Assembly (NCBI RefSeq): GCF_031085175.1
Contig: NZ_JAVHUY010000013.1
Span: forward strand, 1 to 64,000
Source: Phytohabitans maris
GTDB lineage: Bacteria; Actinomycetota; Actinomycetes; Mycobacteriales; Micromonosporaceae
Direction of reading: 5' to 3'
DNA length: 64,000 nt
Positions within the stretch are counted from its first letter, which is position 1. Each line of letters opens with the position of its first letter. The notes below the pieces were generated by a model. The model saw only the letters and a program-made list of their open reading frames with translations. It did not search any database and had not been told where the DNA came from. A program made the position numbers and the translations under genes. Below, piece after piece: positions 1-64,000 of this stretch.

Positions 1-355
1 GGCGCAGCAGGTCGGCCTGGCCCTCGACGGATGCCGGTGCGGGTGCGGCCCGGCGGCCGGGGCGCCGGCGGGCGGCCTCGGCGGCCACCGACAGCTCGCC
101 GCCCGGCACGTCGAGCACGACCGCGAGCCAGCTCAGCCAGAAGTCGCCGGGGACCCGCTCGCCGCGCTCCCAGCGGCTGACCTCGTGCCGGCTCACGGTG
201 TGCAGGCCGGCGGCCGCGGTGAGCTGCTCGGCCACGCGCAGCTGCGACCAGCCACGCCCCAGCCGGAGCGCGGCCAACAGGGCGCCCAGTGAAGCGGGCG
301 CGGTGGATGACGATGGCGTTCCGCCCGGATCCTGGGCGGTGCGTCCCTCAGACAC
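1..355 (-). CDS. XRE-family helix-turn-helix regulator (3' end outside window)
   Basis: Reading the minus strand from a GTG at 355 gives a Ser/Thr/Pro-rich lead of about 22 residues, then a classic lambda-repressor-like HTH. Visible parts are LGALLAALRLGRGWSQLRVAEQL, where RGWSQ opens the first helices, and HEVSRWERGERVPGDFW, the recognition helix plus the SRWERG signature. An Ala/Arg/Pro-rich stretch follows and runs off the window edge. The family binds DNA as dimers to repress or activate nearby promoters; the target here is unknown. The gene is divergent from metF with about 300 bp between them. The HTH assignment is firm; the role is not inferable, and a second C-terminal domain may lie outside the window. 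Confidence 0.8.
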   Translation of the reverse strand, partial: MSEGRTAQDPGGTPSSSTAPASLGALLAALRLGRGWSQLRVAEQLTAAAGLHTVSRHEVSRWERGERVPGDFWLSWLAVVLDVPGGELSVAAEAARRRPGRRAAPAPASVEGQADLLR

Positions 356-642
356 GGCGTATCTGAGCCCCCTCGAGTGTCACGACCTCCTAAACGAACC
401 GTGCCGACCCCTCGGCCGTCCGGCAGCACCCGACCCCCGGGCGCCGCCGGACGCCCCCGTTACCCCCTCGGGCGCCGCTCCCGGCCAATGACTCTCGCGA
501 GGCGGGAGCGGCCACCCGTCCCAAGCGACCCCCTTTCTACCGCCCACGTACGACGTTTTCCGCCCGCAAGATCCACGTCCCGTCCCGCCGCAGGTCACCG
601 CCACGCTCTGAGACGGCCCGACTGCGGACCGGCCGATACCGA

Positions 643-648
643 TACAGT
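643..648 (+). promoter_or_regulatory. putative -10 hexamer TACAGT of a leaderless metF promoter
   Basis: TACAGT fits the actinobacterial TANNNT -10 consensus and ends 6 nt before the metF GTG at 655, the spacing expected when transcription begins at the start codon. There is no Shine-Dalgarno before this GTG, which supports a leaderless transcript. No convincing -35 hexamer is visible. This is inference from spacing only. Confidence 0.35.
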
Positions 649-654
649 CACTGG

Positions 655-1575
655 GTGGCACTCGGTCTCCCCTCCGTCCTTCCCGGTGGCTCCCAGCCGT
701 CGGTCGGTGACCTTGTCGCCGGCCCCACGCCGACGTTCTCGTTCGAGTTCTTCCCGCCCAAGACGGCCGAGGGGCAGCCGCTGCTCTGGCAGGCCATCCG
801 CGAGCTGGAGCCGCTGCGGCCCTCGTTCGTCTCGATCACCTACGGGGCGGGCGGCACCACCCGCGACACCACCGTCGCCGTGACCGAGCGGGTCGCCACC
901 GAGACCACGCTGCTGCCCATGGCCCACCTCACCGCGGTCAACCACTCGGTCGCCGAGCTGCGCCACGTGATCGGCCGGCTGGCCGGCGCCGGCGTGCGTA
1001 ACGTGCTGGCCGTCCGCGGCGACCCGCCGGGCGACCCGATGGGCGAGTGGGTGCGGCACCCCGACGGCGTCATGTACGCGGCCGACCTGGTCCGGCTCGT
1101 CAAGGAGTCCGGCGACTTCTGCGTGGGCGTGGCCGCGTTCCCCTACAAGCACCCCCGCTCGTCCGACATCGCCGCCGACACCGCCCGGTTCGTGGAAAAG
1201 TGCCGGGCCGGCGCCGACTTCGCGATCACCCAGATGTTCTTCGACGCCGACGACTACCTGCGCCTGCGCGACCGGGTGGCCGCCGCCGGCTGCGACACCC
1301 CGATCGTGCCCGGCGTCATGCCGGTCACCCGGATGGCCACGATCGAGCGGTCCGAGCAGCTCTCCGGCGCGCCTTTCCCGCCCGCGCTGCTGGAGCGCTT
1401 CGAGCGGATCGCCGGCGACGCCGAGGCGGTGCGGCGGCTCGGCGTCGAGCAGTGCAGCGAGATGTGCGCGCGGCTGCTCGACGAGGGCGTGCCGGGCATC
1501 CACTTCATCACGCTCAACCGCTCGACCGCGACCCGCGAGGTCTGGCAAAACCTTCCGGTCGGCGCCCGCGTCTGA
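655..1575 (+). CDS. metF: methylenetetrahydrofolate reductase
   Basis: 306 residues, the usual length of bacterial MetF. The enzyme is a cytosolic FAD-dependent TIM barrel that reduces 5,10-methylene-THF to 5-methyl-THF, the methyl donor for methionine synthesis. Near residue 25 is the family signature [10 protein letters not shown], followed by SITYGAGG with the strand-2 Gly-rich loop, [27 protein letters not shown] and GVMPVT, all in the order expected for MTHFR. The C-terminal [11 protein letters not shown] is also typical. The start is GTG with no clear ribosome site, and a -10-like hexamer lies 6 nt upstream. A CDP-alcohol phosphatidyltransferase-like gene follows 27 bp downstream. Identification is secure. 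Confidence 0.95.
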
Positions 1576-1602
1576 TCGGCCCGCGGGGCGGTTGATCCGA
1601 AG

Positions 1603-2271
1603 GTGGGACAGGGCCGGCTGGGCTGGGACGAGTACGCGACCGGGTGGGCCCGGCTGCACGGCGGCTTCGACCCGCGCAAGGCCGGCCGGCTGGTGCGCGG
1701 GTGGCTGCGCGTGTCGTACGTGATCGGCCGCGGCCTGGCCCGGGTCCGCATCCCGCCGGCCGCCGTCACGTTCGCCGGCCTGCTGCTGTGTGTCTCGGTG
1801 CCGCTGCTGGCCGACCGCCCCGCCCTGGCCGCCGTGTTCGTGCTGCTCGCCGCGATGGCCGACAGCGCCGACGGCGCCACCGCCGTGGTCTCCGGCCGGG
1901 CCACCCGGCTCGGCTACCTCTACGACTCGCTCGCCGACCGCCTGGGCGAGGCGGCCTGGCTGGTCGCGTTCTGGCTGGTGGGGGCGCCGGGCATGCTGGT
2001 GGTGGCGGCCGCCGGCCTGTCCTGGCTGCACGAGTACGTCCGCGCCCGGGTGGTCGCCGCCGGCATGCGCGACATCGGCGCGGTCACGGTCGGTGAGCGC
2101 CCCACGCGGGTCGCGGTGGCCTTCCTGGGCCTGCTGCTGGCCGGCGCGGCCGAGGCGGTACAGACCGACCTGCCCGCCGGCACGATCACGGTGGTGGCGG
2201 CGGTCTGGGTGCTGCTGGCCCTGGTCGGCCTCCTCCAACTGCTGGCCGCCGTCCACCGCGTGCTCCGCTGA
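1603..2271 (+). CDS. CDP-alcohol phosphatidyltransferase family membrane protein
   Basis: 222 residues with about six predicted membrane helices after an amphipathic N-terminus of about 45 residues. The CDP-alcohol phosphotransferase signature is recognisable as MADSADGATAVVSGRATRLG then DSLADR: the four metal-binding Asp positions (D..DG...D...D) are present. The Arg that normally follows the DG..A step is replaced by Val (DGATAV where DGxxAR is expected). Family members join CDP-diacylglycerol or CDP-alcohol to an alcohol to make phospholipids. The substrate cannot be read from the sequence. The gene follows metF closely in the same direction and converges on the carotenoid block. It may be active on an unusual substrate or altered in activity. 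Confidence 0.75.
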   Translation: MGQGRLGWDEYATGWARLHGGFDPRKAGRLVRGWLRVSYVIGRGLARVRIPPAAVTFAGLLLCVSVPLLADRPALAAVFVLLAAMADSADGATAVVSGRATRLGYLYDSLADRLGEAAWLVAFWLVGAPGMLVVAAAGLSWLHEYVRARVVAAGMRDIGAVTVGERPTRVAVAFLGLLLAGAAEAVQTDLPAGTITVVAAVWVLLALVGLLQLLAAVHRVLR

Positions 2272-2309
2272 CCGGAGCGGTCCCCGTACGCGGCCCCCGC
2301 GGGCACGGG

Positions 2310-3737
2310 TCAACCGCGCGAGAGGAGCGCCGAAGCGACGATCTCGGCGCCGAGCGCGACCAGCGGGAGGCCGCCGCCCGGGTGGACCGAGCCGCCGACC
2401 AGGTACATGCCCTCGACCGGCCCGCGGTTGGCCGGGCGCCGCAGCGAGCCGGCCGTACCGTAGATCGGGTCGCCGGGGAGCAGCACCTCGCGAAACACCA
2501 GCCGGTCGCGGACCGGTACGCCCCGGCTCTCCAGCACGTCCAGGATCCGGTCCGCGTACGCCTCGGCGAGCCCCGGCCGGCGCCAGTCCACCGCGTCCGG
2601 GGCGGTGCCCTGGCGGGCGGCGTTGACCAGCACGAACCACGCCTCGTGCCCGGCCGGCCGGACCAGCGGGTCGGCGGCCACCGTCACGTACACGGTCGGG
2701 TCGGGGGCCGGGCGGGCCCGCACACCCCGGCCCGGATCGCCGAAGACGGCGTCGAACTCGGCGTCGTAGTCCTCGGGGAAGTACACGTTGTGGTGCGCGA
2801 GACCCGAATCCCCGCGTACCCCCAGCAGCAGCACGAAGCCGGCGAGGCTGCGGTCAGCCAGCCGGGCCAGGCGGCGTGGCGTCGGGAGCAGGTCGCGGTA
2901 GACGTCGCCGGCGTCGATGTCGGTCACGACCGCGTCGGCGGGGATCCGCTCGCGCCCGGCCCGTACCCCGTGGACCCGCCCGCCCGCCGCGTCGACGGCG
3001 GTGACCGCGGTGCCGAACTGGACCACCACGCCCAGGTCCAGGCAGCGGGAGAGCAGCGCGCCGGCGAGCGTGGCGAGGCCGCCGGGCAGGTACCAGCCGC
3101 CGAAGGCCAGCTCCGCGTACGCCGCGGCGAGCAGCGCCGCGGGCGCCCGGCGGGGGTCGGCGCCGGCGTACGTCGCGTACCGTTCCACGAACATCCGCAG
3201 CCGCGGGTCGCGCACCCCCACGCCGCGCAGCGACTGGCCGGGGCGGATCGCCCAGAGGTCGCGCAGCCGCCAGGCCTGCCGCGCCGGCGAGAGCGGGGTG
3301 CGCAGCACGTGCCGCCACGAGGTGTCCCAGATCCGCCCGGCGCGCCGCCACAGCACCGCCCACTCCGCGGCCGCGGCCGGGCCGAGCGCCGCGCCGACCC
3401 GGGCGGCGAATGCGTCCGGATCGCGGCCGGAGTCGAGCACCGTGCCGTCCGCGAAGCGGTGCCGCACGATCGGATCCAGCGGCACCGGCTCGACCGTCTT
3501 CCAGCCCTTCTCGCCGGGTCGCGAGCGGAAGGGGCCAAGTAGCAGGTCGCCGAATACCTCCGGCAGCGTCAGCAGGCTGGGGCCGGTGTCGAAGACGAAG
3601 CCGTCCCGCGCGTACCGGCCCAGCTTGCCGCCCACCGCCTCGGACCGCTCCAGCACCGTCACCGCGTGCCCGGCGGCGGCCAGCCGCGCCGCGACCGCGA
3701 GCCCGCCGACGCCCGCGCCCACCACGACCACGTTCAC
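2310..3737 (-). CDS. FAD-dependent carotenoid desaturase (CrtI/CrtD-type)
   Basis: 475 residues from a GTG at 3737 preceded by GAGGA at a good distance; a longer reading frame upstream lacks family similarity. The N-terminus is a dinucleotide-binding Rossmann fold ([17 protein letters not shown], then a Glu-ending strand [17 protein letters not shown]), followed by [16 protein letters not shown], a phytoene-desaturase signature. The C-terminus has [28 protein letters not shown], the family's FAD-binding end. Members dehydrogenate, hydrate or isomerise C30-C40 carotenoids at the membrane. It sits last in a minus-strand block with a glycosyltransferase, a CruF-like protein and a CrtA-like oxygenase, so a 3',4'-desaturase (CrtD-like) role at the acyclic end is more likely than a primary phytoene desaturase; that is inference. 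Confidence 0.85.
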
Positions 3738-3804
3738 GGCCGTCCTCGCTTCGCCGCGGGCGGCCGCGAGACGCCGCGTTCGACGGTTCGCTCGCAACGC
3801 TCGC

Positions 3805-4863
3805 TCACGGCACCCTCCGGCCGCGCCAGACCAGCCGGCCCCTGCGCCGCTCGCGGTGCGACCGCAGCACCAGCCAGGCGAACACCACGATCGAAACCGG
3901 GTGGGCCGCCGCGTCCGGCCAGGCCCGACCCCCGGTCGCCCGGGCCGCCACCACCCGACCCGAAACCCCCATCAGGTACGCGCACAGACCGGCCGCCGGC
4001 ATGACCGTGACCAGCAGCGGGGGCAGCGTGTACAGGGCGAGCAGGAGCAGCGCGACCGGCCAGCCGACGGCGGCCCACAGCGACTTCGTGTAGCCGTCCG
4101 CCAGCTCCCGCCACCCCGTGTACATCCGGCAGGTGGCCAGCGCGGACCCGTCGGCGAGCGCGATCCGCCCGCCGGACCGCTTGACCGCGCGGGCCAGCGC
4201 CACGTCCTCCAGCACCTGGTCGCGCACGGCCGCGTGGCCGCCCGCCCGTTCGTACCCGGCCCGGTCCGCGACCAGGAACTGCCCGCCCGCCGCAGCCAGC
4301 GCGGGGCGCGGCGAGCGTTCCATCGCGCGCAGCGGCAGGAACGTGAGCCACGACCACTGCAGCAGCGGCTGCACCAGCCGCTCGCCGGCCGTGGCGGCCA
4401 CGATCCTCGGGTACGGGGTGAGCAGGTCCACCCGGGCGGCCCGGAGCTCGCCGACGGCGGCGGCCACGGCGTGCGGGGCGAGCACCACGTCGGCGTCCAC
4501 GAAGACGAGCGCGGTGGCCCGCGGCGCGAGCGCGGCGAGCTGGTGGCAGGCGTACGGCTTGCCGAGCCAGCCCGGCGGCAGGGGAGCGCCCGGCTCGACC
4601 CGGAGGCCGTGCGCGCGTACCAGGTCGGCGGTGCCGTCCGTGGAGCCGTCGTCCAGCACGATCACCTCCAGCCGCGGCACGCCCTGCTGTGCCTTCAGCG
4701 CCCGCAGGCACGGCTCGACCCGGGCGGCCTCGTCCCGTACCGGCAGCAGGACGGCGACATGTTCGTCCACTGTGGATACCATCGCGGGTCGGCGCAGCAG
4801 CCGCGCGTTGACCACGGTGTGAACGGTGAGTGCGGCCACGACCGCGACCAGGAGCCAGGTCAT
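3805..4863 (-). CDS. family 2 glycosyltransferase, carotenoid glycosylation type
   Basis: 352 residues from the ATG at 4863, which overlaps the stop codon of the upstream gene as ATGA; a second ATG lies three codons upstream. One N-terminal membrane helix precedes the GT-A fold: [34 protein letters not shown], and the metal-binding [41 protein letters not shown] follows, with the ED acid motif and a Q-rich acceptor segment. Two or three C-terminal membrane helices end the protein. The layout resembles CrtQ/CruC-type transferases that put a sugar on a carotenoid hydroxyl at the membrane. The overlap with the CruF-like gene indicates translational coupling, and hydration by CruF would provide the hydroxyl to be glycosylated. 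Confidence 0.82.
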
Positions 4864-5663
4864 CGGCGCCATGCCACCGCCAGCGGGACGGCCAGCACGC
4901 CCATGCCCAGCGCGCCCCACAGCGCCGAGCCGGGCAGGTCCAGGAAGACCGCGTGGGCCAGGACGCTGGCGGCGTACGTCCACAGGTAGAGCGCGTACAT
5001 CGGCGCGTCGTCCGGCCCCGGACCGGCGGCGGTGGACCGGACGAGGACGGCCATCACCAGCGCCACCGCGAGCCAGCCGAGGTAGTTGCCGGCCGGTACG
5101 CCGGGGACGCCGGGCAGGGCGGGGTGCGGGTCGTCCCAGGTCCAGTACCCCGCGGCGACCATCTGCGGGTCGAGGAAGAGGTCCCAGGCGGCGAGCCCGA
5201 GCCCGGCGAGCGCCACCCGGCCCGGCCCGGAGCGGGTGACCCGTACCGCGGCGAGCCAGGCCGGCCAGGCCATCCAGGTCCAGGCCAGCGGCACGACCCA
5301 GGGCACGCCGGCCACGCGGGGGCCGAGGTCGCCGGAGTAGGCGTACGCGCCGAACGGGAACCCGGTCGCCACGCCGAGCGCCTCGACCGCGAAGCCGCCG
5401 CCGGTGGTCACCACCACGAGCCGGGCGGCCGCCCGGGGTCCGCGGGTGAGCAGCGCGTGCCCGACCGAGGCGGCGTACCCGAGCAGCACCGCCGCCACGG
5501 TGACGGCGGCCCGGGCGGTGCCGCCGGTGAGCGGGTAGCCGACCTGTACGAGGACGAGCCCGCCCAGCGGCACCCAGGGCAGATGCCTACCTAGGGCCTC
5601 GTCGTCGAACCGCCGCTCCGCTTCGCTACGCCGGCGGTCCGACGCGCGATCACACCGTCTCAC
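4860..5663 (-). CDS. cruF: CruF-like carotenoid 1',2'-hydratase (DUF422 family)
   Basis: 267 residues from the GTG at 5663, which overlaps the preceding gene's TGA as GTGA. The first 31 residues are polar; then come about seven membrane helices. Diagnostic segments are [32 protein letters not shown] and [20 protein letters not shown], the conserved core of the CruF/DUF422 carotenoid family, which adds water across the 1',2' double bond of acyclic carotenoid ends. Its stop is coupled to the glycosyltransferase start (ATGA). The start is chosen from the overlap; an internal GTG just before the first helix is the alternative. Function is by family resemblance and context. Confidence 0.8.
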
Positions 5664-6202
5664 GAGGGGAGGGGGAGCTGCCGTCCTAGCACCGCGAACG
5701 CCCGCTCGTCGCCGGGGAAGCGGAAGTCGCGCAGCACGTCGACGAACTCGAAGCGCCGGTACAGCCGCCAGGCCCGGGACGCCGACTCGTCGGCCTCGGG
5801 GGTGGACAGCAGCGTGGTGGCGCCGGTGGCCATGCGCAGCAGCGCGCGCAGCTGGCGGGCACCCACGCCGTGCCCCTGCGCCGGCGGGCGGACGTGCAGC
5901 TCGACCACCTCGAAGCAGTCGGTCAGCCAGCTCTTGCGCGCCTCCTCGGTCAGCGCGCCGCGCACCTGGTCGTGCCACCACTGCCCGCTGGCGGACGTGT
6001 ACCCGTACCCGAAGCCGACCAGGTGGCCGTCGCGGGTGAGCGTGGCGACCGCCCGGAAGCCGGGCCGCCGCGCGTGGGTGGCGATGTATCCGCGCCGCGC
6101 CTCCAGCAGCTCGGCGCGGTAGCCCATCGCCTCGCCGTACACCGCGACGACGTCGTCCAGCCGCCTGGTGAGGTCGTCCGGCATCCACGGCACCAACCTC
6201 AT
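5660..6202 (-). CDS. GNAT-family N-acetyltransferase
   Basis: 180 residues. The GNAT core is visible: strands FRAVATLTRDGHLVGFGYGYT, then VVELHVRPPAQGHGVGARQLRALL, which carries the acetyl-CoA pyrophosphate-binding R/Q-x-x-G-x-G/A loop, then TLLSTPEADESASRAWRLYRRFEFV, the C-terminal helix-strand typical of the family. It starts at an ATG overlapping the CrtA-like stop (ATGA) and ends overlapping the CruF-like start (GTGA), so it is translationally coupled inside the carotenoid block. The acceptor is unknown. Its fixed place may mean a role in pigment modification, or it may only ride in the operon. Confidence 0.8.
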   Translation of the reverse strand: MRLVPWMPDDLTRRLDDVVAVYGEAMGYRAELLEARRGYIATHARRPGFRAVATLTRDGHLVGFGYGYTSASGQWWHDQVRGALTEEARKSWLTDCFEVVELHVRPPAQGHGVGARQLRALLRMATGATTLLSTPEADESASRAWRLYRRFEFVDVLRDFRFPGDERAFAVLGRQLPLPS

Positions 6203-6903
6203 GCGCGCCCGCGCTCCCCTCCGTCGTTCCAGCCCACGACCCTACGGTCGCCCATGACGTCCAGTACGGCGAACCGGGCGAACAGGTCCTCCGCATACCA
6301 CCCTTCGGCCGGTGTGCGGAGGATCGCCGCCCGGTGCTCCGGGTGACGGTACGCGAACTCGCGGAGGTCTGCGGTGTTCCGCCACACGCTGACCGTGCCC
6401 TGCCAGCCGATCGGCGCCTCGCCGATGCCGAAGCGGGCGAGCAGCCCGGGCGCGGTGGCCACCGCGGCGGCGACCGGCGGTACCGCGCGCCAGAACGTGA
6501 CCGCCCGGCGCGGCCGGAGCCGGGCGCGGGTGAGCGCGAGCACGGTCCCCTCGGCGGTGCCCCGGGGCGTGCCGAACGGCTCCGCCGCCGACCACCGTCC
6601 CCGGCTGGCGAGCGGGCGCAGGTCGATCCGCACCTGGCCGGTGGCGAGGCGGGCCCAGGCGCGGGCCACCGGCGAGCCGGCGAAACCGCCGGCCGAGCCG
6701 GCGTCGGCCCACACCACCAGAGCGGCGTATCGGGTCAGGTCGGCGTCCGTGGGGCCGAAACCCTCGCCGGTACCGGTGCCGAGGAGCTTGGCGAAGCGGA
6801 CGCCGGGCAGGGCGCGGAGCCGGCGGCGGTCGAGGGCGATGCGGGCCAGCGCGCGCGGCACCACACGGCGGGGGACCCGCCACGCGTGCAGCGTCACGAA
6901 CAC
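6199..6903 (-). CDS. CrtA-like (spheroidene monooxygenase-like) carotenoid oxygenase
   Basis: 234 residues from a GTG at 6903, immediately after the YbaK stop. The N-terminus VFVTLHAWRVPRRVVPRALARIALDR and the motif RFAKLLGTGTGEGFGPTDADLTRYAALVVW are strongly reminiscent of CrtA, which introduces keto groups into acyclic carotenoids. The segments WQGTVSVWRN and YRHPEHRAAILRTPAEGWYAEDLFARFAV also match the dimeric alpha/beta-barrel-like heme-dependent CrtA group. The block CrtA-GNAT-CruF-GT-desaturase is all minus strand with stop/start overlaps. The reaction is inferred from the family; the actual substrate is unknown. Confidence 0.75.
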   Translation of the reverse strand: MFVTLHAWRVPRRVVPRALARIALDRRRLRALPGVRFAKLLGTGTGEGFGPTDADLTRYAALVVWADAGSAGGFAGSPVARAWARLATGQVRIDLRPLASRGRWSAAEPFGTPRGTAEGTVLALTRARLRPRRAVTFWRAVPPVAAAVATAPGLLARFGIGEAPIGWQGTVSVWRNTADLREFAYRHPEHRAAILRTPAEGWYAEDLFARFAVLDVMGDRRVVGWNDGGERGRA

Positions 6904-6907
6904 CGCT

Positions 6908-7417
6908 CTACTCGACCTCGGCCGGGCTCCCCGCGGTGATCCGGACCAGCTCGGCGTACGTGGTGGGGAAGACCGCCTGGGGTACGCCGCCGGCGGCCCA
7001 GATCTCCCCGTACCGCTCCAGGGCGGTGTCGACGAGCGTGCGCAGCGGCTTGGGGTGGCCGAGCGGCGCGACCCCGCCGATGACCTGGCCGGTGTGCGTA
7101 CGGACGAAGTCGGGCGTGGCCCGCTTGAGCTTGCCCACGCCGAGGTCGGCGGCGACCTTGGCGGTGTCCACCCGGTGCGCGCCGGAGGTGAGTACCAGCA
7201 GCGGCTCGCCGTCGGCGTCGAAGACCAGCGAGTTGGCGATCTGGCCCACCTCGATGCCGAGCGCGGCCGCGGCCGCCGCAGCGGTGTGTACGGCCTCGGG
7301 CAGCAACCGGACCTCGCTGGGTCGGCCGGAGCCGTCGCGGGCGTCGGCGCCGAGCAGGGCGTCTTGTACAGCCTGCACGTTGGGGTGTACAGGCCGCACA
7401 TTCGGGTGTGTGGACAT
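6908..7417 (-). CDS. YbaK/EbsC-type aminoacyl-tRNA deacylase
   Basis: 169 residues from the ATG at 7417; an in-frame ATG at 7426 is equally possible, and neither has a strong ribosome site. The YbaK fold is recognised from IEVGQIANSLVFDADGEPLLVLTSGAHRVDTAKVAADLG, VRTHTGQVIGGVAPLGHPKPLRTLVDTAL and WAAGGVPQAVFPTTYAELVRITA. The conserved Lys (TAKVA) and the GGxxPxGH loop of the editing site are present. Family enzymes hydrolyse mischarged tRNAs such as Cys- or Ala-tRNA(Pro) in the cytosol. The short N-terminal repeat HPNVRPVHPNV is unusual. It is bracketed by the EamA exporter (17 bp upstream) and the CrtA-like gene. Confidence 0.88.
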   Translation of the reverse strand: MSTHPNVRPVHPNVQAVQDALLGADARDGSGRPSEVRLLPEAVHTAAAAAAALGIEVGQIANSLVFDADGEPLLVLTSGAHRVDTAKVAADLGVGKLKRATPDFVRTHTGQVIGGVAPLGHPKPLRTLVDTALERYGEIWAAGGVPQAVFPTTYAELVRITAGSPAEVE

Positions 7418-7434
7418 GCCGACCATCTTGCTGC

Positions 7435-8427
7435 CTACCCGGCCGGAACGGCGACGGCTTTCTCCCCGGCGGCGGCCGTCTCGGGTGCTCGCGGCGTGAC
7501 CCGGGCGGTCTCGGCCAGGGCCACGCCGGCCAGGACGAGCGCGCCGCCGGCGAGCTGCGCCGCGCTGAGCGCCTCGCTGCCACCGAGCGTGATCCATGCC
7601 ACAGCCGAGGCGAACACCGGCTCGACCATGCCGATGATGCCGACGCTGGTCGCCGGCAGGTGCCGGAGCGCGGCGGCAATCAGCATGTACGGCACGATCG
7701 AGCCGAGCACCACCACGTACCCGAGCAGGAGCGCGACCGGAACCCCGCCGGAGGTGGCCTCCGCGAGCGGCGCCCAGCCACCGTTCGCCGGTGCGACGGC
7801 CTGCGTGAGCAGGCCGGCGACGGCCGCGGAGCCGAACGCCCAGGTGGTGAGCGACAGCGTGTCCCGGCGCGCCACACCACGCGCGCCGAGCAGGTAGTAG
7901 AGCGCGAGGAGCACGGCCGCGCCGAGGCCGGCGAGCACGCCCAGCCCGTCGAGGCGAAGGTCGCCCCACACCTCGGCGACGCAGGCGAGCCCGGCGAGGC
8001 TGAGCGCGAACCCGCCCCACAGCCGCGGCCGCACGGGCTGGCGCTGGCCGAAGCGCACCCAGAGCGCGACGAAGAGCGGCGCGGTGAACTCGAACAGCAG
8101 TCCGATGCCCACCGGCAGCCGGGAGATCGCCACGAAGTAGAGCATCGGGACGAGGAAGAAGCCGGCCAGCCCGTACCCGACCAGGAGCGGCAGGTCGTGA
8201 CGGGTGACCGCGAGGCGGCGGCCGTGGCCGAGCAGCAGCGTGATCGCCAGCAGCCCGAGGAAGGCGCCGGCGGCCCGGAGAAAGGCCAGCTGGGCAGGCT
8301 CGATGCCGGCGCGCAGCACCAGCTTGGAGACGGTCCCGTTGATCGCGAACAGCGTGCCGGAGGCGACCACCAGGGCCACTCCCAGCGCGGGCTTCCTCGT
8401 CACCCGTGTCAGGGTACTGGGCGCCAT
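7435..8427 (-). CDS. EamA-family (DMT) inner-membrane transporter
   Basis: 330 residues with ten predicted membrane helices arranged as two EamA repeats. The first covers about residues 15-145 (GTLFAINGTVSKLVL, LAFLRAAGAFLGLLA, PVGIGLLFEFTAPLFVALWVR). The second covers about 155-300 (GLGAAVLLALYYLLGARG, GSIVPYMLIAAALRHLPATSVGIIGMVEPVFASAVAWITLGG). The pairing of a helix-4 PLFVALW-type motif and the helix-9 VEPVFAS motif is typical of drug/metabolite exporters of the RhaT/YdcZ class. The substrate is unknown. It lies upstream of ybaK in the same direction and is divergent from the SOS-controlled gene pair, with about 330 bp between them. Confidence 0.85.
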   Translation of the reverse strand: MAPSTLTRVTRKPALGVALVVASGTLFAINGTVSKLVLRAGIEPAQLAFLRAAGAFLGLLAITLLLGHGRRLAVTRHDLPLLVGYGLAGFFLVPMLYFVAISRLPVGIGLLFEFTAPLFVALWVRFGQRQPVRPRLWGGFALSLAGLACVAEVWGDLRLDGLGVLAGLGAAVLLALYYLLGARGVARRDTLSLTTWAFGSAAVAGLLTQAVAPANGGWAPLAEATSGGVPVALLLGYVVVLGSIVPYMLIAAALRHLPATSVGIIGMVEPVFASAVAWITLGGSEALSAAQLAGGALVLAGVALAETARVTPRAPETAAAGEKAVAVPAG

Positions 8428-8512
8428 CGGTCGTTACATCGCGATACCGCCCGGCGGCGCGCCCGCCGAGCGTTGCGTTTTTGTCGTAGCCGAGGTGTAC
8501 TGTCTTGGTAGT

Positions 8513-8528
8513 TCGAACGATTGTTCGA
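8513..8528 (+). promoter_or_regulatory. perfect LexA (SOS) box TCGAACGATTGTTCGA
   Basis: The 16-mer TCGAAC-N4-GTTCGA matches the actinobacterial LexA operator at all twelve specified positions. It lies 232 bp before the ATG of the HEPN-type gene and upstream of imuA', in a 330-bp gene-free stretch between divergent genes. A TTGCGT / TACTGT pair (8473-8478 and 8498-8503) could be the promoter, but its 19-nt spacing is long. The long untranslated leader between the box and the gene contains no other feature that I recognise. Confidence 0.85.
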
Positions 8529-8759
8529 ACGACTCGGGTGGAGCGGTTCGCGACGCGCCATCCGAGGGCGGTTCGCGGAGACCGCGTGCGGGTCCCGGAC
8601 ATTCGCGGGTCCGGGCCCTCAGGCAGGACCGTCGTTCGCCACCCCCGACCCCCGGGCGGCGAGCGACGGCCTCGCCGGCCGAGCCGGTCGGGTGTGAGGA
8701 GGGGAAGCGTTCACGCCCGGCCGGCGCCGTCGACAGGACATTGCCGAGGAGAGACTCCC

Positions 8760-9212
8760 ATGCCGACCAGTACCGCTCCGGCACCCACCGTGCCCGCCGG
8801 CGTGCTGCCGCACCGCACTCCCGCCGAGCTGCTCGTTCTCGCCCGGCGCGGGCTGGAGGAGGCGGCGCAGACCCGCCCCGACGGCCTGCGATACGCGGCC
8901 GCCCACCTGTCCGCCCTGCGCGCCGCGGCCGCCATGCTCGCCGCCCGCGCGCAGCCGGCGCCCACCCGGCGCAACCGGGTCACCAGCGTCTGGACGCTCC
9001 TGCTGATGGTGGCGCCCGAGCTGCGCGAGTGGGCCACCTACTTCGCCGCCGGCGCCAGCAAGCGCGCCGCGGCACAGGCCGGCATCCCGCGCGTGGTCAC
9101 CAGCCGCGAGGCCGACGACCTGCTGCGCGCCGCCGAGCAGTTCGTGGCGGTGGTCGAGGTCGCGCTCGGCCTGGCCCACCAGCCCGCCCTGGACGGGCTG
9201 GCCGCGGCCTGA
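8760..9212 (+). CDS. SAV_6107-type HEPN domain protein
   Basis: 150 residues, mostly alpha-helical. After a 15-residue Thr/Ala/Pro lead comes HRTPAELLVLARRGLEEAAQTRPDGLRYAAAHLSALRAAAAMLAAR, the helical core of the actinobacterial SAV_6107 HEPN family, then RVTSVWTLLLMVAPELREWATYFAAGASKRAAAQAGIPRVVTSREADDLLRAAEQFVAVVEVAL. I see no R-x4-6-H catalytic motif of nuclease HEPNs, so it may be a structural partner. ATG at 8760 follows GGAGAGACTCCC. It is followed 54 bp later by imuA' in the same direction and preceded by a perfect LexA box, so it is probably an SOS gene tied to mutagenesis. The family name is from memory of the sequence pattern. Confidence 0.75.
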   Translation: MPTSTAPAPTVPAGVLPHRTPAELLVLARRGLEEAAQTRPDGLRYAAAHLSALRAAAAMLAARAQPAPTRRNRVTSVWTLLLMVAPELREWATYFAAGASKRAAAQAGIPRVVTSREADDLLRAAEQFVAVVEVALGLAHQPALDGLAAA

Positions 9213-9266
9213 CCGTCCGTCGCACACCGTTCGTCTCGTCAGCGCACCAGGAAAGCGAGTCAGGCC

Positions 9267-10016
9267 ATGGCGGGCCAGGCGACTCTCCGGTCCGCCACCG
9301 TGGCCGGGCTGGTCCGGCCGGCCAGCGACCCGGACGTCACGGGGCGGCACCGCGTACTGCCGGTGGTGCCCCCGCTCGGCGTGCTCCTGCCCGGCGGCGG
9401 CCTGCGCCGGGGCACCACCGTCGCGGCCGGCGCCCTCCCCGAGGGCGGGCAGCCGGCCGGCGTCCCGCTCGGCGGCACCTCCGCCCTGGTGCTCGCGCTG
9501 ATCGCGGAGGCCTCCCGGACCGGTTCGTGGTGCGCGCTGGTCGGCATCCCCACGTTCGGCGCGGTCGCCGCCGCCGACGCCGGCATCGCGCTCGACCGCC
9601 TGGCCCTGGTGCCCAACCCGGGTCCGGAGTGGGCCGCGGTGGTCGCCGCCCTGATCGACGGCATCGACGTGGTGGTCACCGCCGTGCCCGGTGGCGTGTC
9701 CGCCACCATCACCAGCCGCCTGGCCGCCCGCGCGCGGCAGCGGGGCAGCGTCCTGGTGCCGTACGGCCGGTGGGACGGCGCCGACGTGACACTCCAGGTG
9801 GTCCGCAGCGACTGGGAAGGCCTGGGCGAGGGACGCGGCCGCCTCCGCCAGCGCCGCGTGACGATCCTCGCCCGCGGCCGCGGCGCGGCCGCCCGTCCCA
9901 AGGAGATCACCGTCTGGATGCCCGGCACCGGCGGCCGCCCGGTGGTAGCCGTAGTCGACGTGGAGCCGGCGACAGCCACCACCGGCCGCCGCGCCACCCT
10001 CACCCTGATCCGCTGA
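9267..10016 (+). CDS. imuA': ImuA'-like SOS mutagenesis accessory protein
   Basis: 249 residues, the short actinobacterial ImuA' type. The RecA-like core is recognisable (LPVVPPLGVLLPGGGLRRGTTVAAG at about 30-55, and the strand WCALVGIPTFGAVAAADAGIALDRLALVPNPG at about 88-118). The P-loop is degenerate: the GTSALVLAL segment has no GK(S/T). In actinobacteria ImuA' and ImuB link the beta clamp and RecA to the error-prone polymerase DnaE2. The C-terminal half carries basic segments (RLRQRRVTILARGRGAAARPKE). Here imuB is not directly adjacent: a minus-strand DUF3800-like gene lies between. The HEPN gene and LexA box upstream support SOS control. Confidence 0.8.
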   Translation: MAGQATLRSATVAGLVRPASDPDVTGRHRVLPVVPPLGVLLPGGGLRRGTTVAAGALPEGGQPAGVPLGGTSALVLALIAEASRTGSWCALVGIPTFGAVAAADAGIALDRLALVPNPGPEWAAVVAALIDGIDVVVTAVPGGVSATITSRLAARARQRGSVLVPYGRWDGADVTLQVVRSDWEGLGEGRGRLRQRRVTILARGRGAAARPKEITVWMPGTGGRPVVAVVDVEPATATTGRRATLTLIR

Positions 10017-10094
10017 CGGCTTTCTGGCCACTGGAATCGACACAAGGGGTGGAGTACTCTGAGAGAGGCTCCCGGCAATAGCTGGGGGAAGTGG

Positions 10095-10129
10095 ACCCGG
10101 CTCCCGACCGGACGATCGGTGGGCCGGGT
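10095..10129. terminator. hairpin between convergent imuA' and DUF3800-like gene
   Basis: ACCCGGC (10095-10101) pairs with GCCGGGT (10123-10129), and an inner ACCG/CGGT pair extends the stem. It sits between two converging stop codons with no U-tract, so it is a plausible bidirectional terminator of the actinobacterial type. Confidence 0.4.
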
Positions 10130-10153
10130 TACGCGTATCCAGACCTTGTCGGT

Positions 10154-10678
10154 CTAGGGCTCGACTCGCTGGACACCGTCGACGACCGGTGAGATGCGCC
10201 GGCGCCAGTCACCACCCGCCCCGTATGCCCAGGCGATGATGTCGGCGATCTGGAGCCCCGGGTGCTCCCATGACGGGGCGTGCAGATAGCGCACATCCGA
10301 CTTGGTAAGTGTCGCCTGAAGCGTGGTCCGGTCCCGCCGGTTCTGATTCTCCTCGCCACGGTCCAGGACCAGCCGTCCCACACCCATCCGTAAGGCGTCG
10401 TCGGCCAGTGTGGACAGGCAGGTGGGGCGGGCTCGGGACACCGGCCTCGGGGCGGTGTAGACAAGTCCTCGGACGACGCTCAGGCCGACGATCGTGCTGA
10501 TCACCTCCCGGCGGCGCGAGTCGCGTTCGTCGACCATGTGAATCCGGCGCTGGCGGGGCAGCCGGAGCGAGCGGACGGTGCGATCGACATCCGCCCTCGC
10601 CTGGCTGGGGATGAGTGCCAAGGCGAGGATGAAGGAGGCGCCGCGGATGGACTCGTCGGCGTACCCGTCGATCGTCAA
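10154..10678 (-). CDS. DUF3800-like protein (putative RNase H-fold)
   Basis: 174 residues from a TTG at 10678 preceded by GGAGGGACGG, a strong ribosome site. The N-terminus TIDGYADESIRGASFILALALI has the conserved DES motif, followed by HMVDERDSRRREVIS and the C-terminal LQIADIIAWAYGAGGDWRRRI. The D-E near the N-terminus and a terminal QxADxxAW are the hallmarks of DUF3800, thought to adopt an RNase H-like fold and often found in mobile or defence contexts. The protein is shorter than typical members (about 220-250). It lies between imuA' and imuB on the opposite strand and is divergent from imuB with about 130 bp shared upstream. Function unknown. Confidence 0.6.
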   Translation of the reverse strand: MTIDGYADESIRGASFILALALIPSQARADVDRTVRSLRLPRQRRIHMVDERDSRRREVISTIVGLSVVRGLVYTAPRPVSRARPTCLSTLADDALRMGVGRLVLDRGEENQNRRDRTTLQATLTKSDVRYLHAPSWEHPGLQIADIIAWAYGAGGDWRRRISPVVDGVQRVEP

Positions 10679-10784
10679 CCGTCCCTCCGCGATGTCGTTT
10701 GACGGTGGGTGACCGGCGAGACGCTACCGGTTGATCTGAGTTGGTGAGGTCCCGCCAGTCGGGTTGCCGATTACGATGAGTTGT

Positions 10785-10804
10785 TCGAACATTTGTTCTA
10801 TGAT
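10785..10804 (+). promoter_or_regulatory. LexA box overlapping the -10 of a leaderless imuB promoter
   Basis: TCGAACATTTGTTCTA (10785-10800) matches the LexA consensus at 11 of 12 positions. TATGAT (10799-10804) overlaps its end and lies 5 nt before the GTG of imuB at 10810, so transcription would start at the start codon. LexA bound here would cover the -10 element. No Shine-Dalgarno is present, in line with a leaderless mRNA. Confidence 0.75.
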
Positions 10805-10809
10805 CGGGC

Positions 10810-12354
10810 GTGCGCACGTTGCTGGTCTGGTGTCCCGACTGGCCGGTGGTCGCCCTGGACCTCGTGGAGGGGATCCCGGCGACCGGGCCGGTCGCCGTGG
10901 TCCGGGCCAACCGTGTGATCGCCTGCTCCGAGGCGGCCCGGGCGGAGGGAGTGAAGCGCGGCCTGCGCAAGCGGGAGGCGCAGGGGCGCTGCCCGCGGCT
11001 GACCGTGGTCGAGCACGATCCGGATCGGGACGCGCGGGCGTTCGAGCCGGTGGTGGCGGCGGTCGAGGAGCTGGTGGTCGGGGTCGAGGTGGTGCGGCCG
11101 GGGTCGTGCGCGATGGCGGCCAAGGGGCCGGCGCGTTACTTCGGCGGCGAGGAGCGTACCGCCGAGGCGATCGTCGAGCGGATCGCCGAGGCGTGCGGGG
11201 TGGAGAGCCAGGTGGGGATCGCGGACGGGGTGTTCGCGGCGGGGCTGGCGGCGCGCACCGGGCGGATCGTGCCGCGGGGGGAGACCCGGGAGTTCCTGGC
11301 CGGGCTCCCCGTCGAGGCGCTCGACCGTCCACAGTTGACGGACCTGCTGCGGCGGCTCGGCGCGCGTACCCTCGGTGATTTCGCGGCCCTGCCCGCCGCG
11401 GACGTCCTGTCCCGGTTCGGGTTCGACGCGGCGCTGGCGCACCGGCTGGCGGCGGGGCGTGACCACCGGCCGCTCGCGGTCCGCCGCGTGCCGCCCGACC
11501 TCGACGTCACCGACCGGTACGACGACGAGCCGCTCGACCGGGTCGACGTGGCGGCGTTCGCGGCGCGGTCGCTGGCCGAGCGGCTGCACGAAAGGCTCGC
11601 CGGCCACGGGCTGGCCTGTACCCGGGTGGCGATCGAAGCGGTGACCGTCGACGGCCAGGAGCTGCACCGGGTGTGGCGGCACGACGGTCTGCTCACCGCG
11701 GCGGCCATCGCCGACCGGGTGCGGTGGCAGCTCGACGGGTGGATCTCCGGGCGCCGGGAGCGGCCGGTGTCCGGGATCGTACGGCTGCGGCTGGTCCCCG
11801 AAGGGGTGCTCACCCACGTGGGGCTCCAGCCGGGGCTGTGGGGCGAGACCGGCGAGGAGCGCGACCGGGCGCACCGGGCGCTGCACCGGGTGCAGGGCAT
11901 CCTCGGGCCGGAGGCGGTGCTCACGGCGGTGCTCGGCGGCGGGCGTTCGCCGGACGACCAGGTGCGGTGGGTCCCGTGGGGCGACGAGCGGACGCCGGCC
12001 CGCCCCGGGCAGCCGCCCTGGCCGGGGCGCATCCCGGCCCCCGCGCCGGCGCAGGTGCTGGCGGCGCCGGCGCGGGTGATGGTGTACGACGCGGCCGGCG
12101 CACCGGTCGAGGTGAGTGGCCGGCTGGAGGTCAGCGGGCCGCCGGCCCGCGTCGTGTTCGGCCCGGAACGGCGGGGGCGGGAGCGGGCGGTCGAGGTGAT
12201 CGGCTGGGTCGGGCCGTGGCCGGTGGACGAGCGCTGGTGGGCGGCGGAGGAGTCGCGGCGCCGGGCCCGCTTCCAGGTCGCCCTCCCCGGCGGTTGGGGG
12301 CTGCTGCTCTCCCTCGCCGGCGGCGTCTGGTCCGTGGAGGCGATCTATGACTGA
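10810..12354 (+). CDS. imuB: ImuB, non-catalytic Y-family polymerase homologue
   Basis: 514 residues. The Y-family layout is visible: the N-terminal palm RTLLVWCPDWPVVALDL, VIACSEAARAEGVKRGLRKREAQGRCPRL, then a helix-hairpin-helix region LPVEALDRPQLTDLLRRLGARTLGDFAALPAADVLSRFG and a little-finger-like part. The catalytic Asp expected in DMDAFF and the DE pair of the palm are missing (CPDWPV replaces the metal motif), as in ImuB, which acts as a clamp-binding hub rather than a polymerase. GTG start with a leaderless promoter and SOS box. dnaE2 follows 107 bp later without its own box, so the two are probably one SOS transcript. Confidence 0.9.
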   Translation: MRTLLVWCPDWPVVALDLVEGIPATGPVAVVRANRVIACSEAARAEGVKRGLRKREAQGRCPRLTVVEHDPDRDARAFEPVVAAVEELVVGVEVVRPGSCAMAAKGPARYFGGEERTAEAIVERIAEACGVESQVGIADGVFAAGLAARTGRIVPRGETREFLAGLPVEALDRPQLTDLLRRLGARTLGDFAALPAADVLSRFGFDAALAHRLAAGRDHRPLAVRRVPPDLDVTDRYDDEPLDRVDVAAFAARSLAERLHERLAGHGLACTRVAIEAVTVDGQELHRVWRHDGLLTAAAIADRVRWQLDGWISGRRERPVSGIVRLRLVPEGVLTHVGLQPGLWGETGEERDRAHRALHRVQGILGPEAVLTAVLGGGRSPDDQVRWVPWGDERTPARPGQPPWPGRIPAPAPAQVLAAPARVMVYDAAGAPVEVSGRLEVSGPPARVVFGPERRGRERAVEVIGWVGPWPVDERWWAAEESRRRARFQVALPGGWGLLLSLAGGVWSVEAIYD

Positions 12355-12461
12355 GCCGCGATGCCGCCTGGCGCCCGGCGCGGCCGTCACCGTGCGGTGC
12401 CGCTCGGCGCGGGGCGCGGCCACCGAGCCGCGGTGCCGCCGGTGGCGGGAGGGAGGCGACC

Positions 12462-15400
12462 ATGGGGTTCAGTAACCCGCCCCGCCCCTGGGCGGAGATG
12501 GAGCGGGTGCTCTCCGGAAGGCACGTCGTGGATCCGCTGGCGGTGGACGCCGACGGCGGCGACTCGCCGGCCTGGAGCCGCAAGCGGCCGCCGTACGAGG
12601 GGCCCGCGCTGGTCCGCGCCGAGGGGGCCGTGCCGTACGCGGAGCTGCACTGCCACACCAACTTCAGCTTCCTCGACGGGGCGAGCCACCCCGAGGAGCT
12701 GGCCCGGGAGGCGGCCCGGCTGGGGCTGACCGCGCTCGCGGTGACCGACCACGACGGCTTCTACGGCGTGGTGCGCTTCGCCGAGGCGGCCCGCGCGCAC
12801 CAGTTGCCCACGATCTTCGGCGCGGAGCTCTCGCTCGGCCTGCCCGGCCCGCAAAACGGCGAACCCGACCCGGTCGGGCGGCACCTGGTGGTGCTGGCCC
12901 GGGGCCCCGCCGGGTACGCGCAGATCGCCCGCACCGTCAGCCAGGCGCAGCTGGCCGGCAAGGAGAAGGGCCGCCCGGTCTATCCCGCGATCGAGGAGCT
13001 GGGAAAGGCATTGAAAGACGTCGTCGTGCTGACCGGGTGCCGCAAGGGCACCGTACCGGCGGCGTTGCGGATCGGCGGGATGGCCGCGGCGGCCGCGGAG
13101 CTGGACCGGCTGGTGGCCGCGTTCGACCCCGGGCGCGTGCTGGTGGAGCTGACCGACCACGGTGACCCGGCCGACGGCGACCGCAACGACGCCCTCGCCG
13201 AGCTGGCCGCCGCGGCGGGACTGTCCACTGTGGCTACCAACAACGTGCACTACGCCACGCCCAAGCGGCGGCGGCTGGCCACCGCCCTCGCGGCGGTACG
13301 GGCCCGGCGCAGCCTCGACGAGATCGACGGCTGGCTGCCCGCCGCGGCCACCGCCCACCTGCGCGGCGGCGAGGAGATGGCGGCCCGGTTCGCGGGCTAC
13401 CCGGGCGCGGTGGCCCGGGCCGCGGAGCTGGGCCGCGAGCTCGCCTTCGACCTCCAGCTCGTCGCCCCCAACCTGCCCGCCTGGGAGGTGCCGGAGGGCC
13501 ACGACGAGATGACCTGGCTGCGCCACCTGACCATGGCGGGGGCGCTGCGCCGGTACGGCCCGAGGGAGGCGAACCCGGAGGCGTACGCGCAGCTGGAGCG
13601 GGAGCTGGGGACGATCGAGGAGCTGGGCTTCCCCGGCTATTTCCTGATCGTCCACGACATCGTGACGTTCTGCATCGACAACAGGATCTTCTGCCAGGGG
13701 CGGGGATCGGCGGCCAACTCGGCGGTCTGCTACGCGCTGGGCATCACCAACGTCGACGCGGTACAGCACGGGCTGCTCTTCGAGCGTTTCCTCGCCCGCG
13801 AGCGGGACGGGCCGCCCGACATCGACGTCGACATCGAGTCCGACGAGCGCGAAAAGGTCATCCAGTACGTCTACGACAAGTACGGCCGCACGCACACCGC
13901 CCAGGTCGCCAACGTGATCTCGTACCGGCCGCGGTCGGCGGTGCGTGACATCGCCAAGGCGTTCGGCTTCTCGCCCGGCCAGCAGGACGCGTGGAGCAAG
14001 CAGATCGACCGGTGGGGGAGCATCGCCAAGGTCGACGTGGACGACATCCCGGGAGATGTCGTCGACTTCGCCAACGAGCTGCAGACGTTTCCACGGCACC
14101 TGGGCATCCACTCCGGCGGCATGGTGATCTGCGACCGGCCGGTGATCGACGTGTGCCCGGTGGAGTGGGCCCGGATGGAAAACCGCACCGTCCTGCAGTG
14201 GGACAAGGACGACTGCGCGATCGCCGGGCTCGTCAAGTTCGACCTGCTGGGGCTCGGCATGCTGTCGGCGCTCCGGTACGCGCACGACATGATCCAGGAC
14301 GACCTCGACCTGAGCGCGATGGACCTCACCGATCCCGAAATTTACGACATGTTGTGCCGCGCAGACTCAGTTGGCGTCTTCCAGGTCGAGTCCCGGGCGC
14401 AGATGGCTACCCTGCCACGGCTCCAGCCGCGCAAGTTCTATGACCTGGTCGTGGAGGTGGCACTGATCCGCCCCGGGCCGATCCAGGGCGGGTCGGTACA
14501 TCCTTATATTCGTCGCAAAAAGGGCATCGAGGAAGCCGTGCCTCCACATCCAAAAATGGCCAACGCGCTCGCCAAGACCCTCGGCGTGCCGCTCTTCCAG
14601 GAGCAGCTCATGCAGCTCGCCATCGACGTGGCCGGCTTCGACGGCACCGAGGCCGACCAGCTGCGCCGGGCCATGGGCTCGAAGCGCTCGGACGAACGGA
14701 TGGCCGCGCTCCGGGAGCGGCTCTACACCGGCATGGCCGAGCGGGGCATCACCGGCCCGGTGGCCGACGACGTGTACCTGAAGCTCTCCTCGTTCGCCAG
14801 CTTCGGCTTTCCGGAGAGCCACGCGATCAGCTTCGCCTACCTCGTGTACGCCAGCTCGTGGCTCAAGCGCTACCACCCGGGACCGTTTCTGGCCGCGCTG
14901 CTCAACGCCCAGCCGATGGGCTTCTACTCGCCGCAGACGCTGGTCGACGACGCGCGGCGGCACGGCGTCGAGGTGCGCCGGCCGGACATCAACCTGAGCG
15001 GGGCGAAGGCCAAGCTCGAGTACACATCGGACACCCGGTGGCGGAGCGAGCCGCTCGAACCGCCGCACCAGTGGGGGATGGGCGGTCCGGCCGTCCGGCT
15101 GGGCCTGTCCTACGTACGCACGATCGGCGACGACCTGGCGAAGCGGATCGAGGAGGAGCGGGAGGGCGCCGGGCCGTACCGGGACATGGCCGACCTGGCC
15201 CGCCGGGTCGGCCTGAGCACCGCGCACATGGAGGCGCTGGCCACCGCGGACGCGTTCGCCGGCTTCGGGCTGGCCCGCCGCGAGGCGCTGTGGGCGGCCG
15301 GCGCCGCGGCCCAGGAACGGCCGGACCGTCTCCCCGGCACCGGCAACAGCCCCAACCCGCCACCCACGCTGCCCGGCATGGACGCGGTCGAGCGCCTCGT

Positions 15401-15791
15401 CGCGGACGTGTGGGCCACCGGCCTGTCGGCGGAGAGCCACCCGGCCCGCTTCATCCGCGCCCAGCTCGACGAGGCCGGCGCGGTGCCGATCGCGCGGCTC
15501 GGCCTGATCGACGGCGGCACCCGGGTGCGCGTCGGCGGCCTCGTCACCCACCGGCAGCGGCCGGCGACCGCGGGCGGCATCACGTTCATAAACCTCGAAG
15601 ACGAGACCGGCATGCTCAACGTCACCTGCTCGCCGGGGCTGTGGCAGCGGTACCGGAAGGTGGCCCGCACCAGTGCCGCGCTGATCGTGCGGGGGCGGCT
15701 GGAAAAGCACGACGGTGTGATCAATCTGACCGCCGACCGGCTCGACCCGATCACGCCACCGGTGAGTCCGGCGTCACGCGATTTCCGGTGA
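12462..15791 (+). CDS. dnaE2: error-prone DNA polymerase III alpha subunit DnaE2
   Basis: 1109 residues. Domain order: PHP domain from about residue 55 (AELHCHTNFSFLDGASHPEELA, AVTDHDGFYG, FGAELSL), then the C-family palm with GRGSAANSAVCYALGIT and the catalytic PDIDVD (D453, D455, D457), fingers (HLGIHSGGMVICDRP, FASFGFPESHAISFAYLVYAS), helix-hairpin-helix, and a C-terminal OB fold (GGTRVRVGGLVTHRQRP, TFINLEDETGMLNVTCSP). The length near 1100 and the lack of the DnaE1 tau-binding tail identify DnaE2, which with ImuA'/ImuB makes SOS mutagenic translesion synthesis. ATG follows GGGAGGGAGG. Probably co-transcribed with imuB. Confidence 0.95.
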   Translation: MGFSNPPRPWAEMERVLSGRHVVDPLAVDADGGDSPAWSRKRPPYEGPALVRAEGAVPYAELHCHTNFSFLDGASHPEELAREAARLGLTALAVTDHDGFYGVVRFAEAARAHQLPTIFGAELSLGLPGPQNGEPDPVGRHLVVLARGPAGYAQIARTVSQAQLAGKEKGRPVYPAIEELGKALKDVVVLTGCRKGTVPAALRIGGMAAAAAELDRLVAAFDPGRVLVELTDHGDPADGDRNDALAELAAAAGLSTVATNNVHYATPKRRRLATALAAVRARRSLDEIDGWLPAAATAHLRGGEEMAARFAGYPGAVARAAELGRELAFDLQLVAPNLPAWEVPEGHDEMTWLRHLTMAGALRRYGPREANPEAYAQLERELGTIEELGFPGYFLIVHDIVTFCIDNRIFCQGRGSAANSAVCYALGITNVDAVQHGLLFERFLARERDGPPDIDVDIESDEREKVIQYVYDKYGRTHTAQVANVISYRPRSAVRDIAKAFGFSPGQQDAWSKQIDRWGSIAKVDVDDIPGDVVDFANELQTFPRHLGIHSGGMVICDRPVIDVCPVEWARMENRTVLQWDKDDCAIAGLVKFDLLGLGMLSALRYAHDMIQDDLDLSAMDLTDPEIYDMLCRADSVGVFQVESRAQMATLPRLQPRKFYDLVVEVALIRPGPIQGGSVHPYIRRKKGIEEAVPPHPKMANALAKTLGVPLFQEQLMQLAIDVAGFDGTEADQLRRAMGSKRSDERMAALRERLYTGMAERGITGPVADDVYLKLSSFASFGFPESHAISFAYLVYASSWLKRYHPGPFLAALLNAQPMGFYSPQTLVDDARRHGVEVRRPDINLSGAKAKLEYTSDTRWRSEPLEPPHQWGMGGPAVRLGLSYVRTIGDDLAKRIEEEREGAGPYRDMADLARRVGLSTAHMEALATADAFAGFGLARREALWAAGAAAQERPDRLPGTGNSPNPPPTLPGMDAVERLVADVWATGLSAESHPARFIRAQLDEAGAVPIARLGLIDGGTRVRVGGLVTHRQRPATAGGITFINLEDETGMLNVTCSPGLWQRYRKVARTSAALIVRGRLEKHDGVINLTADRLDPITPPVSPASRDFR

Positions 15792-15903
15792 TACACATCG
15801 GACGGTATTCCGACAATGGTTGCCGGCGCGCCACTTCGCTGTGCCAACCTGGCACCGGCCCGTGGCGAAGGCGGATTGCGAGATCACAGAAATTCCGGTG
15901 GCG

Positions 15904-16542
15904 ATGCGTGACAGGACCCTTCTCCTGGTCGGTGCCAAGTTCCTCTTCTGGCTGTTTTTCCTTATCGTTTACCTGCCCCGCTTCGCGGCCGGACACGCGC
16001 GCATCACGTTCGGCGTGACCAGCGCGGACGCCGACTACACCCGGGCGCAGTGCGAGGCGCTCTCGTCCTGCGGCGACAACCACGACGCGTTCGAGTGGGC
16101 GCAGATGACGCTGATGAGGACGGTGGCCGGCGAGATCTGGGTCACCACGATCGCGCTGCTCCTGCTCGAATCGATATTTCTCGTCATGATGGTCATCCAC
16201 CTCATGGGCCGCGGTACGACGGCGCGCACCGCCATGCGGTGGTGGCGCCTCCAGTTGGTCGTCGTCGTACTGTCGCTCGCCGTTTACCTTTCACTGCTCG
16301 GCATCGGCGCCGTGGCATTGCACCGCATTCCGGAAAACGCGCGTCTCGGGCCATATCAGGCCGCGTTCTCGTCGCCGTTCACCGATGTCGCGATGCTCTA
16401 TTACGCCAGCGTCTTCATCGCCGTCAACACCCTCTCACTGGTCCACAACCGCGCACTGGCCCGCCGCGCCGGACCCTCCAGCCGTGTTGATCAGGGAGCT
16501 GGTGGGCGTGTCGACCGGCGCGTCACTCCACCAAGTCCCTGA
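15904..16542 (+). CDS. hypothetical four-helix membrane protein
   Basis: 212 residues from the ATG at 15904 (a longer frame begins at 15820 but adds a non-hydrophobic, low-quality lead). Helix 1 (LLLVGAKFLFWLFFLIVYL) is followed by an external loop with two Cys (TRAQCEALSSCGDNHD) that could form a disulfide. Three more helices then follow (IWVTTIALLLLESIFLVMMVIHL, LQLVVVVLSLAVYLSLLGIGAVAL, DVAMLYYASVFIAVNTLSLVH) and a basic tail. No known family recognised. The 3' end overlaps an inverted repeat that may terminate it and the converging MMPL gene. Confidence 0.55.
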   Translation: MRDRTLLLVGAKFLFWLFFLIVYLPRFAAGHARITFGVTSADADYTRAQCEALSSCGDNHDAFEWAQMTLMRTVAGEIWVTTIALLLLESIFLVMMVIHLMGRGTTARTAMRWWRLQLVVVVLSLAVYLSLLGIGAVALHRIPENARLGPYQAAFSSPFTDVAMLYYASVFIAVNTLSLVHNRALARRAGPSSRVDQGAGGRVDRRVTPPSP

Positions 16543-16547
16543 TCAAC
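16486..16547. terminator. long imperfect hairpin between convergent genes
   Basis: GTTGATCAGGGA (16486-16497) pairs perfectly with TCCCTGATCAAC (16536-16547), and GGTGG/CCACC inside extends the stem. It overlaps the stop of the upstream membrane-protein gene and ends 12 bp before the stop of the MMPL gene. No U-tract. Probably a bidirectional terminator or a palindromic repeat. Confidence 0.5.
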
Positions 16548-16558
16548 GGCAAAGGGGG

Positions 16559-18679
16559 TCACGGGGCTGAGCGCACCGCGGGCTCGGGCGCCGGCGCCGC
16601 GGTGGCCGGGAGCGCGTCGGGCACCTTCGCCAGCTTGCTCGGGTGCCACATGTGCCGGCCGAGGTCGAGGTTGAGCGCGGTCACCAGCACTGCCCGCACC
16701 ACGATCGTGTCGAGCAGGACGCCGAACGCCACCGCAAACCCGATCTCCGCGAACGCCGTCAACGGCAGCGTGGCCAGCACCGCGAACGTGCCGGCGAGCA
16801 CCACGCCCGCCGACGTGATCACGCCGCCGGTGGCCGCCAGGCCGATCAGCGCGGCCCTCCTCGTGCCGTGGCGCGCGGCCTCCTCGCGTACCCGGGTCAT
16901 CAGGAAGATGTTGTAGTCGATGCCGAGCGCGACCAGGAACACGAAGACGAACAGCGGCAGCGAGCTGTCGGCGCCGCCGAACCCGAACACGTGCCGGAAG
17001 ACCAGCGCGCTCACGCCCAGCGCCGCGCCGAACGAGAGCACCACGGTCGCGACCAGCACCAGCGGCGCGACGATCGCCCGCAGCAGCAGGCCCAGGATCA
17101 CCAGCACCACGAGCAGCACGATCGGGATGATCAGGTTGCGGTCGTGCCGGGCCGCGCGCTGGAGGTCGAGGTTGATCGCGGTCTGGCCGCCGACCTGGGC
17201 GTTCGCGCCGGGCAGCGCGTGCACGCGGTCGCGTACCCGATCGACCGTGTCGTACGCCGCCGGGCTGTCCGGGGGCGCGGTGAGCGTGCCCTCCAGGTAG
17301 GCCACCCCGCCGCGGACCACGGGCTCGCGGACGGACGACGGCTCGATGCCCGGGGTACCGGCGAAGGCGGTGCGCACCTCGCCGGCCCGCGCCGCGTCGC
17401 TGACCACCGCGACCGGGCTGCCCACGCCGGCCGGGAAGTGCCGGGCCAGCACCTCCTCGCCCACGATCGAGTCCGGGTTGCCGCGGAACGACTCCTTGTT
17501 GGTCAGGCCGGTCGCGTTCAGCTGGACCAGGCCGATCGCCATGACGGCGAGCACCACGCTGGTGCCGACCCACGTGGTGCGGGGGCGGTGGGCGATCCGG
17601 GCGCCGACCTTGGCCCAGAGGCCGTTCGTGCTCGGCTCGGCCGTGCCCTCCTTCGGGCGTACCGGCCAGAAGATCCACCGGCCGACCGTGACCAGCAGCG
17701 CCGGGAGCAGCGTGAGCATGGCCGCGAGGCCGACCACGATGCCGATCGCGGCGACCGGGCCGAGGCCGCGGGTGGAGTTGGTCTCGGCGAAGAGCAGGCA
17801 GATCATGCCGATCGCCACGGTGGCCGCGCTCGCGATGATCGCCGGGCCGGCCCGGTGCAGGGCGACCGCCATCGCCTCGTGCCGGTCGTGGTGGCGGCGC
17901 AGCTCCTCCCGATATCGGGCGACCAGCAGCAGCGCGTAGTCGGTGCCCGCGCCGAACACCAGCACCGTCAGGATGCCCGCGCTCTGCGCGTTGACGGTGA
18001 GGCCGGCGTGCTTGGCGAGCAGGTAGATCACGGCCTGGGAGGCGGTCAGCGCCACGCCGGCGGAGATGACCGGGAGCAGCCAGAGCACCGGACTCCGGTA
18101 CGTGAACAGCAGGATCACGATGACCACCGAGGCCGCCGCGTACAGCAGCGTGCTGTCGATGCCCTCGAACGCCTCGGCCGAGTCGGCGGCGCTGCCGGCG
18201 GGGCCGGTGATGTGCACGTCGAGCCCGTTGGCGCCCTCCTCCGCGGTCGCCTTCATCGAGTCGACGATCGAGCCGGCCCGGTCCCAGCCCTCGGGGCCGA
18301 GGTTGAGCGGCACGTAGATCTGGGCCGCCTTCTGGTCCTGCGCGAACGCCGGGCCCTGCACCGGGCCGTCGAGGTCGCCGAGCTGCCCGAACCGCTGGGC
18401 GTCGCCGGCCACCTTCGTCTTGTCGGCGTCGGTCAGCCCGGACTGGCGCTCGTAGACGACCACGGCCGGGAGCATGTCCGGCGAGGAGAAGGCGGCCTGC
18501 TTGTCGAGCACCTGGGTCGACTCGGCACTGCCCGGCAGCCAGGACCGCGCCTGGTTGTCCTGCACGCTGGTCAGCTTGCCGGCGAGCGGCCCGGCCAGCG
18601 CGACCACGGCCAGCCAGAACACGATGATGAGATATTTCGTCCGCCGGCCGGTGAGCAGCCCGGCGAAGTTTCTGGTCAT
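16559..18679 (-). CDS. MMPL-family (RND) membrane transporter
   Basis: 706 residues from the ATG at 18679 preceded by GGGGGGACTC. The layout is that of MMPL exporters: helix 1 (KYLIIVFWLAVVALAGPLAG), a large periplasmic-type loop with SVQDNQARSWLPGSAESTQVLDKQ, five helices including VFGAGTDYALLLVARYREELRRHHDRHEAMAVAL, then a second loop and six helices including FVFVFLVALGIDYNIFLMTRVREEAARHG. The two G-x-x-x-D-Y motifs (GAGTDY, ALGIDY) are the proton-relay hallmark. Actinobacterial MMPLs export lipids, siderophores or drugs across the plasma membrane. No adjacent regulator shows the substrate; the neighbour upstream is a divergent hypothetical gene region. Confidence 0.92.
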   Translation of the reverse strand: MTRNFAGLLTGRRTKYLIIVFWLAVVALAGPLAGKLTSVQDNQARSWLPGSAESTQVLDKQAAFSSPDMLPAVVVYERQSGLTDADKTKVAGDAQRFGQLGDLDGPVQGPAFAQDQKAAQIYVPLNLGPEGWDRAGSIVDSMKATAEEGANGLDVHITGPAGSAADSAEAFEGIDSTLLYAAASVVIVILLFTYRSPVLWLLPVISAGVALTASQAVIYLLAKHAGLTVNAQSAGILTVLVFGAGTDYALLLVARYREELRRHHDRHEAMAVALHRAGPAIIASAATVAIGMICLLFAETNSTRGLGPVAAIGIVVGLAAMLTLLPALLVTVGRWIFWPVRPKEGTAEPSTNGLWAKVGARIAHRPRTTWVGTSVVLAVMAIGLVQLNATGLTNKESFRGNPDSIVGEEVLARHFPAGVGSPVAVVSDAARAGEVRTAFAGTPGIEPSSVREPVVRGGVAYLEGTLTAPPDSPAAYDTVDRVRDRVHALPGANAQVGGQTAINLDLQRAARHDRNLIIPIVLLVVLVILGLLLRAIVAPLVLVATVVLSFGAALGVSALVFRHVFGFGGADSSLPLFVFVFLVALGIDYNIFLMTRVREEAARHGTRRAALIGLAATGGVITSAGVVLAGTFAVLATLPLTAFAEIGFAVAFGVLLDTIVVRAVLVTALNLDLGRHMWHPSKLAKVPDALPATAAPAPEPAVRSAP

Positions 18680-18832
18680 GAGTCCCCCCGTGGACACGCG
18701 CCTACGATCCGGCTACATGTTGCGCCGGTTCGCGCCGGTCGCACATCGTCGATACGCACCGGCTTCCGCGCCTGATACCCCTAGGGGACGCCGGACGTAC
18801 ATGTCCGTTTCCGAAAACGCCCCGGACACCTT

Positions 18833-19255
18833 CTATTCGCTGCTCAGGACCCGTTCGAGGAGGGTGGCGAGGGGGACCGACTCGCCGTCCTTGCCGCCCC
18901 GGCCGACCACGAGCGGCGGGTCGTCACCCGGGAGGGTGATCCCGGTCAGCCGCGCGCGCAGGCTGGCCGGCACGGTGAGCAGGTGGAAGGTGCCGTCCTC
19001 GGCGACGGCCATCGACCGGTCGGCTTTCAGGTACCAGCCGCGCAGGCCGGTCCGGTACCGCCCTCGGCCGCTGTACGCGCGCGCCACCAACGGCTGCGTC
19101 GGCAGATCACGCGCCCGGGCCCGGCGCACGAAGTCGGCCACCAGCGCCCGGGCCTGCGAGATCTCCACCGCTCTCCGGCGCTCCTCCGCGGCGGCGTGTA
19201 CGGTGACCGCGTGGCGCCGACGCCTGTGCCAACCGGCTTGGTCGTCGGTGGTCAT
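18833..19255 (-). CDS. hypothetical protein
   Basis: 140 residues. The N-terminal 45 residues are charged and helical (HRRRRHAVTVHAAAEERRRAVEISQARALVADFVRRAR). A predicted beta-rich segment follows, GRGRYRTGLRGWYLKADRSMAVAEDGTFHLLTV, then LPGDDPPLVVGRGGKDGESVPLATLLERVL. The second half reads like a small single-domain cytosolic protein; I do not recognise a named family. Start ATG lies within a GGTCATGACC palindrome, 44 bp from the divergent M15-like gene, so the two share a very short control region. The codon pattern is strong third-position GC, supporting a real gene. Confidence 0.6.
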   Translation of the reverse strand: MTTDDQAGWHRRRRHAVTVHAAAEERRRAVEISQARALVADFVRRARARDLPTQPLVARAYSGRGRYRTGLRGWYLKADRSMAVAEDGTFHLLTVPASLRARLTGITLPGDDPPLVVGRGGKDGESVPLATLLERVLSSE

Positions 19256-19298
19256 GACCCGACCCTACGATTCCCCCGTCGAGGAAGGGAGCGGCACC

Positions 19299-20486
19299 GT
19301 GCAAGAGGGACGCTGCCATGGCGGCCCACTGGACGGTCAACTGCGGACCATCCGCAACCCCGGCGGTTTCCTCCTGGGTGACAAGCCCTCCGGGCGGGCG
19401 TGGTTCTACGACCGGCGCGACGACGCCTTCCACGTCCGCGACCCGCAGGCACAGCCGCTCGCCGACGACCTGGCGGTGAGCCTCGCCCTGGGTGAGGAGT
19501 ACGACGTGCTCGCCCTGCCCGAGCCGGCCGTCGTCGCGGCGGCCGCCGCCGAGGCCGATGTGGACACCGACGAGTACACGATCCTGGCCAGCAACCCCAA
19601 TCCGGCTCGCATCTCCGCCGCGATCTGGCGACTGTGGACGGACTTCGACCGCATCGAGCCGTCCGCCCTGCTCGGCGGCGTGTACGCGGCGAAGCCCGGG
19701 TACCACAACTATCGCAACGCGCTGTCGTCGTCCGACTACTCGGTGGGTGACGTCACCGCCGACCGCCGGGGTTCCGGAGTGATGGCGTCGGCGATCGACC
19801 TGAGCCTGTCGGACGCCGCGATGCGCCGGTACACGGGGCGGCTGGACAGCGCCGCACGGTCCCGCGACCCGCGCCTGTACAGCCCGCGCGGGCCGGTGCT
19901 GCGCGAGTTCATCGGCACGAAGGACAACCACGGCGTCTACTGCTACGTGCTCACCGGCGGGCGGCCGCTCGGGGTGGGCGCCGACGCGGGACCCGACCCG
20001 GGTCGCGACGAGAGCCACCTGTGGCACATCCACCTTTCGATCATCAGGCAGTTCTGTGAGGACTGGTCCGCACTCGACGGCGTCCTGTCCGTGCTGCGCG
20101 GGGAGTCCCTCGCGGCCTGGCAGGCCAGATCGGAGTACAACGAGATGACCCCCCAGCAGGCGCAGCAGCTCCGCGACGCGCACTACACCACGTCGGTGGC
20201 GATCCCCAACCCCACCGGCGAGGGTCGGGTGCCGCTGCACGTCTGGGCCAACTGGATGACCGGCGCGGTCAAGGCCCTCGCCACCGCGGTCGGCAGCGTC
20301 GACGAGGCCACCAAGGCGCAGCTCCAGCAGGATCTGACCAGCCTGCAGGCCAGCATCGACGCGGTGCCCGACCAGGTCGCGCAGCCCTTCGGTTCGACCG
20401 ACGACCCCGAGGACATCGCGCTGCGGCTGCGCGCCATGCTGGGCGACAAGGCCACCGCGGTCGGCCAGATCCTCGCCCGCGGCTGA
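19299..20486 (+). CDS. peptidase M15-like protein with phage-type C-terminus
   Basis: 395 residues from a GTG at 19299 with GAAGGGAG upstream. Residues 1-75 form a small unit starting CHGGPLDGQLRTI. Residues about 115-250 resemble actinophage D-Ala-D-Ala carboxypeptidase-like endolysin domains: YHNYRNALSSSDYSV, ASAIDLSLSD (D167) and HLWHIHLSI (H240, H243, H245), where Asp and the HxxHxH cluster could bind zinc. Residues about 285-395 are a helical tail (TKAQLQQDLTSLQASIDAVPDQV, DDPEDIALRLRAMLGDKATAVGQIL) like those ending actinophage lysins. No other phage genes flank it, so it looks domesticated. The peptidase call is a structural guess from motifs, not a firm family match. Confidence 0.5.
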   Translation: MQEGRCHGGPLDGQLRTIRNPGGFLLGDKPSGRAWFYDRRDDAFHVRDPQAQPLADDLAVSLALGEEYDVLALPEPAVVAAAAAEADVDTDEYTILASNPNPARISAAIWRLWTDFDRIEPSALLGGVYAAKPGYHNYRNALSSSDYSVGDVTADRRGSGVMASAIDLSLSDAAMRRYTGRLDSAARSRDPRLYSPRGPVLREFIGTKDNHGVYCYVLTGGRPLGVGADAGPDPGRDESHLWHIHLSIIRQFCEDWSALDGVLSVLRGESLAAWQARSEYNEMTPQQAQQLRDAHYTTSVAIPNPTGEGRVPLHVWANWMTGAVKALATAVGSVDEATKAQLQQDLTSLQASIDAVPDQVAQPFGSTDDPEDIALRLRAMLGDKATAVGQILARG

Positions 20487-20704
20487 CGCTCGCTCCCCGC
20501 GCCCGACCTGTGCTCCGCCGTTCGGTCGTGCGGCAAACGCGTTCACCGCGATTACAGTTGACAGCCTGGTGGCGGAGGCCGTGGGGCTCCGCCACCTGTG
20601 GTGCGGACCCCTGGCATAGGCTGCGGCCATGACCGGGAGTGCGGGCCCCGGCGGAAACGCGGAGCGGCGCGAAGCGCAGGGCAGCGTTTTCGTTGGGTGC
20701 GGTT

Positions 20705-20842
20705 GCGAGGCTTCGGACCTCGACCACGGCGGTGGACGCGCGCCGAGCGACGGAGCGGGGTAGGCATGAGCGGGAGTCGCGAGGCTTCGGACCTCGACCA
20801 CGGCGGTGGACGCGCGCCGAGCGACGGAGCGGGGTAGGCATG
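20705..20842. repeat. 64-bp direct repeat, two copies at 74-bp spacing
   Basis: The 64 bp at 20705-20768 recur exactly at 20779-20842, separated by 10 bp. Both copies end in an ATG, and the second ATG (20840) is the start codon of the methyltransferase, so the repeat carries its upstream region. The remaining intergenic DNA (20487-20704) shows no gene; it contains one further partial relative of the repeat's end near 20631 (ATGACCGGGAG against ATGAGCGGGAG). Confidence 0.85.
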
Positions 20843-21580
20843 GAGTTGACTCGCGCACAGCGCGGCGGACCACGCACCGCCGTCGTCTGGGCGGCGCTGC
20901 GCCGCGAGATCGAGCGGCAGGGCGGTCGCCCGCTCACCGTGCTCGACGTCGGCGGCGGCACCGGCGGCTTCGCCGTGCCGCTCGCGGAGGACGGCCACCG
21001 GGTCACGGTGGTCGACGCCAGCCCGGACGCGCTCGCCGCGCTGACCCGCCGGGCCGCGGAGGCCGGGGTCGCCGATCGGGTCCGCGCGGTGCAGGGCGAC
21101 GGTGACGCGCTCGCCGGCCTCGTCGAGCCGGGCGCCGCCGACCTGGTGCTGTGCCACGCCGTGCTGGAGGTCGTCGACGACCCGGCGGGCGTGGTGGGTG
21201 CGGTCACCGCGGCGCTGCGGCCGGGCGGGGCGGCCAGCGTGCTCGTCGCCGGCAAGGCCGCCGCGGTGCTCAGCCGGGCGGTCAACGGCCATCTCGCCGG
21301 CGCCGCCGCGCTCCTCGCCGACCGGCACGGATGCGCCGGGCCCAAGGACACGCTGCGGCGGCGCTACGACGCGGAGACCGCCGCCGCGCTGCTGCGCGCC
21401 GCCGGGCTTGAGGTTTCCGAGATCCACGGGGTACGGGTCCTCGCCGACCTCCTGCCCGCGGCGGTTGCCGACGCCGACCCGCAGGCGGTGGTCGAGCTGG
21501 AGATGGCGGCTGCCGCCTACCCGCCGTACCGGGACATCGCCGCCCAGCTCCACCTCTTCGCCCGCCGCCCGTCGTCATGA
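20840..21580 (+). CDS. class I SAM-dependent methyltransferase
   Basis: 246 residues. The Rossmann-fold methyltransferase motifs are clear: motif I VLDVGGGTGGFAVPLAEDGHRVTVVDASPDALAAL, motif II-like VQGDGDAL, motif IV ADLVLCHAVLEVVDDP and post-motif LRPGGAASVLVAG. This order matches the CmoA/UbiE-like class I superfamily acting on small molecules. The substrate is unknown. The stop overlaps the next gene's ATG (ATGA), coupling it to a predicted nucleotide pyrophosphatase/phosphodiesterase. The start lies at the end of a duplicated 64-bp segment, and a similar ATG in the first copy could be an alternative start only out of context. Confidence 0.85.
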   Translation: MELTRAQRGGPRTAVVWAALRREIERQGGRPLTVLDVGGGTGGFAVPLAEDGHRVTVVDASPDALAALTRRAAEAGVADRVRAVQGDGDALAGLVEPGAADLVLCHAVLEVVDDPAGVVGAVTAALRPGGAASVLVAGKAAAVLSRAVNGHLAGAAALLADRHGCAGPKDTLRRRYDAETAAALLRAAGLEVSEIHGVRVLADLLPAAVADADPQAVVELEMAAAAYPPYRDIAAQLHLFARRPSS

Positions 21581-22725
21581 CCCAGCCGCTGGAGTTCGTA
21601 CGGCCGGCCTACGGGCGGGCCAGCCTCGCCGAGCTGCTGCCCAGCGTGCTCGCCGTCCTCGGGGTCCCGGAGGCGCCGGATCCGCTCGGCCTCACCGCCC
21701 GGCTCGACGGCGTGCGGCGGATCGCCCTGCTCGTCGTCGACGGCCTCGGGTCGTACCAGATCCCGCTGGCGACCCCCCACGCGCCGACGCTGGCCGACGT
21801 GGCGCCCGCCGCCACGGAGCTGACCTCGGTCTTTCCCTCGACGACGCCGGCGGGTCTCGCGTCGATCGGCGCGGGAGCCGTGCCCGGCGCGCACGGGTTG
21901 CTGGCCTTCACCGTCAACGTGCCCGGCACCGACAGGGTGCTCAACCACACCCAGTGGTGGAACGACCCCGACCCGTCCGCGTGGCAGCCGGTGCCGAGCC
22001 GGCTCGCGGTGGCCCGGGCGGCCGGCGTCGCGGTGACCATGGTGAGCCGCCCCGAGTACGCGGGCAGCGGCCTCACCCTCGCCGCCTGGCGGGGCGGTGA
22101 CTACCGCGCGGCGCCCGACCCGGACACGCTGGTCACCGGCATGCTCGACGGGCTCGCGGTGGGCGGGCGGTCGCTGGTCGTGGGCTACCACCCGACGGTC
22201 GACTCGGCGGGACACCGGTTCGGCGTCGACTCGCCGGAGTGGCGGGCCGCGGTCGCCGAGCTCGACGGGGTGCTCGCCCGCCTGGTCGAAGGGCTGCCGG
22301 CCGACGCGGCGCTGCTGGTCACGGCCGACCACGGCCAGCTCGACGTGCCCGACGAGGGGCGGTACGACCTCGACGCCGACCCGCGCCTCAGCGCCGGCCT
22401 CCGCCTGGTCGCCGGCGAGCCGCGGGTGCGGTACCTCCACACGCTCCCCGGCGCCCGCGACGACGTGGTGGCCGCGTGGCGCGAGGTGCTCGGCGAGGAC
22501 GCCTGGGTGGCACCCCGCGAGGAGGTGGTCGAGGCGGGCCTGTTCGGGCCGGTGCCCAGCGCGCACCTCGGCCGCATCGGTGACGTCGTGGTGGCCAGCC
22601 ACGGGCTCTGCGCGGTGCTCGCGACCGCCCACGAGCCGGAGACGGTGGCAAAGCTGGTCGCCTACCACGGCTCGTACACGGCGGCCGAGATGATGGTCCC
22701 GCTGATTGTCGTACGGGCGGTCTAG
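21577..22725 (+). CDS. alkaline phosphatase-superfamily nucleotide pyrophosphatase/phosphodiesterase
   Basis: 382 residues. The metal-site motifs of the alkaline phosphatase/NPP fold are present: IALLVVDGLGSYQI (first Asp), SVFPSTTPAGLASIGAG with the nucleophilic Thr in the STTP segment, VGYHPTVDSAGHRFGVDS (Asp and His) and LLVTADHGQLDVP (Asp-His). The final His motif of NPPs may be ASHGLC. Such enzymes hydrolyse phosphodiester or pyrophosphate bonds. No signal peptide is visible, suggesting a cytosolic enzyme. It overlaps the methyltransferase by 4 bp and is followed 9 bp later by dinB, so the three may form an operon. Confidence 0.85.
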   Translation: MTQPLEFVRPAYGRASLAELLPSVLAVLGVPEAPDPLGLTARLDGVRRIALLVVDGLGSYQIPLATPHAPTLADVAPAATELTSVFPSTTPAGLASIGAGAVPGAHGLLAFTVNVPGTDRVLNHTQWWNDPDPSAWQPVPSRLAVARAAGVAVTMVSRPEYAGSGLTLAAWRGGDYRAAPDPDTLVTGMLDGLAVGGRSLVVGYHPTVDSAGHRFGVDSPEWRAAVAELDGVLARLVEGLPADAALLVTADHGQLDVPDEGRYDLDADPRLSAGLRLVAGEPRVRYLHTLPGARDDVVAAWREVLGEDAWVAPREEVVEAGLFGPVPSAHLGRIGDVVVASHGLCAVLATAHEPETVAKLVAYHGSYTAAEMMVPLIVVRAV

Positions 22726-22734
22726 CCTGCGCGT

Positions 22735-24153
22735 ATGGGTCGTAGCCAGGCGGTGCCGCGCGGCGATTCGCGGTTCGGGCCGGAGGGTGACGACACCGGC
22801 AGCCCCATCCTCCACGTCGACATGGACGCGTTCTACGCGTCGGTCGAGGTGCACCGCGACCCCACGCTGAAGGGCAGGCCCGTCGTGGTCGGCGGGATCG
22901 GCCCGCGCGGCGTGGTCAGCTCCGCCAGCTACGAGGCCCGGGAGTACGGGGTACGCAGCGCGATGCCCACGTCCCGCGCCCGGGCCCTGTGCCCCCGAGC
23001 GGTGTTCATCCCGCCCGACTTCACCGCCTACACGGCCGCCTCCCGCGCGGTGATGGGCATCTTCCGCGACGTCACCCCGCTGGTCGAGCCGCTGTCGCTG
23101 GACGAGGCGTTCCTCGACGTGGCCGGCGCGCGGCGGCTGCTCGGCCCGCCCGCCGGCATCGCCCGCCTCATCCGCTCGCGGGTCCGGGGTGAGCTGGGGC
23201 TGACCTGCTCGGTGGGGGTGGCGCCGACCAAGTTCGTGGCCAAGCTCGGCTCGACCCGGGCCAAGCCCGACGGGCTGATCGTGGTGCCGGCCGACCAGGT
23301 GCTGGAGTTCCTCCACCCGCTGCCGGTGGCCGCGCTGTGGGGCGTGGGGGAGCGGGCCGCCGAGACGCTGGGCCGCCTTGGCCTGCGCACCGTCGGCGAT
23401 GTCGCCCGCGCACCGGTCGGCATGCTGCGCAGCGCGCTCGGCGAGGCGGCCTCCGCCCACCTGCACGAGCTGTCCTGGGGGCGCGACCCGCGCCGGGTGA
23501 CGCCGGATCAGGTCGACAAGTCGATCGGGGCGGAAGTGACGTTCGACACAGATGTGGCCGATCCCGCCGTGATCCGCCGCGCGCTGCTCTCCCTGGCCGA
23601 AAAGACCGGCGCCCGGCTGCGCCGCTCCGGCCAGGTGGGGCGCACGGTCTCGATCAAGGTGCGGATGGCCGACTTCCGCACGATCAGCCGTTCCCGCACG
23701 CTGCCCGGCCCGACCGACGTGGCCCGCGAGGTCTTCGACACGGCCTGGGCGCTGTGGGAGGCGCTTCAGTCGGAGGCCGGCAGCCGCCGGCCGTCCGGTG
23801 CTGGTGCTCGTCCGGCGTCGGGTGGTGGCGCTCGTCCGGCGTCGGGTGCCGGCGAGGCCCGCCGGGGTTCCGGCGCGGGCGGAGCGGGTCCGGCGTCGGG
23901 CGCCGCTGCGCGTGGCGTCGACCCGATCCGCCTGATCGGGGTGCGGGTCGAAGGGCTGGCCGGGGCCGGTGCCACCCCGAGGCAGCCCGCACTGGGCGAG
24001 CCCGAGCACGGCTGGCGCGACGCCGAGGCCGCCGCCGACGCGGCCGCGGCCAAGTTCGGCCGAGCGGTGATCCGCCCGGCGAGCCTCCTCCGCCCGGCTT
24101 GTCCGCTTTCCGACTCTCCCCGCGCCGATCCTGGTAATTCAGACGGCCGGTGA
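22735..24153 (+). CDS. dinB: DNA polymerase IV (Y-family)
   Basis: 472 residues. Full catalytic palm: HVDMDAFYASVEVHRDP (D29, D31), SYEAREYGVRSAMPTSRARALCP, PLSLDEAFLDVAGARRL (D-E pair), SVGVAPTKFVAKLGSTRAKPDGL; then helix-hairpin-helix LPVAALWGVGERAAETLGRLGLRTVGDVA and the little finger. Between the little-finger strands lies an Ala/Gly/Pro/Ser-rich insertion (about residues 350-385) with repeated ARPASG units, unusual for DinB. The C-terminus after PACPLSDSPR is short and I see no clear clamp-binding motif. No LexA box precedes it; it starts 9 bp after the phosphodiesterase gene. Confidence 0.93.
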   Translation: MGRSQAVPRGDSRFGPEGDDTGSPILHVDMDAFYASVEVHRDPTLKGRPVVVGGIGPRGVVSSASYEAREYGVRSAMPTSRARALCPRAVFIPPDFTAYTAASRAVMGIFRDVTPLVEPLSLDEAFLDVAGARRLLGPPAGIARLIRSRVRGELGLTCSVGVAPTKFVAKLGSTRAKPDGLIVVPADQVLEFLHPLPVAALWGVGERAAETLGRLGLRTVGDVARAPVGMLRSALGEAASAHLHELSWGRDPRRVTPDQVDKSIGAEVTFDTDVADPAVIRRALLSLAEKTGARLRRSGQVGRTVSIKVRMADFRTISRSRTLPGPTDVAREVFDTAWALWEALQSEAGSRRPSGAGARPASGGGARPASGAGEARRGSGAGGAGPASGAAARGVDPIRLIGVRVEGLAGAGATPRQPALGEPEHGWRDAEAAADAAAAKFGRAVIRPASLLRPACPLSDSPRADPGNSDGR

Positions 24154-24347
24154 CCGGCTTTCTGCGTGTCGGTGACCTGCGCTCTGCGCCCCGGTGACCT
24201 GCGGTGGACCGAAAATCACTCAGGCCGTGGGTCGTCCCGCTTTCCGAGCCGCGAAGCCCCTCGTAGACTGGCGGGTAAGCAGTCGGTTGTGGCTGCCACG
24301 GTCTGTCGGTCCGCCCGGGCCGGCCTACGTGACCGGGGAGGAGTGCC

Positions 24348-24731
24348 GTGCCGCTCTCTGAGCATGAGCAGCGGCTGTTCGAGCAGATCGAGCAGTCGCT
24401 GGCCGAGGATCCGAAGTTTGCCTCGGCCGTGCGCGCCAGTGACCCGCGCTTCCATGCGCGCCGTCGTCTGCTGCTCGCTGTCGGCGTGATCGCGGTCGGT
24501 CTCGCGTTGGTTGTCTACGGCACGGTTACAGAGCTGACCCTGCTCGGCGTGGCGGGGTTCGTGGTCATGCTCGGCGCCGCGGCGTTCGCGATGCGTTCGC
24601 ACCGCAAGGCACAGTCGCCCGACCTTCGCGTCGTGGGAGGCAGCACATCCCGCCGCACCCGCGGCCGCCGGATGTCGTTCGTCGACCGGCTGGAGGAGAG
24701 GTGGCGTCAGCGGCCGGAAGGCCATCGCTGA
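24348..24731 (+). CDS. DUF3040 membrane protein
   Basis: 127 residues. The N-terminus PLSEHEQRLFEQIEQSLAEDPKFASAVR is the DUF3040 signature, followed by two adjacent membrane helices (LLLAVGVIAVGLALVVYGTV and LTLLGVAGFVVMLGAAAFAM) and a basic cytoplasmic tail (SRRTRGRRMSFVDRLEERWRQRPEG). This family is restricted to actinobacteria and is usually near mraZ and the division cluster; here mraZ is not next door. GTG start preceded by GGGGAGGAGTGCC, a strong ribosome site. Function unknown. Confidence 0.88.
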   Translation: MPLSEHEQRLFEQIEQSLAEDPKFASAVRASDPRFHARRRLLLAVGVIAVGLALVVYGTVTELTLLGVAGFVVMLGAAAFAMRSHRKAQSPDLRVVGGSTSRRTRGRRMSFVDRLEERWRQRPEGHR

Positions 24732-25360
24732 CCTCCTCCCGCGAGACGGTCCACCGCCGCTGAATCCTGCCCCGGTTTCCGATCTTCCTCCGCGCCCTCG
24801 CCGTGCCCTCCTTGGCACCGGCGAGGCATCTGCCTTTTCCACGGCCTGAGGTCCGCCTCCTGACGCGCTTCCCGGCAGGCCGGCCCACGCCGCCCTCCCG
24901 CAGGCGGCAGCGGCCGCCGGCCGGCGCGAGCAGTGGCGGGGAATCGCCGGCTGAACCGATCCCGCGGGGCCATGGCGGCCCCAGCGCGAGCGTCGGCCGG
25001 GGCGCCGCGGCCGCAGCCGGCGTCACGGTGCCAGCTACGACATCAGATCGTGGTACGTCGGTGCCCCTCCAGAGGCAGCTACGTACCACGATCTACCCCC
25101 TCCGGGCCCGCCGCACTCGCGCGGCTGGCCCGAAGGGTCCGGGGACGCGGAGGGTGCGGCCGCGGGAACGCACCCCAAGAAAACGCTCCGCTGCGCTCCA
25201 CGTTCCCCGGGGCCCCGCGCAACGGTCCGGACGACCGCAGACGTCGCGGGTAGCCCGGAATCGCTAGTGCGCTGGCCACTAACCTTTGCCGGCTTCGCCG
25301 GCCCGGGTGACCAGCGGCCGAAGGCCGCCGGTCACCCGGTGAACGTTGGTGGCCAGCGCA
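24732..25360. other. gene-free region holding two large inverted repeats
   Basis: About 630 bp between convergent DUF3040 and tgpA-like genes. Neither strand gives an open frame with protein-like composition. The stretch 24732-25044 holds nothing that I recognise. Two strong hairpins occupy 25045-25094 and 25262-25366 and are listed separately. Confidence 0.6.
25045..25094. repeat. 14-bp perfect inverted repeat
   Basis: AGATCGTGGTACGT (25045-25058) pairs with ACGTACCACGATCT (25081-25094) around a 22-nt loop. It lies between converging genes and could terminate either, or be an operator; there is no U-tract. Confidence 0.6.
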
Positions 25361-25366
25361 CTAGCG
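25262..25366. terminator. 105-bp nested cruciform at the end of the tgpA-like gene
   Basis: The outer 18-bp arms 25262-25279 and 25349-25366 are perfectly complementary. Inside them the arms around GGGTGACC / GGTCACCC with GCGGCC / GGCCGC form a second stem about a GAA loop. The TAG stop of the tgpA-like gene (25361-25363) lies within the right arm. It is probably a strong bidirectional terminator; the size is unusual. Confidence 0.6.
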
Positions 25367-27820
25367 GGACGGGCGGGTCAGCAGGCGGCGCGGGCTCCAC
25401 CGCAGCAGCCCGTCGCGCATGCGACCGGAGGTCAGGACGGTACGGATCGAACTCTCCACGATCGCCTGCCGCCACCGCAGCAGTACCGACGGCGGCAGCA
25501 GCCGCGCGGCCAGGCGGGTGCGGCGGTTGGCCCGGCTGGCCAGCGCCTTTCGCACCGCCCGCAGGCCCTCACCCAGCCGTCCGGCCTGCAACGGGTCGCG
25601 GGCGTACCGGGCGCGCTCCTCGGCCCGCCCCAGCAGCCGCGCCGCCTCGGCCGACGAGCCGTCCACCAGCCCGCCCCGGACCAGGCGGTCGGCGGTGGCG
25701 CGGGGAGTCTCGGTCAGGTCGATCGGCACCCGGTAGTCGACCATCGTGTCGAGCAGCTCGGCCCAGGCTGCGTGCGCGTCCTCCCGGGCGCGCCCGGCCG
25801 CCGCCACGTCGGTGACCACGATGCGCGGCCCGTCACCCGGGCCGCCGCCCGCACCCGCCGCGGCCGCGGGCGCACCGCCGCCGGCGGACTGGCGCTGCCG
25901 GCGTAGCAGGCTGCGCCGCAAGGCCGGTACGGCCAGGAGGGCGAGCAGCAGGATCACCGCGCCGATCGTGAACCACGGCCACCTGGGCGTGGTCGGCGTG
26001 GTCGAGCCGACGCCGGCGCCGAGGTCGGCCGAGTCGTTGGTGTCGTCCTGCGGGCCGACGGTGCCGCCGGGCACGTTCGGCGCCGGTCCCGCGCTCGTGC
26101 TGGTGCTCGGCTCGACCTCCGGGGTGGCGTCGACGTCCGGCGCGTAGTCGGAGCGGATCGAGCCCGCGACGGACGCGGCGGGCGTGGCGTCGAAGGGCAC
26201 CCAGCCGAACCTCGGGCCGAAGTACACCTCGGTCCAGGCGTGCAGGTTCTTGTTGGTCAGCGTGAACGAGTCGCCGTCGCGGCGGTTGCTGCCGCTGCTG
26301 AAGCCGAACGCCACCCGCGCCGGGATGCCGGCCGCCCGTACCATCCAGGCCATCGCGGCCGCGTACTGCTGGCAGAAGCCCCGCCGGTTGGTCAGGAAGT
26401 CGACGATCGCGTTGCCGCCGGTACCGCCCTCGGTCTGCAGGCTGTACGAGAAGCCGTTCTTCACCGAGAAGAAGTCGTATATCGCCCGCACCCGCTCGTA
26501 CGGCGTGCTCTTGCCCTGGACCAGCTCGTCGACCCGCTCCTGTACCTGCTGGTTCCTCGGCATCGCGGTGTACTGCTCGACCATCGGGTCCTGCTGCGGC
26601 ACCGGGTCGGCCTGCCGGAGCGCGCTCGCGGTGTACGACGCCCGGATGTACTCCACTGTGTACTTCTGCTTCCGGGCCGACGACCGGCTGGCGAAGACGA
26701 CCTGCTGGTTGGGGTCGTAGAACCAGGTGCCCTTGAAGTTTTCGATCGCGACCGGCGTGGCGTAGATGGGGAGCAGCCCCATGTCGAAGTCCTCGGTGAC
26801 CTCGAGCGTCGCCCGGAACCGGCCGGTGTTCACACCCGCGCCCGGGTCCTGGAACGGCGGCAGGCCGTCCTTGAGCGGGCTGCTGGCGGCGCGCCGGCCG
26901 CTGCGGAAGCCGTCGTTGGTCAGCTCGTCGGCGACGCCGAAGCGGATGTACTGGGGCCGGTCGTCGTTGGTGGTGACCTTGACCATCTCGCGGTCGTCGG
27001 TCTGCTTCAGCTCGCCGCTCAGGTTGGCGAAGAGGTCGACCCGCCCGCCGGTGCCGCGCCCGTTGCCGCCCGGGCCCGAGCCGCCCGCGCCGAAGTTGGC
27101 GAGCAGGCCGCTGGTCATGCCGGGGACCGCGAGGGGCAGCAGCACGGCGAGCGCGACGCCCACCACCGCCAGCCGGCGGCCGGCCGCGGCCAGTGGCGAC
27201 GGCTCCCACACGTCGACGTCGCGCCCGTCGCCGGTGAACCGCCGGCCGAAGCGCCGTACCCGGTCGACGTTGTCGGCGACCAGCAGCCACAGGAAGCCGA
27301 CCGCGCCGATGACGAAGGGGAGCGGGTGGACGCTGTCGGTGTACACGGCGACCGGCACCGAGTAGATCGCCAGCATCGGCAGGCCGGCCAGCGCGGGGCG
27401 GCGCAGGGCGACGGTGAGCAGGTCGACCAGGATGGCCACCGAGCCGACCCCGAGCACGGTGAGGAACTGCAGGCCGACCCGGTCGGGTACGGGCACGCCG
27501 TACGAGCGCATGTCGTCGACCGCGAAGTTCATCAGCTGGCCGAAGTGGGCGAACGTACCGGGCATGGGGATGATCGCCAGCAGCTCCTCGCCGCTGGAGA
27601 ACATCAGCGTCAGCACCAGGGTCAGCGTCGCCACCATGCCGAGCAGCTGGGCCCAGAGCGGCGCGCGCAGCGAGCGGGCCAGCGTGGCGGCGCCGGCGAC
27701 GAGCGCCACCGCCACCGCGCACTGGATCAGCCAGGTCCACCGCTCGAAGATCGTCGACAGTGGAGCCGCCGCGAGCAGTGTGGCCGCCGCGGCGACGAAG
27801 CCCAAATGCCGATCACGCAC
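25361..27820 (-). CDS. transglutaminase-like TgpA-type membrane protein (DUF3488/DUF4129)
   Basis: 819 residues. About six N-terminal membrane helices (residues 5-215, DUF3488) precede an external transglutaminase-like domain with the Cys-His-Asp triad: GFCQQYAAAMAWMVRAAGIPARVAFGF (Cys), KNLHAWTEVYFGPRFGWVPFDATP (His and Asp). A Pro/Thr linker, one more helix (WFTIGAVILLLALLAVPAL) and a cytoplasmic DUF4129-like part (DAHAAWAELLDTMVDYRVPIDLTETPRATADRLV) follow. It is the last gene of a moxR-DUF58-tgpA operon, 2 bp after the DUF58 stop. The set is common in actinobacteria and thought to act in envelope protein processing or modification; the substrate is unknown. Confidence 0.9.
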   Translation of the reverse strand: MRDRHLGFVAAAATLLAAAPLSTIFERWTWLIQCAVAVALVAGAATLARSLRAPLWAQLLGMVATLTLVLTLMFSSGEELLAIIPMPGTFAHFGQLMNFAVDDMRSYGVPVPDRVGLQFLTVLGVGSVAILVDLLTVALRRPALAGLPMLAIYSVPVAVYTDSVHPLPFVIGAVGFLWLLVADNVDRVRRFGRRFTGDGRDVDVWEPSPLAAAGRRLAVVGVALAVLLPLAVPGMTSGLLANFGAGGSGPGGNGRGTGGRVDLFANLSGELKQTDDREMVKVTTNDDRPQYIRFGVADELTNDGFRSGRRAASSPLKDGLPPFQDPGAGVNTGRFRATLEVTEDFDMGLLPIYATPVAIENFKGTWFYDPNQQVVFASRSSARKQKYTVEYIRASYTASALRQADPVPQQDPMVEQYTAMPRNQQVQERVDELVQGKSTPYERVRAIYDFFSVKNGFSYSLQTEGGTGGNAIVDFLTNRRGFCQQYAAAMAWMVRAAGIPARVAFGFSSGSNRRDGDSFTLTNKNLHAWTEVYFGPRFGWVPFDATPAASVAGSIRSDYAPDVDATPEVEPSTSTSAGPAPNVPGGTVGPQDDTNDSADLGAGVGSTTPTTPRWPWFTIGAVILLLALLAVPALRRSLLRRQRQSAGGGAPAAAAGAGGGPGDGPRIVVTDVAAAGRAREDAHAAWAELLDTMVDYRVPIDLTETPRATADRLVRGGLVDGSSAEAARLLGRAEERARYARDPLQAGRLGEGLRAVRKALASRANRRTRLAARLLPPSVLLRWRQAIVESSIRTVLTSGRMRDGLLRWSPRRLLTRPSR

Positions 27821-27822
27821 AG

Positions 27823-29160
27823 CTACCTAACCCTCCCGGGCCCGCGGGCTCCGTTCGTGCCGTGGCCCCCGGGGCCGATACCCACTGTCTCCGCCATCGC
27901 CGCGCGCCACGCGAAGCCCTGCGACCCGCGGGCCGCCTGCGGCCAGAGCGCGGGCAGCTTCGCGCCGTGGGACACGCCCACCACGCGCCACCCGCTCCGC
28001 ATCAGGCCGAGCGCGGCCGCGCCGTGTGCCCGGCTCGCCTCGGCGCGGCTCTCCGGCGGCAGGCTGAGCCACGTGGACGAGTCGATCAGGAACGCCAGGC
28101 AGGTCGCGTTGTTGCTCCGCAGTCCCGCCAGCAGCTCGGCCTCTGCGCTGGTCAGCGCCCCGAGCAGCGCGATCACCAGGCCGCCGTCGGAGCGCCTCCG
28201 CACCGCCTCGACGAGCTGGGCCACGTCACCGCGCTTCTCCAGCCGTACGTCGGCGAGGTGGTCCAGCAGGATCCCCTCGCCCTCCTCGGCCGCCTCGGCG
28301 TCGATGCCGGTGTCGGTGACCAGGCGCAGCTTGTATCCGGCCTGCCGCAGGTGGACCGCGACGCTGGCCGCCGCCGACACCGCCCACTCGAAGCTGGCCG
28401 TGGGCCCCTCGCCCCGATGGGCGTACTGCCGGGTGTCGAGCACGACCGTGGCCCGGCTCTCCCAGGGCTGCTCCTCCCGGCGGACCATGAGCTCGCCGGT
28501 GCGGGCGGTCGACTTCCAGTGCACGCGCCGCAGGTCGTCGCCGCGCCGGTACTCCCGGGTCGCCGCGTCGTCTTCGCCGTGCACGGCCACCGAACGGGCC
28601 CGGCTGTCCCCGGCGCCCGCGTACTCGCCGGCGAGCCGGACGGTGGGCAGCGCGTGCACCTGCGGGATCACGGTGAGCCGGTCGACGCTCGGGAACGAGC
28701 GGCTCAGCTCGCAGAGCCCGAACGGGTCGGTCAGCCGCACCACCAGGGGACCGACCTCGTACTTGCCGCGCACGTCGGCCCGCACCGTGTACGCCACGGA
28801 GCTGGCCTGGCGGGCGCCGAGCCGTTCGAGGACGACCCGCGGGCGGCTGCCCAGCGCGTACGGCAGGCGGTCCTCCAGCAGCAGCGTGCCGGTGGGCAGG
28901 CGGGACATGTTTTGTAGGCGAAGGACCACGCGGGCGCTGGCGCCGACCGGCGCGCGGTGCGGCTCCAGCGAGCGGCTGCAGGCGAGCCGGTAGCGGCTGC
29001 GCCCGACGTACGCGGCGGCCAGCAGCGGCAGGATCGCCAGCAGGATCGCGACCCGCAGCAGGTCCTTCTCCCCGAGGATGATCGCCGAGACTGCGGCGGC
29101 CGCGGCGGCCGCCAGGAACGACCGGCCGCGCGTCGTCAGCCCGCGCAGTGCCTCACGCAC
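27823..29160 (-). CDS. DUF58 protein (vWA-like)
   Basis: 445 residues. Two N-terminal membrane helices (FLAAAAAAAVSAIILG and LLRVAILLAILPLLAAAYVG) are followed by a beta-rich section. The DUF58 core is VHGEDDAATREYRRGDDLRRVHWKSTARTGELMVRREEQPWESRATVVLDTR, with the family signature YRRGDDLRRVHWKSTAR and a vWA-type strand VVLDTR in place of a full MIDAS. It starts with GTG 3 bp after the moxR stop and ends 2 bp before the tgpA-like start, so all three are co-transcribed. DUF58 proteins are usual partners of MoxR AAA+ ATPases. Confidence 0.9.
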   Translation of the reverse strand: MREALRGLTTRGRSFLAAAAAAAVSAIILGEKDLLRVAILLAILPLLAAAYVGRSRYRLACSRSLEPHRAPVGASARVVLRLQNMSRLPTGTLLLEDRLPYALGSRPRVVLERLGARQASSVAYTVRADVRGKYEVGPLVVRLTDPFGLCELSRSFPSVDRLTVIPQVHALPTVRLAGEYAGAGDSRARSVAVHGEDDAATREYRRGDDLRRVHWKSTARTGELMVRREEQPWESRATVVLDTRQYAHRGEGPTASFEWAVSAAASVAVHLRQAGYKLRLVTDTGIDAEAAEEGEGILLDHLADVRLEKRGDVAQLVEAVRRRSDGGLVIALLGALTSAEAELLAGLRSNNATCLAFLIDSSTWLSLPPESRAEASRAHGAAALGLMRSGWRVVGVSHGAKLPALWPQAARGSQGFAWRAAMAETVGIGPGGHGTNGARGPGRVR

Positions 29161-29163
29161 TGG

Positions 29164-30216
29164 TCAGCCCCTCCGGGGGTCGTACTGGGCCCGCCCGTCG
29201 CCCGCCGGCGGCCGGTTGTCGTAGGGCGAGCGCTGGCGCTCGTGGGGGAGCGGGAGCCGGTGCACGATGTCCGCGATGATCGCGTCGGTGGTGCGCCGGG
29301 CCAGCTGCGCGTCCGCGGTGGGGATGATGCGGTGCGCCATCACCGGCACGGCCAGCGTCTGCAGGTCGTCGGGGAGCACGTAGTCGCGCCCTTCGAGCGC
29401 GGCGACCGCGCGGGCGGTGCGCAGCAGCTGGAGCGTGGACCGGGGGGACGCGCCGAGCCGGAGGTCGGGGGCCTCGCGGGTGGCGGTCACCAGGTTCACC
29501 GCGTACTGCTTGACGGCGTCGGCGACGTGCACCTCACGTACGGTCGCGATGAGCCGACGGACGGTAGAGGCGTCGGAGACCGGCTTGAGCGCCACGATCG
29601 GGTCGCTGGTGCCGTGCACGTCGAGCATCGCGAGCTCGGCACCCGGGTCGGGGTAGCCCATCGCGATCCGCGCGGTGAACCGGTCGCGCTGCGCCTCGGG
29701 GAGGGGATAGGTGCCCTCCATCTCGATCGGGTTTTGCGTCGCGATCACCATGAACGGCGTCTGCAGTTCGTACGTCGTGCCGTCGACGGTGACCTGCCGC
29801 TCCTCCATGCTCTCCAGGAGCGCGGACTGCGTCTTCGGCGAGGCCCGGTTGATCTCGTCGCCGACTACCAGGTTGGCGAACACCGCACCCGGCTTGAATT
29901 CGAAGTCGTGGGTTTCCTGGTTGTAGACACTGACGCCGGTCACGTCGCTGGGCAGCAGGTCGGGGGTGAACTGGATCCGCCGCACCGAACAGTCGATCGA
30001 CCGGGCCATCGCCTTGGCGAGCTTCGTCTTGCCGACGCCGGGGACATCCTCGATCAGGAGGTGACCCTCGGCCAGCAGGACGGCCAACGCGAGGCGCACC
30101 GTAGCGGTCTTGCCCTCGATGACCTGCTCGATGTTGGCCACGATGGCGTCACTGGCGGCACGGAACTCCGTGCCGGACAGGGGGCCGCCAAGCTGGTCCC
30201 AGGATGGTTGTGTCAC
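29164..30216 (-). CDS. moxR: MoxR-family AAA+ ATPase
   Basis: 350 residues. Walker A is modified but recognisable in [26 protein letters not shown]. Walker B is [36 protein letters not shown], with GDEINR characteristic of MoxR. Sensor I is [26 protein letters not shown], and the C-terminal lid carries [32 protein letters not shown] (sensor II Arg). GTG start with GAGGAGGAGG upstream. First gene of the moxR-DUF58-tgpA operon and divergent from the leuS leader. MoxR proteins are chaperone-like ATPases that assemble or activate vWA-domain partners, here presumably the DUF58 protein. Confidence 0.93.
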
Positions 30217-30372
30217 GGGCCTCCTCCTCGTTTACCACGGCTTCCCATATAGATACGCAAGGGTGGCCGTATGGTTCGCGGGAGTGCAGGCCGGGTTGTG
30301 ACGGACCACCCGCATGTGCACAGGCTAGCCCTGTCGGTGGAATTCGCCGAGTCGGTCTTGACGGCCGCGTAG

Positions 30373-30378
30373 TACACT
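30373..30378 (+). promoter_or_regulatory. putative -10 hexamer TACACT of the leuS leader transcript
   Basis: TACACT ends 6 nt before the ATG of the leader peptide at 30385, so the transcript could begin at that ATG. TTGACG at 30358-30363 resembles a -35 but is only 9 nt away, too close to pair with it. Inference. Confidence 0.35.
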
Positions 30379-30384
30379 GCCGTC

Positions 30385-30414
30385 ATGGCCAGGGCCTTCC
30401 TGCTTCTTACCTAG
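30385..30414 (+). CDS. short Leu-rich leader peptide upstream of leuS
   Basis: ATG to TAG encodes MARAFLLLT, 9 residues with three consecutive Leu codons (CTG CTT CTT). CTT is rare in this GC-rich genome, so ribosome progress would depend strongly on charged tRNA-Leu. The stop is followed by a GCCGCG...CGCGGC stem (30415-30447) and then an intrinsic terminator at 30448-30473, 57 bp before leuS. This is the layout of a transcription attenuator in which ribosome stalling at Leu codons lets RNA polymerase pass into the leucyl-tRNA synthetase gene. Peptide and terminator are seen; the mechanism is inferred, and I cannot identify a clear antiterminator by eye. Confidence 0.65.
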
Positions 30415-30447
30415 CCGCGCCATCGACGCCCCCGTCGACAGCGCGGC

Positions 30448-30473
30448 AGCCCCTCCTGTGTGAGGGGCTTTTT
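30448..30473 (+). terminator. intrinsic terminator / attenuator before leuS
   Basis: AGCCCCTC (30448-30455) pairs with GAGGGGCT (30462-30469) around CTGTGT, and the RNA ends in five U (TTTTT, 30469-30473). It is a textbook rho-independent terminator, rare in this genome, placed between the Leu-rich leader peptide and the leuS ribosome site (GGAGG at 30519-30523). Confidence 0.85.
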
Positions 30474-30530
30474 CATGCCCCTGCGCAGGTTCGGCTTTGC
30501 CCTGACGAGAATGGCCCTGGAGGTAGAAAA

Positions 30531-33362
<2,832 letters not shown>

Positions 33363-33365
33363 CCC

Positions 33366-33419
33366 GTGATCGAAGCTCCCTTCACGTCGCTAGAACGGCA
33401 TGGAGGGAGCTTCGATCAC
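33366..33419. terminator. perfect 16-bp hairpin after leuS
   Basis: GTGATCGAAGCTCCCT (33366-33381) pairs with AGGGAGCTTCGATCAC (33404-33419), loop 22 nt, 3 bp after the leuS stop. The same arm sequence recurs twice more within 400 bp, so it belongs to a local family of palindromic terminator-like repeats. Confidence 0.65.
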
Positions 33420-33442
33420 AGTGTGAGCGGCGTCGCTCTTTG

Positions 33443-33467
33443 TACCCCCTGGGGGTAGGGGTATGGT
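33443..33467 (+). promoter_or_regulatory. CsoR-type copper operator overlapping promoter
   Basis: The palindrome TACCCCCTGGGGGTA (33443-33457) is of the CsoR operator kind (TACCC...GGGTA). TATGGT (33462-33467) looks like a -10 and lies 7 nt before the ATG of the copper chaperone at 33475, so the repressor would sit across the promoter and Cu(I) would release it. No csoR gene is in the window. Confidence 0.6.
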
Positions 33468-33474
33468 GTCCGGT

Positions 33475-33681
33475 ATGGAGACCAAGACCTACTCCGTCAG
33501 CGGCATGACCTGTGCTCACTGCGTCGGTTCGGTGAGCAGCGAGGTCGGCCAGATCCCCGGCGTCACCGGCGTGGCGGTCGACCTCGCCAGCGGCGCCGTG
33601 ACCGTGACCAGCGACCGCCCGGTCGACGACGCGGCGGTCCGCGCGGCGGTCGACGAGGCGGGCTACGAGCTGGTCAGCTAG
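33475..33681 (+). CDS. CopZ-like heavy-metal-associated (HMA) copper chaperone
   Basis: 68 residues from the ATG at 33475. A single HMA domain with beta-alpha-beta-beta-alpha-beta order: the metal loop GMTCAHC, helix VGSVSSEVGQIPGV, strand GVAVDLASGAVTVTS, then the second helix DDAAVRAAVDEAGY. The two Cys of CxxC bind Cu(I), and the chaperone hands it to a P-type ATPase in the cytosol. An ATG 12 bp upstream (33463) is less likely because it would overlap the -10. The ATPase gene is not adjacent: the next gene is an MFS pump on the other strand. Confidence 0.9.
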   Translation: METKTYSVSGMTCAHCVGSVSSEVGQIPGVTGVAVDLASGAVTVTSDRPVDDAAVRAAVDEAGYELVS

Positions 33682-33684
33682 CGC

Positions 33685-33738
33685 GTGATCAAGGCTCCCC
33701 TCAAGCCGCTGGAACGACTTGAGGGGAGCTTCGATCAC
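33685..33738. terminator. hairpin after the copper chaperone gene
   Basis: A 21-bp stem with 2 mismatches joins 33685-33705 and 33718-33738. The outer part repeats the GTGATC(g/a)A(a/g)GCTCCC arm found after leuS, and a further single arm GGAGCTTCGATCAC at 33754-33767 overlaps the stop codon of the converging MFS gene. Confidence 0.65.
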
Positions 33739-33763
33739 AGCCGTGGGGAAGGCGGAGCTTCGA

Positions 33764-35314
33764 TCACGCGGCCGGCACGGCCTCCTTGGCCGGGGCGGCG
33801 ACGGCCGGTGAGCCCACCGTCGGCACGTGGCGCAAGAGCACCAGCGCCGCCACCGCCACGCCGACCACCAGCACCGCACTCACCGCGGCCACCGCGTGCA
33901 GCCCGCTGGTGAAGCCGGCCCGCGCCGACGCCAGCACCGCCTCGCCGAGCGGTCCGGGCAGCTGCGGCACCGCGGCGGCGGCACCGGCGAGCGTGTCCCG
34001 GGCGGCGGCCGGCGCGCCGGCGGGCAGGGTGCCCGCGACGTCCGACCGGTAGACGGCGGCGGCCAGGCTGCCCATCGTCGCGATCCCCAGCGCGAAGCCG
34101 AACTCGTTGCTCACCTGCGAGATCGACGCCGCCGACCCGGCCTTCTCCGGCGGCACGGCGCCGATGACGATGTTGGTGCCGAGCGTGATCAGCGGCCCGG
34201 TGCCAAAGTTGATCAGCGCGAACCCGGCGACCAGCCCCACCGCCGTACCCGACTGCGTGACCACCACGAGCCCGGTGGCCGCGACCGCCATGCCGGCCGC
34301 GATCAGGTGCGCCGGACGGATCCTCCGGGCCAGCAGGGGCGCCACCTGCACGCTGACGATTCCGGCGAGCGCGGCGGGCACCAGCGCGAGCCCCGCGTCC
34401 AGCGGCGAGAGCCCCTCGACCAGCTGCAGGAACTGGGTGAGCAGCACCATCGTGGCCCCGGGCAGCATCGTGTTGACGAGCATGCTCACCAGTGCCGTCG
34501 TGAACGCCCGGCTGGCGAACAGCCGCAGGTCCAGCAGCGGGTCGGCCAGCCGCCGCTGCCGCCGGACGAAGACCACGCCCATCGCCACGCCGAACCCGAG
34601 CGCGGCCAGCGGCACGACCTCCCAGCCGTTGCGGGCCAGCTCCTTGAGGCCGTAGATCCCGGGCAGGATCGCCGCGAGCGAGATGCCGACGCTGGCCAGG
34701 TCGAGGCGCCCGCCGTGCCGCCCGTCGCCGCCGCCCGGCGGCAGCAGGATCGGGCCGAGCACGAGCAGCAGCACCATCGCCGGTACGCCGAGCAGGAAGA
34801 CCGAGCCCCACCAGAAGTGCTCCAGCATCACGCCGCCGACCACCGGCCCGAGCGCGATGCCGCCCATCATGCAGACCATCCAGACGCCGATGGCGGTGGT
34901 CCGCTGGCGCGGGTCCTGAAACATGGCGCCGATCAGTCCCAGCATCGTCGGCCCCAGCGCCGCGCCGGCGATGCCGAGCAGCGCGCGGGCGGCGACGAGC
35001 ATCTCGGGGCTGGTCGAGTAGGCGGCGAGCACCGACGCGGCCACGAACCCGACCGCCCCGATCAGCATCAGCCGCCGCTTTCCGATCCGGTCGCCGAGCG
35101 TACCCATCGTGATCATGAAGCCGGCCAGCAGGAAGCCGTACACGTCGAGGATCCAGAGCTGCTCGTTGTTGGTCGGCGCGAGGTCCGCGCTGAGGTGGGG
35201 GAGCGCGAGCAGCAGCACGAAGAGGTCGATCGCGACGAGCAGGCTCGGCAGCGCGAGCACCGCCAGGCCGATCCACTCCCGGGTGCCGGCCTTCGGCGGG
35301 GTCGTCTCGTTCAT
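33764..35314 (-). CDS. MFS multidrug efflux transporter (DHA2, 14-TM type)
   Basis: 516 residues from the ATG at 35314, preceded by AAGGACCTCC. About 14 predicted membrane helices. Diagnostic loops are the motif A GTLGDRIGKRRLMLIG between helices 2 and 3, the start ALPSLLVAIDLFVLLLALPHLSADL (motif D1 with Asp), and motif C GGIALGPVVGGVM of antiporters near helix 5. This places it in the DHA2 drug:H+ antiporter group that exports antibiotics or dyes through the plasma membrane. Divergent from the second dinB. The 3' end overlaps a palindromic repeat arm. Confidence 0.9.
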   Translation of the reverse strand: MNETTPPKAGTREWIGLAVLALPSLLVAIDLFVLLLALPHLSADLAPTNNEQLWILDVYGFLLAGFMITMGTLGDRIGKRRLMLIGAVGFVAASVLAAYSTSPEMLVAARALLGIAGAALGPTMLGLIGAMFQDPRQRTTAIGVWMVCMMGGIALGPVVGGVMLEHFWWGSVFLLGVPAMVLLLVLGPILLPPGGGDGRHGGRLDLASVGISLAAILPGIYGLKELARNGWEVVPLAALGFGVAMGVVFVRRQRRLADPLLDLRLFASRAFTTALVSMLVNTMLPGATMVLLTQFLQLVEGLSPLDAGLALVPAALAGIVSVQVAPLLARRIRPAHLIAAGMAVAATGLVVVTQSGTAVGLVAGFALINFGTGPLITLGTNIVIGAVPPEKAGSAASISQVSNEFGFALGIATMGSLAAAVYRSDVAGTLPAGAPAAARDTLAGAAAAVPQLPGPLGEAVLASARAGFTSGLHAVAAVSAVLVVGVAVAALVLLRHVPTVGSPAVAAPAKEAVPAA

Positions 35315-35400
35315 CGGAGGTCCTTCGGTCGCGGCGCCCTCCTGGCGCCTCTCGACAGGTGGTCGGCGCCGCGCCGGCGTTCTCGACACGCTTCTGGAAT

Positions 35401-35416
35401 TAGAACGTGTGTGCGA
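35401..35416 (+). promoter_or_regulatory. degenerate LexA box before the second dinB
   Basis: TAGAACGTGTGTGCGA agrees with TCGAAC-N4-GTTCGA at 10 of 12 positions and ends 2 nt before the dinB ATG at 35419. A repressor bound here would overlap the start of a leaderless or short-leader transcript. Weaker than the two boxes of the imu region. Confidence 0.4.
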
Positions 35417-35418
35417 AC

Positions 35419-36612
35419 ATGGTCCGCGTGGGCGCCAGCATCCTGCACGCCGACCTCGACGCCTTCTACGCCTCGGTCGAGCAGCGGGACGACCCGAGGC
35501 TCCGCGGCCGCCCGGTCATCGTGGGTGGCGGCGTCGTGCTGGCCTGCAGCTACGAGGCGAAGGCGCGCGGTGTGCGCACGGCCATGGGGGGACGCCAGGC
35601 CCGCCGGCTCTGTCCCGACGCCGTCGTGGTCCAGCCCCGGATGGCCGCCTACAGCGCGGCCAGCAAGGCCGTCTTCCGGGTCTTCCGTGACACGACCCCA
35701 TCGGTCGAAGGGATCTCCATCGACGAGGCCTTCCTCGACGTGGGCGGCCTCCGCAAGATTTCTGGTACGCCCAGCGAGATCGCCCTCCGCCTCCGTGAGC
35801 GGGTCCGGCGCGAGGTCGGCCTGCCGATCACCGTCGGGGTGGCGAAGACCAAGTTCCTGGCCAAGGTGGCCAGCGGCGTGGCCAAGCCCGACGGTCTGCT
35901 GGTCGTGCCGGTCGGCGGCGAGCTCGCGTTCCTGCACCCGCTGCCGGTGGAGCGGCTGTGGGGCGTCGGCCCGGTGACCTCGGCCAAGCTGCGCGACCGC
36001 GGCCTGCGCACCGTCGGCGCCGTCGCCCGGATCGGCGAGGCGGCGCTGGTCTCGATGCTCGGCGTCGCGGCCGGCCGCCACCTGCACGCGCTGGCGCACA
36101 ACCACGACCCCCGTACCATCCAGACCGGCCGCCGGAGGGGCTCGATCGGCGCGCAGCGCGCGTTGGGGCGCAGCCCGCGCACCCCGCGCGACCTCGACGC
36201 CGTGCTCTGCGGCCTGGTCGACCGGGTGGCCCGGCGGATGCGCGCGGCCGGCCGGGTGGGCCGCACCGTGATGCTGCGCCTGCGCTTCGACGACTTCTCC
36301 CGCGCGGCCCGCTCGCACACCCTGCCCCGGGCGACGTCCAATACGGGCACGATCCTCGAAGCCCTCCGCGGCCTGCTCTCGGCGGCCATGCCGATGATCG
36401 ACGAGCGCGGCGTGACGCTGGTCGGCGTCGCGGTGGGCAACCTCGACGACGGCAAGGCCGTCCAGCTGATGCTCCCCTTCGACCCGGGCAGCGGTGCCGA
36501 GCTCGACGTCGCCGTCGACGCGGTCCGCGACCGTTTCGGCTCGTCCGCGGTCACCCGGGCGGTGCTGCTCGGCCGCGACCCCGGCCTGGCCATGCCCATG
36601 CTCCCCGACTGA
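35419..36612 (+). CDS. dinB: DNA polymerase IV (Y-family), second copy
   Basis: 397 residues from the ATG at 35419; a GTG four codons upstream is possible. The palm motifs are ILHADLDAFYASVEQRDDP (D12, D14; ADLD rather than the usual VDMD), SYEAKARGVRTAMGGRQARRLCP, GISIDEAFLDVGGL and TVGVAKTKFLAKVASGVAKPDGLL, then LPVERLWGVGPVTSAKLRDRGLRTVGAVA and a little finger. C-terminal VQLMLPFDPG resembles a beta-clamp-binding QLxLF motif. The sequence differs considerably from the 22.7-kb copy, so this is a second lineage, not a recent duplicate. A weak LexA box precedes it. Confidence 0.92.
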   Translation: MVRVGASILHADLDAFYASVEQRDDPRLRGRPVIVGGGVVLACSYEAKARGVRTAMGGRQARRLCPDAVVVQPRMAAYSAASKAVFRVFRDTTPSVEGISIDEAFLDVGGLRKISGTPSEIALRLRERVRREVGLPITVGVAKTKFLAKVASGVAKPDGLLVVPVGGELAFLHPLPVERLWGVGPVTSAKLRDRGLRTVGAVARIGEAALVSMLGVAAGRHLHALAHNHDPRTIQTGRRRGSIGAQRALGRSPRTPRDLDAVLCGLVDRVARRMRAAGRVGRTVMLRLRFDDFSRAARSHTLPRATSNTGTILEALRGLLSAAMPMIDERGVTLVGVAVGNLDDGKAVQLMLPFDPGSGAELDVAVDAVRDRFGSSAVTRAVLLGRDPGLAMPMLPD

Positions 36613-36618
36613 GCCGGG

Positions 36619-37566
36619 TCAGGGGCGCACCTCCAGCAGGGTCTTGCCGACCGTGGCGCGGGACTCGATCGCGGCGTGCGCGTCCGCCGCGCGTTCCAGG
36701 GGAAAGCGCTGCCCGATCACCGGCCGCAGCCGGCCGGCGGCGCCCTCGGCGAGCGCGCTCTCCACGTAGCCGCGCAGCTCCGGCGGGGTCGGGCGGGGGC
36801 GGATCAGGGTGACGCCGCGGGCTTCCGCGGCCTCCGGCGGGATCGCCGCCCACTCGCCGCTGGCCAGGCCGTAGCTCAGCATGCGGCCACCCGGGCCGAG
36901 CAGCTCGAAGGCCGCCCGGGCCACGTCGCCGCCCACGCCGTCCAGCACGACGTCGACGGCGCCGACGCCACCGGCCCAGCCGGACTGGCGGTAGTCCACA
37001 GTGGTGTCCGCGCCCAGCTCGCGCGCGAGGGCCAGCTTGCGTTCGCCGCCGGCGGCCGCCACGACCTCGGCGCCGGCCGCCTTGGCCAGCTGGACCGCCA
37101 GGCCGCCCACACCGCCGGCGGCGGCCTCGACCAGCACGCGTTCGCCCGGGGCGAGGGCGGCCGCGCGGACGAGCATCGTCGCCGTACGGCCGTCGGCCAG
37201 CAGCGCCACCGCGTCGTCCAGGGCCAGCCCTTCCGGCACCTCGAACGGGGCTACAGCGTCGACCGCCACCCGCGAGGCGTACCCGCCGGTGCCGGTGAGG
37301 CTGGTGACCACGCGGCGCCCCACCAGGCCGGCGTCCGCCCCGGGGCCGACCGCGGCGACCACGCCACCCACGCCGTTGCCGGGGATGAACGGCGGCCGGG
37401 CGTTGAACGGGCCGTCGCCGGTCGCCCGGAACTGGGTCTCGACGAACGTGATGTTCGCGTACGCCACGTCGATCAGCACCTGCCCCGGGCCGGGCACCGG
37501 ATCCGGGGCGTCGCCGGGGACCAGCACCGAAGGGTCACCAAACCTGGTCAGCCACACCGCTCGCAC
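36619..37566 (-). CDS. zinc-independent medium-chain alcohol dehydrogenase / quinone oxidoreductase
   Basis: 315 residues. GroES-like N-domain ([76 protein letters not shown]) then a Rossmann domain with [48 protein letters not shown], the NADPH-binding AxxGGVG loop of the QOR/zeta-crystallin group. The structural-zinc Cys cluster and catalytic-zinc ligands are absent, fitting quinone oxidoreductase-type enzymes that reduce enones or quinones with NADPH. Start is taken as GTG. It converges on the dinB gene with only 6 bp between their stops. The substrate is unknown. Confidence 0.87.
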
Positions 37567-37617
37567 AGCTGCGAGTCTGCAACCTCAACCGGGCTTGAGG
37601 TCAAGACCTCGTCACGT

Positions 37618-37766
37618 CGGGGTAACCGGCGTGGCGGACGTGCTCTTCGGCAAGCGCCCGTTCACCGGCCGCCTGCCGATGACCTGGCCGGCCAGCGAGG
37701 CGCAGGTGCCGATCGACGTCGGTGACGCCGACTGGCGTCCCCCGCTGACCGTCGCCGGACAACGAT
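37618..37766 (+). pseudogene. remnant of a glycoside hydrolase family 3 C-terminus
   Basis: In one frame the stretch reads [20 protein letters not shown], then [16 protein letters not shown]. This is the well-conserved segment of GH3 beta-glucosidases (GVADVLFG...TGRLP.TWP) that precedes their fibronectin-like end. There is no start codon, no upstream catalytic domain (the quinone oxidoreductase occupies the other side) and no remaining C-terminal domain. It is therefore a short fragment left by rearrangement, ending at a strong hairpin. Confidence 0.7.
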
Positions 37767-37795
37767 CAGGGCGCCCCGATCCCCGGGGCGCCCTG
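37767..37795. terminator. strong GC hairpin
   Basis: CAGGGCGCCCCG (37767-37778) pairs perfectly with CGGGGCGCCCTG (37784-37795) about a 5-nt loop. It follows the GH3 remnant and was probably the terminator of the lost gene. Confidence 0.75.
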
Positions 37796-37950
37796 ACTCG
37801 GTCTGCCGGCACGGGGTTCCCGCGGTCCCCCAGCTTCGCGTCGCCTACCTGCTCCAGCCCCGGGTCGCACTCCCCCGAGGTACGTGACCGAGGGTGGGCA
37901 GGGGCACGCGCGCGGGAACCCCGTGGGCGCTTTCTAGCCTCGCAGGGGCC

Positions 37951-38931
37951 GTGATACAAACGCACATACACGTGGCACACACAGCTCATACACAGTTCAC
38001 GGTGCTGGGACCGGTCACCGTGGCAGTCCGTGGCAGCCGACACCGGATACCCCGCGCGCAGACCCGTGGCCTGCTCGCGCTCATGCTCATCAACCTCGGC
38101 CGGCGGATCTCCCGCGAGGCCGTGATCGAGGCGATGTGGGGCGGTACGCCGCCGTCCACCGCCCGTTCCCAGGTGCACAACGCGGTCACCGTGATCCGTG
38201 CCCACCTCGCCGAGGTCGGCGCGCCGGAGGTGCTCGACAGCGGCCCCTCCGGGTACGAGCTGCTGGTCGAGCCGGACCAGGTCGACGCCGCCCGCTTCGA
38301 CGACGGGGTGCGGCTGGCCCGGGACGCGGCCGCGCGGGGCAACCACCAGGAGGCCGTACGGCTGGTGCGCGCCGCCCTCGACCGGTGGACCGGCGAGCCG
38401 CTCTCCGACGCCACCGGCGCGTTCGTCGAGGCGGCCCGGGCCCGGCTGGCCGAACGCCGGCTGACCGCCGTCGAAGACCTCGCCGACCTGGAGCTCGAGC
38501 TCGGCCGCGCCGAGGTGGTCGCCGCCGAGATCGCCCCGCTGGTCGACGCGCACCCGATGCGGGAGCGGCTGCGGGTGCGGCAGATGACCGCGCTGTACCG
38601 CACCGGGCGGCAGGTCGAGGCGCTGCAGAGCTACCGGACGTACCGCAACCTGCTCGCCGAGTACGAGGGGCTCGACCCGGGGCGGGAGATCGCCGAGCTG
38701 GAGCGGATGATCCTGCGCGCCGACCCGGTACCCGCGGCTCTGTCCTCCACCGCCGAGCCGGCGCCGGCCGTGCCGGCGCTCCTGCCCCCGGACATCCCGG
38801 ATTTCACCGGCCGGGACGGGCCGGTCGGCGAGCTGCGCCACCTGCTGACGGAGGGGCGCCCGTCGAGCGCGCTCGCCGTCGCCGGCGTCGCGGGGATGGG
38901 TGGCGTGGGCAAGCCGAACCCGGAAAACTAA
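37951..38931 (+). pseudogene. SARP/AfsR-type regulator truncated in the P-loop
   Basis: From the GTG at 37951, residues 10-95 form an OmpR-type winged helix (FTVLGPVTVAVRGSRHRIPRAQTRGLLALMLINLGRRISREAVIEAMWGG). Residues 100-255 form the BTAD domain of SARPs (VDAARFDDGVRLARDAAARGNHQEAVRLVRAAL, TGRQVEALQSYRTYRNLLAEYEGLDPGREIAELERMIL). An NB-ARC start follows, but the sequence stops at GMGGVGK (Lys at 38911-38913): the next codons read PNPEN and end. AfsR-type proteins continue for 500 or more residues after this Walker A. The break at about 38914 is the left edge of the mobile region. The remaining 326-residue SARP core could still bind DNA. Confidence 0.8.
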
Positions 38932-38947
38932 CCCACAAACTTCCGCT

Positions 38948-38969
38948 CGGATCGAACCAGTTTGATCCG
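38948..38969. repeat. palindrome in the gene-free stretch after the SARP break
   Basis: CGGATCgAA and TTtGATCCG flank CCAG (one mismatch pair), 35 bp right of the break in the SARP gene. It might be part of an attachment or operator site. The rest of 38932-39320 (about 390 bp) holds no gene or feature I can recognise. Confidence 0.35.
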
Positions 38970-39320
38970 ATAAGCGGCACCCGGTCGACCCGCACGGCGG
39001 GCACCGACACCTACTTCGCCCGGTCCGTTGGCGCGTATCCAGCGTACGGCACCGGGGCCGATCGACACCCGCGCATTGGCGACCGACCAGGCCGCGCCGT
39101 GACCCCAACCGGCGCCCCGGGCGGTCCGCGCGCACCCCACACCGGCGCGGCGCCATCGACCGCTCGCCGGTCTTCTCGCCCCCTTGACCTTTCCTGGCCC
39201 GCCGTGCGGGCCGGGCCGATGGGGCATGCCTCACGCCGCCAAGCGCCCCAACCCCCAATGCGGCGCCCGGCGCCCCGGTGGGCGACCTCTGAACCCCTTG
39301 CCAGCAAAGGACTTCACGTC

Positions 39321-39698
39321 ATGACAGGCACCCACGCACACACCGACCCTCAACCACAACCGACCCGAACCGCTCGCGCCGACCGGCACCCGCCGTGGTG
39401 CGACCGGTCCCGGTGCACCGCTGATGCGGCCAGCCAAGCAAACGGCTACCGGTCCGGCGGGGGCGAGCACCGGTCCGCCCCGGTCCCGCTGAACCTGGCC
39501 ACGGGACAGTGGCTGCCCGTCCAGGACGGGACCGCATGGCTCACGGAGGCGTGCGCCCCGTGGCTGTGTGAGCCCTACCTGCGGGTGCGGGTGGGCGACA
39601 TGCACCTGTCCATGCCCGCCGACAACGCCCGGCGGGTGCTCGATGCCCTGTCGGCGCTGCTCGCGTCGGCCATGAGCGCCTCGGAGGTGATCCCATGA
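39321..39698 (+). CDS. hypothetical protein of actinomycete integrative elements
   Basis: 125 residues. The first 40 are polar (THAHTDPQPQPTRTARADRHPPWCDRSRC) with a CDRSRC pair of Cys, then PVPLNLATGQWLPVQDGTAWLTEACAPWLCEPYLRVRVGDMHLSMPADNARRVLDALSALLASAM, a beta-rich part and a C-terminal helix. Four Cys could bind a metal. Proteins of this pattern lie beside DUF2637/SpdB genes in mobile elements, and here the stop overlaps the start of such a gene (ATGA). Function is not known. Confidence 0.6.
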   Translation: MTGTHAHTDPQPQPTRTARADRHPPWCDRSRCTADAASQANGYRSGGGEHRSAPVPLNLATGQWLPVQDGTAWLTEACAPWLCEPYLRVRVGDMHLSMPADNARRVLDALSALLASAMSASEVIP

Positions 39699-40588
39699 CC
39701 AAGACTCGAACCGACAAGACCTTGTTGGTCGTTACCGCGGTGTTCGTCGCCGGGTTGGCCGTCGTCGCGGGCGCGATCAGTTTCTCCCACATGCGCGAGC
39801 TGGCGCACGATCATGACCAGTTGGGTTGGAAGTCGCTGGCGTTCCCGATCAGCGTGGACGGGCTGGAAATCGTGGCCAGCCTCTACCTGGTGGCGCAGCG
39901 CCGCGCCGGGCGCCCCACCGGGTGGATTCCGTGGGTGGCGCTCATCGTCGGCACCGCCGCGAGCCTCGCCGCGAACGTCGCGGTGGGCGGCGCCGACCCG
40001 ATCGGCAAGGCCCTGGCCGGCTGGCCAGCGGTGTCCATGCTGATCTCGATCAAGCTGCTGTTCTCCATGATCGACCACACCAACGTTGATCAGCGGACGA
40101 CCGTCCGGGACGATCAGCGGACGTCCGCGACCGTCCCGGACGTCCCCGGGACCGTCCAGCGGACCGGACGGGACGATGGGGCACCGTCCGGGACCGTCCA
40201 CGCCGAGCAGACGGTCCACGCCGGCCCGTCCGCGACCGGCCCGTCCGATCCGTCCGGACACGCGGCGGGCACCCGGGGCGGCGTGGCCCGCCCCGCGCTA
40301 GGGCGTACCGGCAACCCGGGCCACCGGAGCGCGCCGGTCGACATCCGCGCCGTGGCCCACCTGATTCCGGCGGCGCGGGCTGGCCGCGCCGTGCTACACC
40401 GCGACGGCCGCTCTCTGTCGCGGGACGCGTTGGCCATCGCGATGCGGGACGATGGGTACGGCGTGTCTAATGCTCGTGCGGGCGTCCTGGTGAGAGTCCT
40501 TCGAGCGGAAGAGGGTGTGACACCAATGGCCCCGTCGTCAGTCGCAGTGGCTAGTGAGCCGGACGATCGACCGCCCTTGGCCGCGTAG
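39695..40588 (+). CDS. DUF2637 / SpdB-like membrane protein of an integrative element
   Basis: 297 residues. DUF2637 domain with four membrane helices in the first 130 residues (LLVVTAVFVAGLAVVAGAISFSHM, FPISVDGLEIVASLYLVAQRRAG, WVALIVGTAASLAANVAVGG, GWPAVSMLISIKLLFSMI). The SxDGLE segment is characteristic. A Thr/Val/Gly linker of 70 residues follows, made of degenerate repeats such as TVRDDQRTSATVPDVPGTVQRTG. A basic helical C-terminal domain (IRAVAHLIPAARAGRAVLHRDGRSLSRDALAIAMRDDG) resembles the winged-helix tails of SpdB proteins. SpdB-like proteins aid intramycelial plasmid spread. No replication, excision or TraB gene follows, so the element is a remnant. Confidence 0.75.
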   Translation: MTKTRTDKTLLVVTAVFVAGLAVVAGAISFSHMRELAHDHDQLGWKSLAFPISVDGLEIVASLYLVAQRRAGRPTGWIPWVALIVGTAASLAANVAVGGADPIGKALAGWPAVSMLISIKLLFSMIDHTNVDQRTTVRDDQRTSATVPDVPGTVQRTGRDDGAPSGTVHAEQTVHAGPSATGPSDPSGHAAGTRGGVARPALGRTGNPGHRSAPVDIRAVAHLIPAARAGRAVLHRDGRSLSRDALAIAMRDDGYGVSNARAGVLVRVLRAEEGVTPMAPSSVAVASEPDDRPPLAA

Positions 40589-40589
40589 G

Positions 40590-40757
40590 CTAAGCCGGTT
40601 ACTGGCCAGGAGGAATCAAGATCTCCGATGGCCGGAGCGCTGGCATCGAGGCGACCGTTGACCTCCCGAAGCCTGCCTATGGCGTACGGGCAAGCGGCCC
40701 GTAGACGGGGAAAGGCTCCGACCGAACCCCGGTCCCCAGGTGGGGACCGGGGTTCTT
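40590..40757 (+). ncRNA. possible structured RNA ending in a terminator
   Basis: Downstream of the SpdB-like gene no convincing frame exists, yet several stems can be drawn: CTCCG/CGGAG (40623-40637), ACGGGC/GCCCGT with an AAGCG loop (40686-40702), CGGAGC (40633-40638) alternatively with GCTCCG (40715-40720), and a terminal 14-bp GAACCCCGGTCCCC hairpin (40724-40755). AGGAGG at about 40608-40613 is followed by ATC, not a start codon. It could be a small RNA, a copy-number or att-linked RNA, or the leader of a lost gene. The type is not recognised. Confidence 0.3.
40724..40757 (+). terminator. strong hairpin terminator
   Basis: GAACCCCGGTCCCC (40724-40737) and GGGGACCGGGGTTC (40742-40755) form a perfect 14-bp stem with an AGGT loop and end in TTC-TT. 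It closes the SpdB-like transcription unit. Confidence 0.8.
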
Positions 40758-40778
40758 CACGTTAGCCACGCCGCCCTG

Positions 40779-41054
40779 TCAGCGTTTGACTCCGAGTCCA
40801 GGTGGCGCCAGAACTGAGCGACGGCCCGCAAGATTTCCCTGCTCTATCTCGTCACGCTGCTGCGAGAGCATGGCCAGGTCCTCAAGGGCGGCCTGTCTGC
40901 GCTGATCAGAACACTGGTTAGGCCTACGGGCCCACGGCGGCCCAAAGCGCCCGATCCTCTCGGGAGGCCCAGCGCAAGGCGGACCATCGCCTCCGGAGTG
41001 CTCGGCTCTGTCGTCGCTGCCACACGGCTCTGACCAGCAAGAACAGCCTACCAT
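40779..41054 (-). CDS. small hypothetical protein (weak)
   Basis: 91 residues starting with ATG at 41054. The C-terminal half looks protein-like: SDQRRQAALEDLAMLSQQRD continuing into a Gly/Pro-rich end, with a predicted amphipathic helix. The first half is Gly/Pro/Cys-rich and may not be coding. No ribosome site is convincing. It follows the STAND/effector pair in the same direction. Possibly the end of a decayed gene. Confidence 0.25.
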   Translation of the reverse strand: MVGCSCWSEPCGSDDRAEHSGGDGPPCAGPPERIGRFGPPWARRPNQCSDQRRQAALEDLAMLSQQRDEIEQGNLAGRRSVLAPPGLGVKR

Positions 41055-41122
41055 TTAGGTAGGGACGATGGAGCTTCGGTACGTATTCGGCACTGCGATC
41101 TGTGGGAGACCGCGGGTCTGCT

Positions 41123-43092
41123 TCAGGTCGCCTCGGTTCCTCGTGCTTCTGAGTCAACTTGCCCCCGCCAGTAGGCGAGGTTGTGGCGGGTGGTCAGCGT
41201 GTTCGGGTGGTCCGGGCCGAGCACCCGCAGCCGGTCGGGGAGCAGCTCCTCGAACGCCTGGGCGGCACCGGTTGCGTCCCCGGCCTGCCCCCGCCAGGAG
41301 GCGAGGTTGTGGCGGGTGGTCAGCGTGTTCGGGTGGTCCGGGCCGAGCCCCCGCAGGACGTCGGGGAGCAGCTCCTCGAACGCCTGGGCGGCACCGGTTG
41401 CGTCCCCGGCCTGCCCCCGCCAGGAGGCGAGGTTGTGGCGGGTGGTCAGCGTGTTCGGGTGGTCCGGGCCGAGCCCCCGCAGGACGTCGGGGAGCAGCTC
41501 CTCGAACGCCTGGGCGGCACCGGTTGCGTCCCCGGCCTGCCCCCGCCAGGAGGCGAGGTTGTGGCGGGTGGTCAGCGTGTTCGGGTGGTCCGGGCCGAGC
41601 CCCCGCAGGACGTCGGCGAGCAGCTCCTCGAACGCCCGGGCGGCACCGGCCGCGTCCCCAGCCTGCCCCCGCCAGGAGGCGAGGTTGTGGCGGGTGGTCA
41701 ACGTGTCGGGGTGGTCTGGGCCGAGGGTCTGTAGGGCGGTGGCGAGCAGGCGTTGGAAGTGGTCGCGGGCGGCGGCGACCAGCCCGATCTCACCCAGACT
41801 CCGGCCCGCGAGAAAGAGCAGCGGGTGGGCGTCGGGTTCACCGTCGCGGGTGTGCCAGAGGTGCTCGCCCGCGGCGGCGGTCAAGGTGGTGGTGTTGGTG
41901 CGTAGCAGTTGCCCGAGCCGGGCGGCGTGGCTGTCGCGTTCGATGTAGGGCCACAGCTGTATCAGTGCGTCGGCGGCGGTGTGAGCCAGGCCGCGCTGCT
42001 GCCCGTGGGGGGTGGCTTCGGCGACGACGCGTTGGACCAGTGCATGTACTCGTACGAGAGTCAGGTCAGTGTCGGGATCGCTGACGGTGTCTGCCAGACC
42101 GAGCCGGTAGAGGGCTCGGGTGGCGTCGGCGGCGTCGTCGCTGTCGACGTCCCGGTCGAGGGTCTGCCGGTAGTGGGTGAGGGCGGCGGTGGTGGTGAAC
42201 AGGTCGGCGGGGATGCCGTTGGCGTCCAGCAGCGCGGCCAGCCGCAGCACCTGGGTGGCCAGCTGGTCAGTGTCGGCGTCGGCTTGGGTGATGGACAGTG
42301 CCCAGGTTTCGGTGACGGCTTGTTGTTGTTCGTCGGGCAGGGTGTCGGGGTGGAGCCGGTCCAGGCGGCGTTGGTGGAGTCGGGTGCGGTAGGTGGCGCA
42401 GGTCAGGTTCCGGTCCAGGATGTAGGTGGCGGCCTGCGCCAAAGCGATTGGTAGGTGGCCGAGGTCGGCGGCCAGTTCGGCGGCTTGGTCGAGACGCTGT
42501 GCGGTGTCGCCGAGTTTCCCGGCCAGGTAGGCGTGCGCTTCCTCGGGGGGTGAACACACCCACGTCGATCGGCTGGCGACCAGCTAGCAGGGCGGTGTCG
42601 CGGCGGCGGGTGGTGGCGGTGTCCGGCGGCCACAGCCCGGCCAGATCCTTCGGGTGGGTGATGTCGTCCAGTACGATCAGCCACCGCCGGTCGGTGGTGG
42701 CCAGCCAGGCCAGGAACCGTTCGGCGGCGTGCTGCGGGTCCATGCCGTCAACACCGGTCAGATCGACGGCGGCCCGCAAGTAGGTGTCAAGGACGGTGGC
42801 GCGGCTGCTGGCCGAGACCCACACCAACAGGTCGAGCTGCCCGGTCGCCCACAACTGGGCGGCCAGGTTCGCGGCCAACTGGGTTTTGCCAACCCCACCC
42901 ATACCGGCCAACACCTGACACACCACCGTCGTGCCCCCACCACCGACCGCCGCGGCCAACAGTCCATCGGCGGGACGTGGCTGCCGGCCGGGGTAGCGCC
43001 CCAACCCGGTGCGGCAATGCCACCCCTGTCCGGCCACTGCCACCGACGTTGACGTTGACGGGTGCGTGGAAATTGCCGACTGGCCCTGTCAC
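41123..43092 (-). pseudogene. NB-ARC/TPR STAND protein with frameshifts
   Basis: The protein must be read in three pieces. It starts at GTG 43092 (TGPVGNFHAPVNVNVGGSG, GRTGVALPHRVGALPRPA), shifts frame near 43000 to PADGLLAAAVGGGGTTVVCQ and the P-loop GMGGVGKTQLAANLAAQLW with Walker B RWLIVLDDI, then shifts again at a run of six G (42545-42550) to EEAHAYLAGKLGDTAQRLDQ, a winged-helix part and at least five C-terminal TPRs of 42 residues ending at 41123. With five G the frame would read VFTPEEAHAYL and continue. This is the NLR-like plan: signalling motif, NTPase, sensor repeats. The upstream small gene carries the same motif at its C-terminus. If the shifts are real the sensor is dead; the G6 run could be a sequencing error, the first shift less easily. 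Confidence 0.8.
41160..41740 (-). repeat. 126-bp tandem repeats encoding TPRs
   Basis: The segment GCGAGGTTGTGGCGGGTGGT recurs at 41175, 41301, 41427, 41553 and 41679, exactly 126 bp apart. Central copies are almost identical in DNA, and the outer ones diverge slightly. Each unit codes for one 42-residue kinesin-light-chain-type TPR (LGPDHPNTLTTRHNLASWRG). The near identity points to recent expansion or gene conversion. Confidence 0.95.
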
Positions 43093-43139
43093 TTGGCCGA
43101 GTTCCGGCCAGGGGTTGGGGGTTCCGGCAGCCGTGACCG

Positions 43140-43544
43140 CTAGTCGGCTGCCGGCGGCGTCGGGGGGAGCGGCGCCTGGGTGCGTTGGTCGAACGAGACC
43201 GGCGCATAAAACTCGCCGACCGCGCCGTGCACCGTGCCGCTGATGTTGAACGTCGCCGCCGCCTTCGGGTTAGCCAACGCCAGCAACTCGCGGGCAACGG
43301 TCAGGATCTGCTCATCCTCGGCCGCGCCGCTGGTACGCAGGTCGTCACCAATCCGGGTCTGCCACACCCCCGGCTCGGTCTCCTCCGCCTCCAACGCCTC
43401 CCGCGCCGTGTCCCGCCCAGCGAACCGGCGCTTGATCAACTGTTTGAGCAGCCCATACGTGTCAGTGATCGCCTGCGTCGCGGCACCGGACACTCCGGTG
43501 GTAGCGCCGGCCGCCAACGCCGCCACGATCAACTCCACACCCAT
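43140..43544 (-). CDS. small helical putative effector with C-terminal amyloid-like motif
   Basis: 134 residues from the ATG at 43544, with AAGGG upstream. Residues 1-40 begin with a hydrophobic helix (GVELIVAALAAGATTGVSGA) and a basic end (LLKQLIKRRFAGRD). Residues 45-95 are helical. Residues 98-119 read ATFNISGTVHGAVGEFYAPV and on to SFDQ, and a Pro-rich tail follows. The part GAVGEFYAPVSF (43191-43226) matches GPVGNFHAPVNV (43051-43086) at the N-terminus of the adjacent STAND protein. This arrangement, a membrane-active-looking helical domain with a C-terminal motif beside an NLR with the same N-terminal motif, is that of bacterial amyloid-signalling (BASS) pairs with Bell/HeLo-like effectors. 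The effector role is inference. Confidence 0.65.
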   Translation of the reverse strand: MGVELIVAALAAGATTGVSGAATQAITDTYGLLKQLIKRRFAGRDTAREALEAEETEPGVWQTRIGDDLRTSGAAEDEQILTVARELLALANPKAAATFNISGTVHGAVGEFYAPVSFDQRTQAPLPPTPPAAD

Positions 43545-43691
43545 CCTGCCGCCCTTCCCGACCGCCAAAGTTGATCACTGTCCAGGGTGGACGTACCACG
43601 CAGGGTAGCAGCGACCGGTCGCCGGCGGCTGCCCACGTCGCCCCGGGCAGGTCACCCATTCGGGGTACGACGGCGGGTGGGTAGCCGCTGG

Positions 43692-45463
43692 TCAGCCGGC
43701 TGGGCCATGGGGCGAGGGTCGGATTGATGACAAAGGGTGCCGAAGGCTTCCCGTCGCGCGGGCTTTGCCCAATCGGGCCGGGTACCGGGTGGCAAACACG
43801 CTCCTCGGACACGAACCTTCGTACATGATCGCCGGTGGCTTCGCCTCGGCGATCAATTTGTTTTGGCCGGGCTGGTAGGTCAGTCGGAGCCCTACCTCGC
43901 TGTAGATCTTGGCTTTGTCGGCTGGGTCGGCGTGGCGGAGGACGTCGAGGATCGAGCCGAGTGCCGTGACGAGGGTACGGATCTCGTCTGGGGTTATGCG
44001 TGCGGGTTTGCCGCCGGTGGCGGTGCGGAGTTGGGCTTGGGCGGCGACGCGGGTGGTGTTGACGTCGGCGGTCCAGCGGGTGATGAGGGCAGGGTCCGTG
44101 CCGGCTTCGAGGGCCGCGCGGTAGCGGGCCAGGCGCTGGTCGCAGTCAGCGATGATCCGCTTGGCCTCGGTGACACGCGCGAGTGCATCCTCGTCGTGAT
44201 CTTCGTTCTGGGCGTCGGCGAGGGCCTGGATGGTGTCAGGGAGTGCGGCTGGGGAGAAGGCGCGCAGCAGCCAGCGGTCGAGCGTCGGCACGATGAGTTC
44301 CTCGCGCACGTACACGCTGCGCGGGTGTTCGGTGTGGTTGGCCAGCCCGTACTCAGTGGGATAGACGCAGCGGTAGTGGGGTTTGTCGTTGTTCCAGCTG
44401 CCTTGCATGCGGCGGTGGCAGAGGCCGCAGAACAGCAGCCCGCGCAGTTGGTAGGGGTGGCGAGTGCGCTTGATGGTCGTGACCGCAGCCTGCCGGTGGC
44501 GCCTGCCAGCGAGTTGCGCCTGCACCTTGCGGAAGTCGTCGTCGCTGACCAAGGGCTCGTGCACGACCTGCGCGGACCAGATCCAGGACTCGGGATTGTT
44601 CCAGCGCATTTTGGTCTCGTGGCCGAGGGCCACGTCGTCGACGTCGATGAGGACCTCGTCCTTGCGCTGCCTGTTCCAGACCTGCCGCCCCGTGTAGCGG
44701 GGGTTGGTCAGGATGACTCGGACGGCGGTCTTGGACCAAGCGATGGTGGTGCGGTGCGGGTTGCGGGCGCGGTCCTGGGCGGATGGGCTGAGGATGCCGT
44801 CGGCGGTGAGGGCCTCGGCGATGGCGAACAGGCCGCGGCCGGCCAAGTAGTCGCGGTAGATCCGCTTGACCACGAGCGAGGTGACGGGGTCGGGTTCGAG
44901 CTTGTGCAGCCGCCGGCCGTCGAGGGCCTTGGTCGGGTTAGGGTGCGGCCCAGCGTCGGCAAGTCGGTAACCGTATGGTGGCCGGCCGCCGAGGTAGCGC
45001 CCATCGGTGGCGGCTTGGGCGGCCATCGCCGAGCGGACGCGGATCTTGATGCGGTTGCGTTCGCCCTTGCTCATGCCGCCGTACAACGCCATGACTAGGT
45101 CATGGGCGTCGCTGCCGGGGTCGATGGCGCCACCGACCTCCGGCGCCCAAAGTGCGACGCCGTAGTGCTCGAAAGCGGGAACGTGAGCCCGAACTGGTTG
45201 CCGTAGAAAGCGCGCTGCGGTTCGCCGATCACGACGGCCTCAAAGCCCCGGTTCGGGTCACGCAGCGCGGCTAGGAGGCGGGCAGCCTGGGGTCGGCGTT
45301 TCCAGGGCAGCGAGCGGGACAGGCCGATGTCGAAGAACTCGGCGACAATCTGGCCGCCGGCCGGTTCGATCAAGGCCCGGGATCGGGATAGCTGCCAGGC
45401 CCGTGACGCTTCCGGGTCTTGCTGGTCCTCGGTCGATACACGACCGTAGAAGGCGAACTTCAT
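43692..45463 (-). pseudogene. large serine recombinase, one frameshift
   Basis: Starts at ATG 45463 with the catalytic domain MKFAFYGRVSTEDQQDPEAS (Ser10) and FEAVVIGEPQRAFYGNQFGLTFPL, then loses frame at about 45185. The other frame continues FEHYGVALWAPEVGGAIDPGSDAHDLVMALYGGMSKGERNRI, a recombinase domain, the zinc ribbon (LRGLLFCGLCHRRMQ) and a coiled coil, ending at 43692. One missing base between CCG and TTC GAG explains the shift. Intact members integrate or excise elements and are about 590 residues. The ATG overlaps the stop of a paralogous partner gene. The frameshift makes it probably inactive. Confidence 0.82.
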
Positions 45464-46081
45464 ATTTCGTCCTCGATGTCTGGCCGATGCGGAGGCGGGA
45501 GTTCGGCCGCGGGAGGATACGGCGACTCGCCGTCTTCGCACAGCCCTTGCCGGACCCGCCCGTCCGGCTCGTGGAAACGGCTGCTCGTGCAGGATGTGCA
45601 CGTCGTCGATCCAGGACGACAGCTCGGCGGTCCTCGCCGCGGCCACGGCGGTCTCGGCTGCGGGCCCGAGTAGCGGTGGAGGAACCGTCCGCCAGAACAG
45701 CTCCATCATGATCCTGTCGTGTCCGGCGTTGTTTGAGGCGACGGGTCCGTCGATCTCCGGCAACCACAGCTGGACGCCGTGCCGGGTGCACAGCGACAGG
45801 ACCAGGTCGTACTGATAGGGACTGAACGCGCTTCGCGTGTCGCTGACGACGACGGCGTCGAAGCCGCGCCCCGGGTCCGTGAATGCGGCCAACAGTCGCG
45901 CCGCCTGCCGGCGGTGCCGCCACGCCCGATGACGATCGGGGTAGATGTCGAAGAACTCGCGGACGATGTGTCCGCCGAGGGACGCGACGCGCGCGGTGGC
46001 GTCCGCGACTTGCCGGGCCTGGATGGTGCGAGCCTGCTGGCGGTCCGTGGTGACTGCTTGTCCGTAGAAGGCGAAGTTCAT
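45460..46081 (-). pseudogene. catalytic-Ser-lacking serine recombinase paralogue, probably frameshifted
   Basis: From ATG 46081 (ATGA overlap with the preceding small gene) the protein MNFAFYGQAVTTDRQQARTI parallels the recombinase MKFAFYGRVSTEDQQ, but the catalytic Ser10 is Val and Arg8 is Gln. REFFDIYPDRHRAWRHRRQAARLLAAFTDPGRGFDAVVVSD and HGVQLWLPEIDGPVASNNAGHDRIMMELFW also align with it. The original frame has no stop before the recombinase start, but a neighbouring frame reads EPDGRVRQGLCEDGESPYPP and ends with a TGA overlapping the recombinase ATG (45460-45463), so a shift near 45570 is likely. It is probably a dead-catalytic partner subunit. Confidence 0.6.
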
Positions 46082-46353
46082 TGCTGTTCCTCCGATGGAG
46101 TTGGTGATGTGGTGTCGCTGAGTACTCCAAGGCCGCGAGAGCGTGCAGCGGCGAGCAAGATCCGCAGAAGGGCTGCGGCTGCCACAGGCGTGATGGCCGG
46201 CGGGTCGGTCGGCGCGACGACCGTCACCGCGCCGTGGACATCGGCGATGGGGTCCGCGCCACCGGACCCCGGCCGATCGTCGTCACGCCCAGGGCCGACG
46301 TCAGCGTCATGACCGGGTGGGGGCGTCGAGGCGATGTGCGGCTCGCCGCCCAT
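46078..46353 (-). CDS. small hypothetical protein upstream of the recombinase pair
   Basis: 91 residues from ATG 46353. N-terminal half is Pro/Gly/Asp-rich (STPPPGHDADVGPGRDDDRPGSGG). The C-terminal half is a predicted helix (ITPVAAAALLRILLAAARSRGLGVLSD). It ends in ATGA overlap with the recombinase-like paralogue, so it is coupled to the recombinase operon. It may be a small regulator or directionality factor, but there is no recognisable HTH. Confidence 0.45.
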   Translation of the reverse strand: MGGEPHIASTPPPGHDADVGPGRDDDRPGSGGADPIADVHGAVTVVAPTDPPAITPVAAAALLRILLAAARSRGLGVLSDTTSPTPSEEQQ

Positions 46354-46422
46354 GTTGGGTGTGTCCACGCCAACCCATGGCCCACTGACTGGGCCTATGT
46401 AGCGCTTCGGGCCGCGCGGCGA

Positions 46423-46552
46423 CCCAACTGGCACCCAACTGGGGATGAAAGCCCAGATCAGACGGCTGCCTGCCCGACAGGCCAACCGACCCAACGGACC
46501 CAACTGGCAGCGACGCACCACCTACCTGAGGCGGCCCCGCCCACCCAACTGG
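46423..46552. repeat. four CCCAACTGG repeats (iteron-like)
   Basis: CCCAACTGG occurs at 46423-46431, 46434-46442, 46499-46507 and 46544-46552, all in the same orientation. They lie upstream of the minus-strand small gene/recombinase operon (start 46353) and right beside the IS3 insertion (46573). The stretch 46354-46572 has no gene. The repeats could be recombinase or regulator binding sites. Confidence 0.6.
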
Positions 46553-46746
46553 CAGCCACCACGGGCGCCTTGTGAGCCGCCCTGGATCTTCCGGAGAGAG
46601 AACCAACTAAGAACGTGTTTGAGAAGTGGGTGGGCAAGCGGTGCTCGATCGAGAGGCGCCGCGTGGAGTGTGCAATTTGTATGTCTGTGGCCTGTATGGA
46701 TGAGGTTCTTCCTGACGCTCGTCCAGCGGTTTGGTGTCCGGGGGCC

Positions 46747-47466
46747 TCACCGTTTGCGCCGGGCGGGGCGTCCGGGTCCGAGCAGGTCGGAGATGTCTAC
46801 GGGCGAGTGCGGGACAATCTGTTCGGCCCAGTATCCGACTGCTTGGGGGAAGGTACCGCCGAAGCCAATGACGATGTGGTCGCGTTCGCGCTCAGGCTTG
46901 TCGTAGGCGAGGGCTTCGAGTTCCGTGTCGCCGGTGACCCGTGCAAGGATCAGCGCCTGTACCAGGCCGGCTGGAGCGCCGGACCACGGGCTGGCCGTAA
47001 TGCCGTTGTTCTCCCACGTACCCGAGTTGCCGTTGCCGGCCAGCAAGAGTCTGCCCAGTTCCTGTCGGTCTTTGAGGAACCACAGCATGGAAGCGGCGAA
47101 ACGACGGACGTCGTCGATCAGTCGCTGATCCACGGGGCCGTCGCCGATGGGCCAGTCGTATCCGCTGTCGTAGCGCTGGGTGAGGCGGCCATCTCGGATC
47201 ACCGGTTCTCGGGGAAGGGTGTAGCGGGTAGCGAAGTCGGCTGTTCCGGGCCGACCCAGGTCCGGGACCTTGACGTCGACCTGCCACCTGAGCAGTCCTG
47301 GTTGCCGGTCTGGATAGACCAACAGTTGTCTGTGCAGCCCCGAATCGGTGTAGACCAGCGCGGTCTGCTTGTTGGACTTGTGGATGGTTCCGGAGGACGG
47401 TAGATCGCACCGGGACACAAGCTCGGCGAGAGTCCGTTCTTTCGTCCACCGTCGGGGCGCCATCAT
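46747..47466 (-). CDS. hypothetical passenger protein of the IS5-type element
   Basis: 239 residues. N-terminus MMAPRRWTKERTLAELVSRCDLPSSG is polar and helical; then TIHKSNKQTALVYTDSGLHRQLLVYPDRQPGLLRWQVDVKVPDLGRP is beta-rich; the C-terminal half has helices (DQRLIDDVRRFAASMLWFLKDRQELGRLLLAG, GLVQALILARVTGDTELEALAYDKPERE) and VIGFGGTFPQAVGYWAEQIV. No known family recognised and no HTH, nuclease or toxin motif seen. It lies inside the IS5-type inverted repeats, 34 bp after the transposase stop in the same direction, so it travels with the element or was captured by it. Confidence 0.6.
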   Translation of the reverse strand: MMAPRRWTKERTLAELVSRCDLPSSGTIHKSNKQTALVYTDSGLHRQLLVYPDRQPGLLRWQVDVKVPDLGRPGTADFATRYTLPREPVIRDGRLTQRYDSGYDWPIGDGPVDQRLIDDVRRFAASMLWFLKDRQELGRLLLAGNGNSGTWENNGITASPWSGAPAGLVQALILARVTGDTELEALAYDKPERERDHIVIGFGGTFPQAVGYWAEQIVPHSPVDISDLLGPGRPARRKR

Positions 47467-47500
47467 CGACTCCTGATACGAAAACGCGTTGAGAACAACC

Positions 47501-47956
47501 CTACGATGACCATTCGAAGGTGCGGCGGGCTTGGCGGGTGGCAGGACGACCGCGGGCCAGCCGCCGGACCATGCCGTTGATGGCCGCCCAGCGGATCATG
47601 GCCTCGGAGTAGGCCGGGTCACGTTCGTAGTCACGGGCCAGCCGGCGGTGCGCAGTCAGCCAAGCCAAGGTGCGTTCCACCGCCCACCGTCGAGGGATGA
47701 CCGCGAAGCCCTTCTGCTCTTTGGGTTTGCGCACGATCTCGATTGTGGTGGCCAGGATCCGGGTGGCCCAGCCGACGAGCTGGCCGGCGAAGCCGCCGTC
47801 GGCGAACACGAACCGCACCGGGCCGGCGAAGTACATCCCGAGCAGGGCTCGCTTGGCTCCGTCACGGTCCTGCACGCTGGCCGCGCACACCATCACCACG
47901 ATCAGCAGCCCCAACGTGTCGGTGACGATGAACCGCTTACGGCCGTTCACCTTCTT
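47501..47956 (-). pseudogene. IS5-family transposase, C-terminal part (split by insertion)
   Basis: 151 residues: KKVNGRKRFIVTDTLGLLIV, then FVFADGGFAGQLVGWA with the second catalytic Asp and RWAVERTLAWLTAHRRLARDYERD with the catalytic Glu (YREK-like region). The N-terminal part is at 51391-51777. Joined exactly at 47956/51391 they give 129 + 151 residues in one frame (DAG|KKVNGRK), the usual IS5/IS427 length, with no target duplication at the junction. Confidence 0.9.
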
Positions 47957-47984
47957 GCCGTTATGACGGCGCCGTCATAACGGC
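47957..47984. repeat. 28-bp perfect palindrome at one end of the RIT element
   Basis: GCCGTTATGACGGC followed directly by its reverse complement GCCGTCATAACGGC. It is present only at the left end between the IS5-type transposase and the inverted repeat, and it is not part of the transposase reading frame. Confidence 0.9.
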
Positions 47985-48114
47985 AATTATCCGGGGCTGG
48001 ATGTTATGGCGGGCGGGGCGAATCTGGGCTGGTCTTCGGTGACACGGTTGGGTGATCTGGCGGCATAACTGCCGGCATGTGGCATCTCCTTCGCGAAGTC
48101 GTTGAGGAGGTGGT

Positions 48115-49341
48115 GTGGTGGTGGACGCTCGATATCCGCTGCGGCCGTCGGGGCCGTTGGCGGAATTGGTGCATCCGTTCCGGGAAGAGTTGATCCGTCA
48201 GGGTTTCACGGCGCGGACGGCGCAGGACCACGCCTATGTGCTGGCGCATCTGAGTGGCTGGCTGGGGCGGGAGGGCCTGGGTCCGGCGGAGTTGGGCGGC
48301 AAGAAGATCGCGGCGTTCGCCGCGGCGCGTCGGGCTCGCGGGTATCGGCGGTGGCGGACCGCCGGTTCGCTGAGGCCGATGCTGGAGTACCTGCGTGGGG
48401 TCGGGGTCATCCCGGCCGAGGCGCGGCGTCCTGCGGGTCCGGTTGATGCGGTGCTGGGGCGGTATCGTCGCTGGCTCCAGCGCGAGCGGCGGCTCGCCGA
48501 GCAGACGGTGGAGATGCGCCTGCACTGGGCTGCCCGGTTCCTCATTGCTCAGGTCGGCGGCGGGCGGCTGGAGTTGGACCGGATCGGCCCGGAGGCGGTC
48601 ACGGCGTTCGTGTTGGACATGTCGTCGCTATACGCGGTCAGCTCGATGAAGAGGCTGACGTCGGGCCTGCGGTCGCTGCTGCGGTTCCTGTTCGTCTGCG
48701 GCGACCTCGACCGTGACCTGTCGCCGATGGTGCCGTCGGTGGCCGGCTGGCAGTTGAGCGGGATCCCGCGCGGCGTGGACGATGAGGCGGCGACCGCGCT
48801 GCTGGGCTCCTGCGATCGCAGCACTGCGGTCGGGCGGCGAGACTTCGCGGTCCTGCTGCTGATGGCCCGGCTGGGAATGCGGGCGGTGGAAATCGCGCGG
48901 CTGCGCCTGGAAGACATCGACTGGCGTGCTGGGCAGCTGACGGTCCGGGGCAAGGGCGGACGCATCGACCGGATGCCGCTTCCCTGCGACGTCGGCGCGG
49001 CGCTGGCCGACTGGCTGCGACATGGCCGCAGGGCCTCGGCGTTGCGGGAGGTGTTCGTGCGCACAATCGGCCCGGACGCGCCTATGAAACGGCAGTCGAT
49101 CGTGATGGTGCCGCGTTGCGCCTCAGCGCGGGCGGGCATCCCTGTCGTCGGGGCGCACCGGCTGCGGCACCGGGTCGCCTGCCGGGTACTGTCCGGCGGC
49201 GGATCGCTGGCCGAGGTCGCCGAACTGCTGCGGCACAACGACCACGCGAGCTCGGCGATCTATGCGAAGGTCGACCTGCCGGCGCTGGCGACGGTGGTGC
49301 AGCCCTGGCCGATGGGGGCCGGCGATGACCGCGTTGCGTGA
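48115..49341 (+). CDS. tyrosine recombinase, first of the RIT trio
   Basis: 408 residues. Two N-terminal SAM-like core-binding segments (AELVHPFREELIRQGFTARTAQDHAYVLAHLSGWL; DAVLGRYRRWLQRERRLAEQTVEMRLHWAARFL), then the catalytic domain with ARLGMRAVEIARLRLEDIDW (Arg), VRGKGGRIDRMPLP (Lys), AHRLRHRVACRVL (HxxR), LLRHNDHASSAIYAKVD (His and nucleophile Tyr). All catalytic residues R-K-H-R-H-Y are present. GTG start. The end overlaps the next gene by 17 bp. In RIT elements all three recombinases are thought to be needed for movement. Confidence 0.88.
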   Translation: MVVDARYPLRPSGPLAELVHPFREELIRQGFTARTAQDHAYVLAHLSGWLGREGLGPAELGGKKIAAFAAARRARGYRRWRTAGSLRPMLEYLRGVGVIPAEARRPAGPVDAVLGRYRRWLQRERRLAEQTVEMRLHWAARFLIAQVGGGRLELDRIGPEAVTAFVLDMSSLYAVSSMKRLTSGLRSLLRFLFVCGDLDRDLSPMVPSVAGWQLSGIPRGVDDEAATALLGSCDRSTAVGRRDFAVLLLMARLGMRAVEIARLRLEDIDWRAGQLTVRGKGGRIDRMPLPCDVGAALADWLRHGRRASALREVFVRTIGPDAPMKRQSIVMVPRCASARAGIPVVGAHRLRHRVACRVLSGGGSLAEVAELLRHNDHASSAIYAKVDLPALATVVQPWPMGAGDDRVA

Positions 49342-50251
49342 GGCCGCCGACCGCTACCTGGCAGTCCGACGCGGCCTGGGCTACAAACTGACAATCGAAG
49401 GCCGGATGCTCGGCCAGTTCGTCGCCTTCTGCGACGCCCTCGGACGCGATCACATCACGGTCGCCATGGCGGTCGAGTGGGCTACGGCTCCGGCCGGGGC
49501 GGATACCTCCTGGTGGGCGGCACGGCTGACGGTGGTCCGCCAGTTCGCCCGGTTCCAGGCCGCGTTCGATGAGCGCACCGAGATCCCGCCGACGGACCTG
49601 CTACCACGCACCGCGGACCGCATCCAGCCTTATCTGTATTCGCCCGAGCAGATCACCGCACTGCTGCAGGCGGCCCGGTGCTTCGCGAACCCGCTGCGCG
49701 CCGCCACCACCGAGGCGTTCATCGGCTTGATGGCCGCCACCGGCATCCGCACCGGGGAGGCGATGGGCCTGGACCGCGACGACGTGGACTTGGGCCGCGC
49801 CGTCCTGTTGATCCGGGACAGCAAGTTCGGCAAGTCCCGCATGGTCCCGCTGCACACCACCACGGTTGAACACCTCACGGCCTACCAGACGCGGCGCGAC
49901 CGGCTGTTTCCGTGCCCGTCCACGCCAGCGTTCTTCGTCTCCAGCTACGGCACCCGCCTGAACCACACCAGCGCCAGCAAGGCCTTCGCCCGCGTGGTGA
50001 AGACCGCGGCGATCACCGTCCCGGCCCAGGCCGCCTCGCCACGGCTCTACGACCTGCGACATACCTTCGCGGTGACCACCATGGCGGCTTGGTACGCCGC
50101 CGGCGCCGACGTCGCGCACCTGCTGCCAACCCTGTCCACCTATCTCGGCCACATCAGCCCAGCCACGACCTACTGGTATCTGCACGCCTGCCCACAGCTG
50201 ATGACCGAGGCAGCACGGCGTCTGGAAGCGTCCTGGCAGGAGCCGAAGTGA
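49325..50251 (+). CDS. tyrosine recombinase, second of the RIT trio
   Basis: 308 residues from ATG 49325 inside the end of the previous gene. Core-binding domain LREAADRYLAVRRGLGYKLTIEGRMLGQFVAFCDALG. Catalytic domain MAATGIRTGEAMGLDRDDVDL (Arg), DSKFGKSRMVPLH (Lys), LYDLRHTFAVTTM (H of LRHTF; HxxR-like), LSTYLGHISPATTYWYLHA (His, Tyr). The sequence IRTGEAMGL replaces the common LRxSEL. Its TGA overlaps the third gene's GTG (GTGA), so the trio is translated in a coupled way. Confidence 0.88.
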   Translation: MTALREAADRYLAVRRGLGYKLTIEGRMLGQFVAFCDALGRDHITVAMAVEWATAPAGADTSWWAARLTVVRQFARFQAAFDERTEIPPTDLLPRTADRIQPYLYSPEQITALLQAARCFANPLRAATTEAFIGLMAATGIRTGEAMGLDRDDVDLGRAVLLIRDSKFGKSRMVPLHTTTVEHLTAYQTRRDRLFPCPSTPAFFVSSYGTRLNHTSASKAFARVVKTAAITVPAQAASPRLYDLRHTFAVTTMAAWYAAGADVAHLLPTLSTYLGHISPATTYWYLHACPQLMTEAARRLEASWQEPK

Positions 50252-51306
50252 CCAGCCTGGCCCCGATCATGCAACAGTTCTTCACTGTCGTCGCTCACGG
50301 AATTACGTGAGCGTCAGACCGCTACAGGTGGGGAATTACGTGAGCGCCGACATTCACCGACCGGCTCACCGACCGCCGCGCCAGCCAACACACCGTCGCC
50401 GCCTACCGGGACACGTTCCGCCTGCTACTGCACCACGCCCAAGCCGAACTCGGCCGACGGCCCGCCGCCCTGGACCTGGCCGACATCGACGCCGACTTCG
50501 TCGGCGGGTTCTTGGACCACCTGGAGACCAACCGCAGCAACAGCATCGCCACCCGCAACGCCCGACTGGCCGCGATCCACTCCCTGTTCAACTACGCCGC
50601 GCTGCGTTGCCCCGAGCACGCCCTGCTCATCCAGCGCGTCCTGGCCATTCCGTCCAAACGCCGCGACGTCACCGACGTATGCTTCCTGACCCGCACCGAG
50701 ACCGACGCGCTGCTGGCCGCACCAGACCAGTCCACCCCGCTGGGCCGTCGCGACCACCTGCTGCTGCTTGTCGCCACGCAGACCGGGCTCCGGGTCTCCG
50801 AACTGACCTCGCTGACCTGCGCCGACGCCGAGCTCGGAACCGGAGCCCACCTACGCTGCACCGGCAAAGGCCGCAAACAGCGCGCCACCCCACTCACCCG
50901 GCCCACCGCCCGCCTGCTCCAACGCTGGATCACCGACCGCCACGCCACCCCGGCCGACCCACTGTTCCCCAGCCGCGCCGGCGGACATCTCAGCCGCGAC
51001 GCTGTCGCCGACCTGCTGGACAAACACCTTTCCATCGCCGTCCGCAGCTGCCCGACCCTGGCGTCCAAGAACGTCACCCCACACACGCTCCGACACACCG
51101 CCGCGATGGCGCTGCTGCACGCCGGCGTCGACACCTCCACCATCGCGCTCTGGCTCGGCCACACCAGCACCAAGGCCACCGACGTCTACATGCACGCCGA
51201 CCTAGCCACCAAAGAGAAAGCCCTGGCCCGCACCGCACCCCCAAACGTCGGCGCCCACCGCTACCGTCCCCGCGACGCCCTGCTCACCTTCCTGGAGAAC
51301 CTGTAA
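50248..51306 (+). pseudogene. tyrosine recombinase, third of the RIT trio, N-terminus interrupted
   Basis: From GTG 50248 the frame reads TSLAPIMQQFFT, then enters a 67-bp insert with in-frame TGA codons at 50308 and 50341, and resumes at 50344 as APTFTDRLTDRRASQHTVAAYRDTFRLLLHHAQAELG. The catalytic domain is complete: TQTGLRVSELTSLTCADAEL (Arg), CTGKGRKQRATPL (Lys), PHTLRHTAAMALL (HxxR), LWLGHTSTKATDVYMHAD (His, Tyr). The insert plus duplicated bases total 72 bp, so the frame is kept. Re-initiation at a TTG near 50512 would give a protein lacking most of the core-binding domain. Probably inactive. Confidence 0.8.
50286..50352. mobile_element. 67-bp MITE-like insertion with 5-bp duplication
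   Basis: The insert starts TGTCGTCGCTCACG and ends CGTGAGCGCCGACA, inverted repeats of about 19 bp with 2 mismatches. It is flanked by TTCAC at 50281-50285 and 50353-50357. It contains GGAATTACGTGAGCG twice. The TG...CA ends and 5-bp duplication fit a non-autonomous derivative of a DDE transposon; the parent element is not in the window. Confidence 0.8.
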
Positions 51307-51390
51307 CTATCCCCGGCTACCAGGCCATCCGACCATCGCTGACCAGCCCAAATCCGCCCGGCCCGCCATAACATCCAGCCCCGGATAATT

Positions 51391-51777
51391 CCCGGCGTCA
51401 TAGCCACGCGTTTGGCGGCCGACCGTGTCGGCACCCTTGACCGACTGGGAGTCGATAATCCCCGCCGACGGCTGCTCGCCGCGACCCTGCGCCGCACGCA
51501 CCTGTTTGCGCAGCTGGTCCATGATCTGGTCGGTGACCCGCTGCTCCTCCCAGCGCACGAAATACCAGTACACGGTCTGCCACGGCGGAAAGTCCACCGG
51601 CAACTGCCGCCACGAGCAGCCCGTGCGCACCACATACAAGATCGCGTCCACAATGGCCCGACGCGGATGCTTCTCCGGCCGCCCACCCCGCCTCGGCGCC
51701 GGTAACAGCGGCTCGATCAACACCCACTGCGCGTCGGTCAGGTCCGATGGGTAGCGGCGGTTACGAGACACCGCCAC
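51391..51777 (-). pseudogene. IS5-family transposase, N-terminal part (split by insertion)
   Basis: 129 residues before the insertion: MAVSRNRRYPSDLTDAQWVLIEPLLPAP, the typical IS5/IS427 N-terminus (DUF4096), TGCSWRQLPVDFPPWQTVYWYFVRW, and GIIDSQSVKGADTVG with the first catalytic Asp. It stops at GYDAG, where the recombinase trio is inserted. Continues at 47956. Transcribed toward the passenger gene. Confidence 0.9.
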
Positions 51778-51885
51778 ACCATCACGCCAGCGACCGCAGC
51801 GATCACGCCGCCACGCCGGCCACCGACCAACTTCTCAAACACGTTCTAAGATCGTTTTCTCTTCTGGAGGTAAAGGGGAATGGTG

Positions 51886-52176
51886 ATGGCGAGGCAGCGT
51901 AGGTCGTTCACGCCGGAGTACAAGGAACAGATTGCCCGGATGGTGGTCGAGGAGTCTCGGGCGATTCCGTCGACGGCGCGGGAGATCGGTGTGAACGAGC
52001 AGACGTTGCGTAACTGGGTGAATGCGTACCGGCAGGCGCACGCCGGTGAGGAGCCGCCGTTGACGATTTCCGAGCGGGCCCGGCTGCGGGAGTTGGAGAA
52101 GGAGAACCGGGAGCTCAAGCTTGAGCGTGAGTTCCTGGGAAAAGCCGCGGCGTTCTTCGCCAGCGAGTATCGGTAG
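51886..52176 (+). CDS. IS3-family transposase OrfA
   Basis: 96 residues from ATG 51886 (another ATG lies two codons upstream), with a TCTGGAGG ribosome site. HTH_Tnp_1 domain: QRRSFTPEYKEQIARMVVEESRAIPSTAREIGVNEQTLRNWVNAYRQ, then a Leu-zipper-like coiled coil SERARLRELEKENRELKLEREFLGKAAAFFA. OrfA is the DNA-binding part, made alone or as an OrfAB fusion by frameshifting. Its promoter region is displaced by the IS5-type element 37 bp upstream. Confidence 0.9.
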   Translation: MARQRRSFTPEYKEQIARMVVEESRAIPSTAREIGVNEQTLRNWVNAYRQAHAGEEPPLTISERARLRELEKENRELKLEREFLGKAAAFFASEYR

Positions 52177-53079
52177 AAGCTCGGTACGAGCTGATCGACG
52201 CGGAGAAACGCATCGTTGGGCCGGGCGGCCGGCCCAGGTACACCGTCGTGCAAATGTGTAAGTGGTTGGGGGTTTCCAGTTCTGGATACTACGAGTGGCG
52301 GCGTCGGCCGCAATCGGCGACTGCGGCACGCCGGGAGAAACTGAAACAGCTGATCGTGGAGGTTTTCGAGCTGTCGGACGAGACGTACGGCTACCGGCGG
52401 ATCCACGCCGCGCTGCTGCGATCCGCTCACCCCTGCTCCCTGGAGCTGGTCCGTGCCCTGGTGGGCGAGCTGGGCCTGGTGCCGTGCCAGCCGCGGCCCT
52501 GGCGGCACAGCCTGACCGACCAGGACCCAGCGGCCGGGCCGATCCCGGATCTGCTGCACCGGGACTTCACCGCCTCCGCGCCCGGCGAGAGGATGGTCGG
52601 TGATATCACGTACATTCCGACCTGGGAGGCTGGGTATTCCTCGCCACCGTCATCGACTGCTACACGAAAGCGGTGATCGGCTGGGCGATGTCCGACAACT
52701 ACAGAACTCCGCTGATCAGCGCCGCGATCTGCATGGCCGTCCGTAATCACGAGATCAAGGAAGGCGCGATATTCCACTCCGACCGCGGTAGCAACTACAC
52801 GTCCGCCGAATTCGGAAAGGTCCTCCGCAGGCACGGGATCCGGCAATCCGTCGGGCGCACCGGAACCTGCTACGACAACGCGATGGCCGAGTCGTTCTTC
52901 GCGGCGCTCAAGAACGAGCGGGTGAACCGCACGCAGTACCGACCCGGAAACGCGCCATGGAAGATGTTGCACGATACATAGAAGTCCGATACAATTCCCA
53001 ACGTCTCCACTCGGGTCTCGGCTACAAGACTCCCAACGAGGTCTACAACGAGTACCTGAACGGGCAGCTTGCGGCGTAA
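52173..53079 (+). pseudogene. IS3-family transposase OrfB with two frameshifts
   Basis: Pieces in order: ARYELIDAEKRIVGPGGRPRYTVVQMCKWLGVSSSGYYEWRRRP (HTH_21), ERMVGDITYIPTWE (first Asp), a shift near 52628 to TVIDCYTKAVIGWAMSDNYRTPLI, then HSDRGSNYTSAEF (second Asp), AMAESFFAALKNERV (Glu), and a shift near 52941 to AMEDVARYIEVRYNSQRLHSGLGYKTPNEVYNEYL ending at TAA 53077. Two single-base deletions restore one frame of 302 residues. All DDE residues remain but are in different frames. Confidence 0.88.
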
Positions 53080-53144
53080 TTTCGACCACTAAACGTTTGT
53101 CCGGAATTTTCGGGGCGGATCATTGATCTTGGTTCGCGGCCATC

Positions 53145-53168
53145 GGTTCGAGTCCCCGGCGGCCCACC
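53145..53168 (+). other. tRNA-3'-end-like sequence (possible attachment site)
   Basis: GGTTCGAGTCCCC then GGCGGCCCACC has the form of a T-loop and acceptor 3' strand. The bases before it (CATC) do not pair as a T-stem, so it is not a whole tRNA. It lies exactly at the end of a large serine recombinase gene, whose TAG stop begins at its last base, and just right of the IS3 element. Likely an attL/attR half left by integration into a tRNA gene; the partner half is not in the window. Confidence 0.45.
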
Positions 53169-54745
53169 TATTTTCCACTTGTGAACGCCTGTTGAGCTGC
53201 GGCTACTCGGCTTGGCGGAAGGCAGCGAACGTGTCGCCGATGGCTGCGGTGTTCGCTCGGAAGACGGGGGTGGGCCGTACGGGCGGAGACATTCAGTCGG
53301 AGTTGGTGGATCGCTGCTTCGCACAGGGATCTGCGTGCGGCGGTGGTGCCGCTGGCGATGACCTCGTCGATGCCGTTGCGCAGTGCCTCGAGATCGAGGT
53401 CGGCGAGATTCTGCGACTCGTCGTCGAGTCGCAGACGCAGCTCGTCGCGATGACGGGAAAGGTCCCGCAGTTCACGCCCGAGCTTCTCGAGACGGGATTC
53501 AAGGACGGTTTTGTCGATCTTGCCGGCTTCGTAGTCGGCGAAGTGCCGGTCGACCGCGATCTCCTTCTGGGCTATCGAGCTGCTGACGGCGCGAAGTTCG
53601 GCCTCAACCGCGTGCCTGGTCGCGCGGTATGCGTCCCGCCCCGAGGCGATCGCGTCGGTGATGAGGTCTGTTCGCGTCCGGTAGAAGTCGCACAGGGCTG
53701 CCAGGACGTGGTCGTCGAAAGAGTCGGCGTCGATCCGGGGCGCGTCGCACTGCGCGCTGCCGAACCGGTTACGTGTGTGGCAGGTGTAGTAGCGGTAGGC
53801 CCGGTTGCGTCCGGTGGCCGCGGTACCCAGGTAAGCCTGTCTGCACCGCGGGCAGATGATCTTTCCGGTGAGATGGTAGTCAGAGGCGAGGCTGGCGGCC
53901 TTGGCGCGGTTGGCGCCGCGTTCGGTGAGGAGCGTGCCGGCCCGCGCGAACGTCTTGGGGTCGATGATCGCCGGGTGGGCATCGTCGACCCGCACGTCGC
54001 GGAAGGCGACGGTTCCGATGTAGGCGGGGTTGCGCAGGGTGTCGGTGACGGTCTTGAAGCTCCAGCGCCGGCCGCTGCGACGGCGGTAGCCGCGCTGGGT
54101 GAGTTCGTTCGCGACGGCCCGGGTGCCCATCCCGCGCCCGGTGTACAGCTCGAAGATCACACTCATCACGGGGCTTTCCTCCGGAACCGGGCGCAGGTGC
54201 CCCGTGGCGGGATCGACCGCGTAGCCGTAGGGCGGGATACCGAGCGTCCATTGACCTTTGGACGCTTTCTTCTCCATGCCGCTGACCACCCGGTCGATGA
54301 TCACGTCGCGTTCGAACTCGGCGAACACCCCCAGCATGTGCACGAGCATCCGCCCGACGGGCGCGGCAGTGTCGAACGGCTCGGTGGCCGAGCGGAACAC
54401 CACCCCGCTGGCGTCGAGCTCGTCAAGCAGCATGACCAAGTCGCAGATGCGTCGGCTGAACCTGTCGACCCGGTACACCAGCAGGACGTCGAACTCGCCG
54501 GCGCGTGCCGCAGCCAGGGCCAAGCCGAGACCACGACGGTCGATCTTCGCGCCGGAGACGTCGTCGGAGTATCGCGCGACGATCGCCCAGCCGTCCTGCG
54601 ACGCGACATACGAGTCGAGCTTCGACTCCTGCACCTTGACGGTGAACGGCTGGTTCTCCTCGTCCGTTGACCGGCGAGTGTAGATCGCGACCCGAACGTG
54701 GCCTCTACTCGCAGTGCGCTTGGCAAAACCTGATGTGGTTGGCAT
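53168..54745 (-). CDS. large serine recombinase (integrase)
   Basis: 525 residues, apparently complete. Catalytic domain: RVAIYTRRSTDEENQPFTVKVQESKL (Ser in RRST), YSDDVSGAKIDRRGLGLALAAARAGEFDVLLVYRVDRFSRR, FDTAAPVGRMLVHMLGVFAEFERDVIIDRV; then the recombinase domain (GIPPYGYAVDPATGHLRPVPEES, TLRNPAYIGTVAF), a zinc ribbon (LTGKIICPRCRQAYLG...YYTCHTRNRFGSAQCDAPRI) and a C-terminal coiled coil (ELRAVSSSIAQKEIAVDRHFADYEAGKIDKTVLESRLEKLG). It cuts and rejoins att sites through a Ser-DNA link. Its stop touches a tRNA-3'-end-like sequence. A hairpin overlaps its ribosome site. Confidence 0.92.
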   Translation of the reverse strand: MPTTSGFAKRTASRGHVRVAIYTRRSTDEENQPFTVKVQESKLDSYVASQDGWAIVARYSDDVSGAKIDRRGLGLALAAARAGEFDVLLVYRVDRFSRRICDLVMLLDELDASGVVFRSATEPFDTAAPVGRMLVHMLGVFAEFERDVIIDRVVSGMEKKASKGQWTLGIPPYGYAVDPATGHLRPVPEESPVMSVIFELYTGRGMGTRAVANELTQRGYRRRSGRRWSFKTVTDTLRNPAYIGTVAFRDVRVDDAHPAIIDPKTFARAGTLLTERGANRAKAASLASDYHLTGKIICPRCRQAYLGTAATGRNRAYRYYTCHTRNRFGSAQCDAPRIDADSFDDHVLAALCDFYRTRTDLITDAIASGRDAYRATRHAVEAELRAVSSSIAQKEIAVDRHFADYEAGKIDKTVLESRLEKLGRELRDLSRHRDELRLRLDDESQNLADLDLEALRNGIDEVIASGTTAARRSLCEAAIHQLRLNVSARTAHPRLPSEHRSHRRHVRCLPPSRVAAAQQAFTSGK

Positions 54746-54748
54746 GGT

Positions 54749-54769
54749 CGATCACCCTTCGGGTGATCG
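54749..54769 (-). promoter_or_regulatory. hairpin enclosing the recombinase ribosome site
   Basis: CGATCACCC and GGGTGATCG form a perfect 9-bp stem about a 3-nt loop, 3 bp upstream of the recombinase ATG. In the mRNA the Shine-Dalgarno-like GAAGGG lies in the loop and 3' arm, so the structure would hide it. Confidence 0.55.
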
Positions 54770-55120
54770 GGGCCAACCCGGCCCACCGCCCCTGCGGCTT
54801 CGGCTCAGCGACGGCGGGCTGGTAGCTCCGTCGACTGCCACGAGTCACTCACCAGGCAGGAGCGTTCTCGCCTGCCCTGTGCGCTGCCTCCCCGAGCGCA
54901 GCGTGCGACGGTGGCTAGATATCGACGTCCCGGCCGCACACGCAGTGCCCGAGAGTCCCGAACGCGCGTTATACGACTTGTGGGAGTGGAGCAGAACTGG
55001 CGTCAACCGACGGCAGCGACACCCGGCAAGCCGGAAGCCGACGGGCGAACGTCAGCGGTTCGGCGCGCGCCGAGCCGTCGTGCGTTACGGCCGGCGTTGA
55101 CCGAGCCGGAGGTGGTACCC
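54770..55120. other. gene-free stretch
   Basis: About 350 bp upstream of the serine recombinase with lower GC than its neighbours. No frame with protein-like composition, no repeat and no strong hairpin was seen. Confidence 0.5.
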
Positions 55121-55228
55121 ATGACGCCGGAGCAGCACGAGCAAGCGGTCGCCGCGCTAGCGACGATGATTAGTGACTGGATGCGGGCCCGGCCTGCGGC
55201 CCGCCGTGCCGGTCTACGAGGCGGTTAG
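55121..55228 (+). CDS. small hypothetical protein
   Basis: 35 residues beginning MTPEQHEQAVAALATMISDW, a clear amphipathic helix, with an Arg/Ala-rich end (RPAARRAGLRGG). GGAGGTGGTACCC precedes the ATG, a good ribosome site. Short helical proteins with an MTPE(Q/H)...AV.ALA.MI pattern are frequent in actinomycete mobile elements. It may belong with the serine recombinase. Function unknown. Confidence 0.5.
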   Translation: MTPEQHEQAVAALATMISDWMRARPAARRAGLRGG

Positions 55229-55280
55229 CGGCGCAAGCCGATCCGGCTCGGGTGGAAACTATTCGGACACGAATGAATGG

Positions 55281-55409
55281 TCAGCGGCTGGCCGCCCATT
55301 CCGGATACGGCGGTCCTACGCTGTGCAGCAGGTAGTGGCGCAGCCAATCAAGGACATCCTGCGGCAGGGTAGCCGGATCGGTGAGCAGGCGCCATCGGTC
55401 CGACCCCAT
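55281..55409 (-). CDS. small hypothetical protein
   Basis: 42 residues from ATG 55409: MGSDRWRLLTDPATLPQDVL leads into a Trp/Leu/His-rich helix (DWLRHYLLHS) and ends PEWAASR. The codon use and amino-acid pattern look coding, but the ribosome site is weak and I know no family. It could be the tail of a mobile-element gene. Confidence 0.35.
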   Translation of the reverse strand: MGSDRWRLLTDPATLPQDVLDWLRHYLLHSVGPPYPEWAASR

Positions 55410-55762
55410 GCCTGAAAGACCTGGAAAGATCGGAAAACGGCAGCGATCAACCCCAGCGGCGACACGCCGCAGGCGGTCCCATCACTGGCAACCGGGTGGT
55501 TCCATGCTCGTGGCAGGCGACACCCATGACGCCGCGCAGTCGCAGACCCGACTGACGTTAAACGATCCCGCTCGCATCGCGCGATGGTACGCCTGTCGGC
55601 AAGCGAGTTCGCCGAGGCAGGGGAGAGGGGCATCGACCGATGCTCGCCGCGCGCATTTGCGAGCGGACATGCAGCGCGGCCGGCAACGCTCCACGAGTTC
55701 CCATAGGCCGCGAGCACATCAGCGACGATCACGTGGGCGTCGGTGCAGCCGCGCTGCTGGGC
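55410..55762. other. gene-free stretch at the border of the biosynthetic operon
   Basis: About 350 bp between the small minus-strand frame and the SxtJ-like gene. Frames here have shifting composition and no recognisable protein. No terminator hairpin stands out. Confidence 0.45.
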
Positions 55763-55963
55763 TCAGGGTGTGGTGCGAGCAGCCTCTCCCAAGTCCCGAC
55801 TGGGCGTTGAGCCTTGGCGCTCCGATGGGTCGGCGAGGTAGATCATGTACGTTGACGCGCGCGGATTCCAGCCACGCCGAAGCGGGTCGTGGACGATCCG
55901 GCTCACCAGGCCCACCGGTGTGACCAAGAGGTAGTACGCCAGGGCGAGTAGCGCGGTACGCAT
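55763..55963 (-). CDS. SxtJ-like small membrane protein
   Basis: 66 residues from ATG 55963. One strong membrane helix (TALLALAYYLLVTPVGLVSRIV) followed by HDPLRRGWNPRASTYMIYLADPS. The YYLLVTPxGLxxR...DPL.R.....STY pattern is that of the C-terminal half of SxtJ-type proteins, which regularly follow NodU/CmcH carbamoyltransferase genes. Here it follows the carbamoyltransferase by 41 bp and is the last gene of the minus-strand operon. Its role is not established; it may anchor or assist the transferase at the membrane. Confidence 0.7.
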   Translation of the reverse strand: MRTALLALAYYLLVTPVGLVSRIVHDPLRRGWNPRASTYMIYLADPSERQGSTPSRDLGEAARTTP

Positions 55964-56004
55964 GAGGCGCCTTCCGGTGTGGTCGGGTGGCCGGCCAACG
56001 GCCG

Positions 56005-57837
56005 CTAGTCCATTGGGATCCGCGCGCGCCAGGCGTCGTCCTGCCACGGAGGTTGCGACGTCTTCTCCAGCAGATGGTTACCGAGCGCGAGCAGGTCAAT
56101 CTTGGTACGCATGAAGCAGGTATACGCGTCGTCAGGGGTGCAGACGATGGGTTCGCCACGGACATTGAACGATGTGTTCACCAGGACCGAGCACCCGGTC
56201 GCAGCCTTGAATGCGGTCAACAGCCGGTGATACAAGGGGTTGTCCTCGGCGTGGACGGTTTGGACTCGGGCGGAGAAGTCCACATGGGTCACCGCGGGGA
56301 TGGTGGAACGCGGGATCCGAAGCAGCTCAAGTCCGGTGGCGCGGTTCGTGGACTCTGTGTACAACCGCCGTGCTGCGGATACCTTCGCGACCAGGAGCAT
56401 GTATCGGCTGTCCTGAGTCAGGTCGAAGTTGTCCTTGGCGTCCTCGGCGAGCACCGATGGTGCGAAAGGCCGGAACGACTCGCGGAACTTGATCTTAAGG
56501 TTCATCGTGGACTGCATGGTCGGATCTCGCGGGTCGCCGAGGATCGAGCGTGCGCCGAGCGCGCGCGGTCCGAACTCCATCCGCCCCTGGAACCATCCCA
56601 CCACTTTGCCCGCGGCGAGCGCGGCGACAACTTCGTCGATCAGTGTCGCCTGGTCCAGTGTCTGGTACACAGCCCCCCGGCGGTCGAGGCTGGCCCGGAT
56701 CTCCGCGTCGTCATAGGCCGGTCCCAGCAGCGCCCCGGACATCGCATCCCTGCCGGTGCCGACCTGTGCCCGGCGTGCGCCACGGGCCATGGCGACGGTG
56801 AGGGCCGCGCCCAAGGAGCCGCCGGCGTCACCGGCCGCAGGTTGGATCCAGGCTTCGTCGAGGTTACCCTCCTCGACCAACCTGCCGTTCGCCACGCAGT
56901 TAAGGGCGACCCCGCCGGCCAGGCACAGCCGGCGCTCACCGGTCAGCCGACGCGCGGTGCGCGCCAGCCGAAGCACCACCTGCTCTGTGACCTGTTGCAC
57001 CGATGCGGCCAGGTCGAACTCGCGCTCGGTGAGTGGCGCTTCGGGGGTGCGGCGCGCTCCGCCGAAGAGCTGCTCGAAGCCGCGACCGGTCATCACCTGA
57101 CCACGCAGGAACTCGAACCAGCGCAGGTTGAGCCGGAATGATCCGTCCGGCTTTATGTCGATCAGTCTCTCCCGGATGAGACTCGCATACCTTGGCGTGC
57201 CGTACGGCGCCAGCCCCATCAGCTTGTACTCGCCCGAGTCGACCTTGAACCCACAGAAGTAGGTGAACGCCGAGTACAGCAGGCCCAGCGAGTGCGGGAA
57301 ACGCAGCTCGGCGAGCTGGCTGAGCCGATTGCCCACGCCGTGCCACACCGTCGTCGTGGCCCACTCGCCGACGCCGTCGATCGACAGCACTGCGGCGGAC
57401 TCGTACGGGCTCGGAAAGAACGCCGAAGCGGCATGCGATTCGTGGTGCCGGCGGGTGACGATCTGCGGAGGATCGCCCAAACGCAGCCCGGCGAGGCGGC
57501 GGCGGATATCTCGGGACATGGCGAGCTTCCAGGACAGCCAGGGCGGCAGCGTATCGCGGAATACCCGGAAGGCCCGGGGTGCCGCACCCACGTAGGTGGC
57601 CAGCACTCGCCGGAACTTCAGCGCCGAGTCCTCGTAGAAGGCCACAGTGGAGACATCTGACAGCGTCGCTCCCGCCTCGCCGAGACAGTAGCGGATGGCG
57701 TGGGCCGGGAAAGCCGGGTCATGCCGGCGTCGGCTGAAGCGCTCCTCCTGGGCCGCGGCGATCGGGACGCCGTCAGCCAGCAGAGTCGCCGCGCTGTCGT
57801 GGTAGTAGGCGGACAGCCCGAGGACGAGATCAGACAT
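56005..57837 (-). CDS. NodU/CmcH-family O-carbamoyltransferase
   Basis: 610 residues, the normal family length. N-terminal Kae1-like domain: LGLSAYYHDSAATLLADGVPIAAAQEERFSRRRHD, RHHESHAASAFFPSPYESAAVLSIDGVGEW (metal-binding HHxxHA), LGLLYSAFTYFCGFKVDSGEYKLMGLAPYG, and CLAGGVALNCVANGRL. C-terminal YrdC-like domain: KVVGWFQGRMEFGPRALGARSILGDPRDPTMQSTMNLKIKFRESFRPFAPSV, GCSVLVNTSFNVRGEPIVCTPDDAYTCFMRT. The enzyme makes carbamoyl-adenylate from carbamoyl phosphate and ATP and transfers carbamoyl to a hydroxyl. It begins 23 bp after the 33-residue peptide gene. Confidence 0.93.
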   Translation of the reverse strand: MSDLVLGLSAYYHDSAATLLADGVPIAAAQEERFSRRRHDPAFPAHAIRYCLGEAGATLSDVSTVAFYEDSALKFRRVLATYVGAAPRAFRVFRDTLPPWLSWKLAMSRDIRRRLAGLRLGDPPQIVTRRHHESHAASAFFPSPYESAAVLSIDGVGEWATTTVWHGVGNRLSQLAELRFPHSLGLLYSAFTYFCGFKVDSGEYKLMGLAPYGTPRYASLIRERLIDIKPDGSFRLNLRWFEFLRGQVMTGRGFEQLFGGARRTPEAPLTEREFDLAASVQQVTEQVVLRLARTARRLTGERRLCLAGGVALNCVANGRLVEEGNLDEAWIQPAAGDAGGSLGAALTVAMARGARRAQVGTGRDAMSGALLGPAYDDAEIRASLDRRGAVYQTLDQATLIDEVVAALAAGKVVGWFQGRMEFGPRALGARSILGDPRDPTMQSTMNLKIKFRESFRPFAPSVLAEDAKDNFDLTQDSRYMLLVAKVSAARRLYTESTNRATGLELLRIPRSTIPAVTHVDFSARVQTVHAEDNPLYHRLLTAFKAATGCSVLVNTSFNVRGEPIVCTPDDAYTCFMRTKIDLLALGNHLLEKTSQPPWQDDAWRARIPMD

Positions 57838-57860
57838 TGCGGCCTCGCCGAGGAATCCGT

Positions 57861-57962
57861 TCAGAACATCGGGTAAATGGATTGGTCATCGTCCGGGCGA
57901 CGCCTGCCGCGTTTGCGTTTGCGCCTAAACAGCCAGTCGAGGAGGTACCGTAGACGAGCCAA
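57861..57962 (-). CDS. 33-residue basic peptide upstream of the carbamoyltransferase
   Basis: Begins with TTG at 57962, preceded by GAGGAAGGG. The product starts MARLRYLLDWLFRRKRKRG, is followed by three further Arg, and ends PDDDQSIYPMF. A short hydrophobic/aromatic helix, a very basic run and an acidic-aromatic end make it resemble the DUF5989-type mini-proteins that accompany carbamoyltransferase/SxtJ genes. It lies 43 bp after the SGNH gene and 23 bp before the carbamoyltransferase. The start codon is a choice by ribosome site; expression is unproven. Confidence 0.55.
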   Translation of the reverse strand: MARLRYLLDWLFRRKRKRGRRRPDDDQSIYPMF

Positions 57963-58005
57963 GGCATCGCCCTTCCTCTCTGTTGGGCCTGGGGTTTAGC
58001 ACCCG

Positions 58006-59034
58006 TTAACGCAGATCGAGCTGGCGGGCGATCAGGGAGGCGACGGCGTCGTATCCCCGATCCGTCATATGGGCGCGGTCGACGAAGATCCAGTCGTCAG
58101 GCGCGACGGTCTCTGCGAGGAGGGGACTGAGCTCCACGAAGGGTACGCCTAGCTTTTCGCACCCGGCTCGCAACGCAGTCGCGTAGTTTCGGCCCACCTC
58201 CGGCGGGGTTATGTCGCCATACGCCTGACTGAAGCTGAACAACTCGTCCAGCTCGGCGAACAGGAGCTGTTCTGTCGGGGCTGGGCGATCCCGGACCCAG
58301 GTGGCAAGTGGTTGTAGTGCGAATGACAGGGTCGCGCCCAGCGAGTCGGCGAGCAGGCGCCAGCCGCCAAGGTGCCGGAGGGTCAGATGGGCTGCGATCT
58401 CGACCTGCTCGGCGGCGGGAGGCGGCGGCGGCAAATCGTTTCTCGTCGCGGGTCCGCTTCGCTCCCGGCGTAGGAGTTGCGACAGTGCGTACGGTCGAGG
58501 CGGCCGGTTTACTTCGTACATGATGTCATTGAACTCGGAGCAGTTGTAGAAGGCGCCATGCTCGCCGCGGATCTGCGCTGGCAGCCGCGCTAGGCTAAGA
58601 TTGTTGAGACCGGAGAAGAGCACGATGTGCCGGATCTCGGGCAACAGATGCCGGTGCAACAGAAAGTTGATCAGCTCCTGGGCCGAATTGTGGGCGCGCC
58701 CGCCGAAGTTGACCCATGCATGTGCCGTGGCGTATGTGGACCACAGGTGGGAGGAGACTGTCCCGGCGTCCGTCGTGGCGCCGACACCGAACGTTGCGGA
58801 GCCGCCGACGAGCACATTCACGGGATCGCCCTGCCATGGGCCGGCGACCGAGGCCTGATCGGAGCCATTGCGGGAGACACGGAAGCCCAGCCGGTCGGTG
58901 TTGGCAACCGTGGAGCGGTGGTGTGCCGGATGGAAATACATCACGTACGGCAGCCAGCGCAATTTACCATTCTCATACAACTGCTCTGTGTAGTGGAGCA
59001 TCTGCGGTGTAAGCGTGGCGATGTGCGATGTCAT
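58006..59034 (-). CDS. SGNH hydrolase-like protein of carbamoyltransferase clusters
   Basis: 342 residues from ATG 59034 with GAGGAG upstream. Block I of the SGNH fold is VNVLVGGSATFGVGATTDAGTV (Ser in GGSAT), block II is NFGGRAHNSAQELINFL, block III is VLFSGLNNLSLARLP (Asn), and block V is DWIFVDRAHMTDRGYDAVASLI (DxxH). The early region KLRWLPYVMYFHPAHHRSTVANTDRLGFR is common to GDSL-like proteins next to carbamoyltransferases. All catalytic positions can be placed. It could remove or transfer an acyl group in the pathway. The gap of 136 bp to the glycosyltransferase gene could hold a promoter. Confidence 0.75.
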   Translation of the reverse strand: MTSHIATLTPQMLHYTEQLYENGKLRWLPYVMYFHPAHHRSTVANTDRLGFRVSRNGSDQASVAGPWQGDPVNVLVGGSATFGVGATTDAGTVSSHLWSTYATAHAWVNFGGRAHNSAQELINFLLHRHLLPEIRHIVLFSGLNNLSLARLPAQIRGEHGAFYNCSEFNDIMYEVNRPPRPYALSQLLRRERSGPATRNDLPPPPPAAEQVEIAAHLTLRHLGGWRLLADSLGATLSFALQPLATWVRDRPAPTEQLLFAELDELFSFSQAYGDITPPEVGRNYATALRAGCEKLGVPFVELSPLLAETVAPDDWIFVDRAHMTDRGYDAVASLIARQLDLR

Positions 59035-59170
59035 CCCAGGATACTCCTCGATGGTCAATAACAAACCGACCCGCAAAAATCGCTGGGCCGCATCAGCGAT
59101 TCGGTGTCGTCGTCACATGGTTATCGACAACGACGATCGTACATGTGTTGCCCAAGCGCGTCAACACTCA

Positions 59171-60043
59171 TCAGAAGTCGATCCGCTCCACATGGGAATG
59201 TGCGTCGCCGACTCCCGCGCGTTCGCCGAATTTGCCCAGCCAGGCGGGAAGCATGCCTTCGTCGAGCAGGTCCAGGGCCACTTCCTTGGTGATCGGGCTG
59301 GCGAAGTGGACCTGGGCGGCCGTGCTTGGAGAGTGCAGCCGCTGGAGCAGCCTCGCCCGCTCTTGCCCATAGCTGGGCGAGTCTCGGCCGCGATCGCGGA
59401 AGTCGGCCATTCTGAGCACCTTCTGAGGATTCCACACGTCGACATACTGTGGCCCGAGGTACTCGAAGAGGGTGGCGCAGTAGTCGACTCCGATCGTCTC
59501 GGCTTCAAGGAGGCGGACCAGCGTCCAGTAGTACTGATCACTGGGGCCGAACAGCTCGTCCGGCTCGTAATCGTGTTGGCGCAGTTGCGCCAAGAGCGGG
59601 AATTGGTCGCTCGGGGGGGTGGGATACTTCGCGCAGAGCGCGAGGAGCTCGGATGGGGGTCCGATGAAGCCACCGCTGTTGAGGTAGGGATACGGACGGG
59701 TAGGCGGACTCTGTTGTAGGAGGAAGCCTATCGCGCCGAGCGGCCAGCTGTTCAGTTCACCGCTGAACACCACGCTGTGCGGAAAAGCCGCGTACGCCTC
59801 GCGGATATACGGTTCTCCACGAAGGAAAAGGGTGTCGTATGCGTCGGTGAACAGCACCAGGTCATCACGGACGGCGGGCCGGGCGAGGTATTCCGTCAGG
59901 ATCATCCGCTTGTCGCAAAGCCGAAACCCGGGTTTGCTCGGGTGCAGAATGACCAGGTCGAGCCCAACGGTCGCGCAGGACGGAATAAGCATCCGCCTCA
60001 GGAAGGGGTGGTCGAGATCGGTTGCAATCGTGATGACCTTCAT
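59171..60043 (-). CDS. PLOD-like glycosyltransferase
   Basis: 290 residues. KVITIATDLDHPFLRRMLIPSCATVGLDLVILHP opens a GT-A fold. RDDLVLFTDAYDTLFLRG carries a DxxD metal motif, VVFSGELNSWPL and YLNSGGFIGPPSELLAL follow, and GPSDQYYWTLVRLL and QVHFASPITKE end the fold. The set D.YD / FS.E / YLNSG.F.G / DQ is the signature of PLOD/procollagen galactosyltransferase-like glycosyltransferases, uncommon in actinobacteria. The start overlaps the methyltransferase stop (ATGA). It probably adds a hexose to the pathway product; donor and acceptor are unknown. Confidence 0.8.
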   Translation of the reverse strand: MKVITIATDLDHPFLRRMLIPSCATVGLDLVILHPSKPGFRLCDKRMILTEYLARPAVRDDLVLFTDAYDTLFLRGEPYIREAYAAFPHSVVFSGELNSWPLGAIGFLLQQSPPTRPYPYLNSGGFIGPPSELLALCAKYPTPPSDQFPLLAQLRQHDYEPDELFGPSDQYYWTLVRLLEAETIGVDYCATLFEYLGPQYVDVWNPQKVLRMADFRDRGRDSPSYGQERARLLQRLHSPSTAAQVHFASPITKEVALDLLDEGMLPAWLGKFGERAGVGDAHSHVERIDF

Positions 60044-60696
60044 TGTCGGGCTCCTTCATTTTGATTCTTCCGCGCCCAGCCCCACCAGCCATCATCCCGA
60101 AAATCCGTGTAGGACGGGTGCCGGCGGACCAGTAGCTCGTACACCTTTCCTATCTGTGGCGTTTCACGCTCCTCAGCGGGCATGGCGCGCACCATTTCGG
60201 TTTGACTGAGAACTTGGCTCCGGCCGAAGGTCCAGGCGAGATCGTCAAAGAGCACCCAGCCACCCGGTTTGAGCAACCGATCGACGAGGAAAAACGCGAA
60301 GCCGTCACGCAACCAACTGTGCGCGCCATCGATGAACGCGAAGTCGAACGCCCACTGACCGACCGGCGTCCGCTCGATCATGCGCTTGAGTTCCCAGGTG
60401 TAACAGATCGGCGTGTAGATCGGCCGCACCCAGCCCTGCAAATCGGTCACCTTGAGCATCGTCTCGATGTTCGGGTCCAGCTCCCGTGCGGCATCCCGAT
60501 CTATCGTCGTGAGCGCGCCCGCGCCGTTGGCCTTCAGCGCGGCGCCGATATAGCACGAAGACACCCCGTGCGCGAAGCCGAGCTCCAGGACGGACGTGCA
60601 CTTCGTCTCACGGACGAATTCATAGATCTCTCGCCCTCTTTCCGGGTTCATATAATGGACGCCTGCTACGAGGGACGTCACCTGATCAAAATCCAT
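60040..60696 (-). CDS. class I SAM-dependent methyltransferase (CmcI/TylF-like group)
   Basis: 218 residues from ATG 60696, with TTGAGGATGG upstream. Motif I is TSVLELGFAHGVSSCYIGAALKANGAGALTTIDRD, with the acidic end of strand 2 (IDRD). The acid motif FDFAFIDGAHSWLRDGFAFFLVDRLLKPGGWVLFDDLAWT has the D-G-H of the metal-dependent Methyltransf_24/CmcI group, suggesting O-methylation of a sugar or phenol. It is followed by the glycosyltransferase with stop/start overlap. It could methylate the sugar added by the glycosyltransferase. Confidence 0.82.
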   Translation of the reverse strand: MDFDQVTSLVAGVHYMNPERGREIYEFVRETKCTSVLELGFAHGVSSCYIGAALKANGAGALTTIDRDAARELDPNIETMLKVTDLQGWVRPIYTPICYTWELKRMIERTPVGQWAFDFAFIDGAHSWLRDGFAFFLVDRLLKPGGWVLFDDLAWTFGRSQVLSQTEMVRAMPAEERETPQIGKVYELLVRRHPSYTDFRDDGWWGWARKNQNEGARQ

Positions 60697-60721
60697 CAGT
60701 CCATCCTCAAGGTTGGTTAAA

Positions 60722-61426
60722 TCAGTGGCCCATGCCCAAGCCCCCGTCAATGGGGACCACGGCGCCGGTGACATAGGCGGCGTCCGGTCCAGCGAGGAAG
60801 GCCACCACCCCCGCGACCTCATCAGCGTCCGCGATCCTGCCGAGCGGCACCGCCCCGAGTATCGCGGCCTTACGCTCCTCCGAAAGCCCGGCGGCCATAT
60901 CGGTGTCGACCAGCCCCGGTGCGACCACGTTGGAGGTGATCCCCATCGGGCCGAGCTCACGCGCGAGCGACCTGGCGAGCCCTACTAGCCCCGCCTTCGA
61001 CGCGGCGTAGTTGGCCTGACCCGCCCACCCATACAGTCCCACGATCGACGAAATGAAGATAATCTTTCCCCGACGCAATTTCATCATGCCCCGGACGGCG
61101 CGCTTCGCAACCCGATATGCGCCCGTCAGGTTCGTATCGACCACGTCCGTGAACGCCTCCTCCTTCAGGAGGGCGATTAGCTGATCCGACGTGATTCCGG
61201 CATTGGCAACCAGCACCTCGACCGGTCCCTGCTCACTTTCCACGGCCTTGAACGCGGCCTCCACCGAGGCCGTGTCCCGCACGTCGCACTGCGCCACGGA
61301 CAGACCCTTGACTGGTTCACCCGACCGGGAGGTTACGGTGACGCTGTCGCCGCCGTCGGCAAGCCGCCGCGCTATCGCCAGCCCTATCCCCCGATTGCCT
61401 CCCGTAATCAATACAGAACGCCCCAC
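60722..61426 (-). CDS. fabG: 3-oxoacyl-ACP reductase (FabG-like SDR)
   Basis: 234 residues from GTG 61426, preceded by AAGGAGG at ideal distance. An ATG at 61453 overlapping the P450 stop lacks such a site. Classical SDR motifs: TGGNRGIG (cofactor), NAG (VANAGIT), FISSIVGLYGWAGQANYAASKAG (Ser, Tyr, Lys), APGLVDTDM, and a C-terminal VTGAVVPIDGGLGMGH, all as in FabG. It uses NADPH to reduce a keto group on an acyl-ACP or free intermediate. Pathway position between the P450 and methyltransferase suggests a tailoring role, not fatty-acid synthesis. Confidence 0.9.
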   Translation of the reverse strand: MGRSVLITGGNRGIGLAIARRLADGGDSVTVTSRSGEPVKGLSVAQCDVRDTASVEAAFKAVESEQGPVEVLVANAGITSDQLIALLKEEAFTDVVDTNLTGAYRVAKRAVRGMMKLRRGKIIFISSIVGLYGWAGQANYAASKAGLVGLARSLARELGPMGITSNVVAPGLVDTDMAAGLSEERKAAILGAVPLGRIADADEVAGVVAFLAGPDAAYVTGAVVPIDGGLGMGH

Positions 61427-61452
61427 GTTCCGATCCTCCTTTTCGACTCTCA

Positions 61453-62706
61453 TCAGTAGGCGAGCAGACCATGTGGCGTGCGTGCGCGAGCGGTGATAGG
61501 CAGAGCCGCCCACCCGGATATCGTGTGCGAGTGCAGCCGCACCCCTGGACCGGCCGGGGCGAGATCGGTAAAACGGCTGAACAGCTCGGCAAAGAACAGT
61601 TTCAGGGTTTCCCGGACGATGTTGTGCCCTACGCAGTAGTGCGGTCCGATGCCGAAGGCCAGGTGCTTGTTCGGCGACCGCCGGACATCGAAGGTGGCCG
61701 GTTCCGAGAAAACATCCTCGTCCCGATTGGCGGAAGCAAGCCATACGACAACCGCGTCGCCGGCGTTGACGCACTGGCCCCCTAGTTCCACGTCCTGGAC
61801 GGCGTACCGCATGAAGTGCGTGTTAGGGGTGGCCCATCGCAGGGCCTCCTCCACGCCACCGGCCAGCAGCGACGGGTCGGCAGCCCATCGATCGAGCGTC
61901 GTCGTTCCCATTAGCTCGGCCAGTGTGGTCGCGGGGACCTGAGACATCGTCACGCTTCCGCCGAGCAGCAGGCTGTAGCAGTTCGACACCACCTCGGCCT
62001 GGTTCAGCAGTCGACCATCCCATCTGGTGCCGATGAGCAGGCTGACAAGGTCGCTACCAGGGTGCGCGCGCCGGAGACGCACGACATCGTGAAAGTAGGT
62101 CAAGAGTTCGCGGTGGTTGTCCTCAAGCACGGATTGACCCGCACCCGGCCGCCCGAAAACCGGATCCTCGGGCGCAACAGAGGCGATGCTGAGGTCGGCT
62201 AGGCGGGGCCAGTCCTGGGCAGGAAGGTCCAGAAGGGTACCCATCACCGCCACGGCCAGGTGCCGCAAGCGTTCGGCCAGGTCGCACAAGGCGCCGTCGG
62301 CGAGTGGTGCGAGCGTGTCGCAGACGGGTTCGCGAAGACGCTCGCGCATTGCCGCCACGGGCTTAGCCGCGAGCACCCGCTGGATTGGCGTGCGCAGCAC
62401 GGTGTGCCGTGGTGGATCGGTCGCCACCAATTGTCTGCCGGCCGCTGGGTCGTCTCGGCCGAGCAGATACAGCAGGGTTCCGCGCTCTGATGTGAAGGTC
62501 GTGGTGTCACGGAGCACCTCGCTGGCGCCACGGTACGAGGTCACGGACCAAAACGCGCGTCCGTCGGGCAGGACCTGCCGCAGCACGGGTGCGTCACGGC
62601 GCAGATCGGCCCAGATGGCGTGCGGTGTGCCTTGACCGTAAAGAGCGTGGTCAACGAGCGTGGCGGCGACGGGGCACCGCGCGCGGAGTGCGTCCATGTC
62701 GCCCAA
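61453..62706 (-). CDS. cytochrome P450
   Basis: 417 residues from a TTG at 62706 with AGGGAG upstream; an ATG lies three codons later. Heme loop AFGIGPHYCVGHNIVRETLK (Cys ligand), ExxR in GGVEEALRWATPN, and ERR partner DVRRSPNKHLA. The I-helix segment LLLGGSVTMSQVPATTL keeps GG and Thr, but Val replaces the usual acidic residue of (A/G)GxD/ExT, a change seen in some biosynthetic P450s. Soluble bacterial class that hydroxylates small molecules with ferredoxin. Stop shares one base with a possible ATG for fabG, so the two are tightly linked. Confidence 0.93.
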   Translation of the reverse strand: MGDMDALRARCPVAATLVDHALYGQGTPHAIWADLRRDAPVLRQVLPDGRAFWSVTSYRGASEVLRDTTTFTSERGTLLYLLGRDDPAAGRQLVATDPPRHTVLRTPIQRVLAAKPVAAMRERLREPVCDTLAPLADGALCDLAERLRHLAVAVMGTLLDLPAQDWPRLADLSIASVAPEDPVFGRPGAGQSVLEDNHRELLTYFHDVVRLRRAHPGSDLVSLLIGTRWDGRLLNQAEVVSNCYSLLLGGSVTMSQVPATTLAELMGTTTLDRWAADPSLLAGGVEEALRWATPNTHFMRYAVQDVELGGQCVNAGDAVVVWLASANRDEDVFSEPATFDVRRSPNKHLAFGIGPHYCVGHNIVRETLKLFFAELFSRFTDLAPAGPGVRLHSHTISGWAALPITARARTPHGLLAY

Positions 62707-62751
62707 CGATGTCTCCCTGAGGTCTCGGTGTGTTGAGGGGGCTGTCCCGCA

Positions 62752-64000
62752 TCACGCAGGCCGAAGCGTGATGAAGCGCAGCTGCCAAAGGGTGTACAGC
62801 TCGTGCCTGGTGGCCTGGCTGATGCCGCCGGAGCCAGCGAAAGAGCTCAGCGGCCGCACCCCGTCAGCGGGTTCCAGAAGGTCGAAAAGGTCGGTGGATA
62901 TCTCCATGGTCGAACCTTTCGCGTGGTCCAGGGATATCTCGCAGCGGACCTCGCGGCGGTCCGCCGCAGTGTGCCTCACTCGCTTGACGAGTCGGGTAAC
63001 GGGCCGAAATCGGGGTACCAGATTGTCGAGTGCAAACAAGTCGCCCGCGTTCCTGCGGACCACAAAATCATCGATTACGAGGAAGTCGAGCCCGGTGGTG
63101 AGGAAGCAGGTGACGGCATCCTGTGTCGTCTGCACGATGGGCTCGACGTTGTTGTTGAACGATGTGTTGAGCAATACCGGCGTGCCGGTTAGCTCGCCGA
63201 ACCTCCGGACAAGATCGTAGAATCGCTTATTCGAGGCCGGGTCCACTATCTGAATTCGGGCACTGCCGTCAACGTGCGTGACGGCTCCCAGCTCGGGCCG
63301 CCGATCCTCGCACACCTTCACCACAAACGACATGAAGTCGTAGTTGGCCCGGGTATCCGGCATGTCGAAATAATCACCGGCCGCCTCGGGCGTCACGACC
63401 GGAGCGAACGGTCGATAAGCTTCGCGCTTCTTGATCATCGCGTTGATGCGGTGCTTGTTGTCGCCGGGCCGGGCATCGGCGAGAATGCTGCGGTTGCCGA
63501 GTGCACGCGGTCCGTACTCGGACCGGCCCTGCGCCCAGCCGAGAACCGCGCCGCCGGCCAGCAGTTGCGCGGCGGCTTCCACGACGTCGGGTGGCTGCTC
63601 GAATTCGATGAGGTCGCCCCACGAGGCGAGTTCCTTCCCGACCTCGGCCGTGCTGCCGAGGGCGGGCCCCACGCTCGCGCTACGCATGCGGGGCTGACCG
63701 AAGATTGGTACCCCCAGATGAAGGGCCGCGGTCAAGGCGGCGCCCTCGGCGGCGCCGGCGTCATGCGAGACGGGGTGGACGAACACTTCCCGGAATTTCC
63801 CGGACTCGATAATCCGGCCGTTCAGGGTGCTGTTGTGCGCAACGCCGCCCACGAAGCATAGGTCCTTCAGACCTGTCTTGTCGGACCAGTGGCACAGGAC
63901 GTGCATGGCTATGTTCTCCAGGGCCTCCTGAAGGGCTGCGGCGAAATCCTTGTGCGCCTGAGTGAACTCCTCACCCGTGCGGCGGGGCGGGCGGATATCG
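62752..64000 (-). CDS. second NodU/CmcH-family carbamoyltransferase (5' end outside window)
   Basis: 416 residues visible; the N-terminal third lies beyond 64000. The frame at the edge ([25 protein letters not shown]) joins [17 protein letters not shown] of the Kae1-like domain. The YrdC-like part follows: [62 protein letters not shown] and [34 protein letters not shown]. It differs clearly from the downstream copy (56005-57837), with an extra C-terminal tail of about 90 residues. Two such enzymes in one operon suggest two carbamoylated positions or two substrates. Confidence 0.92.

Follow-up and report, generated by a model that had tools for sequence, protein, structure and literature searches.

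The window analysed here, a stretch of 64,000 nucleotides from Phytohabitans maris, carries on its minus strand an intact gene for a small helical, BELL-like effector of 134 residues (43140..43544), which ends in a TAG stop codon (43142-43140). Helices were predicted in a structure model at residues 2-19, 24-40, 45-52, 58-72, 78-91 and 93-100 (mean pLDDT 76), and residues 101-128 had a pLDDT below 50. The highest mean hydropathy over 19 residues was 1.53, which is only moderately hydrophobic. Among three relatives, dN was 0.10-0.11 against a dS of 0.44-0.59. The size of the protein, its helical model, its hydrophobic start and the BASS3 motifs on its relatives fit a BELL domain; Pfam, NCBIfam and PADLOC returned nothing above cut-off, and a PDB fold search gave no match of weight. 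Recombinase sequences lie upstream, at 43692-46081.

A short motif occurs on both the effector and the sensor side of this locus. Motif 1 (VHGAVGEFYAPVSF, 43191..43232, minus strand) belongs to the effector and is of class A; motif 2 (VTGPVGNFHAPVNV, 43051..43092, minus strand) belongs to the sensor and is read in the -1 frame relative to the effector. The gap between them is 98 bases, and both motifs, together with the slip site and hairpin described below, fall inside 182 bp. In a six-frame scan of the 64 kb with the motif profile, to which the effector site had itself contributed, these two sites ranked top with 44.5 and 12.7 bits, the next site scoring 7.5. The pair taken alone is of moderate significance only, as its BLOSUM62 local score of 43 was equalled by 14 of 5000 shuffles; it stands above chance because it is conserved across related loci. 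The host genome (a 9.87-Mb draft in 95 contigs) contains one match to the effector and 26 to NB-ARC, and only the NB-ARC match in the window has the motif on the same strand within about 1.5 kb.

The sensor gene itself is broken in the window. Comparison with the Phytohabitans flavus sensor (L031) by tblastn showed similarity crossing three frames of the minus strand, with shifts near 42985 and 42545. The first piece (42982..43092) holds motif 2 and the linker, and the second (42549..42989) holds the NB-ARC domain (PF00931, 3.4e-8). The third (41123..42541) holds a DUF7779-like region and TPRs, also found by domain search, and includes a 126-bp repeat unit in 4.5 copies (41160-41725). The initial annotation had placed matching peptides at the C-terminus of the 134-residue protein and at the N-terminus of an adjacent NB-ARC/TPR protein. 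Both peptides are on the minus strand where it located them, and NB-ARC and TPR are indeed present, though in pieces; the sensor side, however, has no clean N-terminus, and in related loci the sensor frame runs back through the effector stop in the -1 frame. That annotation had included neither a -1 frameshift element nor the broken state of the sensor.

The broken copy represents either a pseudogene in this strain or errors in the draft. Whether the module is decaying here, with the effector as the remnant of a disrupted pair within a mobile region, is an evenly balanced question. The two frame changes relative to P. flavus, a -1 frame that ends 126 codons past the slip site, and the recombinase sequences upstream (43692-46081) all favour decay. 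In contrast, sequencing error is possible in a 95-contig draft, and the effector, slip site, hairpin and both motifs are intact. The question concerns one strain in any case, and not the system.

Conservation of the pair was examined with a query alignment of 30 effector domains from which the motif had been removed. Matches were found in 95 of 354 genomes of the family (Micromonosporaceae) and in 9 of 394 genomes sampled across the class, the window's own being counted among them. The search matches, with seven weaker ones left out, constituted 125 loci, and scoring was confined to the best first-look candidates of each genome. The motif profiles, derived solely from effector tails, were run over the three forward DNA frames around and after the effector stop, with the effector frame masked. 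Two motif types emerged: class A, with the effector consensus NHGAVGEFHAPVTF, and class B, with AKGVQVGDHNTQHN. Both sides could be typed with exactly one motif type at 72 of the 125 loci, and the types agreed in 68 of these; 100,000 label shuffles produced at most 54 agreements. Reverse-strand controls exceeded the threshold at 1 of 125 loci for class A and at none of 125 for class B. The four discordant loci were L019 and three with dual-motif effectors (L029, L090 and L112), and a scorable motif next door was lacking for 30 class B and 4 class A effectors. Where sensors in the -1 frame were scanned, NB-ARC was found in four of four and TPRs in three of four, the fourth sequence being partial.

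These data show that the motif shared by effector and sensor is real. The initial annotation had read the pair as amyloid signalling and had suggested looking in other genomes for the motif on small helical proteins beside STAND genes, the absence of the motif from other adjacent pairs being evidence against the idea. That refuting outcome did not arise: in many genomes the C-terminus of the effector and the beginning of the neighbouring NB-ARC/TPR sensor carried matched motifs, and one motif type, class A or class B, stood on both sides in 68 of the 72 loci that were doubly typed.

The pairing claim is further backed by the joint switching of the two motifs between the window type and the RHIM-like BASS3 type. 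In a tree of 67 sensor bodies, computed with the motif excluded and without the window's broken sensor, the motif type must have changed nine times or more to satisfy the well-supported branches. Eight independent pairs differed in the sensor motif; the effector differed likewise in seven, oppositely in none, and was unchanged in one (sign test, p = 0.016). Locus L081 illustrates such a change. Over the matched part, its effector domain shares 68% identity with that of the window, and the two belong to one well-supported group; its sensor body clusters with L002 and L003, from the window's genus mates. Both of its motifs are nevertheless of BASS3 type. The genome that carries it has two class A pairs and one class B pair of this kind (L008, L056 and L081). 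Concerted switching of this kind is what a homotypic signalling code predicts.

The BASS3/RHIM/PP motif occurs on the same effector family, at the same position, and replaces the window-type motif on both sides together; the window motif differs from it in having no VQVG core. A published Frankia BASS3 peptide scored 45.2 bits with the class B effector profile and -17.9 bits with the class A profile, and was therefore typed as class B. Identity of class A with BASS3 was rejected on that low score and on the absence of a VQ(V/I)G-type core. Class A, which was compared with the BASS3 peptide only, may well be one of the other nine BASS classes. The fungal sigma motif was also considered: the Pfam model NACHT_sigma gave no match at E up to 10 among six effectors and three sensor starts, while the sigma peptide itself matched at 1.7e-11. 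With the class A profiles, one sigma peptide did outscore most shuffles (7 and 1 of 1000 as high).

The shared motif is probably amyloid-forming. The motifs might instead bind homotypically without amyloid, for example by simple beta-strand pairing, with the remainder of the model kept. The motif is poorer in N and Q than BASS3, and residues 101-128 are without structure in the model, both of which are compatible with such binding. However, other members of this effector family carry BASS3-type motifs at the same position, and amyloid-like aggregates formed in vitro from a BASS3 peptide of this kind (PMC8086366). We consider non-amyloid binding unlikely.

The junction between the two motifs was found to have an unusual organization. 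A heptamer of the form X_XXY_YYZ is present in the zero frame as C_CCC_CCR (NNC CCC CCR); in the window it reads C_CCC_CCG in the effector frame (43161..43167, minus strand), and a 6-nt spacer (43155..43160, minus strand), of a length typical for -1 signals, separates it from a hairpin. C_CCC_CCR occurs in 39 of 45 class A or dual-motif effectors, as against 0 of 68 class B effectors (Fisher, 2.5e-24). By raw profile label, it occurs in 4 of 72 class B effectors, all four of them in the dual-motif group, whose 12 loci had been assigned by eye before the heptamer was noticed. In most class A effectors the stop codon ends 18 or 21 nt past the heptamer. Codon usage does not account for the heptamer, since CCC makes up 26% of the 880 other proline codons and none of the 26 neighbouring Pro-Pro pairs begins with CCC. 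A Shine-Dalgarno-like stretch lies just upstream in 16 of 39 loci. At two loci, L016 and L049, class A motifs stand on both sides although the heptamer is absent, so the class A motif does not need frameshifting.

The frame of the sensor follows the same division. All 35 class A sensors examined lie in the -1 frame and are open across the effector stop; this count leaves out L004 and L066, which are class A with overlong effector ORFs. The 40 class B sensor loci, one of which (L019) has a class A effector, are distributed over frames 0, +1 and -1 as 9, 16 and 15. Class B relatives show varied frames, no heptamer and mostly no hairpin, and their stop codon is TGA in 49 of 65, while TAG is used in 34 of 44 class A and related loci. 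The -1 frame remains open for 200 codons in 36 of 39 loci, the exceptions being the window, L012 (on a MAG contig) and L124. These frames do not arise from assembly error, as several of the loci, P. flavus among them, are in single-contig genomes.

The stretch between slip site and sensor motif was examined for start codons, over a fixed 30 codons in loci without a typed class A sensor motif. No ATG, GTG, TTG or CTG was found in 22 of 39 loci. In four of those 22, the window included, the 14 residues of the motif themselves open with GTG, leaving 18 of 39 without an ordinary start. The other 17 have a candidate start there, counting CTG. The distance from motif 1 to motif 2 is 30-52 residues, with a median of 33 (32 loci). 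The products of both frames look kept: the zero frame in its Pro-rich tail and stop, and the -1 frame in a peptide that starts with PP and keeps a partly conserved AG...PG stretch. Codon-position bias in the -1 linker is weak, with 44, 37 and 56 substitutions at positions 1, 2 and 3, and this counts against frameshifting.

Structured RNA is present a few nucleotides past the slip site. In the window, a 9-bp stem (43154-43146 with 43132-43124) closes a 13-nt loop (43145-43133) that contains the effector stop (hairpin 43124..43154, minus strand). The stem begins 6 nt downstream of the heptamer and nearly always starts with CCGG. With the stem placed relative to the stop, at least seven of nine pairs could form in 39 of 42 class A loci, compared with 7 of 65 class B loci and 158 of 840 shuffles. 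A loop of exactly 13 nt was found in 36 of 42 class A loci and in 1 of 65 class B loci. Covariation was assessed in 37 aligned junctions, picked for the heptamer, at least seven of nine pairs and a 13-nt loop, so that the invariant Cs are there by construction; L004, L006, L109, L149 and L150 were left out of the 42 for these alignments. Both sides had changed in seven of the nine stem pairs, and 93.1% of cells paired, against 25-49% when the partner strand was slid by 1 to 3 columns. Four of five covariation measures beat all 500 shuffles; the fifth, 'further pair types', was unexceptional (51 of 500 shuffles as high).

The loop after the stop, often GGGTC, is complementary, locus by locus, to a stretch 6-22 nt past the stem. 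In the window this possible second stem joins CGGTCA in the loop (43139-43134) with TGGCCG (43110-43105) (43105..43139, minus strand). In the 37 loci the complementarity was 505; shuffling the partners gave 422 +/- 13 and never reached that value in 20,000 trials (5 of 10,000 did with positions free), a statistic that kinship of the loci may inflate. This pairing is absent from the minimum-energy fold of the window strand, which was computed by a program that does not consider pseudoknots. The arrangement of loop and downstream stretch is probably that of an H-type pseudoknot.

An RNA model of the element, R1, scored 57.7 bits in the window. At 37.4 bits or above, R1 gave 41 matches in 36 of the 354 family genomes, each lying by its coordinates at an effector of the family; 37 of these are the training rows, and L006, L014, L066 and L109 are not. 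The 387 other genomes scanned across the class gave nothing above 36.2 bits. When E values up to 0.1 were admitted, 155 of the 354 family genomes had matches; those of about 36 bits and below resemble background, and four that were inspected had no such effector tail nearby. Seven of 13 named loci carry the element: P. flavus, Virgisporangium aurantiacum, Paractinoplanes bogorensis, a Dactylosporangium MAG, Micromonospora rubida, Micromonospora sp. RP3T and Actinoplanes liguriensis.

The FRAMESHIFTING reading is based on the layout of the junction, which is that of known -1 signals, namely a slippery heptamer, a short spacer and a downstream structure (PMC5009743). Alternatively, effector and sensor could be two separate proteins linked by translational coupling, with the hairpin regulating re-initiation after the effector stop and the sensor starting at a weak or non-standard codon near motif 2. 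The effector stop does lie inside the hairpin loop, the class A locus L016 has a GTG overlapping its effector stop, and the 17 loci with a possible start before the motif, plus the four with a motif-initial GTG, would be compatible with coupling. However, the 18 loci lacking ATG, GTG, TTG and CTG would not, and coupling calls for neither a constant -1 frame (35/35) nor a C_CCC_CCR that is in frame and always 6 nt before the stem. We therefore regard coupling as improbable. Transcriptional slippage on the run of six C, giving mRNAs of altered length that fuse both frames, is very improbable, as six bases is short for slippage and a stem-loop that promotes it would be expected in the transcribed part of the RNA, on the upstream side of the slip site; the one here is found at a constant 6 nt downstream, as in -1 ribosomal frameshifting. 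A precedent for slippage does exist at the T5C5 site of an IS element, where it is context-dependent and aided by a nascent RNA stem-loop (PMC5009743).

Taken together, the sequence evidence makes it quite likely that the module consists of a BELL-like effector, probably active on membranes, and an NB-ARC/TPR sensor, which communicate through a shared motif that probably forms amyloid, and that the class A sensor is expressed by programmed -1 ribosomal frameshifting, giving free effector and some fusion. The moderate hydropathy of the effector, the outcome of the PDB search, the fifth covariation measure, the 17 loci with a candidate start, the heptamer-free loci L016 and L049 and the early end of the window's own -1 frame count against this reading. 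Most ribosomes would terminate at the stop codon within the loop, yielding free effector. Some, held up by the hairpin or pseudoknot ahead, would slip on C_CCC_CCR and continue in the -1 frame, with an efficiency that would set the proportion of fusion. The fusion polypeptide would run from BELL through motif 1, about 33 linker residues and motif 2 to NB-ARC and TPR. Activation of the NB-ARC/TPR part would cluster a few fusions, each with two tandem motifs, and so nucleate a cross-beta fold. The clustered fusions would then template the excess free effectors, which would damage the membrane, presumably in defence. The moderately hydrophobic first helix of the effector (residues 2-19) may act on the membrane; such an action of BELL domains has been proposed (PMC7889193). 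For prion-like signalling, nuclei must be few and controlled, and a supply of substrate must be ready for conversion; a frameshift producing both from one mRNA would be a simple means of fixing their ratio. If the sensor is made in this way, gene finders that seek ordinary starts are likely to misplace sensor N-termini.

As a hypothesis, the simplest route to a joint switch of the motifs is one recombination event that swaps the short stretch from motif 1 to motif 2. We lean, by a little, towards a broader proposal in which the sensor is never made except as a frameshift product that extends its own effector, the ratio of the products sets few two-motif nuclei and many one-motif substrates, and motif 1, slip site, hairpin and motif 2 form a DNA cassette swapped by recombination. 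Swapping the cassette as a unit would explain both the joint change of motifs and the lasting adjacency of the genes. A contiguous, swappable motif cassette is a concrete, testable answer.

BASS/BELL-NLR amyloid signalling pairs were reportedly described by Dyrka et al. 2020. The window locus fits this scheme in layout and partner. Those systems share with it adjacent genes, a small helical effector with a C-terminal motif, an NLR that starts with the matching motif, and occurrence in actinobacteria (PMC7889193, PMC8086366, PMC9815663, PMC12261475). The locus differs from them in that the sensor lies in the -1 frame behind a slippery heptamer and hairpin, and no precedent for frameshifting in such effector-sensor systems was found in the literature searched. 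Bacterial -1 frameshifting, as in dnaX and the IS3-family transposases, likewise uses a slippery heptamer and a downstream hairpin or pseudoknot, and in IS elements the upstream product is fused with the downstream one (PMC5009743). Here, however, the heptamer is C_CCC_CCR, the products would be an immune effector and its sensor, and 16 of 39 loci have a Shine-Dalgarno-like stretch upstream. In the fungal systems NWD2/HET-S and HELLP/PNT1, the NLR seeds an amyloid fold, and a separate execution protein is converted by it (PMC7889193). In the present system, by contrast, the NLR would be fused to one copy of the execution protein. The tandem motif copies of the proposed fusion recall HET-s, which has two repeats.

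Effectors that carry two motifs occur at loci L029, L086, L090, L095, L096, L100, L103, L104, L112, L120, L124 and L126 of the BELL-like effector family. Many of these proteins carry a BASS3-like stretch and, after it, an extended form of the class A motif, the type found in the window's pair. The dual-motif effectors lie mostly within a single branch of the effector tree, and their partner sensors, where typed, are of class A. These effectors may be intermediates in motif switching. An effector of the same family in Geodermatophilus africanus (L041, 5001-5381 and downstream) has a different motif pair, GDRSVAAHTIHGGVRTGD and GDRSVAVQHVHGNVHTGD, the second of which lies in the next frame.

Variation was also seen at the effector-sensor junction. 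In the junction-type element of locus L066 (1385-1434, minus strand), the C run is shorter by one than elsewhere and the effector frame continues on; the shortened run may reflect natural variation or a sequencing slip. Two further effector-family loci, L149 (1581-2396, minus strand) and L150 (1455-2351, minus strand), have a heptamer, C_CCC_CCA or C_CCC_CCT, upstream of the effector stop. In place of an NLR, the -1 frame at these loci encodes one predicted membrane helix, a Pro-rich segment and a domain that has no match in Pfam. The hairpin is weaker at these loci, with 6 to 6.9 of 9 stem pairs.

In the window itself, recombinase sequence in two ORFs (43692-46081, minus strand; PF07508 with PF13408, and PF00239) lies upstream of the effector-sensor pair, which suggests a mobile setting. 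The TPR array of the sensor (41160-41725; 4.5 copies of a 126-bp unit, 96% matches) is a recently duplicated or homogenised repeat.

Comparison was also made with the fungal sigma motif. The Pfam sigma model (NACHT_sigma) found no match in six effectors and three sensor starts at E-values up to 10. Against the class A profiles, the final 14 residues of the sigma peptide listed in Table 2 of PMC8086366 were equalled by 7 and 1 per 1000 shuffles; this resemblance to class A concerns a single peptide, and the Pfam result does not confirm it.
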